Translations under genes and position numbers: made by a program
Shown here: positions 1 through 42,994 of the stretch, one piece after another
How positions within the stretch are numbered: position 1 is the first letter of the stretch
Layout of the letters: each line of letters begins with the position of its first letter
Source: a bacterium
GTDB lineage: Bacteria > Patescibacteriota > Saccharimonadia > Saccharimonadales > SZUA-47
Direction: 5' to 3'
DNA length: 42,994 nucleotides
Assembly: GCA_030430915.1 (NCBI GenBank)
Contig: JAUIKH010000003.1
Span: forward strand, 1 to 42,994
Notes under the pieces: generated by a model
What the model was told of the DNA's origin: nothing
The model's input: only the letters and a program-made list of their open reading frames with translations
Databases searched by the model: none

Positions 1-888
1 GGCACGGAAGGTACAGATCTAGGTGATGAGCTGTCTATGGCTTATGCCCAACGCGACTCCTTAAAATCTATTTTAGAGGGAGCTCAAGAAACTGTAAAAG
101 GGCTTGAATCTCAGCTTAAAAGCACGCATAAGCAAGCAAATAATGTAAAAGGGGAAATCCTTGATGCCAAAGATGAAAAAGCATTAAATCTTCTACATGA
201 GATATCACCTGACCCAACTGATTGGTTTACAGATGAAGCATATAGAATTTATGTATCAAGAGAATACGATAGATTAACTAGCGGCTATAACTGGAAACAG
301 AAAAAACTCAACCAATTAATCACAACTAGAGAGTTAATCGGGCAGGACGTAAACAAAGATAATCCTAAATATCTACAAATAAACGATAGTAGTAGAAGCT
401 GGTTGGGGAGAGTTGTTTCCCCAATTTTTGTTAAGCCAGAAGATAAAGATATTGCTAAAAAAGAAAGAAGACTAGGGTTAGGGGTCATATCAACTGGATC
501 TATCAAAATTTCGGATAACTCAATAGTGTCATCTAGTATTAGCGGTAATCGTGGAGGAGAAACAGGCACAGAGAGTCTAGATGCAAACTTGTTTGAGTAT
601 TCTAGTCGTGAAAATCGAGTTTTGAGCGCGCAAGAAGTCATAGAGCTTGATTGCTTGCAGATTACTGACCGTATGCTGGAAAAAGAACGAAGAAAAATAC
701 GAGACGAAGCCCCAAACTCTACCAAACAAATGCTGAAAATAGCAACTGCAAGGGTTGCCTTAGGTCTCCCTGCCGTTACTCAGGATGAAAGAGAAAAGAT
801 ACAAAGATTGTTTATGAATTATTCATCAGGAGAGCTGCTTAATATTATTAGTATTGAATTCTCCTTACATGGTAATCTAAAAAAATGA
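1..888 (+). CDS. Hypothetical protein, 5'-truncated by the window edge
   Basis: The reading frame is open from base 1, so the gene probably starts upstream; the first ATG seen is at 37, giving at least 283 residues. I do not recognise the family. Roughly the first 50 visible residues are charged and heptad-like (coiled coil). A WFTDEAYRIYVSREYDRL segment and a Ser/Gly-rich stretch follow, then a basic helical region near the C-terminus. No signal peptide or membrane segment is visible in this part. It ends with TGA 43 bases before the next gene on the same strand. Its function is unknown. Confidence 0.6.
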   Translation, partial: GTEGTDLGDELSMAYAQRDSLKSILEGAQETVKGLESQLKSTHKQANNVKGEILDAKDEKALNLLHEISPDPTDWFTDEAYRIYVSREYDRLTSGYNWKQKKLNQLITTRELIGQDVNKDNPKYLQINDSSRSWLGRVVSPIFVKPEDKDIAKKERRLGLGVISTGSIKISDNSIVSSSISGNRGGETGTESLDANLFEYSSRENRVLSAQEVIELDCLQITDRMLEKERRKIRDEAPNSTKQMLKIATARVALGLPAVTQDEREKIQRLFMNYSSGELLNIISIEFSLHGNLKK

Positions 889-916
889 TTCTTAAATATT
901 GAGTTGCTAAAAGCGA

Positions 917-922
917 TATAAT
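917..922 (+). promoter_or_regulatory. -10 box (TATAAT) with a nearly leaderless spacing
   Basis: A perfect TATAAT ends 9 bases before the ATG at 932. Initiation about 7 bases downstream of the box would leave a 5' leader of only a few bases. No Shine-Dalgarno sequence and no good -35 element are visible. Confidence 0.5.
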
Positions 923-931
923 GGTTAGGCT

Positions 932-1789
932 ATGGCTAATAAATATCTCAAACGTTTTAATCTTAAAAAGTTCAAAGCCTTGTTTAGGAATAAGAAGTTA
1001 CTTGTAGTGTTTATGGCACTTTTAACTACATTAGTAATCAGCTCAGCAACATATGCACTAGTTAACAATAATACAGAGCCAGAAGTGGTAGAAGTATCTG
1101 AGCCCACAGAACAACAGGAAGAGCCAGAAGTTGAGTCTGAGGAAGAACCACCAGAAACACCTGCTCCAGTAGAGCTTGAACCTACCCCTAAACCCGAGCC
1201 AGAACCGGTCAGCCCATGGCCGGTTACATTCAGCCTAGATCAGGCTTCTAGTTTAACTGTGGTAGTCAATAAAAAGCACAAACTCCCTAGCAATTATGTA
1301 CCGTCATTGACAGGCGTAGCGGGCGGGCAAATGCGTCCAGAAGCAGCTAGCGCTCTAAACACCATGCTTCAAGCTGCCCAAAACGATGGCGTTCCTATGA
1401 AAATCATTAGCTCTTATCGGTCTTATCCTACTCAAGTAAGTACTTACAACAAATGGGTTAGAATTGATGGTCAGGCTCAGGCTGACCGTTCAAGTGCTCG
1501 TCCGGGCCACAGTGAGCACCAGACAGGTTTAGCAGTAGATCTAGGAGTTCCTAATGGTAACTGTGATTTGTTAATATGTTTTGGCTCCACTGCACAAGGT
1601 CAGTGGCTGGCTACATATGCCCAAAAGTATGGATTTATCGTGAGGTATGAGAGCAACACAGAAGCAATTACAGGCTATCAATACGAACCGTGGCATATGC
1701 GCTATTTAGGAGTATCTACTGCAACGGCTGTAAAAAACAGCGGGCAAACCTTAGATCAATACTACGGTGTAGAAGCCGGTGGCTATTAA
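932..1789 (+). CDS. Membrane-anchored D-alanyl-D-alanine carboxypeptidase, VanY/M15B family
   Basis: Predicted zinc peptidase that removes the terminal D-Ala from peptidoglycan stem peptides outside the membrane. The 285 residues are a basic N-terminus, one membrane helix at about 22-44 (LLVVFMALLTTLVI), a Pro/Glu-rich linker at about 48-95, then the catalytic domain. Diagnostic M15 motifs are visible: SSYRSYPTQ near 160, GHSEHQTGLAVD (zinc ligands H196 and D203), and EPWHMRYLG (E252 as base, H255 as third ligand). The linker probably spans part of the envelope. The start is fixed by the TATAAT box just upstream; there is no ribosome binding site. The gene is convergent with typA, with only 13 bases between the two stops. 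Confidence 0.88.
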   Translation: MANKYLKRFNLKKFKALFRNKKLLVVFMALLTTLVISSATYALVNNNTEPEVVEVSEPTEQQEEPEVESEEEPPETPAPVELEPTPKPEPEPVSPWPVTFSLDQASSLTVVVNKKHKLPSNYVPSLTGVAGGQMRPEAASALNTMLQAAQNDGVPMKIISSYRSYPTQVSTYNKWVRIDGQAQADRSSARPGHSEHQTGLAVDLGVPNGNCDLLICFGSTAQGQWLATYAQKYGFIVRYESNTEAITGYQYEPWHMRYLGVSTATAVKNSGQTLDQYYGVEAGGY

Positions 1790-1802
1790 TAAATAGTTTA
1801 GT

Positions 1803-3623
1803 TTACGATTTGGCGGCTCGTTTTCTTTTATTATGATCTAACTCTTTTTTTCGTAATCTCAAGTTTTCCGGTGTTACTTCTAATAATTCGTCGTTCTCAA
1901 TAAAATCTAGGCACTGTTCTAGGCTTAGTTTTGTGTATGGAGTCAACTGCACGACTCCATCAGAGCTAGAACTTCGCATATTAGTCAAATGTTTTTCTTT
2001 ACAAACATTAACCTCCAAATCATCACCGCGAGTGTTTAAGCCAACTATTTGGCCAGCGTAAACTGTTTGTCCAGCATCTACGTAGAGCTCGCCTCTACTT
2101 TCTGCATTTTGCAAGGCATACGGTGTAGTTGTTCCGTTTTCCCATGCTACTAATACTCCATTACGCAGCTGGTCTAATGAGCTACTTATCGGTGCGTATG
2201 AGTCCAGTAGAGTATTCATAATAATTGTGCCTTTTGTGGCTGTTAACAACGAGTTTCTAGCTCCTAGCAGCGATCTAGTTGGAATTTTATAAATTAGTTT
2301 AGTAATATTTTTGTCGGTGCTAAACTGGTCCACAAGTTCTGCTTTTCGGCGTCCAAATTCCATTTGCACAGAGCCCACGTGTTCAGCTGGAATTTCCACA
2401 ATTACTTCTTCTACCGGTTCTTTTTCTTGGCCATCTATAGTTTGAGTTACAACTTGAGGTCTACCTACTTCGAATTCAAATCCTTCACGCCTCATGGTTT
2501 CTATCAAAACAGATAAATGTAACTCACCCCTACCAGCAACCAAAAAGCCAATTCCTTGTTCCGTTATCTCTAACCCAACATTTGTTTCTAATTCTTTTTT
2601 CAACCTTTCACCAATTTGTCTAGATGTGTTAAATTCTGCCTCCTTACCTTTAAGCGGACTCGTATTAGGACCCAAATATATTTGTAAAGTTGGTTTTTCT
2701 ACTTCTATTGATGGCAAAGCTTCAGGGTTATCAAGGCTAGTGATCGTGTCACCTATTTTGGCATTAGGCAGACCAGTCACAGAGACAATATCACCTGCAA
2801 CTGCGCTGTCTACCTCAATAAATTTTAAGCCAATTGTTCGATAGATTTTATCTATTTTGCCCTTGTCTATTTGGCTATCATGACATAGAGATACAGGAGA
2901 ATTCTTGCTGACTTTACCCCGCTCTACTCTACCAACAGCATATTTTCCTTGAAAACTATCATATCTAAGCGATGAAACAAGCATCTGTAAATCACCTTCT
3001 GTATCAACATTTGGCCGGCTAACATCTTTAATAATAGACTCAAAAATTACTGTTAAATCTGCGTTCTCATTGATATTTTTTGGGAACTCGCTCCAAGCTT
3101 TGGATTCTCTACCTATAGCGTAATAAATTGGATAATGTAACTGATCTTCGTGTATAGCTAGTTCTAAAAATAGATTGTCTAATTCATCTTTTACTTCATT
3201 AACACGGGCAGCTGGTTTATCAATTTTGTTTATAACGACTATAGGTTTTAGTTCAAGCTGCAAAGCCTTACTGAGCACGAATTTGGTTTGAGGCATTGGG
3301 CCTTCTTGAGCATCAACGACTAAAATGCAGCCATCTGCCATTCTTAGTGTACGTTCAACTTCACCTGAAAAATCTGCATGTCCTGGGGTGTCAATTATAT
3401 TAATCCGATAGTCCTTCCAGTCTACGGCGGTAATTTTGGCTGTTATTGTAATACCACGCTCTTTTTCTTGATCTCCACTGTCCATTATTAATTCTTGACT
3501 CATTTCGGCCTGGTTACTTCTAAAAGTATTAGATAGCTTTAATAAGCCATCAACTAACGTTGTTTTACCATGGTCAACATGAGCAATTATCGCAATGTTG
3601 CGAATATTTTCATTCTCTTTCAT
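1803..3623 (-). CDS. typA: Ribosome-associated GTPase TypA/BipA
   Basis: Translational GTPase related to EF-G and LepA that binds the 70S ribosome and is linked to stress adaptation and ribosome assembly. The 606 residues match the usual length. Visible motifs are G1 AHVDHGKTT, switch [10 protein letters not shown]3 DTPGHADF and G4 NKIDKP (132-137). The G5 position, usually ASA in this family, reads YAIGRES near 168, so the Ser-Ala is not conserved. The C-terminal domain includes the [10 protein letters not shown] and [10 protein letters not shown] segments. The ATG at 3623 has no Shine-Dalgarno; an extended -10 box lies 11 bases upstream. It is divergent from the glycosyltransferase operon. 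Confidence 0.95.
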
Positions 3624-3634
3624 AAAATCAATTA

Positions 3635-3643
3635 ATTATAACA
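3635..3643 (-). promoter_or_regulatory. typA extended -10 promoter, nearly leaderless
   Basis: On the minus strand TGT-TATAAT (a TGn extended -10) ends 11 bases before the typA ATG. Predicted initiation leaves only about 4-5 bases of leader, and no Shine-Dalgarno is present. The -35 region is poor, which an extended -10 can compensate for. Confidence 0.55.
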
Positions 3644-3722
3644 TGAAATTGGCAAATTACACCTTTAAACTTCTTGTGTTAAAAGTTCAAAACACATATA
3701 CTTATTATTGAATACAACTAAG

Positions 3723-3736
3723 TATAAAATAGAGGT
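3723..3736 (+). promoter_or_regulatory. -10-like TATAAAAT and ribosome binding site AGAGGT deciding a TTG start
   Basis: TATAAAAT at 3723-3730 is followed directly by AGAGGT at 3731-3736, five bases before TTG at 3742. The ribosome binding site supports TTG as the start, because the family's N-terminal MKVLMLGWELPP begins exactly there. If the -10 assignment is right, the transcript would begin after the Shine-Dalgarno, so the AT box may instead be spacer and the true promoter may lie further upstream. Confidence 0.4.
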
Positions 3737-3741
3737 AAATC

Positions 3742-4947
3742 TTGAAAGTATTAATGCTCGGTTGGGAGCTGCCTCCTCACCATGTTGGGGGTATGGGGGT
3801 TGCATGTTATCAAATGTGTAAACAACTAGCCAATACCGGTGTTGATATTGATTTCGTTTTGCCCTACACTGCGGATTTTAATATTCCATTTATGAACATT
3901 ATTCCAACAAGTGATCGATCATATGAGGATTTAAAATTTGCTGGTGGTGTATATGATGCAAAAAACTTTGGCACAAGAAAATCAAATGCATTGAATCAAG
4001 CTCTAGACTTATCTAAACAGCATAATAAATACGCTTTATCTGTTGAGAGCATAACAAAGTATGCTGAGTTCGATATAATTCATGCTCATGAATGGTTAAC
4101 TTTTAAAGCTGCGATGGCTGCAAAAGCTGTAAGCGGAAAGCCAATGATAGCTCATGTTCATGCTACACAATTTGACCAATCTGCTGGAGGCTATGGAAAC
4201 CCTGAAGTACGTGAAATCGAATATGCTGGATTAATGATGGCAGATGCTGTATTTTCTGTAAGTCAACATACTAAAGATGTACTAATTCGTGAGTACGGAA
4301 TACCTGAATCGAAAATACATGTTGTTCACAATAGCATGGAGATTAACCCAGAAGTAAATGAAGCTAGTAATTTATATAGATATCTAGAGATAATGAAGTC
4401 CAAAGGTTATAAAGTTGTAGTTAATTCAGGACGTAAAACTATTCAAAAAGGGCTTACTCATTTACTAGATACAGCTAAAAGAGTTGTGGAGAAAAACCCT
4501 AAAGTCTTATTTTTATTAGTTGGAGGCGGAGAGCAAGAAGAAGAATTATTAGAAAAAGCGGCTTATTTGGGCATATCAAAGAATGTTATATTTGCAGGCT
4601 GGATGAATGGCACTGGCAAGGCTTGGCGAGATTCATTCAAGATTGGAGATATTTTTGTAATGCCTTCAGTTTCAGAGCCCTTCGGATTAGCAGCACTAGA
4701 AGCAGTTGGCTATGGTACACCTACTCTAGTTTCTAGACAATCGGGAGTATCTGAAGTTTTAAGAAATTCTTTAGTATGTGACTATTGGGATACAGACATG
4801 ATGGCAGATATGATTTTAAATGTTGTAGAAAATGATAGTTTGAGGTCGGAGTTATGGCAAAATGCATATAACGAATATAAAGATTTGTCTTGGGAAAAAT
4901 CCGCAAATAAAATGAATGGTCATTACTGTTCCTTGGTCGGGGTTTAG
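3742..4947 (+). CDS. GT4-type glycosyltransferase, glycogen-synthase-like
   Basis: Predicted retaining GT-B glycosyltransferase using a nucleotide sugar; the context suggests an alpha-glucan as product. The 401 residues start with MKVLMLGWELPPHHVGGMG, the Gly-rich N-terminal motif of the GT4/GT5 superfamily. HAHEWLTF lies near 115, the basic NSGRKTIQKGL motif near 232, and the C-terminal EPFGLAALE (EX7E) motif near 314-322. There is no signal peptide, so it is cytoplasmic. The start is TTG, supported by AGAGGT. It is followed after 2 bases by the GH57 gene and then GH15, clearly one operon. Donor and acceptor cannot be told from sequence; a lipid- or polysaccharide-directed GT4 is the alternative. 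Confidence 0.85.
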   Translation: MKVLMLGWELPPHHVGGMGVACYQMCKQLANTGVDIDFVLPYTADFNIPFMNIIPTSDRSYEDLKFAGGVYDAKNFGTRKSNALNQALDLSKQHNKYALSVESITKYAEFDIIHAHEWLTFKAAMAAKAVSGKPMIAHVHATQFDQSAGGYGNPEVREIEYAGLMMADAVFSVSQHTKDVLIREYGIPESKIHVVHNSMEINPEVNEASNLYRYLEIMKSKGYKVVVNSGRKTIQKGLTHLLDTAKRVVEKNPKVLFLLVGGGEQEEELLEKAAYLGISKNVIFAGWMNGTGKAWRDSFKIGDIFVMPSVSEPFGLAALEAVGYGTPTLVSRQSGVSEVLRNSLVCDYWDTDMMADMILNVVENDSLRSELWQNAYNEYKDLSWEKSANKMNGHYCSLVGV

Positions 4948-4949
4948 CT

Positions 4950-6161
4950 ATGTCAAAGCAAATCGTTCTTTATCTACATGCTCATCAGCCCTTCAGGATT
5001 AAACCGTATTCAGTGTTTGATGCTGGTATTGATCACATGTATTTTAACGAAGAAGCGGATAATAATGAGGCAAATAATAGATTTATTGTAAATAAAGTTT
5101 CCGATAAGTCTTATATGCCAACAAATGAAGTACTAATTAGATTATTAAATAGGCATCCCGAGTTTAAATTGAGTTTGTCAATCACCGGAACACTGATTGA
5201 GCAATTAGAGATGTGGAGGCCAGATGTACTGGAAAGCTTCAAGATGCTAGTAGGTACAGGACAGGTAGAAATATTAGCTGAGACATATTATCACTCTTTG
5301 GCGTTCTTTTATTCCCGAAGCGAGTTTGAGCGACAAGTAGAAAAACATAAAAGAAAAATTTATGAAGTATTTGGTTTAACTCCAACAGCATTTAGAAATA
5401 CCGAGCTAGCTTACAATAACGACTTAGCTTATTGGGCGGATAAAGCAGGCTATAAAGCAATAATAGCTGAAGGTTGGGATTCTGTTCTTGGCTGGAGATC
5501 TTCGAATTACATGTACAGGCCAACTCATACTGAAAATATTAAATTACTATTAAAAAACTATAAATTAAGTGATGATGTAGCCTTTAGATTTTCTAATCAA
5601 GGTTGGTCTGAATGGCCATTAACTGCTGAAAAGTACTGTCATTGGATAAATGAAAGTAATAAAAATGATGAAATAATTAATCTATTTAAAGATTATGAAA
5701 CTTATGGAGAGCATCAGTGGGCAGACACTGGAATATTTGATTTTCTTGAAGCGTTGCCAGCAGAATGGTTAAAAACACCAGGCAATGGATTTAAAAAAGT
5801 ATCAGAAGCAGCAGAAATGTTTGAAGCCAAAGATAGGGTTGACATGCCTCATACTGTGACGTGGGCTGATAATGAGAGGGATCTTAGTGCCTGGTTAGGA
5901 AATCCAATGCAAGTTGATGCTATAAACACCCTGTATTCAATGCAAGATAAAGTTTTGGCTACAAATGATAAAGAGATAATAGCTGACTGGGAAAAACTAC
6001 AGACGAGCGACCACTTCTACTATATGTGTACAAAATGGTTTAATGATGGAGATGTACATGCTTACTTTAGCCCTTATGATTCACCCTATAAAGCTTTTAT
6101 GTATTTCATGAACACGTTTAGAGATTTGCAGGCAAGATTAGCGCAGAAAGGAACAATGTAG
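4950..6161 (+). CDS. Glycoside hydrolase family 57, alpha-amylase type
   Basis: Predicted retaining alpha-glucan hydrolase or transferase of family GH57, cytoplasmic, 403 residues with no signal peptide. GH57 motifs in order: HAHQPFR near residue 10 (motif 1 HQP), GQVEILAETYYHS near 104-116 (motif 2), FRNTELAYNN near 147-156 with the probable nucleophile Glu (motif 3), and the WADTGIFDFLEAL region near 260 with the probable acid/base Asp (motif 4). The length fits alpha-amylase-type members better than the longer branching enzymes. It starts 2 bases after the glycosyltransferase stop and ends 1 base before the GH15 start. A 4-alpha-glucanotransferase activity cannot be excluded. Confidence 0.85.
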   Translation: MSKQIVLYLHAHQPFRIKPYSVFDAGIDHMYFNEEADNNEANNRFIVNKVSDKSYMPTNEVLIRLLNRHPEFKLSLSITGTLIEQLEMWRPDVLESFKMLVGTGQVEILAETYYHSLAFFYSRSEFERQVEKHKRKIYEVFGLTPTAFRNTELAYNNDLAYWADKAGYKAIIAEGWDSVLGWRSSNYMYRPTHTENIKLLLKNYKLSDDVAFRFSNQGWSEWPLTAEKYCHWINESNKNDEIINLFKDYETYGEHQWADTGIFDFLEALPAEWLKTPGNGFKKVSEAAEMFEAKDRVDMPHTVTWADNERDLSAWLGNPMQVDAINTLYSMQDKVLATNDKEIIADWEKLQTSDHFYYMCTKWFNDGDVHAYFSPYDSPYKAFMYFMNTFRDLQARLAQKGTM

Positions 6162-6162
6162 G

Positions 6163-8091
6163 GTGGCTCGAAGTGCAATTTTGGGTAATGGTGGACTAGC
6201 TGTCGGAATTGATGAAAATGGACTGGTTCATGATTTTTACTATCCATACGTAGGTTTAGAGAATTTGAACTCTGCAAGAATATCTAATCACAAGATTGGA
6301 GTATGGGTGGATGGTGAATTTTCTTGGTTAGATAATGGTGACTGGAATAATTCAATTGATATGGACGAATTTATGATAGTAAATTCAATACATATAAACA
6401 CGAGACTAGGCATTAAACTATCACTAAAATCATTCGTGGATCACGAATTTGATGCATTTATACGTAGTGTTTCTGTTGAGAATATGTCAGTTGCTGATAA
6501 AAAAGAAGTTAGAGTATTTTTTCATCAAGTTTTTCAAATTAGTAGCGGTGGAAGAGCTGATACAGCTCTATATTCACCTGATGGACATTACATACTAGAT
6601 TATAAAGGAAGATGCTGTCTGCTAATAAAAGGAAAAACTGAGAGTGGATCAGACTTTGATCAATACGCTGTTGGAAACTTTGGTATGGAGGGCAAAGAAG
6701 GCACTTATAAGGATGCAGAAGACGGTGAACTTTCAATGAGCAATGTTGAGCATGCAGGTGTGGATTCCGTAATAAGGTTTAAAGTAGATATTGAGCCAAA
6801 AAGCACGAAACTAATAAATTACTGGGTTATTGCTGCTGATTCACAGTACGAAGCTAGAAAAATAAACTTATCGGTTATAGACAAGATACCTGAGCGTATA
6901 ACAAAGCAGGAAGTATACTTTAGAAACTGGCTAAGTCCTGCAAAAAACCAGATAGATAAACTGGAAGAAAAGCACAAAAAAATTCTAATATATTCATTAT
7001 TAACAATAAAAGCTCATACTGATAAAAGGGGTGGAGTTATAGCATCATGTGATTCGTCAATATATAATTACGGTAGAGACTACTATAGTTATGTTTGGCC
7101 AAGAGACGGAGCGTTTGCTTTATGGCCTTTGATCAGACTCGGGATGTTCGAGGAAGCTAAACAATTCTTTTTATTCTGTGCCGATATTATGTCACCATAC
7201 GGCTACATGCTGCACAAGTATCAGCCGGATAAAGCGATAGGCAGTACTTGGCATCCGTTATTACACAATAACCACGCAGAATTAGCTATACAAGAAGACG
7301 AAACAGCATTAATTATTTTTATGATTGGTGAATATTTAGATTATTCTGATGATTTAGACTTCGTTAAGTCTTTATATGCAAAAATGATCCAACCTATGGC
7401 AAACTTTATGACTAAATTTATTGATGAACAAACTAACTTGCCACATGCTAGCTATGACTTATGGGAGCAGAAATTTTTGACAACCACCTTTAGCACAGCA
7501 GCTACTTATAAATCACTTGTTGTTGCATCCAAAATTGCTAATAAATTGAACCATAAAGAAGACTCTGAATTATGGGCAAAAACTGCAATAAACATTAAAA
7601 AGCAAGTAAACGCTTTTTATGATATTGACAGACAATCATTTAGAAAAGGATTTTTATTGTCTGAAGAAAATTCGTTAAAATTTGATAATACACTAGATAT
7701 TTCTAGTTTTTACGCAAGTTTCACTTTCGATTTTGTATCTTCTAAGGATCAAATACTCAATACGGCAAAAAGGATTGAAGACGAATTGTTAGACATATCC
7801 CCTTCTGGCGGAGTTTGTCGTTATGAGTACGATGATTACTTCAAGAATGAGAATAATCCTTACAAAGGAAACCCCTGGATAATAACTACTCTATGGATGT
7901 CTCAGTACTACAATCGAGTAAAAGAAACGGATAAATCTATAAAGTATTTAAACTGGGCAATTGAAAAGTCAAGCAAATCAGGTGCATTATCCGAGCAAGT
8001 CAATACTGTAAATAGTTCTAGCGTTGGGGTTACTCCACTTGTATGGAGTCACGCTGAGCTTGTAAATACAATACTTGATATATACCAATAA
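6163..8091 (+). CDS. Glycoside hydrolase family 15, glucoamylase or related alpha-glucosidase
   Basis: Predicted inverting exo-hydrolase releasing glucose from alpha-glucans. The 642 residues comprise an N-terminal beta-sandwich (about 1-270) and an (alpha/alpha)6 catalytic barrel. The barrel shows GRDYYSYVWPRDGAFALWP, then QEDETALI, YDLWEQKFLTTTF (probable general-acid Glu) and GALSEQVN (probable general-base Glu) followed by TPLVWSHAE. The start is GTG with an AGAAAGGA ribosome binding site in the end of the GH57 gene, one base after its stop, so translation is probably coupled. No signal peptide is present, so it likely acts on intracellular glucan. Trehalase- or dextranase-type specificity within GH15 is possible. 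Confidence 0.88.
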   Translation: MARSAILGNGGLAVGIDENGLVHDFYYPYVGLENLNSARISNHKIGVWVDGEFSWLDNGDWNNSIDMDEFMIVNSIHINTRLGIKLSLKSFVDHEFDAFIRSVSVENMSVADKKEVRVFFHQVFQISSGGRADTALYSPDGHYILDYKGRCCLLIKGKTESGSDFDQYAVGNFGMEGKEGTYKDAEDGELSMSNVEHAGVDSVIRFKVDIEPKSTKLINYWVIAADSQYEARKINLSVIDKIPERITKQEVYFRNWLSPAKNQIDKLEEKHKKILIYSLLTIKAHTDKRGGVIASCDSSIYNYGRDYYSYVWPRDGAFALWPLIRLGMFEEAKQFFLFCADIMSPYGYMLHKYQPDKAIGSTWHPLLHNNHAELAIQEDETALIIFMIGEYLDYSDDLDFVKSLYAKMIQPMANFMTKFIDEQTNLPHASYDLWEQKFLTTTFSTAATYKSLVVASKIANKLNHKEDSELWAKTAINIKKQVNAFYDIDRQSFRKGFLLSEENSLKFDNTLDISSFYASFTFDFVSSKDQILNTAKRIEDELLDISPSGGVCRYEYDDYFKNENNPYKGNPWIITTLWMSQYYNRVKETDKSIKYLNWAIEKSSKSGALSEQVNTVNSSSVGVTPLVWSHAELVNTILDIYQ

Positions 8092-8124
8092 AAAAACTAA
8101 TACTCTGGAAAAAAATGATGATTT

Positions 8125-8153
8125 TTGATAAAGTGTTACGGTAACATTTTAAA
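8125..8153 (+). promoter_or_regulatory. Candidate promoter of the tRNA cluster
   Basis: TTGATA at 8125-8130 is followed after 17 bases by TTTAAA at 8148-8153, just before the tRNA-Thr at 8158. The spacer contains the inverted repeat TGTTAC-G-GTAACA (8134-8146). Initiation would fall at or very near the mature tRNA 5' end. Confidence 0.35.
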
Positions 8154-8157
8154 GTAA

Positions 8158-8234
8158 GCCGATATAGCTCAGTTGGTCAGAGCAGCTGTTTTGTAAACAG
8201 CGGGTCGTGGGTTCGAATCCCTCTATCGGCTCCA
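8158..8234 (+). tRNA. tRNA-Thr (anticodon UGU)
   Basis: Complete 77-base cloverleaf. The acceptor GCCGATA pairs with TATCGGC, the D arm is GCTC/GAGC, and the anticodon stem GCTGT/ACAGC encloses loop TTTGTAA with anticodon TGT. The T loop is TTCGAAT and CCA is encoded. The T stem has a U-U mismatch at its second pair. This tRNA reads ACA and probably other Thr codons by wobble. It is first of three tRNAs. Confidence 0.95.
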
Positions 8235-8242
8235 TTTAATTT

Positions 8243-8328
8243 GCAGGGTTAGTGAAGCGGTCAAACACGATAGACTGTAAATCTATTGGCATTCGCCTTC
8301 GTAGGTTCGAATCCTACACCCTGCACCA
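8243..8328 (+). tRNA. tRNA-Tyr (anticodon GUA)
   Basis: An 86-base class II tRNA. The acceptor GCAGGGT pairs with ACCCTGC, and the anticodon stem ATAGA/TCTAT encloses loop CTGTAAA with anticodon GTA. The long variable arm is typical of bacterial tRNA-Tyr. The T stem GTAGG/CCTAC and encoded CCA are intact. It lies 8 bases after the preceding tRNA. Confidence 0.96.
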
Positions 8329-8352
8329 AAATACTTACGAAGTGCATAAATT

Positions 8353-8427
<75 letters not shown>

Positions 8428-8448
8428 ATAAGTTATTGAAATAATCAT

Positions 8449-8454
8449 TATAAT
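8449..8454 (+). promoter_or_regulatory. -10 box upstream of rpmG
   Basis: TATAAT lies between the last tRNA and rpmG, 19 bases before the rpmG ATG. A transcript starting here would have a leader of about 12-13 bases without a Shine-Dalgarno. No clear -35 is seen; rpmG may also be read from the tRNA promoter. Confidence 0.35.
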
Positions 8455-8473
8455 CTGTTAGAATCTATTAAAT

Positions 8474-8680
8474 ATGGGAAAGAAGTCAGAAAAGCGTAAA
8501 ATTGTCGGATTAGTCTGTGAAGAGACTGGGCATCGCCATTATTACACTAGAAAAAATACTCAAAATACACCAGACAAACTTCGGTTAAAGAAGTATAATC
8601 CTGTTTTAAGAAAACATACTTGGTACGTTGAGACTAAGAAAAACTTAGGAAGAAATGAAGTAAAGCCTCGAAAAGGCTAA
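8474..8680 (+). CDS. rpmG: 50S ribosomal protein bL33, zinc-free form
   Basis: Small basic large-subunit protein near the E site. The 68 residues are slightly longer than usual because of an N-terminal MGKKSEKRK and a C-terminal extension after VETKK. The family core is clear: HRHYYTRKNTQNTPDKLRLKKYNP, then KHTWYVETK. Of the four zinc-ribbon cysteines of C+ L33 only one Cys (C15) remains; the KYCPxC site reads KYNPVL, so this is a C- paralogue type. It follows three tRNA genes, a frequent bacterial arrangement, and is convergent with the TPR gene, four bases apart. Confidence 0.9.
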   Translation: MGKKSEKRKIVGLVCEETGHRHYYTRKNTQNTPDKLRLKKYNPVLRKHTWYVETKKNLGRNEVKPRKG

Positions 8681-8684
8681 TACT

Positions 8685-9338
8685 TTATGCTACAACTCTT
8701 TTAGATCTTTTTACTTTAGTTTTTCTATTCTTTGTTACTTTAAATCTTTTAAGTCTAGTTTCTATTCTTTTAGCATCTTCAAGCCTGTCAACAGAAATAT
8801 AAGCATGATAAAGTAGGTTGAGTGATTCTCTGCTTGGTTCCAGCTCTACTGCTCTCTCTAAAGAAGTTACAACCTGTTTATTGTTATTAAGTTTTTCCTG
8901 GACTTTAGCATACGCTATGTGTCTTGCTGCCATGTTTTCTTCTAGTTTAAGTGCTTGATCAAATGCAGTACCAGCTTTTTCATAATTTTCTGTTTCGTAA
9001 TATATAAGTCCTAGATTGTGTAAACTTGAAGCAGATGGCTCTATACTACTTGCAATTTCAAAACAGTCAATTGCGTCTTTAAACTCTTTTTGTTTAGCAT
9101 ATAGTATTCCGAGTCTATTGTAGGCAGCGGCATTTTTTTTATCGATATTTAGTATAGTCAGTAAGGCTTTTTCAGCACGTGTAAATCTATTATCTTTCAT
9201 TCCTTGATGAGCAATATCCCATAAACCACTTAGTTTATCGCTGATTTTCATTGGTATAGGAGATAATTCAGTACTTCTAGGCGTACTACTGACGTATGCA
9301 AGCAAGGCAAATGCGCAAATAAGAAGTATAGAAAACAT
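8685..9338 (-). CDS. Membrane-anchored tetratricopeptide repeat protein
   Basis: The 217 residues begin with a hydrophobic segment at about 2-17 (FSILLICAFALLAYVS), either a membrane anchor or a signal peptide. At least three to four TPR units follow between about 45 and 190, with signatures such as AAAYNRLGILYAKQKEFKDA, SLHNLGLIYYETENYEKA and ARHIAYAKVQEKLNNN. The C-terminus is strongly basic (KTKVKRSKR). TPR proteins scaffold protein-protein contacts; the partner is unknown. It lies 37 bases after the holB-like gene on the same strand and could be the last gene of the trpS operon. Confidence 0.8.
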   Translation of the reverse strand: MFSILLICAFALLAYVSSTPRSTELSPIPMKISDKLSGLWDIAHQGMKDNRFTRAEKALLTILNIDKKNAAAYNRLGILYAKQKEFKDAIDCFEIASSIEPSASSLHNLGLIYYETENYEKAGTAFDQALKLEENMAARHIAYAKVQEKLNNNKQVVTSLERAVELEPSRESLNLLYHAYISVDRLEDAKRIETRLKRFKVTKNRKTKVKRSKRVVA

Positions 9339-9375
9339 TAAAGACAGTATAACATTAGTTTATTTATAGAAATAA

Positions 9376-10185
9376 TCATAGTTCAACACAAAGTCTTAAA
9401 AAAATTAATTTGGTACTTACTCCGTTTTCGAACAGATATCTACATCTATTGACTACAGATAGTTTTTTTGCCCATTTTTTGACATCACTAACAGATGATC
9501 TATGTATTGCAGTTTCTGTCATTATTTTTAAGTCTTTCAATAGACTATTGAGATCATCTTTGTTTTGATATGATTTTTGAAACTGAAGACGTCTTGAAGT
9601 GTTCACTGCCAAAAATTCTTTTGAATTTTTAATTGTTGGTAGTGCGTTTTCAGGTCCATTATTTAATATATCTTCATAAAGCAGTGCTTGACCACCTGAT
9701 AGTAAGTAAGCCAATTCAGATTTCTCATTACCAGGTTCTATACTGCTTTTGCTAATCGGTAATACTTTGATTTTTTTACATCTGGAACCGATCGTAGTTA
9801 GTAGTCTAGATACACCGTCAACCTGAAATATGATACATGTTTTATCAACTGGCTCCTCAGTAATTTTTAACAGACTGTTTTGTGCTTCAATTCCCATGGC
9901 TTCTGCATTTAGTAATATTGCCACTCTACCCACTTTTTCTTCGGTTATTATTTTTGAGCTTAAAAATTTATTTAACTCCCTAGAGTCGTCTATGCTAATT
10001 GTGTTTTTATCATTTGGCTTTATAATTATCAAATTAAGTCTGTTAGCTACACCTAGTAACTCTATGGCAAGATCTATTGCAATTTTTTGAGCACCCGATT
10101 CTTTACTGCCATCAAGCACTATATTTCCATGAGGCTTTTTTACAAACCCATCTATTTGTTTTTTAGTAATACCGTTAATAATCAT
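9376..10185 (-). CDS. holB: DNA polymerase III delta'-like clamp-loader subunit
   Basis: Probable clamp-loader component. The 269 residues are shorter than typical delta' (about 330). The P-loop region GSKESGAQK near 26-34 lacks the GKT of an active Walker A, as in delta', which does not hydrolyse ATP. Family-specific features follow: AILLNAEAMGIEAQNSLLK and ITEEP, then the SRC motif in TIGSRCKKIKV. The C-terminal third is poorly conserved. The start codon overlaps the upstream pseudouridine synthase stop by one base (TAATG), indicating translational coupling. A gamma/tau-family paralogue is less likely because of the missing zinc module and Walker lysine. Confidence 0.75.
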   Translation of the reverse strand: MIINGITKKQIDGFVKKPHGNIVLDGSKESGAQKIAIDLAIELLGVANRLNLIIIKPNDKNTISIDDSRELNKFLSSKIITEEKVGRVAILLNAEAMGIEAQNSLLKITEEPVDKTCIIFQVDGVSRLLTTIGSRCKKIKVLPISKSSIEPGNEKSELAYLLSGGQALLYEDILNNGPENALPTIKNSKEFLAVNTSRRLQFQKSYQNKDDLNSLLKDLKIMTETAIHRSSVSDVKKWAKKLSVVNRCRYLFENGVSTKLIFLRLCVEL

Positions 10186-11054
10186 TATGTTTTATTGATT
10201 GCCTCGTCAAATTCTTTTGGAATTTCGGACTTAAAAGTTTTCTGGCCGTATTTCGGTATCTCTATCTGTAAGCTAAATGCATGTAACATTAACCTGTCAT
10301 TTGCTTTGCCTCCATATAGCAAATCCCCAACTATGGGATGACCTATGTACAATAGGTGTATTCGTAGTTGATGCGTTCTACCTGTTTTAGGCACCAACTC
10401 TAATAAAGAGTGCCTATCGGTTGTTTTTTTGGTTTTATAGTATGTCTGTGCACTTTTGCCTTCTTTAGAGACCATAAACTTTTTAGGATTTTTGGCATTA
10501 CGAATAATTGCTGCATCTATAAGTGCTTCATCATGATCTGTTTTACCCTCTATAATCGCAATATATTTTTTTATAACTTTTCTGTCGTGAAATTGATTTT
10601 GTAGTATTTTTAGGGTTTTTTCATTTTTTGCGCATATCATGACTCCACTCGTTGCTCTATCTAGCCTATGGACAATTCCAGGTCTTTCACCTGTCATATC
10701 GCTAACTCTATCTCTAATAAAGCTAGCTACTGATGCTTCCTGCCAAAATTTCCCTCGTGCATGAGAGATAATTCCGGCAGGTTTATCTATAACAATTACA
10801 TTCTCATCTTCATAAATTATTGGCAACTCTATAACCTCAGGCTTAGCCTGTAGAGGTCCTAAATCATACTCTAAAGTTGTACCAGGTTTAACCCGAAATC
10901 CTGGCTCAATTGCTTCATCGTTAATTTTAATAAGATTTAAATCAAACAACTTCTTTAAGGCGGCTCTAGAATATTCTGGTAATTGTAAAGATAAAAACTT
11001 ATCGGCTCTTATAAATTTAGAGTCTACTGGCAATGTCGTATACTGTTTGCTCAT
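10185..11054 (-). CDS. RluA-family pseudouridine synthase (RluD-like)
   Basis: Converts specific uridines of rRNA or tRNA to pseudouridine. The 289 residues have an N-terminal S4 RNA-binding domain (about 14-70), then the catalytic domain with PGIVHRLDRATSG (catalytic D132) and KTGRTHQLRIHLLYIGHPIVGD near 225, the diagnostic RluA signatures. Domain order matches RluD/RluC/YlyB-type enzymes; the target site cannot be assigned from sequence. The start overlaps the 38-codon gene by ATGA, and the stop overlaps the holB-like start by one base. Confidence 0.9.
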   Translation of the reverse strand: MSKQYTTLPVDSKFIRADKFLSLQLPEYSRAALKKLFDLNLIKINDEAIEPGFRVKPGTTLEYDLGPLQAKPEVIELPIIYEDENVIVIDKPAGIISHARGKFWQEASVASFIRDRVSDMTGERPGIVHRLDRATSGVMICAKNEKTLKILQNQFHDRKVIKKYIAIIEGKTDHDEALIDAAIIRNAKNPKKFMVSKEGKSAQTYYKTKKTTDRHSLLELVPKTGRTHQLRIHLLYIGHPIVGDLLYGGKANDRLMLHAFSLQIEIPKYGQKTFKSEIPKEFDEAINKT

Positions 11055-11167
11055 TTTTCTAGTGGTTTAAAAGGCAATAATATAATATCGCCAATGAATT
11101 TTGCCACCTTATTTATTGGCCAAAAAATTGACTTACTTTCCTTATTTTGACTGAATTCTTTATTCAT
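11051..11167 (-). CDS. 38-residue hypothetical protein coupled to trpS and the pseudouridine synthase gene
   Basis: A short ORF filling exactly the space between trpS and the RluA-type gene. Its ATG overlaps the trpS TGA (ATGA), and its own TGA overlaps the next ATG (ATGA). The peptide starts MNKEFSQNKESKSIFWPINK and ends with an amphipathic hydrophobic stretch (VAKFIGDIILLPFKPLEK), suggesting membrane association. Two four-base overlaps in frame are hard to explain by chance and argue that it is translated. I recognise no family; a leader-like role in coupling translation is an alternative. Confidence 0.6.
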   Translation of the reverse strand: MNKEFSQNKESKSIFWPINKVAKFIGDIILLPFKPLEK

Positions 11168-12186
11168 CTAAGCCCCACTGCTTTTTGAACTTTGTACATT
11201 GTTTCTTTAGCTTGCTGATTCATTTTGGTTTCTGAATTTTCCAATTTACTAATAACTTCATTCTCTTCAACTTTTTTATAATTCGATTGGAAATCAGCTA
11301 GAAATTCACAAACGAAGTCTGCTACTTCTGTTTTTAGGTCTCCGTATCTAGTGTGAGATTCATATTTAGCGCATATTTTTTCAGTAGTACTGCCCGAAAA
11401 AGCTGCCAAAATATTAATTAAGTTACTGATGCCTGGTTGACTTTCAAAATTATAATTAATCGAGTTTAGACTATCGGTGGTTGATGACATTATTTTTTTT
11501 CTTGCTTCTTCTGGAGTGTCTGATAAGTATATTACTCCTTTGCTAGATTCTGAGGACTTACTCATCTTGACTCTTGGGTCAGTAAGGTCTCTAATTCTGA
11601 GTCTGGCTTGACTGTTTTCAAACTCCGCTTGTTTTTCTTCTGGCTCTGGCAACTGAAAAATATCACCAAATTTATTATTAAATCGTAGTGCTATATTCCT
11701 AGTTAACTCTACGTGCTGCGTTTGATCTGCTCCTACTGGGACGTATTTAGCACCATACAGGAGTATATCTGCAGCCATAAGTACAGGATAGTCAAACAGA
11801 CCAACGCTAACGTTTTTTTGATTTTCTGACTTACTTTTAAACTGAGTCATCCTACTCAATTCACCAAAGTATGTAAAGCTATTTAATATAACTGTTAGCT
11901 CACTGTGGGCAGGTATAAAGCTTTGTCGATATATATAGGTATTATCATTTTCTAAATCTAAACCTGCAGCTACAAACAGCTTTGCGTTATTTATAGATCT
12001 TTTGTAAAGTAGCGAATGATCTACTGGGGTTGTAAAACTATGAAGGTCGGGTATAAATAAATTTATTTGAAAATCATTTGAATAACGTTTTTGTAGATCT
12101 ATAATTGGCTTAAGTGATCCTAAGTAATTTCCAATATGCAAATCATTATTTGAGCGAATTCCTGTAAGTATTACTTGTTTAGTCAT
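11164..12186 (-). CDS. trpS: Tryptophanyl-tRNA synthetase
   Basis: Class I aminoacyl-tRNA synthetase charging tRNA-Trp. The 340 residues are the normal bacterial length. It has TGIRSNNDLHIGNYLGSL with the HIGH-type signature HIGN at 17-20, GADQTQHVELTRNIA near 145, and KMSKSS near 205. It begins a four-gene overlapping operon (trpS, 38-codon ORF, pseudouridine synthase, holB-like). The ATG has no Shine-Dalgarno; a perfect TATAAT lies 11 bases upstream, so the mRNA is probably nearly leaderless. Confidence 0.97.
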   Translation of the reverse strand: MTKQVILTGIRSNNDLHIGNYLGSLKPIIDLQKRYSNDFQINLFIPDLHSFTTPVDHSLLYKRSINNAKLFVAAGLDLENDNTYIYRQSFIPAHSELTVILNSFTYFGELSRMTQFKSKSENQKNVSVGLFDYPVLMAADILLYGAKYVPVGADQTQHVELTRNIALRFNNKFGDIFQLPEPEEKQAEFENSQARLRIRDLTDPRVKMSKSSESSKGVIYLSDTPEEARKKIMSSTTDSLNSINYNFESQPGISNLINILAAFSGSTTEKICAKYESHTRYGDLKTEVADFVCEFLADFQSNYKKVEENEVISKLENSETKMNQQAKETMYKVQKAVGLR

Positions 12187-12197
12187 ATGTATTTACC

Positions 12198-12203
12198 ATT
12201 ATA
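12198..12203 (-). promoter_or_regulatory. trpS -10 box, nearly leaderless
   Basis: TATAAT on the minus strand ends 11 bases before the trpS ATG, giving a predicted leader of about 4 bases and no ribosome binding site. The -35 region is AT-rich without a good match. Confidence 0.5.
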
Positions 12204-12247
12204 ACCTTTAAGTTCATTGTTAAAAAGTATATTACATTAACTCTTTT

Positions 12248-12433
12248 TTAAGTTTCATTCTGATGTGCTAGGTATATTATAGCTTCAGCACAAAATCTTT
12301 GAGGTGATCTATGGTCTTCAAAACCCATACTAACTTTATTTTTTTTGATTTCCTTTAAAGCCTCTTGTTGTGATATTAATGACTCAACTTGTGATATTTC
12401 AGCCTCAATTAGACTGTTAGTGGCATTTTTCAC
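12248..12433 (-). CDS. Small hypothetical coiled-coil protein (61 residues)
   Basis: GTG start with a good ribosome binding site (AAGGAG, about 10 bases upstream), the main support for this small ORF. The first 35 residues are heptad-like and Glu/Gln/Lys-rich (LIEAEISQVESLISQQEALK), followed by a DHRSPQRFCAEAIIYLAHQ segment. I recognise no family. It lies directly after a strong hairpin terminator and before trpS, so it needs read-through or its own promoter (a TATAAC at 12490-12495 is possible). Confidence 0.55.
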   Translation of the reverse strand: MKNATNSLIEAEISQVESLISQQEALKEIKKNKVSMGFEDHRSPQRFCAEAIIYLAHQNET

Positions 12434-12454
12434 TGTTATCTTTCTCCTTGAATT

Positions 12455-12481
12455 AAAAAACCGCCTCTTTTGAAGCGGTTT
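12455..12481 (-). terminator. Rho-independent terminator after rpsI
   Basis: On the minus strand AAACCGCTTC-AAAA-GAGGCGGTTT forms a 10-bp stem (one G-U) with a tetraloop, ending in a run of six T. It lies about 150 bases after rpsI and closes the long ribosomal run. It is also immediately before the ribosome binding site of the 61-residue ORF, so it could act as an attenuator for that gene. Confidence 0.8.
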
Positions 12482-12632
12482 GAAAATTCGTTATATTAAG
12501 TTTATCTTGAACGCACGTAGCAAACCGCTAATACATGGCTTTTAAACCAATATTGCATAAATGTGTTTACTACCTTATTCATAATAATATTATATATCTA
12601 TACAATATAAATTACAAGTTTACGAAAAAACA

Positions 12633-13028
12633 CTATCTCTTTGTAAATTGTCTCTGTTTTCTAGCGCCTTTAAGACCAAATTTCTTTCTCTCACGCTCTC
12701 TTGGATCCCGTCCAAGAAGGTCAGCTTTTTTAAGAGTTCCTTTTAGGCTTTCATTTTTTTCTGTCAAAGCTTTAGATATACCTAACTTAATTGCATCAAC
12801 TTGCGAGGAATGACCTCCGCCGCTTACCACAACACTAACATCGTATTTTTTGTCACCTATAACTCTAAATGGAGTTTCTAACTCGTTTAATAGTTTTGCA
12901 CTATTAGAAAAATAATCACTGGCAAGCTTATTATTGATTGTAATAATCCCTTTTCCATTAGTAACTCTAACTCTTGCTGTAGAGCTTTTTCTTCTACCTA
13001 AGGCATATGTGTAATGTGTATCTGCCAT
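12633..13028 (-). CDS. rpsI: 30S ribosomal protein uS9
   Basis: Small-subunit protein whose C-terminal tail reaches the P-site tRNA. The 131 residues have the family start YALGRRKSSTARVRV, the core GGGHSSQVDAIKLGISKAL, and the expected basic C-terminus GARKQRQFTKR. It overlaps the rplM stop by one base. It is the last gene of the ribosomal run, followed about 150 bases later by a terminator. Confidence 0.97.
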   Translation of the reverse strand: MADTHYTYALGRRKSSTARVRVTNGKGIITINNKLASDYFSNSAKLLNELETPFRVIGDKKYDVSVVVSGGGHSSQVDAIKLGISKALTEKNESLKGTLKKADLLGRDPRERERKKFGLKGARKQRQFTKR

Positions 13029-13471
13029 TATTTCTTACCTTTCTTTAGATCAAGTATTGTGGGTTTTTGTGCTGAATGATTATGTTCTGCACCACTATAT
13101 ATCTTCAATCTTTTTAGTCGACCGTCACGTAATTTATTTACAGGTAGCATACCTCTGATTGATTTTTCTATTACTGATTCAGACCCTAGCGACATTTGTT
13201 CTTTAAGTGTTCTTGATTTAATTCCACCAGGATAACCAGTATGTCTATAGTAGACTTTATCTTCTAGCTTATTGCCCGTTATCTTAAGTTTATCGGAGTT
13301 AATAATGACTACAAAGTCACCGCAATCTATGTGTTTAGTAAAAGTTGGTTTACCTTTACCTGTTAGTAATTGAGCGGCTTCAGTTGATATTCTGCCTAGA
13401 GTATTTTGTGAAGCGTCAATAACATACCATTTTCTACTAATTTCAGATGGTTTTGCGCTGTACGTTTTCAT
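13028..13471 (-). CDS. rplM: 50S ribosomal protein uL13
   Basis: Early-assembly large-subunit protein, 147 residues. Family signatures WYVIDASQNTLGRISTEAA near 16-34, GDFVVIINSDKL near 48 and the RGMLPVNKLRDGRLKRLKIY segment are visible. It overlaps both neighbours by one base (rplQ stop, rpsI start). The rplM-rpsI pair attached to the end of the alpha operon is a common bacterial order. Confidence 0.97.
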   Translation of the reverse strand: MKTYSAKPSEISRKWYVIDASQNTLGRISTEAAQLLTGKGKPTFTKHIDCGDFVVIINSDKLKITGNKLEDKVYYRHTGYPGGIKSRTLKEQMSLGSESVIEKSIRGMLPVNKLRDGRLKRLKIYSGAEHNHSAQKPTILDLKKGKK

Positions 13472-13896
13472 TATTTACTCACTTTCTTGGTGTTATCTGC
13501 TTTTTTTACAGCTTTTTCTGGTTTAGCCTTAACAGAAAGATCATCAACAAAAGATACTTTTGCTAGCTGAGCATTATCACCTCTTCGTTGATCAGTTTTC
13601 TCAATTCTTAAGTGTCCACTGTTACGAGCACTAAGTTTAGGAGCTATTTCATCTACTAATTTATGAGCAGCTTCAAGTGTCATTAGACTAGAAATTATTT
13701 GTCTTCTGCTGTGAAGGCTATTCTTTTTAGCTTTTGTAATTAGCTTCTCTACATATGGTAAAACTTCCTTGGCCTTAGAAACAGTTGTTTCAATAGATTC
13801 ATTAAGAATTAAACTATCTGCTAATGATTTAATCAAAGCATTTCTCTGGTCTTTTTCTCTGCCAAATTTTCTTCCTTTGTATCCGTGTCTATGCAT
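13471..13896 (-). CDS. rplQ: 50S ribosomal protein bL17
   Basis: Large-subunit protein near the tunnel exit, 141 residues. It begins with the invariant MHRHGYKGRKFGREKDQR and includes IETTVSKAKEVLPYVEKLITKAK. The last 20 or so residues are a Lys/Ala/Glu-rich tail absent from short family members. It lies one base after rpoA, its usual partner in the alpha operon. Confidence 0.97.
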   Translation of the reverse strand: MHRHGYKGRKFGREKDQRNALIKSLADSLILNESIETTVSKAKEVLPYVEKLITKAKKNSLHSRRQIISSLMTLEAAHKLVDEIAPKLSARNSGHLRIEKTDQRRGDNAQLAKVSFVDDLSVKAKPEKAVKKADNTKKVSK

Positions 13897-13897
13897 T

Positions 13898-14842
13898 TTA
13901 TAGCTCCAGTTCAGCTAGCTTCTCTCGAACTTCATCAAGCGCCTTGCTCCCAAATCCTTTCAAGTCCTTCAACTCAGCATCGGTTAAGCTGAATAGATCC
14001 TTAAGGTTTTGGATGTCGTTATTTATTAGCGCATTTGTAGTTCTTGCTGAAAAATTTAAATCTTCAATTGATGTGGTTAGGCTGTCTTTTTCATCTTCCT
14101 CGGCATTAGTTAATGTTTCAGCTTGAGCATCGGCAAGCATAGAGAGTGCTTCCACTCTTGTTTTGCCAGCTAGCGCTTCGTACTGATTTATTAATATTGC
14201 GTTAGCTTCTTCAAAAGCATCTCTAGGTTCTATAGATCCATCAGTTTGCACTGTGATTATCAATTTATCTAGATCAGTCATTTGCCCAACACGTGTATTT
14301 TCAACTTTGTACCTTACTCTTAGTACTGGACTAAAAATTGCGTCTAAAGATATAAAATCGCTACTTTTTTTATGAGAAGTATTGTCAATCGTCTGATATC
14401 CTCTCCCAGTTTCGATTACTAATTCACCTTTAAATGAAACGCCGGACTTGTCAATTGTTGCAATATAATGATCTGGATTTACAATTTCTACTTCTGAATT
14501 TGTTTTAATATCAGCAGCAGTTATTTCACCTTTTGACTTTTTCTCAATTGCTAAGGTCTGAGGCTCTTCACTATAAACTTTAAAACGCACGCCTTTTAGG
14601 TTTTGCATTATGTCTACCATGTCTTCTTTAATTCCGTCTATGGCAGTGAATTCATGAGTTACTCCTTCTATTCTAAAAGAAGTAATAGCTGCGCCAGATA
14701 TACTTGAAAGCAATACTCTACGAATACTGTTGCCTAAAGTCATACCATATCCTGCATGCATAGGCTCTACAACAAAGGTAGAAACATTGCTATCTTCATC
14801 AGTTACGCTTGTAATAGTTGGTGTATTAATGTGTTTTGACAT
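13898..14842 (-). CDS. rpoA: RNA polymerase alpha subunit
   Basis: Alpha subunit, the assembly platform of RNA polymerase. It has the N-terminal dimerisation domain (MHAGYGMTLGNSIRRVLLSS near 29-48) and the C-terminal DNA-binding domain with two helix-hairpin-helix elements (NLKDLFSLTDAELKDLKGFG). I place the start at the ATG at 14842 (314 residues) because GGAGG lies 11 bases upstream. An in-frame start at 14884 would overlap rpsD by 23 bases and add 14 unconserved residues. Order rpsD-rpoA-rplQ is the conserved alpha operon. Confidence 0.96.
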   Translation of the reverse strand: MSKHINTPTITSVTDEDSNVSTFVVEPMHAGYGMTLGNSIRRVLLSSISGAAITSFRIEGVTHEFTAIDGIKEDMVDIMQNLKGVRFKVYSEEPQTLAIEKKSKGEITAADIKTNSEVEIVNPDHYIATIDKSGVSFKGELVIETGRGYQTIDNTSHKKSSDFISLDAIFSPVLRVRYKVENTRVGQMTDLDKLIITVQTDGSIEPRDAFEEANAILINQYEALAGKTRVEALSMLADAQAETLTNAEEDEKDSLTTSIEDLNFSARTTNALINNDIQNLKDLFSLTDAELKDLKGFGSKALDEVREKLAELEL

Positions 14843-14861
14843 TCTTGTTCTTTCCTCCACC

Positions 14862-15479
14862 TTATCTCGAGTAGTACTCGACAATTAATTGTTCGTTAAT
14901 ATCTGGTTCAGCTTCTTCTCTGCTAGGAGCTCCACTGACATTTATCGTTAACTTTTTACGATCGACTTTTATCCAGCTAACAATATTCTCTGCTGGTGGG
15001 CTAGTTTCATCAATTCTCTTAAAGTAATCAGTATTTAAGCTATGTTTCCTTACAGTTAGCACGTCTCCTTGTTTAAGTCTAAGAGAAGGGACATCAAATC
15101 TCTTACCATTCAACATAAAATGTCCATGTGTAACAAGCTGTCTTGCTGCTCTTCTGCTTGGAGCTAGTCCGGATCTGTAAACAACGTTGTCAGCTCTTTG
15201 CTCTAGCAAACTAAGTAAAACTTGTCCTGATTGTCCTCTACTTCTGCTTGCCTCTTTCATTAAGTTTGAGAACTGTTTTTCTAACAGCCCATAAAGTCTT
15301 TTAACCTTCTGTTTTTCTCTAAGTTGTAAAGAGTATTGACTAGATTTCTTTCTATATTGACCTGATGCTGCCTGGCCAGGTGGAGTTGAGCGCTTTACTA
15401 AAGCCTTGTGTGCCTTAGGATGCAATGCATAGCCTTCTCTACGGCTCATTTTTACAATTGATTGTGTATCTCGTGCCAT
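14862..15479 (-). CDS. rpsD: 30S ribosomal protein uS4, zinc-free form
   Basis: 16S rRNA assembly-initiating protein, 205 residues. The S4 RNA-binding domain is clear (RRAARQLVTHGHFMLNGKRF near 109-128, SLRLKQGDVLTV). The N-terminal region lacks the cysteines of the zinc-binding S4 form. In other bacteria S4 represses its own operon by binding leader RNA; the hairpin cluster before rpmJ is a possible target (inference). It starts 2 bases after rpsK. Confidence 0.97.
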   Translation of the reverse strand: MARDTQSIVKMSRREGYALHPKAHKALVKRSTPPGQAASGQYRKKSSQYSLQLREKQKVKRLYGLLEKQFSNLMKEASRSRGQSGQVLLSLLEQRADNVVYRSGLAPSRRAARQLVTHGHFMLNGKRFDVPSLRLKQGDVLTVRKHSLNTDYFKRIDETSPPAENIVSWIKVDRKKLTINVSGAPSREEAEPDINEQLIVEYYSR

Positions 15480-15481
15480 TA

Positions 15482-15904
15482 TTAGTTTCTCCTAGCCTTT
15501 TTTGGTCTAACGCCTCCGTGTGCAACAGCGGTAACATCTTTAATGCTCTCAACAGCGATGTCTAGATTAACTAAAGCTCTAATTGCGGTATCTCTACCTT
15601 GCCCAATACCCTTTACATAAACATCCACTTTACTAACTCCGTACTGTTGCTTTGCAGCATTTGCAGCCTTTTCTGACGCAATTTGTGCTGCGTATGCTGT
15701 ACCTTTTTTAGAGCCTCTAAAGCCGCAGGCTCCTGCACTTGATTGTGTTAAGACAGCCCCTGTTTGGTCTGTAAAGCTAATTATAGTGTTATTGAAAGTT
15801 GCTTGTATATGAAGCTGGCCATAAGCTACTGTTTTTTTGCTCTTCTTTCTTTTTTTAGCTTTAGTAGCTACTGGAGCGCTTATATCTGTAGTTTGTTCTG
15901 ACAT
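15482..15904 (-). CDS. rpsK: 30S ribosomal protein uS11
   Basis: Platform protein of the 30S subunit. The core is AYGQLHIQATFNNTIISFTD, GACGFRGSKKGTAYAAQIA and the C-terminal AHGGVRPKKARRN. There is an added Lys/Arg-rich N-terminal segment (KAKKRKKSKK). AAGGAG is only one base from the upstream ATG at 15916 but about 13 bases from the ATG at 15904, so the downstream start (140 residues) is preferred; 15916 cannot be excluded. It sits between rpsM and rpsD as usual. Confidence 0.95.
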   Translation of the reverse strand: MSEQTTDISAPVATKAKKRKKSKKTVAYGQLHIQATFNNTIISFTDQTGAVLTQSSAGACGFRGSKKGTAYAAQIASEKAANAAKQQYGVSKVDVYVKGIGQGRDTAIRALVNLDIAVESIKDVTAVAHGGVRPKKARRN

Positions 15905-15921
15905 TTTATTTACCATACTCC

Positions 15922-16308
15922 TTAAGTCTTAGAAACAGCTTTTTTAGCTGTTCCTCCAACAGTTACTTTCTTACCACGTCTTGTTCTAGCATTTGTTTTA
16001 GTCCTTTGGCCTCTAGTTGGTAGATTATTTGCATGTCTTTGGCCTCTGTATGATTTTATATCTTTAAGTCTTTTGACATTTGTTGTTACAACACGTTGAA
16101 GTTCGCCTTCTACTATATATCTTTCATTTATAACGTCTTGAATTCTAGAAATTTCACTATCAGTTAAATCTTTAGTCCTTACTGTGGGCGAAACACCAGC
16201 TTTCTCTATAATGTCGTTGCTTGTTTTTTTGCCAATACCATATACGTATCTAAGAGCATATAGGATCTGCTTTTCATTAGGTATAGTAACACCTGATATT
16301 CTGGCCAT
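15922..16308 (-). CDS. rpsM: 30S ribosomal protein uS13
   Basis: Head protein of the 30S subunit contacting the P-site tRNA, 128 residues. It starts MARISGVTIPNEKQ, has the helix-two-turn-helix YGIGKKTSNDIIEKAG and the basic tail RGQRTKTNARTRRGKK. It begins 1 base after the rpmJ stop and is followed by rpsK after 5 bases. Confidence 0.97.
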   Translation of the reverse strand: MARISGVTIPNEKQILYALRYVYGIGKKTSNDIIEKAGVSPTVRTKDLTDSEISRIQDVINERYIVEGELQRVVTTNVKRLKDIKSYRGQRHANNLPTRGQRTKTNARTRRGKKVTVGGTAKKAVSKT

Positions 16309-16309
16309 A

Positions 16310-16426
16310 CTAACCCTGCCTTTGCTTATGTTTAGGCTTATATTTGTTTATAACGTAAAGACGCCCTTTACGACGTACTAACTTATCGTCAGGACTTATC
16401 TTTTTTACACTTGCACGCACTTTCAT
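16310..16426 (-). CDS. rpmJ: 50S ribosomal protein bL36, zinc-free form
   Basis: Thirty-eight codons: [30 protein letters not shown] and KHKQRQG, exactly the L36 length and frame. The zinc ligands of the common form are replaced: C11 by Ser, C14 by Asp, C27 by Asn; H33 is kept. The ATG has AAAGG about 0-5 bases upstream and AAAGGAG further upstream. It lies one base before rpsM, the canonical position, and downstream of a cluster of inverted repeats separating it from infA. Confidence 0.95.
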
Positions 16427-16453
16427 CCTTTAGAAATCTCCTTTTGTAGGACT

Positions 16454-16544
16454 GAATTAAATTATTTCATTTAATTCATGCGGATTGGTTATTTTATAAC
16501 CAACACACTGCTTAAATTTATAAATTTGTAGCATAAATATGCTA
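16454..16544 (-). repeat. Cluster of four inverted repeats between infA and rpmJ
   Basis: Within 91 bases: GAATTAAAT-TATTTC-ATTTAATTC (16454-16477), TTGGTTAT-TTT-ATAACCAA (16485-16503), the palindrome AAATTTATAAATTT (16514-16527) and TAGCATA-AA-TATGCTA (16529-16544), the last overlapping the infA stop. None has a T-run typical of intrinsic terminators. They occupy almost the whole infA-rpmJ gap, the leader position of the alpha operon. Confidence 0.75.
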
Positions 16545-16763
16545 GCTCTTGCGATAGGTGATTCTTCCCTTAGTAAGATCATAAGGGGTCAACTCAACTG
16601 TCACAGTGTCTCCTGGAACAATGCGTATATAATGTTTACGCATTTTGCCAGCGACATGGGCTATAATTTGATGGCCGTTTTCAAGTTCTACTTTAAATTG
16701 AGTGCCTGGTAGAGTTTCTACGATCACCCCTGATAACTCAATTACTTCTTTCTTGTCTGCCAT
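16542..16763 (-). CDS. infA: Translation initiation factor IF-1
   Basis: Binds the 30S A site during initiation. The 73 residues form one OB fold with the typical [34 protein letters not shown] and [11 protein letters not shown] segments. It follows secY directly; adk and map, which many bacteria carry here, are absent. A good extended -10 promoter lies in the 53-base secY-infA gap, so infA may start its own transcription unit. No Shine-Dalgarno is visible. Confidence 0.97.
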
Positions 16764-16782
16764 AAATTATATTCAAAGATGA

Positions 16783-16811
16783 ATTATAACAGAAAGAAGT
16801 CAGTTAACCAA
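16783..16811 (-). promoter_or_regulatory. Candidate infA promoter
   Basis: Minus strand: TTGGTT (16811-16806), 17 bases, then TGT-TATAAT (TATAAT at 16788-16783), an extended -10. It lies between the secY stop and infA, with 19 bases from the -10 box to the ATG. It would separate secY transcription from the infA-rpmJ-alpha operon. Confidence 0.55.
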
Positions 16812-16816
16812 ATATT

Positions 16817-18292
16817 TTATTTCTTTTTTCTTCTTAATTTCAGTCTGGATTTTTTTGGCTTACTTTTTTTGTCTTCTCCTTCAAAGTAGTCAGGAGAAGA
16901 ATAATCGTCGTATGTGACCATAAGAGCTCTTGACTCAACTTGCCTTAGTGTCTCTAGGGCTACCGCAACTAAGATTAGAACAGAAGTTCCGCCTACAGTT
17001 ATATTTGTGTTTAAGAAAATTTGGGCAATTATTGGACCCAAAGCAATTAAACCTAAACTAATACTTCCAAATAAAGTAAGTCTATTAACAATTGTCTTCA
17101 GATACTTTTCTGTATCGTTTCCTGATCTAATACCTTCAATAAAGCCTCCTTGTTTTTGTAAGTTTTCGGCTATTTCTTTAGCGTTAAAAGTAATTCCTGT
17201 ATAAAAATATGTGAACATAACTATAAGCAAAAAGTATGTTATTGGATATATATATGGTGTAAGTCCAGGCTGAGCAAAAGATTCAGAAGTAGGTGTTTGA
17301 AACCAAATTACTAAATTATTTCCAAGTTCGCTCATCCATTCCGTTGAAGATGATGCCATAATTTGACCAACGAAGCTAGGAACACTCAAAAACGCTACAG
17401 CGAAGATTATAGGTATGACCCCTGCTGTAATCATTTTTACAGGCAGTACAGTAGTTACGCCGCCGTACGCTCTATTTCCTTGGACGCGCTTGGCATAATT
17501 TATTGTTATCTCACGCCTTGCTTCATTTAATTTAACTACTGCCCAAGTAGTAAAGAGTACAAATAGTAGTAATATTATAGCTATAACTAAGGACTCAGTT
17601 CTATAGTTAATTGTTCTTCCCAGAATTGTTACTGTTTCTTCTCCAGAAAAAACACTGTTCACAATAGACGCAATTGTTGATGGTAGCTGCGATACGATTC
17701 CAGCTGTAATAAGTAGACTTATGCCGTTACCTACATTTTGTTCTGTAATGAGCTCTCCAAGCCACATAAGTATCATTGCTCCACCTGTTAGGGCGGCAAC
17801 CATTAATACCCAGTTTCCTAAATTTGCATTTGCTGTAATATCAATTCCAGATATTTGTTGTGCTTGCTGTCTAATTAAAACTATCGCACCAACAGACTGT
17901 ATTATCGCAAGTGGAAGAGTTAAAATACGAGTTATTTGGTTTATCTTCTTACGACCGTATTCACCTTCTTTATTGAGAGTCTCTAGTTTAGGTATAGCTT
18001 GAGTTAAAAGCTGCATTATAATACTGGCGTTTATATATGGTCCTAGCCCAATAAGCATTATTGAAAAATTAGCTAGTGCACCACCAGATAGTACGTCTAA
18101 AAAGCCCAATAGCTGAGTATCTTGAGTGGCTGTAAACAATGTATCTAGTAATTCTTTAAGTGTTGTAGGATCTGCTAGAGGTATAGGAATTTGTGCCAAT
18201 ATACGAAATACGACAATCATGCCAAACACAGCGAATATACGTTTTCGCATATCTTCGTGTCCAAAAGAACGCCATATTATTTTCCAGTTCAT
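16817..18292 (-). CDS. secY: Preprotein translocase subunit SecY
   Basis: Channel subunit of the Sec translocon, a polytopic membrane protein with about ten predicted helices. The 491 residues are longer than E. coli SecY (443), partly from a Lys/Arg-rich C-terminal tail after residue 475 (KSKPKKSRLKLRRKKK). Signatures include the N-terminal RKRIFAVFGMIVVFRILAQIP, GLGPYINASIIMQLL and the GIRSGNDTEKYL cytoplasmic loop. Its ATG has GAGGG just upstream and a promoter in the 69-base gap after rplO. Confidence 0.97.
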   Translation of the reverse strand: MNWKIIWRSFGHEDMRKRIFAVFGMIVVFRILAQIPIPLADPTTLKELLDTLFTATQDTQLLGFLDVLSGGALANFSIMLIGLGPYINASIIMQLLTQAIPKLETLNKEGEYGRKKINQITRILTLPLAIIQSVGAIVLIRQQAQQISGIDITANANLGNWVLMVAALTGGAMILMWLGELITEQNVGNGISLLITAGIVSQLPSTIASIVNSVFSGEETVTILGRTINYRTESLVIAIILLLFVLFTTWAVVKLNEARREITINYAKRVQGNRAYGGVTTVLPVKMITAGVIPIIFAVAFLSVPSFVGQIMASSSTEWMSELGNNLVIWFQTPTSESFAQPGLTPYIYPITYFLLIVMFTYFYTGITFNAKEIAENLQKQGGFIEGIRSGNDTEKYLKTIVNRLTLFGSISLGLIALGPIIAQIFLNTNITVGGTSVLILVAVALETLRQVESRALMVTYDDYSSPDYFEGEDKKSKPKKSRLKLRRKKK

Positions 18293-18319
18293 TTTTCCCT
18301 CATGAATACATTGATTTTA

Positions 18320-18349
18320 AGTATATCAGTTTGAAGAGTTTCTCAACAA
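18320..18349 (-). promoter_or_regulatory. Candidate secY promoter overlapping a hairpin
   Basis: Minus strand: TTGTTG (18349-18344), 18 bases, TATACT (18325-18320) preceded by TGA as an extended -10. The -35 and spacer overlap an imperfect inverted repeat (GTTTGttGAG-AAA-CTCttCAAAC, 18330-18352) just after rplO. Confidence 0.5.
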
Positions 18350-18361
18350 ACTTTTAGAAAA

Positions 18362-18832
18362 TTACTTATCTTCGTTTTCAGTTTTTTTTGTAGATTTAGG
18401 TCTTTGAGTTTTCTCAAAGCTTCCACCGGCTTTAGTTATTGCCTCAATTGCCCCTTGCGATGCTCCCTGTAATTTAACCTGCACTTTGGATTTTAGTTCA
18501 CCTCTAACAACTACTCTGGCTTGCTGGTCAGGACGGCTTAATACTCTAGCTTCATAAAGTGTAAAATTATCAACAACACCTTTAAAATCATTTAATTTCG
18601 CAGTTGTTACCGTGACAGGTTGCTCTCTAAACTGTTTAAAGCCTCTTAGCTTTGGTATACGTGATATTAACGGGTTTTGACCACCTTCAAATCCAGGTTT
18701 TCGTCCACTGCCAGCTCTTGCTCTTTGACCTTTAGTACCTCGACCTGCTGTTTTACCTTGACCTGCGGAAATACCTCTACCAACTCTTTTAGATTTTTTG
18801 TCCTTTTTAACATTTAATTCATTATACTTCAT
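18362..18832 (-). CDS. rplO: 50S ribosomal protein uL15
   Basis: Large-subunit assembly protein, 156 residues. The Gly/Arg-rich N-terminus (RVGRGISAGQGKTAGRGTKG) and the QNPLISRIPKLRGFKQF segment identify it. The C-terminus carries a short charged tail. It overlaps the rpsE stop by four bases (ATGA), so no gene for uL30 (rpmD) lies between them, unlike most bacteria. Confidence 0.97.
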   Translation of the reverse strand: MKYNELNVKKDKKSKRVGRGISAGQGKTAGRGTKGQRARAGSGRKPGFEGGQNPLISRIPKLRGFKQFREQPVTVTTAKLNDFKGVVDNFTLYEARVLSRPDQQARVVVRGELKSKVQVKLQGASQGAIEAITKAGGSFEKTQRPKSTKKTENEDK

Positions 18833-19365
18833 TTAGCAGACTCCTTGGGCTTTTTTTCTGATTTTTCTGGCTTTACCTTATCCGCACTTTTTTTATGCCA
18901 TTTTTCTTTTGGTTCTATGGCTTGTAAGGCGCTAACTGTTGCATATGCAATATTGATTTTATTGTTAGATCCAAAAGATTTTGACAAGATATTGCTAATT
19001 CCAGCAACTTCTAACACGACTCTAACGACTCCTCCAGCAATCAAACCAGTACCTGGTGCAGCAGGTTTTAGCATAATTCTTGCTCCGGAAACTTTTCCAA
19101 TTTGTTCATGCGGAATTGTTCCGTTATTTACCGCTATCTCAACGACATTCTTTTTAGCAATATCTGTAGCTTTTGAAATAGCTGCAGTTACATCTGCACC
19201 TTTTGCTACCCCTACACCAACCTTTGACTTACCGTCACCTAAAACAACCAGCGCTCTGAATCTAAATCTTCTACCACCCTTTACAACTCTAGCTACACGA
19301 TCTATAGAGACAACTCTTTCATCATATTGCTTCTCTTCTTTTGGTATTCTTGAATCTCTTGCCAT
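18829..19365 (-). CDS. rpsE: 30S ribosomal protein uS5
   Basis: Accuracy-related small-subunit protein at the mRNA entry, 178 residues. RFRFRALVVLGDGKSKVGVG lies near 32-51 and MLKPAAPGTGLIAGGVVRVV near 97-116. The last 25 residues are a Lys/Glu/Pro-rich tail (DKVKPEKSEKKPKESAK). Order rplR-rpsE-rplO without rpmD is directly visible. Confidence 0.97.
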   Translation of the reverse strand: MARDSRIPKEEKQYDERVVSIDRVARVVKGGRRFRFRALVVLGDGKSKVGVGVAKGADVTAAISKATDIAKKNVVEIAVNNGTIPHEQIGKVSGARIMLKPAAPGTGLIAGGVVRVVLEVAGISNILSKSFGSNNKINIAYATVSALQAIEPKEKWHKKSADKVKPEKSEKKPKESAK

Positions 19366-19367
19366 AA

Positions 19368-19721
19368 TTAAAACTCCAGACCATTCTTTCTTGCTGCTTC
19401 AGCAAAAGCTTTGATTCTACCATGATACTGTCTAGAACCACGATCTAACACCACTTTATTTATTTTTTTGCTTGAAGCTTCTTTAGCTATTTTCTCACCA
19501 ATTTTTTCTGCCTTTTCAGTCATAGTACCACTTACTTTACTACCAATGGTTGTTGCTGATGCAACTGTAGAGTGAGTTTCGTCATTTATTATTTGCGCAG
19601 ATACATTAGTTGCACTTATTTTAACGCATAGTCTTGGTCTGTCATTTGTACCCTTTGTTTTAGAGCGCGTTCTACGCTGTCTTGCATCTGTATTTACTAT
19701 TTTTTTCAGTCTATCATTCAT
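19368..19721 (-). CDS. rplR: 50S ribosomal protein uL18
   Basis: 5S rRNA-binding protein of the central protuberance, 117 residues. RRTRSKTKGTNDRPRLCVKI and the C-terminal VVLDRGSRQYHGRIKAFAEA and ARKNGLEF match the family. It lies 3 bases after rplF and 2 bases before rpsE. Confidence 0.97.
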   Translation of the reverse strand: MNDRLKKIVNTDARQRRTRSKTKGTNDRPRLCVKISATNVSAQIINDETHSTVASATTIGSKVSGTMTEKAEKIGEKIAKEASSKKINKVVLDRGSRQYHGRIKAFAEAARKNGLEF

Positions 19722-19724
19722 ATA

Positions 19725-20261
19725 CTACTCCTTACCTGACTTTCCACTCTTTCGAAGAATTCTTTCATCAGCATACTTAATACCTTTACCTTTGTATGGT
19801 TCTGGTTTTTTGAATGATCTAATATCCGCAGCCACCTGTCCAACAAGCTGTTTGTCTATACCAGATATTTCAATTGAATTTTTCTCTACTTTTGCTTGCA
19901 CCCCTTGTGGTATCTCATAATTTATTTCGTGAGAAAAACCTAAGCTCATCTTTAAAGTAGTGCCACTTAAAGATACTCTAAAACCTACACCATTTACCTC
20001 TAGTTTTTTCGTAAACCCATCAGTAACACCAATGACCATGTTATTTACTAATGTTCTAAAAAGTCCGTGCTTAGAACGGTGCTCTTTTTCATCAGAATCT
20101 CTAGTTACCGTTGCTATGTTGTTATCAACTTTAATTTTAATTCCAGGCATAGTGAACTGTTTTAATGTTCCCTTTGGACCTTTTACCTCTACGAAATCAT
20201 CATCGACAGTGATTGTCACGCCACTTGGTATCAAGATTGGCTGTTTTCCTATACGACTCAT
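19725..20261 (-). CDS. rplF: 50S ribosomal protein uL6
   Basis: Large-subunit protein near the factor-binding stalk base, 178 residues of two similar domains. MSRIGKQPILIPSGVTI at the start, GVTDGFTKKLEVNGVGFRV in the middle, and KKPEPYKGKGIKYADE at the C-terminus are diagnostic. It follows rpsH by 19 bases. Confidence 0.97.
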   Translation of the reverse strand: MSRIGKQPILIPSGVTITVDDDFVEVKGPKGTLKQFTMPGIKIKVDNNIATVTRDSDEKEHRSKHGLFRTLVNNMVIGVTDGFTKKLEVNGVGFRVSLSGTTLKMSLGFSHEINYEIPQGVQAKVEKNSIEISGIDKQLVGQVAADIRSFKKPEPYKGKGIKYADERILRKSGKSGKE

Positions 20262-20280
20262 TATTTATCCTTATATTCCT

Positions 20281-20676
20281 TTAATAAACCTTACAAATTA
20301 CTTCACCACCAAGTTTTTTTGACTTAGCTTGCGTGCCGGTCATAATACCTTTTGAAGTAGATACTATTACCATTCCGCGCCCTTGTTTTACAGTCGGTAT
20401 GTCTTTAACCTTTGAGTATACTCTTCTACCTGGCTTACTCACTCTAGATATTTCAGTTATTGGAGAGTTAGAGTTTTCTTCGATTACTTTAAGTACCAAT
20501 GACTTTTCAATACCAGAGCCTTCGACTTTAGAGCTAACAATATATTTGTTCTCAGCTAATATCTCTGCTACAGATTGCTTTATTTTGCTGTGAGGCATAG
20601 CAACCTGTTCTTGTCTAACGGCTAGTGCATTTCTAATTCGTGTAAGCATGTCTGCTATTGGATCTGTTGAAACCAT
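20281..20676 (-). CDS. rpsH: 30S ribosomal protein uS8
   Basis: Binds 16S rRNA helix 21, and in E. coli also represses spc-operon translation. The 131 residues start STDPIADMLTRIRNALAVRQ and contain the RPGRRVYSK and GRGMVIVSTSKGIMT signatures, ending LGGEVICKVY as in the family. Order rpsN-rpsH-rplF is canonical. Confidence 0.97.
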   Translation of the reverse strand: MVSTDPIADMLTRIRNALAVRQEQVAMPHSKIKQSVAEILAENKYIVSSKVEGSGIEKSLVLKVIEENSNSPITEISRVSKPGRRVYSKVKDIPTVKQGRGMVIVSTSKGIMTGTQAKSKKLGGEVICKVY

Positions 20677-20685
20677 ATCTACTCC

Positions 20686-20955
20686 TTACCAACTACTCTT
20701 TGTTATACCAGGTATTTCGCCCTTTACGGCATGTTCTCTAAATGAAATTCTCGATAACCCAAACCTTCTCATGTAAGCTCTAGGTCTTCCTGTCTCACTA
20801 CAACGGTTAGTTTTCCTAGTTGGGCTACTATTTCTTGGAAGTAAGTGTAGACTTTCGTAATCCCCGGCAGCCTTAAGCTCAGCTCTTTTATCGGCATATT
20901 TATCTATCATTTTTTTACGCTTTGCATCTCTAGCAACTATTGATTTCTTAGCCAT
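20686..20955 (-). CDS. rpsN: 30S ribosomal protein uS14, long zinc-free form
   Basis: Head protein of the 30S subunit. The 89 residues are the long form; the C+ form has about 61 residues and two CxxC pairs. Only one Cys remains ([20 protein letters not shown]), so no zinc site is possible. The C-terminus [11 protein letters not shown] is typical. It lies 2 bases after rplE. Confidence 0.97.
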
Positions 20956-20957
20956 AT

Positions 20958-21551
20958 CTATCTCCCTTCTTTCATAAACGGCATGCCAAATTTTTCTAGC
21001 AGTGCTTTTGCATGCTCTTTTTCTTTGGCTTCAATAACAAAATTAACTTGTAACCCGTGAGGAGTTGTTGTCTCTTCAAATGATAGCTCTGGGAACACAC
21101 TTTGATCTGTAAATCCTATGCTAAAGTTTCCTTGTCCGTCGAATGATTTATTTGATACACCGTGAAAGTCACGAAGCCTTGGTAGAACAATGTTTATTAC
21201 TCTATCCATAAATTCATACATTTGTTCGTCTCTAAGAGTCGTCATTGTTCCGATTTTGTTACCTTCTCGTAATTTGAATGTTGCAATCGATAACTTAGCG
21301 GTTCTTTCAATAGGTTTTTGTCCAGTTATTTTAGCTAGTGTATTGTTAGCTACTTCCATTAACTTCTTATCGTCTTTTGCTCTACCTAGTCCAACATTTA
21401 CTACAATTTTAGTTAATTTAGGTGCTTCATTAACGTTTTTTAAACCAAGTTCTTTAGTTAATTCTGTTATGTATTTTTCCTTATACATAGTCTTTAACCT
21501 AGCTGTATAGGAAGGTTTACTAGCTTTAGATTTAGTTTCTTTTACAGCCAT
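20958..21551 (-). CDS. rplE: 50S ribosomal protein uL5
   Basis: 5S rRNA-binding protein of the central protuberance, 197 residues. Core signatures are [31 protein letters not shown], and [20 protein letters not shown]. The first 15 residues form a Lys/Ser-rich extension relative to E. coli L5. It overlaps rplX by one base. Confidence 0.97.
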
Positions 21552-21883
21552 TATTTTACTTCCTTTCCGTTAAGTTTATAAACTCTTACTTTATTGCCTG
21601 ATTTATCAAATTTATAACCAATTCTGCTAGGTTTTTTTGAGCTTGGTTCAATTATTGCCACATTGCTTACTGGCAGTGGTTTAGTTTTTTCAACAACTCC
21701 ACCTTGAGGATTTTGTTCAGTCTTTTTTAAGTGTCTTTTCACAACATTAATGTTTTCTACTGTGACCATATTGGTCTTGGGGTGGGTAGAAACAATATTT
21801 CCTGTTCTGCCCTTTTCTTTTCCAGTTAAAACGACGACTTTATCGCCTTTTTTTAGTCTTATTTTGTATACATCATTACCCAT
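21551..21883 (-). CDS. rplX: 50S ribosomal protein uL24
   Basis: Assembly-initiating large-subunit protein near the tunnel exit, 110 residues. It has the KOW motif KKGDKVVVLTGKEKGRTGNI and the VENINVVKRHLKKT segment. It overlaps both rplN and rplE by one base, consistent with coupled translation. Confidence 0.97.
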   Translation of the reverse strand: MGNDVYKIRLKKGDKVVVLTGKEKGRTGNIVSTHPKTNMVTVENINVVKRHLKKTEQNPQGGVVEKTKPLPVSNVAIIEPSSKKPSRIGYKFDKSGNKVRVYKLNGKEVK

Positions 21884-22251
21884 TATAGAACCTCCGGTGC
21901 AAGACTAACTATCTTAGAGTAGCCTAAATCTCTTAATTCACGTGGCACAGGTCCAAAAATTCTAGTTCCTCTAGGAAGCTTATCGTCACCAATAATAACC
22001 GCTGCGTTATCATCAAACTTTATTGTTGAGCCATCTTTTCGTCTTACAACATTTTTTGATCTTACAACTACGGCTTTAACTACAGATTTTTTCTTAACAG
22101 TTCCATTAGGTGCTGCAAATTTAACACTCGCAGTAATTATATCTCCAACTTTTGCGTAGCGCTTTTTGGACCCACCAAGAACTTTAATGCATAAGATTTC
22201 TTTTGCACCGCTGTTGTCGCATACTGCTAGTCTAGATTCCGCTTGGACCAT
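21883..22251 (-). CDS. rplN: 50S ribosomal protein uL14
   Basis: Interface protein contacting 16S rRNA, 122 residues, the standard length. It begins [20 protein letters not shown] and ends near [20 protein letters not shown]-like sequence ([20 protein letters not shown] here). It overlaps rpsQ and rplX by one base each. Confidence 0.98.
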
Positions 22252-22556
22252 TACTCTTCTCCCTCTTCAGTTTTGGTAGCCGTTATAGCCTCAACGGTAT
22301 CTTCTTTTGATATGGCAGCTTTTGATACTATTCTTTCAAGTTTCAGTCTTTTACGTGCTGAAATTGGTCTGACTTCTTTAGCTTCTACAAGATCTCCGAC
22401 TTTTGCTTCGTTTTTTTCATCATGAGCAATGTACTTTGTAGTACGGCTATACTGCTTTTTATATAGTGGGTGTGTTTTACGCTCAGTTACAGATAGAACT
22501 ATAGTCTTGTCTGCCTTGTCTGAAACTACTGTGCCAATTATTGTTCTTTTAGCCAT
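22251..22556 (-). CDS. rpsQ: 30S ribosomal protein uS17
   Basis: OB-fold primary 16S rRNA binder, 101 residues. [20 protein letters not shown], the [19 protein letters not shown] core and [19 protein letters not shown] identify it. An acidic C-terminal tail of about 15 residues ends EEGEE. It lies 3 bases after rpmC. Confidence 0.97.
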
Positions 22557-22559
22557 AAT

Positions 22560-22763
22560 TTAAGCCTTTTCCTTTGCTAAATATTCTCCGAGAACTGTTA
22601 GCATCCTAGCTAATTCTCTTCTTTTAATTCGTACTATTCTAGTATTTTGAACTTCCCCCATATGAATACGTCGCTTCATTACAGAGATTTCATCACGAAG
22701 CTCTGAAGTTTTTTTGACTAATTCTTCAGGCTTCATCTTTCTGATATCTTCCATTTTTAACAT
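22560..22763 (-). CDS. rpmC: 50S ribosomal protein uL29
   Basis: Two-helix protein at the tunnel exit that contributes to the trigger-factor docking site. The 67 residues have DIRKMKPEELVKKTSELRDE and the RIKRRELARMLTVL second helix. The ATG at 22763 is supported by AAAAGG 8 bases upstream; an internal ATG three codons later is possible. Order rplP-rpmC-rpsQ is canonical. Confidence 0.95.
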   Translation of the reverse strand: MLKMEDIRKMKPEELVKKTSELRDEISVMKRRIHMGEVQNTRIVRIKRRELARMLTVLGEYLAKEKA

Positions 22764-22775
22764 GCTAGTAACCTT

Positions 22776-23189
22776 TTAAGCTTCCTCTCTAACTAGAAAT
22801 CTAGTTTTAACAGGTAGTTTATGGGCTGCTAATCTCATTGCTTCGCGCGCCTGCTCTTCAGTAACTCCACCCATTTCAAACATGATTGTTCCTGCTTTGA
22901 CTTTAGCTGCAAAATATTCTGGGTTACCTTTACCGCCACCCATTTTTACATCTTGTGGCTTTTTGGTAACAGGTGTGTGTGGAAATATTCTTATCCAAAT
23001 TTGTCCACCTCTTTTTGTGTACCTAGTCATTGCTTGACGAGCTGCTTCTATTTGACGGCTAGTAATTCTCTCATTAGACATTGACTGTAATGCAAATGTG
23101 CCATGTGCAATAACATTATTGCTTGTAGCTACTCCTTTATTCCTGCCTTTTCGGACTTTACGGAACTTTGTTTTATTTGGGACTAACAT
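22776..23189 (-). CDS. rplP: 50S ribosomal protein uL16
   Basis: Large-subunit protein between the A site and the 5S region, 137 residues. It opens [19 protein letters not shown] and includes [20 protein letters not shown] and [20 protein letters not shown], the diagnostic segments. It lies directly after rpsC with no spacer. Confidence 0.98.
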
Positions 23190-23819
23190 CTAGATAGCCT
23201 CCCCTTTGTGAATCCATACCTTAACACCGATAACACCAGCTGGTGTTTTAGCGCCAACATGAGCAAAATCTATATCAGCTCTTATTGTATGTAGCGGCAC
23301 AGTTCCTTCAACAAGCTTTTCACGACGGGACATTTCAGCTCCATTTAAACGACCTGCTACTTCTATTCTTATTCCTTTAGCGCCAGATCTCATAGTGGCT
23401 GCACTTGTCATTTTAACTGCCCTTCTAAAAGCGATTCTTCGTTCAAGTTGGTTTGCAATATTTTCAGCAACTAATTTTGCATATAGTTCAGGTTTCTTAA
23501 TTTCTTCTATATTAACTCTGACTTCATGACCATAGATTTTCTGAATCTTTTCCTTCAGTTCATTTACACCAGCACCGCCTCGACCAATAACAACACCTGC
23601 TTTCGCTGTTTGAATAGTTACTGTTACTAGGTTCGGAGATCTTTCAATTTCCACCTGGTTTATAGCAGCTCTAGAGCCTAACTTTTCATTAATATATCGT
23701 CTGACTTCCAAATCTTGAGTTAAGTATTTAGCGTAGTCATTCTTTTCTGCAAACCATTTACTACGCCACTTTTTATTGACCTGGAGCCGCATGCTTATAG
23801 GATTTACTTTTTGACCCAT
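23190..23819 (-). CDS. rpsC: 30S ribosomal protein uS3
   Basis: mRNA-entry protein of the 30S head, 209 residues. It starts MGQKVNPISMRL, has a type II KH domain with AGVVIGRGGAGVNELKEKI near 74-92, and the C-terminal AGRLNGAEMSRREK and PLHTIRADIDF segments. It overlaps rplV by one base. Confidence 0.98.
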   Translation of the reverse strand: MGQKVNPISMRLQVNKKWRSKWFAEKNDYAKYLTQDLEVRRYINEKLGSRAAINQVEIERSPNLVTVTIQTAKAGVVIGRGGAGVNELKEKIQKIYGHEVRVNIEEIKKPELYAKLVAENIANQLERRIAFRRAVKMTSAATMRSGAKGIRIEVAGRLNGAEMSRREKLVEGTVPLHTIRADIDFAHVGAKTPAGVIGVKVWIHKGEAI

Positions 23820-24220
23820 TATTTGCTCTCCTTTTTAGTGACTTTAGTTGAAGCTTTAGCAGGTTTAGCTTTTTTAGGTTTAACTTCACCGCTAACAATT
23901 ACTCTAATGTGACTTGTCTTTCGCTGAAATGGTAGTGCTCTACCATGTGCTGCAGGTCGGTATCTTTTGATTCTTGGTCCAGCAGTAACTGCTATTTCTG
24001 AAATAACTAAACTGTCTTCTTTAAGCTTATTATTATGGATTGCATTTGCTTTTGCACTAGAAATTACTTTATAGACAGCTTTTGATGATCGTCTTGGAGT
24101 GTGTTGTAGAATAACTAATGCATCTTCAACTGTTCTGCCACGAACCAAAGAAGCAACAACAGAAACTTTTCTCGGACTCTGACTGATACCTTTTGCTATT
24201 GCTTTTACTTGGGTACTCAT
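23819..24220 (-). CDS. rplV: 50S ribosomal protein uL22
   Basis: Lines the peptide exit tunnel. The family core is AIAKGISQSPRKVSVVASLV, SAKANAIHNNKL and the loop GPRIKRYRPAAHGRA, ending HIRVIVSGEV. A Lys/Ala-rich tail follows (KPKKAKPAKASTKVTKKESK). I place the start at the ATG at 24220 (133 residues), one base after the rpsS stop. The longest ORF (24322) would overlap rpsS by 101 bases and add 34 unrelated residues. Confidence 0.95.
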   Translation of the reverse strand: MSTQVKAIAKGISQSPRKVSVVASLVRGRTVEDALVILQHTPRRSSKAVYKVISSAKANAIHNNKLKEDSLVISEIAVTAGPRIKRYRPAAHGRALPFQRKTSHIRVIVSGEVKPKKAKPAKASTKVTKKESK

Positions 24221-24221
24221 A

Positions 24222-24488
24222 CTATTTAGCCAACTTTCCACCGTGTCGACGGAATTTTCTTGTTGGTGCAAATTCGCCCAATTTATGACCAACCATATTT
24301 TCTGTAATAAATACCGGAACATGTACTTTGCCGTTATGTACTGCTATTGTGCGACCCACAAATTCCGGTGGTATAGTGGATGATCTAGCCCAGGTTTTTA
24401 CAACTGAACGGTCGTCACTACCTAAAGCAGATACTTTTTTAGCAAGTTTAGGGTCTATAAATGGTCCTTTTTTCAATGATCTACTCAT
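24222..24488 (-). CDS. rpsS: 30S ribosomal protein uS19
   Basis: Head protein of the 30S subunit, 88 residues. [19 protein letters not shown] at the start and [20 protein letters not shown] and [17 protein letters not shown] in the core are diagnostic. It lies between rplB and rplV as in the S10 operon. Confidence 0.98.
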
Positions 24489-24489
24489 A

Positions 24490-25347
24490 TTATTTCCTCT
24501 TTGCCTCGTGGCGTGTTCTTACAATAAACTTATTTGACTTGCTTTTACGGCTTCTGGTTTTATAACCAAGTGTTTTTTGTCCCCAAGGTGTTCTAGGGGC
24601 TGCACCATGGTTTACACCACCACCAATACCATGTCTTCCACCATCACCACCACCATGCGGATGATCGGCAGCATTCATAACAACACCTCTAACTGTTGGT
24701 CTTATGCCCATCTTTCTTTTTCTACCAGCTTTACCGTATTTAACGTTTTGATGTTGAATGTTTCCTGCGTTCCCAATCATAGCCATTGAATCAGAAAGTA
24801 TCATTCTAACTTCACCACTAGGAAGTTTAACTTGGCAATATTTTTCGTCTTTAGCGACTAATTGAGCTCTGTTTCCAGCACTTCTAACTAGTTGTGCACC
24901 ACGACCAGGAGTAAGTTCTATCGCAAATATAGTACTTCCGTTTGGAATTCTATTGAGTGGCAAACGATTTCCTACTTTAATTGGCGCTTCTTTGCCCGAC
25001 TCTACCTTAGCTCCAACTTTAAGTTTTTCTGGAGCAATTATGTAATGGTATACATTGTTATCATCTTTAATACGGGCTATATTGGCAGTTCTACCTGGAT
25101 CGTATTCAATTTGTTCGACTACTGCTTTAGTTCCTTCAGCAAGATTAAAGTTTATTTGACGTATATGCCGTTTAACTCCACCACCTTTATGCCTAGTCGT
25201 TATGCGACCTTTATTATTTCTACCTGCTGTTATTTTTTTAGGTTTAAGCAGTGATTTAACAGGTTTTTTAGCTGTTATTTCTGAAAAATCACGTGTTGTC
25301 ATGCCTCTTCGGCCAGGAGTAGTTGGTTTTAGGTTTTTAACTGCCAT
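24490..25347 (-). CDS. rplB: 50S ribosomal protein uL2
   Basis: Central peptidyl-transferase-region protein, 285 residues. It contains [28 protein letters not shown]-type central sequence, and [11 protein letters not shown] with the functionally important His in the HPHGGG loop. The C-terminus is basic ([20 protein letters not shown]). It follows rplW by 3 bases. Confidence 0.98.
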
Positions 25348-25350
25348 ATT

Positions 25351-25731
25351 CTACTTCTCGCCTTTCTTAGAGTCTTTTTTAGCTTTCTTGTCAGCTACTT
25401 TCTCTAGCTTCTTATTAGTCTTTTCAGCCTTCTCTTCTGCTTCTTGAACAGCAGCAAAAATTGGAATACTTTGGCCTTCTTTTAAGGTCACGTAGGCCTT
25501 CTTCATGTCTGAGCGTGTGCCATTTTCATATTTGCGGTTTCGGTAAGCTCGTTTTTTCTTGCCTTTTTGATTAACAACGTTCACTTTGATCACATCTACT
25601 TTATAAGAATCTTCAACTGCTTTAGCAATTTCTTGCTTATTTAGCTTTGATTCCACAATAAAAACAAACACACCACTTTCACTTATTGCATAAGTTTTTT
25701 CGCTCATTCTAGGACGCAGTACGGTTGACAT
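25351..25731 (-). CDS. rplW: 50S ribosomal protein uL23 with a charged C-terminal extension
   Basis: Tunnel-exit protein and main docking site for trigger factor and SRP. The 126 residues start LRPRMSEKTYAISESGVFVF, with the NQKGKKKRAYRNRKYENG loop. The last 35 residues are a Lys/Glu/Ala-rich helix-like tail (EAEEKAEKTNKKLEKVADKK) beyond the normal ~95-residue length. It overlaps rplD by one base. Confidence 0.96.
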   Translation of the reverse strand: MSTVLRPRMSEKTYAISESGVFVFIVESKLNKQEIAKAVEDSYKVDVIKVNVVNQKGKKKRAYRNRKYENGTRSDMKKAYVTLKEGQSIPIFAAVQEAEEKAEKTNKKLEKVADKKAKKDSKKGEK

Positions 25732-26381
25732 TATTTAGCCTCCTTAGAAGTTGCTTTTGGTGATAGCCAGTCATTGATAATTTCTAATGATTTTTGACTA
25801 ATAACTATTGAATCCGCGTTAAGGATGTCATATACATTTAGGTTCATTGCGTATACAACCTTAACTTTTTTCAAGTTCCTAGTTGCTCTGTCTGATAAAT
25901 CATCTTTTTGACTAATAACTAATAGTACGTTGTTTTTTGCGTTAATCTTTTCTAAGAATTTAGAAGTTTCAGATGTTTTACCTTTTTTACATTCAAAAGT
26001 TTCAATTACAATTACATTGTCTTTGTTTACGCTTAAAGCTTGTTTAATAGCCTGTCGTTTAGCTTTCGTAGGAAGTTTTTTAGTATAATTTTCATTGCCT
26101 AGTGGGCCGAAAGTGATACCACCACCTCGCCATATAGGAACTCTTATTGAACCGAATCTTGCTCTACCTGTTCCTTTTTGCTTCCAAGGCTTTTTGCCTC
26201 CACCCCTTACTTCACCTCGTTTAAGAGTTTTTGAAAGATTTTCTCTTCCATTTGCCATATAAGAAACATAAGCCTGCTTTAATAAGTCGTGATTGCTAAC
26301 ATCAACATCAAATATAGACTTGTTTAGTTTTGCAGCAGTTGTAGCCTTATTTCCAGATTTAGTAAAAGTAGGTGTAGACAT
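25731..26381 (-). CDS. rplD: 50S ribosomal protein uL4
   Basis: Tunnel-wall protein that in E. coli also autoregulates the S10 operon. The 216 residues include GEVRGGGKKPWKQKGTGRAR and GPLGNENYTKKLPTKAKRQA, the extended-loop signatures. It overlaps rplC and rplW by one base each. Confidence 0.98.
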   Translation of the reverse strand: MSTPTFTKSGNKATTAAKLNKSIFDVDVSNHDLLKQAYVSYMANGRENLSKTLKRGEVRGGGKKPWKQKGTGRARFGSIRVPIWRGGGITFGPLGNENYTKKLPTKAKRQAIKQALSVNKDNVIVIETFECKKGKTSETSKFLEKINAKNNVLLVISQKDDLSDRATRNLKKVKVVYAMNLNVYDILNADSIVISQKSLEIINDWLSPKATSKEAK

Positions 26382-27001
26382 TAGTTGACTCCTTTCACTA
26401 AAACTATACTGTTTTTGGGTCCAGGCACTGCACCCGTTACTGCAATTATTCCTTTTTCAGAATCTACTATTGATACTTTTAGGTTTTTTACAGTAACTTT
26501 TTCAGCCCCCATTCTTCCGGGCATTTTTTTGCCTTTAAAAATTTTTTGAGGATACATAGATCCTATTGAGCCAACTTTTCTGACGTTTCCATTTCCACCA
26601 TGAGTCACTCTTTGACGGCTAAAATTGTGGCGCTTAATGGTTCCTGCAAAGCCTTTACCTTTGCTAGTACCTGTAACGTTAACCACATCTCCAATTGAAA
26701 AAACCTCTGCCGTAAGCTTGCTGCCTACTTTGAGGTCTTCTGGTAATTCTAGATTTTCTGTTCTAAATTCTTTAACTATTTTAGGTGTAATTTTTGATTT
26801 TTTAAAATGATTTTCTTGCGCTTTATTAATCCGCTTTACATTTTCAAAACCGAGTGCAACAGAATTATATCCGTCGTTATCCTTAGTTTTTATTTGTGTT
26901 ACGACACATGGACTAGCGGAAAGCAGTGTGACAGCAGAAACTACACCATCGTCTTGGATAGTACTTGTCATGCCAATCTTTCTTGTTATTAGAGCTTTCA
27001 T
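26381..27001 (-). CDS. rplC: 50S ribosomal protein uL3
   Basis: Assembly initiator reaching the peptidyl-transferase centre, 206 residues. MKALITRKIGMTSTIQDDG at the start, GTSKGKGFAGTIKRHNFSRQ, THGGNGNVRKVGSIG, and KKMPGRMGAEKVTVKNL are diagnostic. It is first in this S10-type operon because rpsJ lies about 1.1 kb upstream. There is no Shine-Dalgarno at normal spacing; the nearest GGAG is inside a palindrome about 20 bases upstream. Confidence 0.97.
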   Translation of the reverse strand: MKALITRKIGMTSTIQDDGVVSAVTLLSASPCVVTQIKTKDNDGYNSVALGFENVKRINKAQENHFKKSKITPKIVKEFRTENLELPEDLKVGSKLTAEVFSIGDVVNVTGTSKGKGFAGTIKRHNFSRQRVTHGGNGNVRKVGSIGSMYPQKIFKGKKMPGRMGAEKVTVKNLKVSIVDSEKGIIAVTGAVPGPKNSIVLVKGVN

Positions 27002-27011
27002 AGTTTGCTAT

Positions 27012-27025
27012 GGAGTAATTACTCC
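27012..27025 (-). promoter_or_regulatory. Palindrome sequestering GGAG upstream of rplC
   Basis: GGAGTAATTACTCC is a perfect 14-base palindrome 10 bases before the rplC ATG. It can fold as GGAGT/ACTCC with an AATT loop, hiding the only GGAG of the leader. This may be a translational control element, or a coincidence in AT-rich DNA. Confidence 0.4.
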
Positions 27026-27081
27026 TAAGCCTTTCTTATATTTAAATTTTTATTACCGCACGGATTTATTATGTTTGACAT

Positions 27082-27134
27082 AAAAATGCTTGGTATAAGG
27101 TAGTTTCCTTTTTAGGACTAGCCTTAATACCAAG
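27082..27134 (-). terminator. Long hairpin with T-run in the rplC leader (terminator or attenuator)
   Basis: On the minus strand an imperfect stem of about 19 bp spans 27134-27089. The outer arms are CTTGGTAT/ATACCAAG and AAGG/CCTT with a bulged A, and the inner arms TAGT/ACTA and CCT/AGG. Two bases later comes TTTTT. It lies after the small membrane protein gene and about 90 bases before rplC, so it could end the former or attenuate the latter. Confidence 0.55.
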
Positions 27135-27156
27135 AAATAAAGCGATATTCATTACA

Positions 27157-27185
27157 GATTAACACAAAATATTAACAGATGTCAA
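27157..27185 (-). promoter_or_regulatory. Candidate promoter of the rplC operon
   Basis: Minus strand: perfect TTGACA (27185-27180), 17 bases, TTAATC (27162-27157), a moderate -10 match. It is about 150 bases before rplC and just after the upstream gene's stop. The predicted leader would contain both the long hairpin and the GGAG palindrome. Confidence 0.4.
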
Positions 27186-27203
27186 TATGTTGCAAATTCT
27201 ACA

Positions 27204-27467
27204 TTAAATTTGGACTATTAAGCCCATTGGCAACCAAAAACCTACAAAAGTCGCAAGTAGCAACAAGGCATATTCTATTTTTCTATCAATTTGAAAGTGA
27301 TCATGAGAAGCAAAGAATAGCCCAATTAGTAATCCAACCGGAATCGGTACTGACCAATCAGGTAAACTTTCGATTCTCAACCACTGTGACCCTACAATAA
27401 GATATAGAACAAGTTTTAGAAAATATGCTTGATCTGTTTCATTATTTTTTTGTTTTCTTTTGCTCAT
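27204..27467 (-). CDS. Small hypothetical membrane protein
   Basis: The 87 residues start MSKRKQKNNETDQ, followed by three probable membrane helices: YFLKLVLYLIVGSQWL, VPIPVGLLIGLFFA, and YALLLLATFVGFWLPMGLIV. I place the start at the ATG at 27467, because an AT-rich -10-like TATTAT lies 8 bases upstream; an upstream start at 27485 would add MLLLAI. No family is recognised. It is divergent from the gene at 27525 and both interrupt the usual rpsJ-rplC linkage. Confidence 0.6.
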   Translation of the reverse strand: MSKRKQKNNETDQAYFLKLVLYLIVGSQWLRIESLPDWSVPIPVGLLIGLFFASHDHFQIDRKIEYALLLLATFVGFWLPMGLIVQI

Positions 27468-27480
27468 TATTGCTAATAAT

Positions 27481-27498
27481 AGCATAATTTCTTATGCT
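27481..27498. repeat. Inverted repeat between divergent genes, possible operator
   Basis: AGCATAA-TTTC-TTATGCT is a perfect 7-bp inverted repeat centred in the 57-base gap between the divergent genes at 27467 (minus) and 27525 (plus). The position, between two presumed -10 boxes, is typical of a shared operator, but a chance AT-rich repeat is possible. Confidence 0.4.
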
Positions 27499-27524
27499 TG
27501 TCGGATTATTATTTATACTTTAAG

Positions 27525-28130
27525 ATGAGTATTATGAGTAAAATGGACGTTCCTTTTGATTTTCCTAGACCTGAACCAGAAGAAGCCAACCTAAGTCCTG
27601 AAAATTTAGATATTTCTGCACTAGAAGGAGGTGAAATCTTTAGAGGATTTGAAACCCCACAAGCAGTTGACAAATTTATTAGTAAGGTAGGTCAACAAAT
27701 AATTTCACTAAGTAACACTGGCGGTATTGGTAACTTCTCTTTAGTTGAAAACGCTTCAGTTGGTGGAAGACAGAAAGCAAAAAACAGTATAAGATCAGTT
27801 TCTTCTCTTTTAGAACAAAAGCATTTATCTGTTTATGACATAGACAATTTAATAGTAAAAATTGGTAATATCACAAAACACAGCGATAGATACAGATGGT
27901 CAGATTACGATAATAAGGTGGTAGATACACAGCTGTATATCGGAGCAAGTCTTTTAAGTAGTTTAAGTGATAGAGAAGATAGGATAATTGGATATGGTGG
28001 AACTAGGTTAACAATAGGTTTTGACAGATACTCACGCGACAGAAAAAACACTAGAACAAACTGGAATCCGTATAGTTTATTGACAGCAGATCATAAGCTG
28101 AATGTTTTCCCCGGAAAAGTTGATTGGTAG
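27525..28130 (+). CDS. Hypothetical protein, the only plus-strand gene within the ribosomal block
   Basis: About 201 residues from the ATG at 27525 (MSIMSKMDVPFDFPRPEPEE); the ATG at 27534 is equally possible. TATACT at 27514-27519 is the likely -10 and would give a nearly leaderless message. The protein has an acidic, Pro-rich N-terminus, a helical middle (SIRSVSSLLEQKHLSVYDID) and a Tyr/Arg-rich C-terminal part ending FPGKVDW. There is no signal peptide, membrane helix or recognised motif. It is convergent with rpsJ (16 bases between stops). Function unknown. Confidence 0.65.
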   Translation: MSIMSKMDVPFDFPRPEPEEANLSPENLDISALEGGEIFRGFETPQAVDKFISKVGQQIISLSNTGGIGNFSLVENASVGGRQKAKNSIRSVSSLLEQKHLSVYDIDNLIVKIGNITKHSDRYRWSDYDNKVVDTQLYIGASLLSSLSDREDRIIGYGGTRLTIGFDRYSRDRKNTRTNWNPYSLLTADHKLNVFPGKVDW

Positions 28131-28146
28131 CAACAAATGTTTATTG

Positions 28147-28563
28147 TTACATTTTAATTTCAGCGTCGCACCCAGCAGGCAAACTAAGATTCATTAATGA
28201 ATCTATCGTCTTTGGTGTAGGCTCAAATACATCAATTAAACGCTTGTGAACACGCATCTCAAATTGTTCTCTACCTTTTTTGTATACATGAGGGCTTTTA
28301 ACAACAGTGAAAGTAGTTTTTCTGGTAGGTAGTGGAATGGGCCCTGCAATACTTGCACCGGTTCGTATTGCCGTATCGACTATTTGTTTCGCAGATTGAT
28401 CAATAATTTTATGATCATAAGATTTTAGTCTGATTCTTATTCTTTGCTTGCCAGGCTTAATTGTAGCTTTTTCATCTGCTTTTTTAGTAGGGCTAGGTTT
28501 TTTCACTGTTTCTTTAGTGGTTTTAGCAGATTTTTTAACTGCTTCTTTCTTGGCTTCCGCCAT
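28147..28563 (-). CDS. rpsJ: 30S ribosomal protein uS10 with a Lys-rich N-terminal extension
   Basis: Head protein of the 30S subunit, in E. coli also NusE. The 138 residues comprise a normal ~100-residue core ([60 protein letters not shown]) behind about 38 extra Lys/Ala/Thr-rich residues. A good ribosome binding site (AAAGGAG, about 8 bases upstream) supports the long start. It normally begins the S10 operon; here it stands alone between a terminator and a convergent gene, about 1.1 kb from rplC. Confidence 0.95.
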
Positions 28564-28656
28564 AATGATTTACTCCTTTGGTATGTAACATTAATCTGAT
28601 GATATATAGATCATTCAAAATAACTTTTAGTCATACGCTATTATTTTGATAAATAA

Positions 28657-28665
28657 ACTATAACA
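28657..28665 (-). promoter_or_regulatory. Candidate rpsJ extended -10
   Basis: Minus strand TGT-TATAGT, about 94 bases before the rpsJ ATG and just after the tuf terminator. It provides the separate promoter rpsJ would need. The -35 is not clear. Confidence 0.4.
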
Positions 28666-28678
28666 CTTTATTAAGTAT

Positions 28679-28709
28679 AAAAAAAGTCCGAAATTTTCCG
28701 GACTTTTTT
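28679..28709 (-). terminator. tuf terminator (bidirectional hairpin)
   Basis: AAAAAGTCCG and CGGACTTTTT form a perfect 10-bp inverted repeat around an 8-base loop, with A and T runs on both sides. It lies 20 bases after the tuf stop and is a textbook intrinsic terminator. Confidence 0.92.
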
Positions 28710-28729
28710 ATTATTATGCTGTTTTTTAA

Positions 28730-29914
28730 TTACTTGGTAATTTTAGTAACTACTCCAGCACCTACAGTCCGTCCGCCTTCACGGATGGCGAATCGTAAAC
28801 CTTGATCCATAGCAATTGGAGCAAGAAGTTTTACCTTAAACGTGACTGTGTCACCAGGCATAACCATTTCTTTATCAGCAGGAAGCTCAACCTCACCAGT
28901 TACGTCAGTTGTTCTGAAGTAAAACTGTGGTTTGTAGCCCTTAAAGAATGGTGTGTGTCTACCGCCTTCTTCTTTTGTAAGTACATAAACTTCTGCATCA
29001 AACTCTGTATGAGGTGTTATTGTTCCTGGCTTTGCTAGAACTTGTCCACGTTCTATATCATCACGTTCAATTCCACGAAGCAAAATACCAGCGTTATCTC
29101 CAGATTGACCTTGATCTAAAGATTTTTTGAAGGCTTCAATACCTGTAACTACTGATTTTTTAGTGTCTCTGATTCCGACAATTTCTACTTCATCATTAAC
29201 TTTGATGATTCCAGTTTCAATACGTCCAGTTGCTACTGTTCCACGTCCTTTGATTGAGAATACATCTTCTATAGGCATTAGGAAATCTTTATCAAGCTCT
29301 CTTTTCGGCTCTGGAATGTAATCATCCATAGCTTTAATAAGTTCCATAATACTTTCTTGATACTTATCATCACCTTCAAGAGCTTTTAGTGCTGAACCTT
29401 TGATTATTGGTGCGTTATCACCATCAAATTCGTACTTAGATAATAGTTCTCTTACGTCCATTTCAACAAGCTCAACTAGTTCTTCGTCTGCCATATCCAT
29501 TTTATTTAGGAATACAACAATTTTTGGAACGCCTACTTGTTTTGCTAGCAATACGTGTTCTCTAGTCTGTGGCATAGGGCCATCAGCAGCTGAGACCACC
29601 AAAATAGCTCCGTCCACTTGAGCCGCGCCTGTGATCATGTTTTTAACATAGTCTGCGTGACCAGGCATATCTACGTGAGCGTAGTGTCTGCTGTCTGATT
29701 CATATTCTTGGTGAGAAGTTGCAATAGTTATACCGCGAGCTTTCTCTTCTGGTGCTTTATCAATTGCATCAAATGCAACTGCTTTATTTACGTCGCTTGG
29801 AAGCTTTTTAGCCAAAGTAGCTGTAATAGCTGCTGTTAATGTTGTTTTACCGTGGTCGACGTGACCCATTGTACCAACATTTACGTGTGGCTTGCTTCTA
29901 TCAAAATCTGCCAT
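28730..29914 (-). CDS. tuf: Elongation factor Tu, cysteine-free
   Basis: Delivers aminoacyl-tRNA to the ribosomal A site as a GTP complex. The 394 residues are standard. G1 is GHVDHGKTT, switch [15 protein letters not shown]3 DMPGHADY (82-89), G4 NKMD (137-140) and G5 GSAL. Two positions that are Cys in most EF-Tu (DCPGH and NKCD) are both Met, and no cysteine occurs in the whole protein. The start has TAGGAG 6 bases upstream. It has its own strong promoter and terminator, so it is a monocistronic unit after fusA-orf77. Confidence 0.98.
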
Positions 29915-30027
29915 TTTATCTCCTAATGGTTAATTTTAAATTAATAATTATGTTCGCGATCCATATTGCTAGTTATCAAAAATATTTGATTACACTAGAG
30001 CAAAGCCCTCACGCGAGTTACTCTGTT

Positions 30028-30057
30028 ATTATAACAGTTAACTCAAATATTTATCAA
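30028..30057 (-). promoter_or_regulatory. Strong tuf promoter
   Basis: Minus strand TTGATA (30057-30052), 18 bases, then TGT-TATAAT (TATAAT 30033-30028), a consensus extended -10. It is about 115 bases before the tuf ATG, giving a leader of roughly 105 bases, the longest well-supported leader here. Confidence 0.75.
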
Positions 30058-30075
30058 GCCAAAAAGTAATATTAT

Positions 30076-30309
30076 TTACCTATTTAAAGGGCAATATGAA
30101 ATTGTTATTTCGTTGCCTAAAATTTTCCTTGATAACCAATTTTTTCTTTCTTTTGTAACTTCTATTGGTCCATCGCAATTTTTTGGGCACTCAGTATCTA
30201 AAGTCTTATTAGGTATTGTTAAGTTTATACTTAAAGGACTTGCTGTTGTGTCTATAGTTTTATTATTTTTTTCTGCTACAGGACAATGATTAATTTTATC
30301 TTGTTCCAT
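30076..30309 (-). CDS. Small hypothetical protein with CP-type cysteines, downstream of fusA
   Basis: The 77 residues have an AAGGAT ribosome binding site and start 9 bases after the fusA stop, so it is likely cotranscribed. Four Cys occur as HCPV (C9), ECPKNC (C41, C45) and YCPLN (C73); three are followed by Pro. The spacing could form a metal or redox site, notable beside otherwise Cys-poor proteins. The middle is Thr/Pro-rich and beta-like, and the C-terminus is basic. No family is recognised. Confidence 0.6.
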   Translation of the reverse strand: MEQDKINHCPVAEKNNKTIDTTASPLSINLTIPNKTLDTECPKNCDGPIEVTKERKNWLSRKILGNEITISYCPLNR

Positions 30310-30318
30310 GACTAATCC

Positions 30319-32406
30319 TTACTTTGAATTTTGAGCAATTATTGCTTCCGCTACGTTATTTGGCACATCTGCATAGTGATCTAATTCCATAGATGAGCTA
30401 GCCCTACCCTGCGTCATTGACCTTAAGTTTGTGGTGTAACCAAACATTTCTCCCAATGGTACAAAAGCAGTTATTTCTTTGACATTGGCAGGAAGATCTT
30501 CCATGGTTTCAACACGTCCACGTTTAGCATTAAGATCGCCGATTACGTCTCCCATAAATTCTTCTGGAGTTACTGCTACGACTTTCATGACAGGTTCCAA
30601 AATAACAGGAGAAGCTTGTTTTACTCCAGATTGTAGAGCCATTGAACCTGCAACTTTAAAGGCCATTTCTGAAGAGTCAACATCATGGTATGAGCCATCA
30701 TAAAGTTCTGCTTTAATATCTACCACCGGATACCCAGCCAAAACACCATTGCTCATAGCTTCGACTATTCCCTGCTGAACAGGCTTTATATATTCTTGAG
30801 GTACGGCACCACCTTTTATTGAATTTATAAACTCAAATCCTTTACCAGCTTCATTTTGAGATAGTCTTAACCAAACATCACCATACTGACCACGTCCACC
30901 AGACTGTTTAATGAATTTACCTTGTACTTCAACACCGTCTTTTCTGATTGTTTCACGATATGCTACCTGGGGTGCACCGATATTGGCCTCGACCTTAAAT
31001 TCTCGTTTCATTCTATCAACTAAAATTTCTAGATGAAGCTCACCCATTCCACTAATAACTGTCTGGCCTGTTTCATCATCAACTTTTACTCTGAATGTTG
31101 GATCTTCTTCGGCTAATCTTTGTAATGCTATGCTCATTTTTTCTTGATCAGATTTAGTCTTTGGCTCAATAGCAATGCTTACAGGAGGTTCAGGAAAGTC
31201 AATAGACTCTAAAACAATTGTGTTGTTTGGATCACACAAAGTATTTCCTGTTGTAGTCTTTTTCAAACCCACAATAGCAGCAATATCACCAGCTTCGACT
31301 TCTTGCACTTCTTCACGTTTATCTGCTTGCATTCTAACAATACGCCCAATACGCTCTTTTTCACCATTAGAACTATTTACTACATAAGACCCAGCTTTTA
31401 GTACGCCTGAATAAACTCTGAAATATGCCAGTTTTCCAACAAATGGATCAGATGTGATCTTGAAAGCTAGACCGGATAGTGGCTCATCAACTGATGGTTT
31501 TCTCTCGATTTTGTCTCCAGATTTAGGGTGTTCACCCCATGTTGAGCCTCGATCTACGGGACTTGGCATTAACTCATTGATTAGGTCTAATACTTTTTCA
31601 ACAATCACTCCACGACCATCGCCACCGGTAACAGCAAAAAACTTACCGCTTAAGACTGCAGAACGAATAGCTTGCTTTATATCATCTTCACTAAGACCTT
31701 CTTCGCCTTCTTCAAGATATTTTTCTAAATACTTTTCATCTTCTGCAACAGCATTTTCAATCAAAAGACTGCGATAACGTGCAGCTTTTTCTTTCATGTC
31801 TTCAGGTATTTCTCCTTCAACAAGCTCTTTATCAGCAAAATCTTTATAGGTGTAAGCTTTCATATTTACTAGATCAATAACACCATTAATACTTTGCTCA
31901 AAACCAATTGGTAGGTGAATTGGGAAAGCTGCTTTTGTAAGTCTATTGTGAATACTATCTAGTGACGCGTAGAAATCACCACCTGTTTGGTTAATTTTAT
32001 TTATAAAGCAAATTCTAGGTACTTCATATTTATTCGCTTGACGCCAAACGGTTTCAGACTGTGATTCAACACCCATTTTACCGTCGAATACAACAACGGC
32101 ACCATCAAGTACACGCAATGACCTTTCGACTTCAACAGTGAAATCAATGTGACCAGGTGTATCAATAATGTTTATCTGATGTTCTTTCCAATAACAAGTT
32201 ACAGCAGCTGATACGATAGTAATACCTCGTTCACGCTCTTGAGCCATCCAGTCTGTAGTTGTCTCTCCTTCATGAACTGCGCCGATTTTGTGGCTTAATC
32301 CCGTTCTATATAGAATTCCTTCAGTAGTAGTGGTTTTACCAGCATCTATATGAGCTATAATCCCAATGTTTCTAATTTTTCCTAGTGGTGTTTTCTTTCC
32401 TGCCAT
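30319..32406 (-). CDS. fusA: Elongation factor G with altered guanine-recognition motifs
   Basis: Translocase GTPase, 695 residues with all five domains. G1 AHIDAGKTT, switch [10 protein letters not shown] and G3 DTPGHIDF are intact. G4, normally NKMD, reads NKIN at 136-139 (codon AAC for the usual Asp). The G5 Ser-Ala (usual CGSA) reads TGGDG at 260-264. Domain II-V sequence is normal ([48 protein letters not shown]). It is in the canonical str operon position, so it is presumably the working EF-G. Sequencing error could explain the single-base NKIN change but not both sites. Confidence 0.96.
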
Positions 32407-32407
32407 A

Positions 32408-32692
32408 TTATCTTTCTGAATTAATTAATATTTCGTTAGCTATATCTATTATATTATCTCTATCAATATTTTTTGCTGGCTCTCCTAATGCATACTTAGA
32501 AAATCTATTTTCATAATGACGCATTAGTAACCCGGACGGTAAATAAACTAGTCTTAAAGCCATATGACCAAGCGCTGCGATAGGTGAAGCTGGTCCATAA
32601 TAGAGTGTTTCTTGGATGCCATCGTGTCTATTAAAATTTTGTGCAAATCTCGAAGCAAGTCTTTCTGCCTTTTTATCAAATTCATCAACCAT
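32408..32692 (-). CDS. Hypothetical protein between rpsG and fusA
   Basis: The 94 residues from the ATG at 32692 start [16 protein letters not shown] and include [20 protein letters not shown], a hydrophobic [15 protein letters not shown] segment and an acidic helical end ([15 protein letters not shown]). It begins 10 bases after the rpsG stop and ends 1 base before fusA, so it is embedded in the str operon. A longer ORF from 32797 would overlap rpsG by 95 bases. No Shine-Dalgarno is evident and no family is recognised. Confidence 0.65.
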
Positions 32693-32702
32693 GAAAATAT
32701 GT

Positions 32703-33179
32703 CTATCTCGCAAAGTGAGCAAAGGCTCGGTTAGACTCTGCCATCTTATGCGTATCTTCTTTTTTCTTGAAGGCTGTACCTGTCTCATTGTAAGCATCAG
32801 CCAGTTCTTGAGCTATTCTCTCACTCATTGGCATACCTTTTTTAGACCTTGCGGCAGCTACAAACCACATCATTGTAAGATGTTTTTGTCTTTGACCTTT
32901 AACTTCAAAAGGTATTTGATAGTTAGCTCCACCTACTCTTCGAGACCTAGTTTCCATATAAGGAGTAACATTCTTGATAGCTTTATCAAAAACTTCTAAA
33001 GGATTATCACTTTTTACTTTTTTTGCTGCACTTTCCATGGCATCGTAAACGATTCGTTCTGCTAATTGTTTTTTACCGTTTAGCATTACTCTATTAATTA
33101 GTCTTTGGACCATTTCTGAGTTGTATTTTCTATCAGGTAATTTTGGTCGAACTAAAGCTTTTGTAGTTTTCCTAGGCAT
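32703..33179 (-). CDS. rpsG: 30S ribosomal protein uS7
   Basis: Head-organising 30S protein, 158 residues. MPRKTTKALVRPKLPDRKYN at the start, INRVMLNGKKQLAERIVYDA, GGANYQIPFEV and the C-terminal KKKEDTHKMAESNRAFAHFA are diagnostic. It lies 2 bases after rpsL as in the str operon. Confidence 0.98.
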   Translation of the reverse strand: MPRKTTKALVRPKLPDRKYNSEMVQRLINRVMLNGKKQLAERIVYDAMESAAKKVKSDNPLEVFDKAIKNVTPYMETRSRRVGGANYQIPFEVKGQRQKHLTMMWFVAAARSKKGMPMSERIAQELADAYNETGTAFKKKEDTHKMAESNRAFAHFAR

Positions 33180-33181
33180 TT

Positions 33182-33595
33182 TTATTTACCGTCCTTCTTA
33201 GTGCCATATTTTGAACGGCCTCTTTTACGTCCTTCTACACCTTGAAGGTCCAATGAACCTCTAACAACATGGTAACGAACACCCGGTAGATCTTTAACTC
33301 TTCCGCCTCTAATTAGCACTACAGCATGCTCTTGTAAATTATGGCCTTCGCCACCAATATAAGCCCATACTTCGTAGCCGTTATTTAAACGAACACGAGC
33401 TACTTTACGTAGTGCTGAGTTAGGTTTTTTAGGAGTTTTAGTTGTAACTTTTATGCATACACCTCTTTTTAACGGAGAAGCTTTGTCATAGTTTGTTGTG
33501 TTTAGATTGTTCACCACCTTATGCAGGGCTGGTGACTTACTTTTTGGTTTAGCTGATTTTCTTGGCTTTCTAACCAATTGATTAATTGTTGGCAT
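33182..33595 (-). CDS. rpsL: 30S ribosomal protein uS12
   Basis: Decoding-centre protein, 137 residues from the ATG at 33595 ([14 protein letters not shown]), which has AAAGGA about 5 bases upstream and matches the family N-terminus. The ORF extends to 33631 but those residues are unconserved. Decoding loops [14 protein letters not shown] and [20 protein letters not shown] and the [10 protein letters not shown] segment are intact. The 115-base gap from rpoC holds a weak extended -10 (TGGAATAAT) but no terminator. Confidence 0.97.
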
Positions 33596-33710
33596 AAATT
33601 CCTTTCTTAGTTTTGCAGTTTTCTGCTTCATGGGTCCAGTGCCTTATGCCTAGTACTAGATTATTCCACGGCTCGAACTGCATTTAAATTAATACTTTAT
33701 TTTAACAGAT

Positions 33711-36700
33711 TTATTCTGCTGTGACAACTTCCTGATCCTCTACAACAACGTCATCTTCGAATTCATTGTTTTCAAATTCTTCTACTTCATCTTCATCACT
33801 ATCATCTTTTACTCCAGTTCCGACAGGGATTTTTCGACCAAGTATGACATTCTCTTTCAACCCAAACAGATTATCTACTTTACCGCTAGTAGCTGCTCCA
33901 ATTAGGACTCTTGTAGTATCTTGGAAGCTGGCCGCGCTTAGGAAAGAATCAGTTGAAAGACTAGCTTTTGTAATACCTAGTAGTAGCTGATTGTATCTAA
34001 TTAGCTGTTTTCCCTTATCAGATAATTTTTGGTTGATTTCTAGTACTGACTGCTTACTAACAATGTCACCTGTGACTAATTCACTATCCCCAGGCTCATC
34101 AACTTGAACTCGGCTAAACATTTGACGGACTATTATTTCCAAGTGTTTATCAGCAATATTTTGTCCTTGAGCTGCAAAAATGCTTAGAACTTCATTCATT
34201 ATGTATCTTTGTGTGTCTTCAGGTCCTGAATACTTCATTAATTCTTGAAGATTTAGTGAACCGTTGGTCAGTCTATCTCCAGCAACAACACTATCGCCAT
34301 CCTTTACTGTTAGCTGCTTATATCCAGGGATTTCGTATCTTTCAGATCCTTGTTTTCCTGGTGTTATAACCAGTTTATTTCCTTCAGCAATATCAACCAC
34401 ACCATTTATAGGTGATGTAACTACGTCTGATCCATCATCTTTACTTGCTAACACTTCGCCAGTTTGAACGGTGCTTCCAGATGCAACACGAACAATTTGA
34501 TCTTTAAGATTAATTTCCTTAACTTTTTTCTCCTTAGGAGCTATTTGTACAATGTACTTATCACCTTCTTCCCAAGTACTAACCACACCATCAACTTCTG
34601 AAAGAAAAGCCTGACCTTTAGGAGTTCTAGCTTCGAATAACTCTTCAACACGTGGAAGACCTGTGGTGATATCTTCACCAGCTACACCACCAGAGTGGAA
34701 AGTCTTAAGTGTTAACTGAGTTCCAGGTTCTCCGATACTTTGAGCCGCTATAACACCAACTGGGTGATACAGGCTGACTAATTGACCTGTCGCTGGGTCA
34801 TCACCATAACTTTTTTGAGGAATGCCTTTGACAGAAGGAACGGATAATACACTCATTATTTTCACACCATCAATTTTCTCATCTTTATCGATTGCTTCTG
34901 CTATATCTTTTGTGATTAGTTCACCTTTTTTAACATGACCAGGTACATCTACAGCTGAATATCTACCTTCTAATCTTGAACCGTAGGATACTCCAATATA
35001 TTCTGCACCTTTTCTGTAATGTGCAAATCCTGGGTCATCAATATCCTCATCAGTAGTGAACACATCTTGTGATACATCTACTAATCTTCTTGTTAGATAA
35101 CCTGAATCAGCTGTTTTCAAAGCAGTGTCAATCATACCCTTACGAGCACCACGTGTAGCTGTAAAGTATTCTAGAGGTGTAAATCCGTACTTATAGTTAC
35201 TGGTAATTGGTAGCTCGATTGCTTTACCGGTAGCATCTGTTACAACACCCATCATTCCGACTGCTGTCATAACCTGTCCAATGTTACCCCTAGCACCTGA
35301 GTTAACAGCTGTAGACATTGAACTATCTTCTTTAATGAACTGTGCAGCAATTGTATTTTGGACTTCATTTGTTGCTTTCATCCAGTTGTCAACTGTCAGT
35401 TTGTACCTTTCACTATCAGTGATGAATCCTTGATCATACTGATCACTGATTTCTGCTGCTTTCTTTTCACCCTCATCAATTATTTTTTGCACGCCATTAA
35501 CTTCACTGAAGTCATCCATTCCCATTGATAGACCAGACCTAGTAGCAAATTCAAATCCGACTCGTTTTAAATTGTCAGCTATAACAGCAGCGTGTTCTTG
35601 ACCATACTTATCATGAACCTGTGCTAAAACATTTTGTAGCTTTTTCTTAGTCATTTCAGAATCTTGAAATTCAAAATCATCAGGAAATATTTCGTTAAAT
35701 ATTAGTCTACCTAAAGTTGTCTCTCTTACTTCACCTCTGAAAGGAACTCTGACCTTTGTTTGAGCGTTAATTTTACCTAGATCTCTAGCCATTATTGCTT
35801 CTGCAATTGAGCCGAATTCTACATCATCCTTCTTTGATGCGCCTGGCTTATCATATGTTAGATAATATGCACCTAAAACAATATCTTGTTCTATGTGTAA
35901 TATTGGCGAACCATCTGCAGGTTTTAGCAAGTTCTTATTACTTGCCATTATATCTCTAGCCTCTGCTTGAGCTTCATCAGATAAAGGCAAGTGAACAGCC
36001 ATTTGGTCACCATCAAAGTCAGCGTTAAAACCTTTACACACTAGTGGATGAAGCTGAATAGCTTTACCTTCGATTAGTTTTGGCTGAAATGCTTGGATAG
36101 ACAATCTATGAAGACTTGGAGCTCTGTTTAGTAAAACGTATTTTCCTTTAATCACATGATCCAAAGCATCCCAAACAGGTGTTTCACCCAATTCAATCAT
36201 TCTAGTTGCACTACGAATGTTATGTGCGTAATCTTGCTCAATTAAATGACCTATAACAAATGGTTTGAACAGTTCTAGTGCCATCATTTTTGGTAATCCA
36301 CATTGGTCAATACTCAATTCAGGACCTGCAACAATTACTGAACGACCGGAATAATCTACACGCTTACCAAGAAGATTCTGTCTAAATCGACCTTGCTTTC
36401 CCTTAAGCATATCGCTTAGTGACTTAAGTCTTCTTCTCTGACCTGTAGAAGCAATAGCTCTACCAGATCTGGTTGAATTATTGTCAATTAACGCATCAAC
36501 AGCTTCTTGAAGCATTCTCTGCTCGTTTCTTCGAATTACTTCAGGTGCGTTTAAATCTATTAGTTTTTTAAGACGGTTGTTACGATTTATAACTCTTCGA
36601 TATAAATCATTTAAATCACTTGTTGCAAATCTACCACCAGTTAATTGGACCATAGGCCTTAGGTCTGGTGGGATAACAGGAAGTACAGATACACACATAC

Positions 36701-37574
36701 TTGTAGGTTTTATGCCTGCTCTATCCATACTTTCAAGCAGTCTTAATCGTTTCATTAATTTCTTACGACGCTGACCTTTTGCTTCTTCAACTTCTTCTTG
36801 AAGAGTAGTTATTAGTTCAGTCATATCTACCTGTCTTAGAAGAGCCTGTAGGGCTGTACCGCCCATTCCTACTTCAATAAGTTCTGAAACTGGATCAGGT
36901 AAGTTTCTATACTCTGATTCGGAAATTAGCGCTTGTTTCTCTAGGCTAGTCAATTGATCTTTTAGTTCAGCAAAATCAGCTTCAATTTCTTCGATTTCTT
37001 TGGTCTGCATCTTAGCCAGCTCTTTAAGGTTGGCTCCTTCAAGTTGTGATTCACCTTCATATCTTGACTTAACAGCCTCTTTAGCTGCTGCGAATTCAGC
37101 TTCTTTATCAGCTAGCAGCTTGTCACGGCCTTCTGTATCAACGCTGATAATTACATAACTTGCAAAATACGCTACTTTTTCTAGATTTTTAACTGTCATA
37201 CCAAGAAGAAGACCAATCGCACTTGGCGTACCTCTTAGAAACCATATGTGAGCTACAGGGGCAGCCAGCTGTATGTGACCCATGCGTTCTCGACGTACAA
37301 TGCTTTTAGTAACGACTTCGCCTTTTTTATCTACAGCTGCTTCACGACTTCTAACCCCTTTAAACTTAGCATCATGAGGGTTGATATCTTTAACCGGGCC
37401 AAAAATTCGCTCACAAAACAGTCCATCTCTTTCAGGTTTTTGAGTACGATAATTTATTGTTTCTGGCTTTGTAACTTCTCCATGGCTCCAATCAAGAATA
37501 TCATCTGCGCTTGCAACTGACAGTCGCACTGCATCAAAATCTGTAATGTTGATTCCGCTTGAATAATTTTTCAT
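33711..37574 (-). CDS. rpoC: RNA polymerase beta' subunit lacking both zinc sites
   Basis: Catalytic subunit, 1287 residues. The active-site NADFDGDQM is near 36003-36029 and the bridge-helix/trigger-loop region has GVIAAQSIGEPGTQLTLKTF. The N-terminal zinc ribbon is degenerate: between FGPVKDIN and VRRERMGH (residues 60-100) none of the four Cys is present. The second zinc site is also gone: the first Cys region reads DEDIDDPG and the CESRYGVCAKCYG-type segment reads VPSVKGIPQKSYG. The last 35 residues are highly acidic. The start is TAAATG with the rpoB stop, so the two are coupled. Confidence 0.97.
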   Translation of the reverse strand: MKNYSSGINITDFDAVRLSVASADDILDWSHGEVTKPETINYRTQKPERDGLFCERIFGPVKDINPHDAKFKGVRSREAAVDKKGEVVTKSIVRRERMGHIQLAAPVAHIWFLRGTPSAIGLLLGMTVKNLEKVAYFASYVIISVDTEGRDKLLADKEAEFAAAKEAVKSRYEGESQLEGANLKELAKMQTKEIEEIEADFAELKDQLTSLEKQALISESEYRNLPDPVSELIEVGMGGTALQALLRQVDMTELITTLQEEVEEAKGQRRKKLMKRLRLLESMDRAGIKPTSMCVSVLPVIPPDLRPMVQLTGGRFATSDLNDLYRRVINRNNRLKKLIDLNAPEVIRRNEQRMLQEAVDALIDNNSTRSGRAIASTGQRRRLKSLSDMLKGKQGRFRQNLLGKRVDYSGRSVIVAGPELSIDQCGLPKMMALELFKPFVIGHLIEQDYAHNIRSATRMIELGETPVWDALDHVIKGKYVLLNRAPSLHRLSIQAFQPKLIEGKAIQLHPLVCKGFNADFDGDQMAVHLPLSDEAQAEARDIMASNKNLLKPADGSPILHIEQDIVLGAYYLTYDKPGASKKDDVEFGSIAEAIMARDLGKINAQTKVRVPFRGEVRETTLGRLIFNEIFPDDFEFQDSEMTKKKLQNVLAQVHDKYGQEHAAVIADNLKRVGFEFATRSGLSMGMDDFSEVNGVQKIIDEGEKKAAEISDQYDQGFITDSERYKLTVDNWMKATNEVQNTIAAQFIKEDSSMSTAVNSGARGNIGQVMTAVGMMGVVTDATGKAIELPITSNYKYGFTPLEYFTATRGARKGMIDTALKTADSGYLTRRLVDVSQDVFTTDEDIDDPGFAHYRKGAEYIGVSYGSRLEGRYSAVDVPGHVKKGELITKDIAEAIDKDEKIDGVKIMSVLSVPSVKGIPQKSYGDDPATGQLVSLYHPVGVIAAQSIGEPGTQLTLKTFHSGGVAGEDITTGLPRVEELFEARTPKGQAFLSEVDGVVSTWEEGDKYIVQIAPKEKKVKEINLKDQIVRVASGSTVQTGEVLASKDDGSDVVTSPINGVVDIAEGNKLVITPGKQGSERYEIPGYKQLTVKDGDSVVAGDRLTNGSLNLQELMKYSGPEDTQRYIMNEVLSIFAAQGQNIADKHLEIIVRQMFSRVQVDEPGDSELVTGDIVSKQSVLEINQKLSDKGKQLIRYNQLLLGITKASLSTDSFLSAASFQDTTRVLIGAATSGKVDNLFGLKENVILGRKIPVGTGVKDDSDEDEVEEFENNEFEDDVVVEDQEVVTAE

Positions 37575-40500
37575 TTATTTGTCCTCCTCAATCTCTACGA
37601 GTGTTTCTTTAGTCTCTTCAGCTCCTTCAATTATCATTTCAGACTCCCCATCAATGTCTGGCTGCTCATCTTCAACATCATCAGATGATGGAGTGTCTTC
37701 GGAAACATCAACAGATGAAACCTCATCTTCCGGTAAATCAACAGTAGGCATGTGATCTGCCTCATCTTTTATATTCTTTGAAAGTAAGTCTTCAGCATCT
37801 AATACTTCTTTTTCATCAACAACTAAGTCCACCTTCAAACTAAGACCTTGTAATTCTTTAACGAGGACATTGAAGCTTTCTGGCACCTTAGGTCCAACTA
37901 TCTCTGTTCCCTTAATTATGGATTCGTAAGCTTTGCTTCTTCCATAAACGTCGTCAGATTTCAGTGTTAACATTTCTTGTAGTGTATTTGCAGCTCCGTA
38001 TGCTTCTAGAGCCCACACTTCCATTTCTCCAAACCTTTGACCACCATTTTGAGCTTTACCTCCAAGAGGCTGCTGTGTAACCATTGTATAAGGACCGGTA
38101 GATCGAGCGTGTATTTTATCAACAATCATATGGTTCAGCTTAATCATATACATTGAGCCAACAGTTGTTCTCTCTGAGAATGCCTCACCAGTTCGCCCAT
38201 CATAGAGCTGTTGTTTACCATCGTCAGGCAATCCAGCTTCTGTTAGTAATTCACGTATTTTTTCTATTGGCACTCCATTAAACGAAGGGCTTGCTATGTT
38301 TATGCCTAATGCTTTTGCTGCCATACCTAGGTGAGTCTCGAATAGCTGACCAATATTCATACGACTTGGAACTCCGAGCGGATTCAACACGATATCAACA
38401 GGAGTACCATCTTCAGAAAATGGCATATCTTCTTGTGGAAGAATTCTAGCTATTACACCTTTATTTCCGTGACGACCACCTAACTTATCTCCTACTGATA
38501 TTTTCCTCATCTGAGCTACAAATACTTGAATCTGCATGATCACGCCTGCTTTTAGCTCATGGCCATTAGCTCTTGAAAATACCTTTACACCAACTACTTT
38601 TCCGTGTTTACCATTGCTCATTCTTTGAGATGTATCACGAACCTCTTTAGCCTTTTCACCGAAAATTGCTCTTAGAAGTCTTTCCTCACTTGAAAGTTCC
38701 TGCTCTCCCTTAGGAGTAATTTTTCCTACCAAGATATCGCCTGGGTGAACATCTGCACCAATTCTAACTATTCCATCTTCATCAAGATGTCTTAATGCAT
38801 CTTCTGAAACATTTGGTATGTCACGAGTAACAATTTCTGGACCGAGCTTAGTTTCTCGAACTTCTGTCATGTAATCTACGATATGTACTGAAGTTAATGT
38901 GTCATCTTCAACCAATCTTCTAGATATAACTACAGCGTCTTCAAAGTTATATCCGTGCCATGGCATGAATGCAACTTGTAAGTTTTTACCCAATGCTAAC
39001 TCACCGCCTTCGATGGACATACCTTCAATTAGTATGTCGCCTTCCTTAACTTTGTCACCTGTATCTACAACAACTTTTTGATTAATTGATGAGCCCTCAT
39101 TACTTCTTAAGAAGTGCAGTGGAGTATATGTAGCTTTTCGTTTTTTGTAAGCTACGACTACTTTACCAGCGTGGGCTTCAACGACTTCTCCGTCATCCTC
39201 AGCTACCACTACTTGCCCAGAATTTCTTGCTGCAATACCTTCCATTCCTGTACCTACATGTGGAGCTTCAGGCTTGATAAGGGGCACGGCTTGCCTTTGC
39301 TGGTTGCTTCCCATCAAAGATCTATAAACATAGTTTTTTTCTATAAAAGGTATTAATCCAGCACTAGAACCTATAATCTGTCTTGGTGCAGCATCAATAT
39401 AGTTAACATCATTAGAGTCAACTTCAGCTGCTATTAATTGTCTCCTAGCACTTACTCTTGAATTAGCAAAATGTCCTTCATTGTCAATTTCTTCGCTAGC
39501 ATTCGCTATTACAGCTTTTTCTTCATCTGCAGCATCTAAAAATTCGATTTCTTTTGTAACGACTGCTTTAACTGGCCATGTTTTACGTTCTTTTACAGCT
39601 TCTAGTTTCTTTGCATCTGCTTTAGATATTTCTTGATTCTTTTTGACAATTACTTTGCCTGATTTGTCCTCAAGATTAACAGCAGCTATATGACCTGCAG
39701 AATTTTTAGCAGATACTGCATTTATAACTTTTCTATAAGGCGTTTCCATAAAGCCATAGTCATTAATCCGTGCGTACATTGCCATATTTAGTACTAGACC
39801 AATGTTTGCACCTTCTGGAGTCTCTACAGGACAAATTCTACCGTAGTGAGTTGCATGTGCGTCTCTAACTTCAAATCCAGCCCTTTCTCTTGAAAGTCCT
39901 CCAGGACCCATAGAGCTTAGACGTCGTTTATGAGCTAACTCTGATAATGGGTTAATCTGATCCATAAATTGAGATAGTTGTGAGCTGGCAAAGAATTCTC
40001 TTACCGCAGCAACAATTGGCCTTGCATTTATAAGCTGACCAGGAGTAACTGTTTCAATCTCACTCATTGACATTCTATCTTTTGCGTTTCTTTCCATACG
40101 CAGTAGACCTATTCTAAATTGTCTCTGGACAAGTTCACCAACCAATTTTATTCTACGATTTGCCAAGCTATCAATATCATCTGGTTCGTCTTGCGTAACA
40201 TTTAATCTTATTAATTCTGCAATAACTGCAACTAAGTCTTCTGTCCGCATTACTCGATTTTCTATAGTGTTAGGGACCTTCAAATCTAGTCGTTTGTTCA
40301 GTTTGTATCGTCCTACACGACTGAAATCAAATCTCTTGTAATTGAAAAACATATTTTCTATAAGGCTTCTTGCATTATCTACTGTTGCAAGGTCCCCCGG
40401 TCTAAGCCTTCTATAGACTTCAATTAGTGATTCATTAACACCTTTGGCTGGATCTTTTTCAAGAGTAGCTGTAATGTAGCTATCTTTAGCACTATCAACA

Positions 40501-41141
40501 TGCTTAAACTCATCACGCATTTGTTGTTCTGTAAGACCAAATGCTCTTAATAACGTTGTAACGGGTATCTTTCTTTTGCGGTCTATTTTTACAAATATTG
40601 CACCAGAAGTTGATGTTTCAAATTCTAACCAAGCACCTCTTCCTGGTATAACTTTAGCTCCGTAGTAGTTTGTTCCACCTGACTGATTAGCAGTAAAAAA
40701 TACACCTGCGCTTCTGATTAACTGACTTACCACTACACGTTCTGCGCCGTTAATGATAAATGTTCCACGAGAGGTCATCCAAGGATAGTCACCTAGGTAA
40801 ATTTCTTGATCTTTAACTTCACCTGTGACTTTATTTGTTAGTTCAACTACTGCCTTTAGAGGGGCATCATATGTGACGTTATTTTCACGAGCTTCTACCT
40901 CAGTCATCTTAGGATCTTCAAAGTGATAGTCCTTAAACCTAATACTAAGTTTTGTGCCTGTGTAGTCATCAATAGGGCTTATTTCTGATAGTATTTCGCC
41001 CAAACCTTCTTCTACGAACCACTGAAACGATTTATTTTGGTGGTCTACAAGATTTGGTAGATTAATTATTTCTTTTTTTTCTGTGTAGTATTTTCGTTCT
41101 TTAATGTTATTTTTTCTAGACAATTTCGCAGATTTCGCCAT
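37575..41141 (-). CDS. rpoB: RNA polymerase beta subunit
   Basis: Second-largest RNA polymerase subunit, 1188 residues. The rifampicin-pocket region reads SSQLSQFMDQINPLSELAHK, with the usual N or T after DQ replaced by Ile and the usual Thr before HK by Ala. GRICPVETPEG and the C-terminal GGKAQNGGQRFGEMEVWALE and YGAANTLQEML segments are intact. The last 70 residues are an acidic Asp/Glu/Ser tail. The ATG has TAGGAG. The usual upstream rplKAJL genes are not adjacent; clpP lies upstream instead, with a 184-base gap that must contain the promoter (a TTGACA at 41313-41308 has no good -10 partner). Confidence 0.97.
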   Translation of the reverse strand: MAKSAKLSRKNNIKERKYYTEKKEIINLPNLVDHQNKSFQWFVEEGLGEILSEISPIDDYTGTKLSIRFKDYHFEDPKMTEVEARENNVTYDAPLKAVVELTNKVTGEVKDQEIYLGDYPWMTSRGTFIINGAERVVVSQLIRSAGVFFTANQSGGTNYYGAKVIPGRGAWLEFETSTSGAIFVKIDRKRKIPVTTLLRAFGLTEQQMRDEFKHVDSAKDSYITATLEKDPAKGVNESLIEVYRRLRPGDLATVDNARSLIENMFFNYKRFDFSRVGRYKLNKRLDLKVPNTIENRVMRTEDLVAVIAELIRLNVTQDEPDDIDSLANRRIKLVGELVQRQFRIGLLRMERNAKDRMSMSEIETVTPGQLINARPIVAAVREFFASSQLSQFMDQINPLSELAHKRRLSSMGPGGLSRERAGFEVRDAHATHYGRICPVETPEGANIGLVLNMAMYARINDYGFMETPYRKVINAVSAKNSAGHIAAVNLEDKSGKVIVKKNQEISKADAKKLEAVKERKTWPVKAVVTKEIEFLDAADEEKAVIANASEEIDNEGHFANSRVSARRQLIAAEVDSNDVNYIDAAPRQIIGSSAGLIPFIEKNYVYRSLMGSNQQRQAVPLIKPEAPHVGTGMEGIAARNSGQVVVAEDDGEVVEAHAGKVVVAYKKRKATYTPLHFLRSNEGSSINQKVVVDTGDKVKEGDILIEGMSIEGGELALGKNLQVAFMPWHGYNFEDAVVISRRLVEDDTLTSVHIVDYMTEVRETKLGPEIVTRDIPNVSEDALRHLDEDGIVRIGADVHPGDILVGKITPKGEQELSSEERLLRAIFGEKAKEVRDTSQRMSNGKHGKVVGVKVFSRANGHELKAGVIMQIQVFVAQMRKISVGDKLGGRHGNKGVIARILPQEDMPFSEDGTPVDIVLNPLGVPSRMNIGQLFETHLGMAAKALGINIASPSFNGVPIEKIRELLTEAGLPDDGKQQLYDGRTGEAFSERTTVGSMYMIKLNHMIVDKIHARSTGPYTMVTQQPLGGKAQNGGQRFGEMEVWALEAYGAANTLQEMLTLKSDDVYGRSKAYESIIKGTEIVGPKVPESFNVLVKELQGLSLKVDLVVDEKEVLDAEDLLSKNIKDEADHMPTVDLPEDEVSSVDVSEDTPSSDDVEDEQPDIDGESEMIIEGAEETKETLVEIEEDK

Positions 41142-41325
41142 TTACTCTCCTACTCATCTCGCACATGAGCATTGTTAATTTTACATTAATATATATTTAG
41201 TGAAGACACTACTAGTGGCCTTATTCCGTGTTTTATCATAGGATAAATAACACAACTCACGTGTATACTACTTCTTAACATAGTATTTTCTCGTACTAGG
41301 AGCTGTTTGTCAAATACTAAATCAA

Positions 41326-41919
41326 CTATTTTATAACTTTATCAGCTATTCCGTACTTTACTGCTTCCTCAGCATCCATCCAATAATCTCGATCAACATC
41401 TTTCTCGATTCTTGATAACTTTTGACCAGTATTCTTAGCTAGAATGCTATTTAGTAATTTACGTATTTTTATACTTTCTTTTAGGTCTATCTCCATATCA
41501 CTAACTTTTCCGCGTGTACCACTTGATGGTTGGTGAATCATTACTTTAGCATTTGGTAATATCGCTCTTTTACCTTTAGTACCTGAGCTAAGTAAAAATG
41601 CGCCCATGCTAGCTTGGAGTCCAATACCCATAGTTTGGACATCATTTTTTATATATTTAATCGTGTCATAAATTGCCATCCCATCATAAACGCTGCCGCC
41701 TGGACTGTTTATATATAAATATATGTCTTTTTTGGCATCTTCGTTTTGCAAGAATAGTAACTGTGCAACGACTAAATTTGCAGTGTGAGAATTAACATCT
41801 GTTCCTAAGAATATTATTCTATCTTTTAAAAGTCGACTATAGATATCAAAAGCACGTTCTACGCGACCATCATTTTCAATTACGGTTGGTATCAAAATTG
41901 AGTTTTTTGGTTCTTTCAT
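41326..41919 (-). CDS. clpP: ATP-dependent Clp protease proteolytic subunit
   Basis: Serine peptidase forming the ClpP tetradecamer; degrades proteins delivered by Clp ATPases. From the ATG at 41919 it has 197 residues, the normal length. The catalytic Ser is in [13 protein letters not shown], the His in [13 protein letters not shown], and the Asp in [18 protein letters not shown]. The ORF extends to a TTG at 41955, but that lies inside the CIRCE operator and the -35 box, so it is rejected. No Shine-Dalgarno is present; the -10 box predicts transcription at the ATG. It follows tig, as is common. Confidence 0.96.
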
Positions 41920-41923
41920 AAGT

Positions 41924-41935
41924 CGAGTATACTCG
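41924..41935. repeat. 12-base palindrome over the clpP -10 box
   Basis: CGAGTATACTCG is a perfect palindrome that contains the TATACT -10 box. It may bind a second regulator, or may be coincidental. Confidence 0.35.
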
Positions 41936-41955
41936 GTAAGCTTAGCACTCGTCAA
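41926..41955 (-). promoter_or_regulatory. clpP promoter predicting a leaderless mRNA
   Basis: Minus strand TTGACG (41955-41950), 18 bases, TATACT (41931-41926). The -10 ends 6 bases before the ATG, so initiation at the usual distance falls on the start codon. The -35 lies within the CIRCE element, so HrcA binding would block polymerase. Confidence 0.7.
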
Positions 41956-41968
41956 GTATGAGTGCTAA
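41942..41968. promoter_or_regulatory. CIRCE operator (HrcA binding site)
   Basis: TTAGCACTC, nine bases, GAGTGCTAA: an exact match to the CIRCE consensus with the canonical spacer length. It begins immediately after the tig stop and overlaps the clpP -35 box. CIRCE is the known operator of the heat-shock repressor HrcA, so clpP is predicted to be derepressed on heat shock. hrcA itself is not in the window. Confidence 0.95.
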
Positions 41969-42994
41969 TTACTTCTTTAGGAAATTTATTGTTTTTTCTG
42001 TTCTCAGTCTTGCTGCAATCTCTCTTTTGTTTTCATTTTTATCTAGTTCAGCCTGCATTTTTTCATCTTTATACTGACTTTTTAGCTGTTCTAAGCGCGT
42101 TTCTAGCTCTTTATCTGTAACAACTATACCTTCTTTGTCTGCAATTTCACTTAGCACCAACCCAGCTTTAACTCTGCGTTCAGCCTCAGGAACTATCTCT
42201 TTTTTAGCATATTCTTCTTCACTCATGCCTGAACTAGCGATATATTCATCGTAAGTCATTCCTCTTTGTACAACATTTTGCCTTAGCTCTTGTTTAACAG
42301 CCTCTACTTGTTCGTTAATTAATACCTCCGGTATTTTAACCTTGGTTTTATCTGATATTTCATTTACTAGCTCTGATTCATAATCCCGCTCAACTTTTTG
42401 ATCAGCTTCAGCTTGAAGCTGTTTTTTAATATCAGCTTTTAGTTGGTCAAGTGACTCGAATGGACCAATAGTTGAGGCAAATTTATCATCAATTTTTGGT
42501 TTAACTATTTCATTTAACTTGTTGAGCTTTACTTTGAAATTCACCTTTTTGCTTTGCAGAGCTTTTGCGCCATAATCTTTAGGAAATGTAACATCAAAGC
42601 TTTTTTCTTCACCTACTTTCATTCCCTCAATATTTTCTTCAAATCCAGGTATGAACGTCTTTGACCCTATTACTAAGGGGTAATCTTTCCCATCGGCACC
42701 TTTGACGGCTTCACCTTTGGTGTCTGTACCTTTAAAATCAATTACAGCTTCATCATCTTTTTTTGCAGCTCGATCAACCTTTTTTTTATCTGCCGATCTA
42801 GTTCTTAGGTTTTCCAATACTTGGTTTATTTCATTTGCAGCAACTTTTATAGGCTTGCGTTTAGCGCTTGTCTTTTTGTAGTCTGGCAATTTAATTTCTC
42901 CAACTACAGGTATCTCTAGCACTATTTCTAAAGTACTGAATGGGACAAACTTTTTTACTTCTACTTTAGGTTGTTCTACAGGCCTTAGATTGTC
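41969..42994 (-). CDS. tig: Trigger factor, 5'-truncated by the window edge
   Basis: Ribosome-bound chaperone and peptidyl-prolyl isomerase. The frame is open to the right edge, and the residues just before the first in-window start (VKKFVPFSTLEI) read as family sequence. The GTG at 42922 is therefore internal, and the N-terminal ribosome-binding domain is largely outside. The FKBP-type domain (DDEAVIDFKGTDTKGEAVKG, FIPGFEENIEGMKVGEEKSF) and the C-terminal chaperone helices (YESELVNEISDKTKVKIPEV) are visible. It directly precedes the CIRCE-clpP unit. Confidence 0.93.
   Translation of the reverse strand, partial: DNLRPVEQPKVEVKKFVPFSTLEIVLEIPVVGEIKLPDYKKTSAKRKPIKVAANEINQVLENLRTRSADKKKVDRAAKKDDEAVIDFKGTDTKGEAVKGADGKDYPLVIGSKTFIPGFEENIEGMKVGEEKSFDVTFPKDYGAKALQSKKVNFKVKLNKLNEIVKPKIDDKFASTIGPFESLDQLKADIKKQLQAEADQKVERDYESELVNEISDKTKVKIPEVLINEQVEAVKQELRQNVVQRGMTYDEYIASSGMSEEEYAKKEIVPEAERRVKAGLVLSEIADKEGIVVTDKELETRLEQLKSQYKDEKMQAELDKNENKREIAARLRTEKTINFLKK

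Follow-up and report, generated by a model that had tools for sequence, protein, structure and literature searches.

Three consecutive genes in a bacterial genome encode a glycosyltransferase of family GT4 followed by proteins of families GH57 and GH15. They raise the question of whether such a set could make and use a glycogen-like polymer inside the cell, and whether it was acquired from archaea, as the original prediction had suggested. The window analyzed here is the whole 42,994-nucleotide stretch of DNA that carries them. It belongs to a genome of 869 kb, 99.1% complete, from an order whose deposited members bear the name Candidatus Saccharibacteria, and the bacterium is tiny and probably host-dependent.

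A tightly spaced operon

Table 1 The three genes of the operon, with positions in the window.
Gene	Product	Start codon	Position	Strand	Pfam match
GT4	401 aa	TTG	3742..4947	+	Glycos_transf_1/Glyco_transf_4, above Pfam cut-offs
GH57	403 aa	ATG	4950..6161	+	Glyco_hydro_57 (PF03065), 240.5 bits, above cut-off
GH15	642 aa	GTG	6163..8091	+	Glyco_hydro_15 (PF00723), 104 bits, above cut-off

Two bases separate GT4 from GH57, and a single base separates GH57 from GH15. The TTG start of GT4 agrees with its homologs, which mostly begin M-x-V/I-L too in the GT4 alignment. All three proteins start straight with domain sequence and therefore no signal peptide is evident in any of them, judged from the sequence alone. 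The open reading frames, the gaps and the Pfam matches bear out the tight coupling of three genes without signal peptides that had been described for this locus. A promoter scan returned 23 sites against 21.2 expected, which is not above chance.

The genome lacks the classical glycogen genes

The absence of glgB and glgC had been noted for the vicinity of the operon, and it holds genome-wide. Searches of the genome found no GH13 protein (PF00128), and thus no GH13 GlgB, no glycogen phosphorylase (GlgP) and no match to GlgC (TIGR02091); the GlgC model is also exceeded at its curated cut-off in none of the 294 genomes of the class. GH13 is missing from 123 of the 216 class genomes that bear GH57. 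We rejected the GlgE pathway, since GlgE is itself a GH13 enzyme. The only PF00483 pyrophosphorylase is GalU-like, scoring 298.6 bits, below the GalU cut-off of 326.8, a shortfall that weighs against the storage reading. The phosphoglucomutase domain PF02878 is absent from this genome, as it is from 110 of the 216 GH57-bearing class genomes, so the source of glucose-1-phosphate is unaccounted for, which counts against a storage role.

The three proteins

We propose that GT4 is a retaining glycosyltransferase and a candidate UDP-glucose-dependent α-1,4-glucan (glycogen) synthase. The predicted model (pLDDT 89.4) has a GT-B fold, and the sequence carries the motifs HAHEW at 114, GRKTIQKG at 230 and EPFGLAALE at 312. 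Among the structures listed, the highest identities were to Pyrococcus abyssi GlgA (25%) and GlgM (24%); the predicted fold does not set GlgM or GlgA apart from MshA, sucrose-phosphate synthase and BshA, all of which are equally close. The best NCBIfam model was glgA_Coryne (TIGR02149, the GlgM/glgA_Coryne subfamily), at 108.8 bits against a cut-off of 302.4, and the GT5 synthase model TIGR02095 gave 65.3 bits against 328.45. Identity with GlgM was rejected on these scores. GT4 falls under every curated family cut-off shown, which together with its unselective fold is another point against the storage reading. So is the lack of any activity known to us for a close relative of the operon proteins.

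The PF03065 match and the catalytic Glu and Asp place the second protein in GH57, with E152 and D248 invariant in 39/39 alignment rows. The solved structure nearest to its predicted model (pLDDT 89.3) is the Aquifex aeolicus GH57 amylopullulanase (9kyq, 9ihu; Z 33.1), while branching enzymes follow at Z 26–28. The fold is common to both over 343 residues, and the spacing of 96 residues between Aquifex E256 and D352, mutated according to the PDB titles, recurs between E152 and D248; the identity is 19%, and the Aquifex chain is longer. The fingerprints of GH57 glycogen branching enzymes quoted in PMC11206854 are HxHLP for region I and ELF(Y)GHW for region IV; the window GH57 has HAHQP and DYETYGEH instead, which also weighs against the storage reading. 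We propose GH57 as a candidate glucan-remodeling enzyme, either a branching enzyme or transferase, or a hydrolase.

The third protein belongs to GH15, with DLWE at 432 and LSEQ at 609 aligning with the same motifs in PDB 27xj; we take these motifs to hold the catalytic Glu pair. Against the oligosaccharide amylase model TIGR01577 it scores 256 bits, below the cut-off of 820.7, where the GH15 proteins of Methanosalsum and Paenibacillus reach 601 and 579. We propose GH15 as a candidate intracellular glucoamylase that releases glucose.

These comparisons bear on trehalose metabolism, in which GT4 would be TreT and GH15 a trehalase. The TreT fold is similar to the GT4 model (6zj4, Z 34.1) and curated models attest to archaeal GH15 trehalases. 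However, TreT is 12–13% identical to the GT4 model, against 24–25% for glycogen synthase and GlgM, the TreH models score the window GH15 at 72–85 bits, far under the oligosaccharide amylase value, and trehalose metabolism leaves GH57 without a role. We rejected the trehalose reading on the scores and consider it extremely improbable.

Gene order is conserved in Saccharibacteria and other bacteria

The wider class does not support rarity, as GH57 is present in 216/294 genomes. The order GT4-GH57-GH15 was found in all of the 30 class loci most like the window. Both places are listed for 122 class genomes, and in 121 of these GH15 comes after GH57 on the same strand, with a median gap of 28 bases; in the lone exception the two genes lie on different contigs. 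The arrangement is thus more than coincidence. This GH15 does not occur without GH57 in the class: each of the 130 genomes that carry it has both.

We scanned 80 genome loci for the same pattern. Of the 59 testable cases, 52 have GT4 immediately before GH57, over many bacterial phyla, and GH133, a debranching enzyme, is near the pair in 30 of the 80, none of the 30 being titled Patescibacteria. GH15 was sought with PF00723 in 42 of these 80 genomes, mostly ones from outside the Patescibacteria. The window shares the directly upstream GT4 with this bacterial GT4-GH57 α-glucan cluster and has no GH133 beside the operon genes. In Patescibacteria GH15 occupies the place held by GH133 in other bacteria. 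The pair is also adjacent where no GH15 is next door, in five genome stretches and two named records from two genera of one family.

This adjacency argues against a purely catabolic module, in which GT4 would have another or an accessory role and the work of GH57 and GH15 would be to break down maltodextrin or glycogen, either imported or taken from a host, into glucose. Such a module is consistent with a hydrolase as the nearest solved GH57 structure, with the degradative nature of GH15 glucoamylases, and with the glycogen degradation steps annotated in human-associated Saccharimonadia in one account (PMC10031880). However, GT4 and GH57 stay together even where GH15 is not a neighbor, which makes the synthase-like gene the fixed companion of GH57 and leaves the exo-hydrolase as an optional addition. 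We regard a purely catabolic role as unlikely.

GT4 might instead make a surface or lipid-linked glycan that GH57 and GH15 edit. The GT4 family is functionally broad, and the structural neighbors of the model include MshA, BshA, HepE, PimB' and TarM. Against this, the operon lies between TypA upstream and tRNAs downstream, with no polysaccharide-export or lipid-carrier genes adjoining it, and the proteins have no evident signal peptides. The constant company of α-glucan hydrolases with GT4 across phyla likewise makes a surface-sugar role unlikely, and we give this alternative little credence.

The operon looks bacterial

Sequences shorter than 330 residues were omitted from the trees, as was a duplicate of the locus under study, leaving 135 of 148 GH57, 109 of 118 GT4 and 55 of 60 GH15 sequences. 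The GH57 tree was a quick tree of 75 selected rows and the GT4 tree used 41 selected rows; from the GH15 tree 15 further selected rows were removed for speed, mostly close Saccharibacteria copies, with L042 and the partial L205 among them.

In the best trees all three proteins are nested among bacterial and Patescibacteria sequences. For GH57, Saccharibacteria (SH-aLRT 100) fall within other Patescibacteria (99) and these within bacteria, and three core archaeal sequences are separate from all 72 other rows (97). GT4 shares 32–50% identity with the 30 other rows of its alignment, and GH15 is nearest to Planctomycetota (30–34% identity over 99% of its length). The trees that were to decide the matter therefore speak against the proposed transfer from archaea, though the AU test did not formally reject Saccharibacteria and core archaea as one GH57 clade (p 0.153). 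The corresponding GT4 test against Methanosalsum (p 0.70) is uninformative, given the branch length of 10 on which the Methanosalsum sequence sits. A GH15 fragment from Thermocladium groups beside the Patescibacteria and Planctomycetota GH15 proteins, which favors an archaeal link. Two DPANN archaea have a Patescibacteria-like GH57, and therefore any transfer may have gone the opposite way.

The predicted resemblance to an archaeal arrangement stands in part. Methanosalsum natronophilum has a comparable mixed cluster, GT4-GH133-CorA-GH57-GH57-GH15, with all three families and a GH57 44% identical to that of the window. However, it includes an extra GH133 and a second GH57, and its GT4 and GH15 are each 22% identical to ours, below the values for Planctomycetota GH15 and the other GT4 rows. 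The operon thus looks bacterial rather than borrowed; the archaeal reading is weak and an archaeal source very unlikely.

A probable minimal α-glucan storage module

The operon is best explained as the form that a GT4-GH57 pair widespread in bacteria takes in Patescibacteria, where GH15 fills the GH133 position. We think it probable, with moderate confidence, that it forms a minimal intracellular α-glucan storage module, in line with the absence of GlgC, GH13 GlgB and GlgP and with the glycogen-like role originally predicted. GalU, encoded elsewhere in the genome, would supply UDP-glucose, from which GT4 would build an α-1,4-glucan; GH57 would cut and re-join chains, or branch them; GH15 would trim the glucan to glucose; and a ROK-family sugar kinase, a candidate glucokinase, would pass the glucose to glycolysis. 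The analysis shows the genes, their order and conservation, the catalytic residues, the predicted folds and the missing classical genes, whereas we infer the polymer, the donor, every enzymatic activity and the direction of flux.

Published work offers points of comparison. Prevotella bryantii is described as making glycogen by a UDP-glucose route (PMC4432691), and another Prevotella has relatives of GT4 and GH57. For TM7x, a cultured Saccharibacterium in which gene deletions are reported, glucose is said to be stored in glycogen; the labeling results show that label from glucose enters the biomass, rather than glycogen as such (PMC12815258). Searches of one literature library for Saccharibacteria or Patescibacteria glycogen, GH57, GT4 and branching enzyme listed no paper on a GT4-GH57-GH15 operon.

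A broader reading, which we offer tentatively and hold to be somewhat doubtful, is that GT4-GH57 is a standalone two-gene unit for glycogen synthesis from UDP-glucose. GT4 would represent a family of glycogen synthases that has gone unrecognized, with the short GH57 as its dedicated branching enzyme; the unit would be found across many bacterial phyla and the ultra-small Patescibacteria and DPANN, and would fully replace GlgA and GlgB in genomes without GH13. If true, a gene pair that recurs among bacteria would amount to a route to glycogen missed by standard annotation. The class genomes with the pair and without GH13 offer a clear setting for asking whether this GH57 is the branching enzyme, missing so far, that has been proposed for archaea.

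Comparison with known systems

The classical GlgC-GlgA-GlgB-GlgP system yields the product proposed for our operon but uses a GT5 synthase, where the present operon has GT4 and its genome lacks the other three components. Parabacteroides distasonis has a GH133-GT4-GH57 cluster (UNS60_RS09490-09480), in which adjacent GT4 and GH57 genes share family and order with ours and the GH57 is 41% identical; its GH133 lies upstream, whereas the window has GH15 downstream, and the region 4 catalytic Asp is absent from the Parabacteroides GH57. The likeness to Sulfolobus acidocaldarius is by description (PMC11046441). That account proposes an archaeal GT4 as an uncharacterized glycogen synthase, suggests that a GH57 amylase may act in branching, and reports that a GH57-null mutant lost glycogen and that GH15 acts catabolically. 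An amylase-like GH57 and a catabolic GH15 thus occur there without a classical branching enzyme, as here, and phosphorylase is described as not crucial; unlike our operon, Sulfolobus has a GT5 synthase and a GH133 debranching enzyme.

The three-gene operon and its surroundings

The GT4-GH57-GH15 operon is most likely a minimal glycogen module made up of candidate enzymes. As originally predicted, the operon is real, and it is well conserved. The genes are separated by 2 bases (GT4/GH57) and 1 base (GH57/GH15), with typA diverging upstream and three tRNA genes downstream. Judged from sequence, the three proteins look cytoplasmic, since the domain sequence starts right at the N-terminus of each. 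Near the operon, a VanY-type D-Ala-D-Ala carboxypeptidase domain is preceded by a hydrophobic segment and by a linker rich in Pro and Glu.

Coordinates of the operon genes and their upstream neighbours
Feature	Position	Strand	Basis
VanY-type carboxypeptidase	932-1789		
typA	1803-3623	-	
GT4	3742-4947	+	ORF, family by Pfam
GH57	4950-6161	+	ORF, family by Pfam
GH15	6163-8091	+	ORF, family by Pfam

Glucan genes elsewhere in the genome

The operon lies on contig 44 of a genome of 869,193 bases (63 contigs, 99.1% complete). Genome-wide searches revealed no GH13 protein, and the single PF00483 protein is GalU-like (298.6 bits against the GalU model, below its cut-off of 326.8; 21.7 bits against the GlgC model). 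The predicted absence of glgB and glgC is thus borne out, and the genome-wide search found no phosphorylase, so that glgP is absent as well. One ROK kinase was identified, scoring 81 bits against the ROK glucokinase model (cut-off 260).

Across the 294 Saccharimonadia genomes, none has GlgC above cut-off. GH13 is present in 107 and absent from 123 of the 216 GH57 carriers, while a phosphoglucomutase domain is present in 148, missing from 146, and absent from 110 of the GH57 carriers.

Candidate activities

The GT4 motifs HAHEW, GRKTIQKG and EPFGLAALE, which we take to resemble glycogen-synthase signatures, fall within conserved blocks of an alignment of this protein with 30 other rows. The top-scoring model was glgA_Coryne, far under its cut-off. 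The predicted structure (pLDDT 89.4) has a GT-B fold and matches many GT4 enzymes, with MshA at the highest Z score (40.7) and the highest identities among listed structures shown by P. abyssi glycogen synthase (25%) and GlgM (24%). The donor would be UDP-glucose, given that the GalU-like protein is the only PF00483 protein found. Passages of a study of Prevotella bryantii describe glycogen made from UDP-glucose (PMC4432691). GalU needs glucose-1-phosphate, yet the genome-wide search found no phosphoglucomutase (PGM_PMM_I) domain, leaving a gap in the route.

In GH57, E152 and D248 are invariant (39/39 aligned rows) and their spacing of 96 equals that of E256 and D352 in Aquifex amylopullulanase, the closest solved structure (343 residues, Z 33.1, RMSD 3.0, 19% identity). 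Branching enzymes come next (Z 26-28), and the published GH57 branching-enzyme fingerprints are absent from the aligned protein. Hence branching, transferase and debranching hydrolysis are all possible. We lean towards a biosynthetic role by analogy, because a Sulfolobus GH57-null strain has reduced glycogen, as summarized in part of a review (PMC11046441). The GH15 catalytic motifs are present, and a glucoamylase-type activity is more likely than trehalase.

Distribution within the class

At a threshold of E 1e-10, GH57 occurs in 216/294 class genomes, just two of which (G002 and G028, weak matches) lie outside the order. All 130 genomes with GH15 also carry GH57. Of the 122 genomes with both positions listed, 121 have GH15 behind GH57 in the same orientation (median gap 28 bases); in the exception, G105, the two are on separate contigs. 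The full gene order is found in all of the best 30 class loci, a biased sample comprising the nearest relatives of the window. Seven loci (L301-L305, L214 and L220) retain GT4-GH57 with no GH15, or any other glucan gene sought, adjoining. G095, from the same order, has exactly the GH57 and GT4 of a record titled Candidatus Saccharibacteria UBA5148 (L018, L259).

Distribution outside the class

A PF03065 search matched 124/379 phylum genomes, and GT4 adjoins GH57 in 29 of 30 listed phylum loci, including the window's own. Other Patescibacteria have another GH57 system, in which more distant GH57 genes stand side by side in pairs; it occurs in several families (e.g. G336:C7, G437:C19, G633:C27).

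A scan for the GH57 region-5 motif, using one genome per species, found at least 116 loci; the 80 listed, in no evident order of relatedness, hold GH57 in 79 cases. Among the 59 listed loci where 1 kb or more of upstream DNA is available, 52 have GT4 as the immediate upstream gene in the same orientation, the remainder being five Planctomycetota, one Bacteroidota and Methanosalsum natronophilum. In 30 of the listed loci a GH133 is nearby: Bacteroidota 19, Planctomycetota 4, Cloacimonadota 3, Thermodesulfobacteriota 2, Myxococcota 1, Methanobacteriota 1. None of the listed loci titled Patescibacteria has one. GH15 directly follows GH57 in 13: eleven titled Patescibacteria, Methanosalsum, and L245, an untitled bacterium whose GH57 groups with a Saccharibacterium (support 99).

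GH133-GT4-GH57 are consecutive in an annotated Parabacteroides plasmid record, and part of a Segatella copri study notes these three genes as predicted alpha-glucan enzymes (PMC11784079). The region 4 catalytic Asp is missing from GH57 of Parabacteroides distasonis (L062:5998-7287), which still adjoins GT4 despite this, and of Prevotella (L063:6001-7158), which also lacks the region 3 Glu.

Descent of the three proteins

In the GH57 tree (75 rows, SH-aLRT), Saccharibacteria form one clade (100) within Patescibacteria (95, 99), themselves within bacteria, and Methanosalsum, Thermofilales and Aenigmarchaeota are separated from the other 72 rows (97). In a larger tree (135 rows), Saccharibacteria likewise branch within Patescibacteria and other bacteria. 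The GT4 tree groups the Saccharibacteria in a single clade (100), again among Patescibacteria; its only archaeal row is a Woesearchaeon. The GH15 tree also gives one Saccharibacteria clade (89/100), grouped with other Patescibacteria, five Planctomycetota and a Thermocladium fragment (82/77), with Methanosalsum, Aenigmarchaeota and Paenibacillus outside. The window's GH15 is 30-34% identical to the Planctomycetota proteins over 99% of its length, 32% to the Thermocladium fragment over 42%, and 22% to those of Methanosalsum and Paenibacillus. Thermocladium GH15 of this kind (L329, L330) is broken over several frames in the assembly.

Transfer from archaea had been raised as a possibility. In the best trees the operon appears bacterial rather than archaeal; forcing Saccharibacteria GH57 together with core archaea gave an AU p of 0.153, and therefore that grouping is not rejected. 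Nanoarchaeota and Woesearchaeota GH57 sequences are placed with two Patescibacteria (92), suggesting that GH57 was exchanged between two ultra-small radiations, the Patescibacteria and the DPANN archaea. L196 (Nanoarchaeota) and L238 (Woesearchaeota) have a Patescibacteria-grouping GH57 with GT4 nearby.

Comparison with known systems

The archaeal parallel first drawn for the operon stands as a gene set: the Methanosalsum cluster (GT4-GH133-CorA-GH57-GH57-GH15) holds all three families. It does not extend to close similarity, as GT4 and GH15 there are each 22% identical to the window's proteins. A literature search of one library found no published description of a GT4-GH57-GH15 operon. Among related accounts, a TM7x paper describes glucose uptake and labelling and names glycogen as a possible store for glucose (PMC12815258), and an activated-sludge study, in the section concerned, lists glycogen degradation for Saccharimonadia (PMC10031880). 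New here are the GT4-GH57 pair as a broad bacterial unit, the swapping of the third gene in Patescibacteria, and the many carriers lacking GlgC as well as GH13. For archaea, sections of the Chemical Reviews article already propose that GT4 is a glycogen synthase awaiting characterisation and that GH57 amylase is a missing branching enzyme (PMC11046441); the carriers without GH13 make the GH57 branching-enzyme question testable.

Follow-up and report, generated by a model that had tools for sequence, protein, structure and literature searches.

The EF-G (elongation factor G) encoded in a Saccharibacteria genome carries Asn in place of the Asp of the G4 motif NKxD, and Asp at the first position of the G5 loop. 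NKxD is absent and the motif reads NKIN; the canonical G5 pair (S/T/A)-(A/S) is also absent, with Asp-Gly and a one-residue deletion instead. Among EF-Gs these two states went together, and we propose, with a probability of about 0.6, that the guanine-reading carboxylate has shifted from the G4 residue to its neighbour in G5, with GTP use kept. Judged from the sequences, the pocket looks rewired rather than broken; this is a known protein with a new variant pocket, not a new kind of protein. EF-G is near-universal, and in textbook accounts it is the NKxD aspartate that determines guanine specificity. Literature searches on EF-G guanine contacts and on the EF-G of Saccharibacteria and Patescibacteria retrieved no mention of the variant, and to judge by the open literature searched the Asn139/Asp263 form has apparently not been described.

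The fusA gene, its product and its motifs

The window (the whole stretch of 42,994 nucleotides that was analysed) contains the following genes.

30319-32406, minus strand: fusA, EF-G, an ORF of 695 aa with five domains
28730-29914, minus strand: tuf, EF-Tu, with NKMD and GSAL both normal (an internal control)
32703-33179, minus strand: rpsG, a neighbour in the str operon
33182-33631, minus strand: rpsL, a neighbour in the str operon

The gene order around fusA was rpoC-rpsL-rpsG-fusA-tuf-rpsJ, and the same order was found in four related loci (L015, L016, L026 and L027). This context bore out the first-pass annotation, which had called the gene the canonical str-operon copy and had suggested looking for a second EF-G gene in the genome. 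The host genome is 869 kb and 99.1% complete. A direct EF-G search of it found one full-length copy, and a GTP_EFTU search gave eight matches: EF-Tu, LepA, TypA, IF2 (two pieces), Der (two) and EF-G. A paralogue of the EFG2, spdEFG or Tet-protection kind was rejected, this being the single EF-G and lying inside the str operon.

The fusA product matched the TIGR00484 equivalog model over residues 4-693 with 1021.5 bits (cut-off 659.4), and T. thermophilus EF-G (1dar) with 843 bits. Pfam models GTP_EFTU, EF-G_D2, EFG_III, EFG_IV and EFG_C were all matched, so that domains G, II, III, IV and V are all there. The EFG2 and Tet models scored below their own cut-offs on this protein. The best fold matches of its nucleotide-free AlphaFold model in Foldseek were EF-G structures; mean pLDDT was 83, and just 77 for the block 261-270. 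By these matches the product is a genuine translocase EF-G, with GTP binding and ribosome-stimulated GTP hydrolysis predicted.

The codons and alignments gave the following features within fusA.

31990-32001, minus strand: G4, N136-K137-I138-N139 (Asn in place of the Asp of the consensus NKxD)
31615-31629, minus strand: G5 loop, T260-G-G-D-G264 (canonical C-G-S-A-L-K, which is one residue longer)
31618-31620, minus strand: Asp263, the first G5 position (Ser/Thr/Ala in NKxD-type EF-Gs); from covariation, the proposed relocated guanine-reading carboxylate
31612-31614, minus strand: Arg265, at the place of the Leu after Ser-Ala in canonical EF-G; invariant in the Asn type, proposed to stack on the base

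The G4 codons read ttt ata AAT AAA ATT AAC caa aca ggt ggt (F134 I135 N136 K137 I138 N139 Q T G G), and the G5 codons acc ggt ggc GAT ggt CGT (T260 G G D263 G R265). The G1, G2 and G3 motifs were present ([19 protein letters not shown]), and the P-loop AHIDAGKT, switch I RGITI and G3 DTPGH were all canonical. Thus the altered G4 and G5 and the intact P-loop, switch I and G3, all of which had been noticed at first pass, were confirmed. The register of G5 had to be corrected: Ser-Ala had been equated with Gly262-Asp263, but alignment to about 240 EF-Gs placed Ser/Thr at Asp263 and Ala at Gly264, followed by a one-residue deletion. This register is fixed by EF-Gs with an indel-free CGDAL loop (see below), which aligns directly to CGSAL. 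NKxD is, on these sequences, a consensus feature dispensable for EF-G identity, because 110 other orthologues also lacked it.

Two other reading frames of the window were noted. An ORF of 129 aa (32408-32797, minus strand) lies between rpsG and fusA and overlaps the end of rpsG in another frame; no Pfam match was found for it and no match among 17 related loci, and it is probably spurious or very young. A TypA/BipA-like frame of 610 aa (3096-3611, minus strand) kept NKID at G4, and its apparent G5 region ([13 protein letters not shown]) contained no Ser-Ala; the TypA G5 may be another altered loop.

Covariation of G4 and G5 and its spread among relatives

We read the 80 best loci from GTDB genomes and then added Patescibacteria fusA genes from genome searches. 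Among these 80 loci, NKINxxGG together with GGDG-R was found in all Saccharibacteria and in five others (mostly labelled Patescibacteria). The remainder had NKxD with a non-Asp G5, except one locus (L077), and so did every non-Patescibacteria locus in the set. The Asn type (Asn at G4) was present in all 28 genomes sampled from the class of the window, Saccharibacteria (25 plus three held out), and in many other Patescibacteria, as expected for the lineage-specific state proposed at first pass. It had also been argued there that relatives with normal NKxD/SA would point to error or decay; none occurred among the close relatives, and such EF-Gs were found only in other lineages of Patescibacteria. 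Sequencing error, misassembly or a pseudogene was rejected as a practically negligible possibility, since the same states recurred in 28/28 genomes of the class with full-length open frames and an intact operon.

The 163 Patescibacteria fusA genes from genome searches comprised 93 of Asn type, 2 of Ala type and 68 of Asp type, a split that is not a phylum-wide frequency because the sample was enriched in relatives of the query. A pattern search with NKxNxxG[GA] matched in 126 of 287 genomes, part of the matches lying outside fusA.

The fourth G4 residue was compared with the first G5 residue in 241 distinct EF-Gs. When G4 Asp was present (130 EF-Gs), G5 had Ser (87), Thr (35) or Ala (8) and never Asp. 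When it was absent (111 EF-Gs; 108 with Asn and 3 with Ala), G5 had Asp in 110, the pairs being Asn-Asp (107), Ala-Asp (3) and Asn-Asn (1). Thirty held-out EF-Gs fetched after the rule had been set all obeyed it (11 swapped and 19 canonical); 29 of them were blind, and one (G305) was chosen with its G5 pattern already known. Fisher's exact p was 1.5e-69, which is not a measure of evolutionary significance because the sequences are related by descent. On well supported branches there were 3-4 independent pairs, of which all or almost all ran as predicted, and a sign test needs more. Fixed in 28/28 genomes of the class and covarying at 110/111 versus 0/130, the G4/G5 pairing exceeds what chance would give in these sequences.

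The sole exception (L202, genome G255, family f119) had NKLN and GGNA-R, with neither Asp. The G5 Asp is present in two members of its family (L272 and L275); its own state would thus be a late change or an assembly error.

The three Ala-type sequences came from two places in different parts of the tree. L077 had NKMAKMGA at G4 and CGDALANQG at G5; family f103 (L207 and L274) had NKLAK[LM]G and CGDALSNKG. Both had a G5 without deletion and retained the canonical Arg30/Tyr34 and the Leu after the G5 Ala, so that their pocket differed from the canonical one at two residues only, G4 Asp to Ala and G5 to Asp. Read from these residues, the G4/G5 swap occurs in its minimal form in the Ala type.

In Asn-type EF-Gs the NK of G4 was kept in 108/108, as was Arg265. 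The columns that discriminated strongly between the types (N139, D263, G264-I268, Q140, G261, K110-M111, I173 and D192) all fell within residues 30-271, in the G and G' domains, and none of the top 45 discriminating columns lay in domains II-V. We infer a joint remodelling of the base pocket and the region around it. In helix A, which follows the P-loop, Arg30 and Tyr34 are near-invariant among Asp-type EF-Gs; most of the Asn type lack these residues, and many of its members have lost both; in the fusA product (residues 30-34; 32305-32319, minus strand) Gly and Arg stand in their place.

Proposed relocation of the carboxylate and other readings

The side chains of the G4 Asp and the G5 Ser are neighbours in Ras-like folds. 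We infer that guanine specificity is retained and that the Asp263 pocket makes the following contacts. The negative charge that reads guanine N1-H and N2-H would have passed from the fourth G4 residue (Asp to Asn) to the first G5 residue (Ser/Thr to Asp263). Asp263 would either contact the guanine edge directly or orient the amide of Asn139 with the carbonyl towards N1/N2. The O6 contact formerly made by Ala would fall to the main-chain NH of Gly264. The base would lie between Lys137 on one side and, probably, the invariant Arg265 on the other, where canonical EF-G has Leu, and GTP would still be the fuel. In the Ala type the G4 side chain has no hydrogen bond to offer; if N1/N2 are still read there, the G5 Asp is the obvious reader.

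In a survey of guanine complexes (PMC11594714) the G4 Asp accepts N1-H and N2-H, and in most complexes a main-chain NH, that of the G5 Ala or of the residue after it, reads O6. It also reports that 20.5% of guanine-binding complexes lack NKxD and use Asp/Glu for N1/N2 (PMC11594714). These 'D/E plus' binders resemble the present EF-G in that an acid outside NKxD reads N1/N2; unlike it, they form a general structural category, in which the accessible text names no EF-G example (PMC11594714).

Several results supported the relocation: the covariation (110/111 versus 0/130, and 30/30 held out); the separate occurrence of G4 Ala with G5 Asp, without an indel, in L077 and f103; the strong constraint on the new residue set (NK and Arg265 in 108/108); and an intact P-loop, switch I, G3 and domains II-V with a score far over the equivalog cut-off. 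Canonical EF-G (TIGR00484; T. thermophilus 1dar, S. aureus 2xex) has the same five-domain build, P-loop, switch I and G3, the same Asn-Lys in G4, and likewise a single gene copy in the str operon. It differs in the G4 residue (Asp, here Asn), in the G5 segment (Ser/Thr-Ala-Leu, here Asp-Gly-(deletion)-Arg) and in many co-varying residues of the G and G' domains. The relocation is weakened by the lack of either Asp in L202, by the small number (3-4) of independent pairs, by SpoIVA, now an ATPase, which shows both the G4 and the G5 changes, and by Ras-like proteins, which G4 Asp to Asn alone turns to xanthine (PMC7952092).

In the same genome NKxD was combined with a Ser-Ala G5 in EF-Tu, LepA and IF2; the G4 Asp was also kept by TypA and by both domains of Der. 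As EF-Tu, LepA, IF2, TypA and Der all retain the G4 Asp, the double change was confined to EF-G among the GTPases read. By the same residues the cell would still make ordinary guanine-reading GTPases; with the G4 Asp kept in EF-Tu, LepA, IF2 and TypA, it is predicted to use GTP in translation.

EF-G requires no exchange factor, which favours a relaxed recognition, in which weak guanine binding or the acceptance of several purines (XTP, ITP) would be tolerated through loading on the ribosome and high GTP. Loss of both motifs with relaxed or altered recognition had been the first-pass interpretation, and in Ras-type proteins G4 Asp to Asn indeed ends guanine specificity and favours xanthine (PMC7952092). 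Relaxation predicts drift at G4 and G5, however, and instead the new combination was fixed and covaried with G5 across the phylum. The xanthosine-preferring Asp-to-Asn mutants of EF-Tu and Ras have the identical G4 change; they are laboratory single mutants with a normal G5, whereas the present change is natural and coupled to a G5 Asp. The matched G5 Asp and the conserved pocket thus speak against independent loss of the two motifs, and relaxed or altered recognition, no longer the leading reading, is rather unlikely. The compensation elsewhere that had been raised as a possibility is suggested by the gain of the G5 Asp.

A switch of specificity is quite improbable. Asn139 would donate to adenine N1 and Asp263 accept from the N6 amino group, which is chemically possible on hydrogen-bond logic, and translocation would run on ATP or on either purine. 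SpoIVA, a TRAFAC GTPase, became an ATPase in the same direction, by loss of the G4 Asp and gain of an acidic G5 residue, and Era was converted by NSxR plus SAE (PMC7952092). In SpoIVA, of another family, the G4 Asp is replaced by N among others, the G5 Ser is often D or N, and loss of the G4 Lys/Asp with SxE at G5 gave ATP preference (PMC7952092). The decisive SpoIVA features are absent from Asn-type EF-Gs: the G4 Asp is lost, but 108/108 retain the G4 Lys that SpoIVA has lost, and two after the G5 Ser position, where an acidic residue favoured ATP in SpoIVA, an invariant Arg of opposite charge is found. In the Ala-type lineages a Leu is found two after the G5 Asp, and no G4 side chain is available to pair with adenine N1. 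YchF/Ola1, a P-loop protein associated with the ribosome, likewise has an altered fourth residue in G4 (NxxE) and prefers ATP (PMC8779481, PMC8138138); unlike the present EF-G it keeps a G4 acid as Glu and has lost the Lys, and the accessible part of PMC8779481 describes no G5 swap. As for ribosome-stimulated use of ATP by EF-G, we know of no precedent. If the ATP reading were true, the energy currency of the core translation cycle would have been naturally changed, via Asn139/Asp263/Arg265, in Saccharibacteria and other Patescibacteria.

A textbook guanine determinant has been replaced in a large part of a phylum and apparently compensated at an adjacent loop in at least three separate lineages, and the natural swap offers a ready-made double-mutant cycle for guanine choice in G proteins. 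It is directly testable whether base choice was re-encoded with the same fuel or the fuel of translocation was altered in these reduced bacteria. NKxD alone is unsafe ground for calling such GTPases dead or promiscuous.

Evolutionary history of the Asn type

In a G-domain tree without the motif columns, the Asn type formed one clade (support 96), so a single event is possible. One ancestral event might accordingly have carried both changes by chance at functionally unlinked sites, the pair being a phylogenetic marker only; this is very unlikely, as the same two changes occurred separately in the Ala-type lineages and the tree of domains II-V scattered the Asn type, with a single clade rejected (AU p 7.6e-5). 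In the full-length tree a single Asn-type clade was not rejected (AU p 0.144), and in a G-domain tree without the type-discriminating columns the Asn type was scattered again. The sequences suggest either G-domain recombination between lineages or the same multi-residue solution arising repeatedly. A plain return of the Asn type to the Asp type is unlikely, because the deleted residue and the canonical loop would need restoring.

One family (f15; L189-L191 and L194), with NKLNLIGA and GGDN-RT, grouped firmly by its domains II-V with Asp-type EF-Gs (L196, L201 and L203). For the G domain, grouping with these neighbours was not rejected (p 0.34), and the family is a candidate for G-domain exchange or parallel remodelling.
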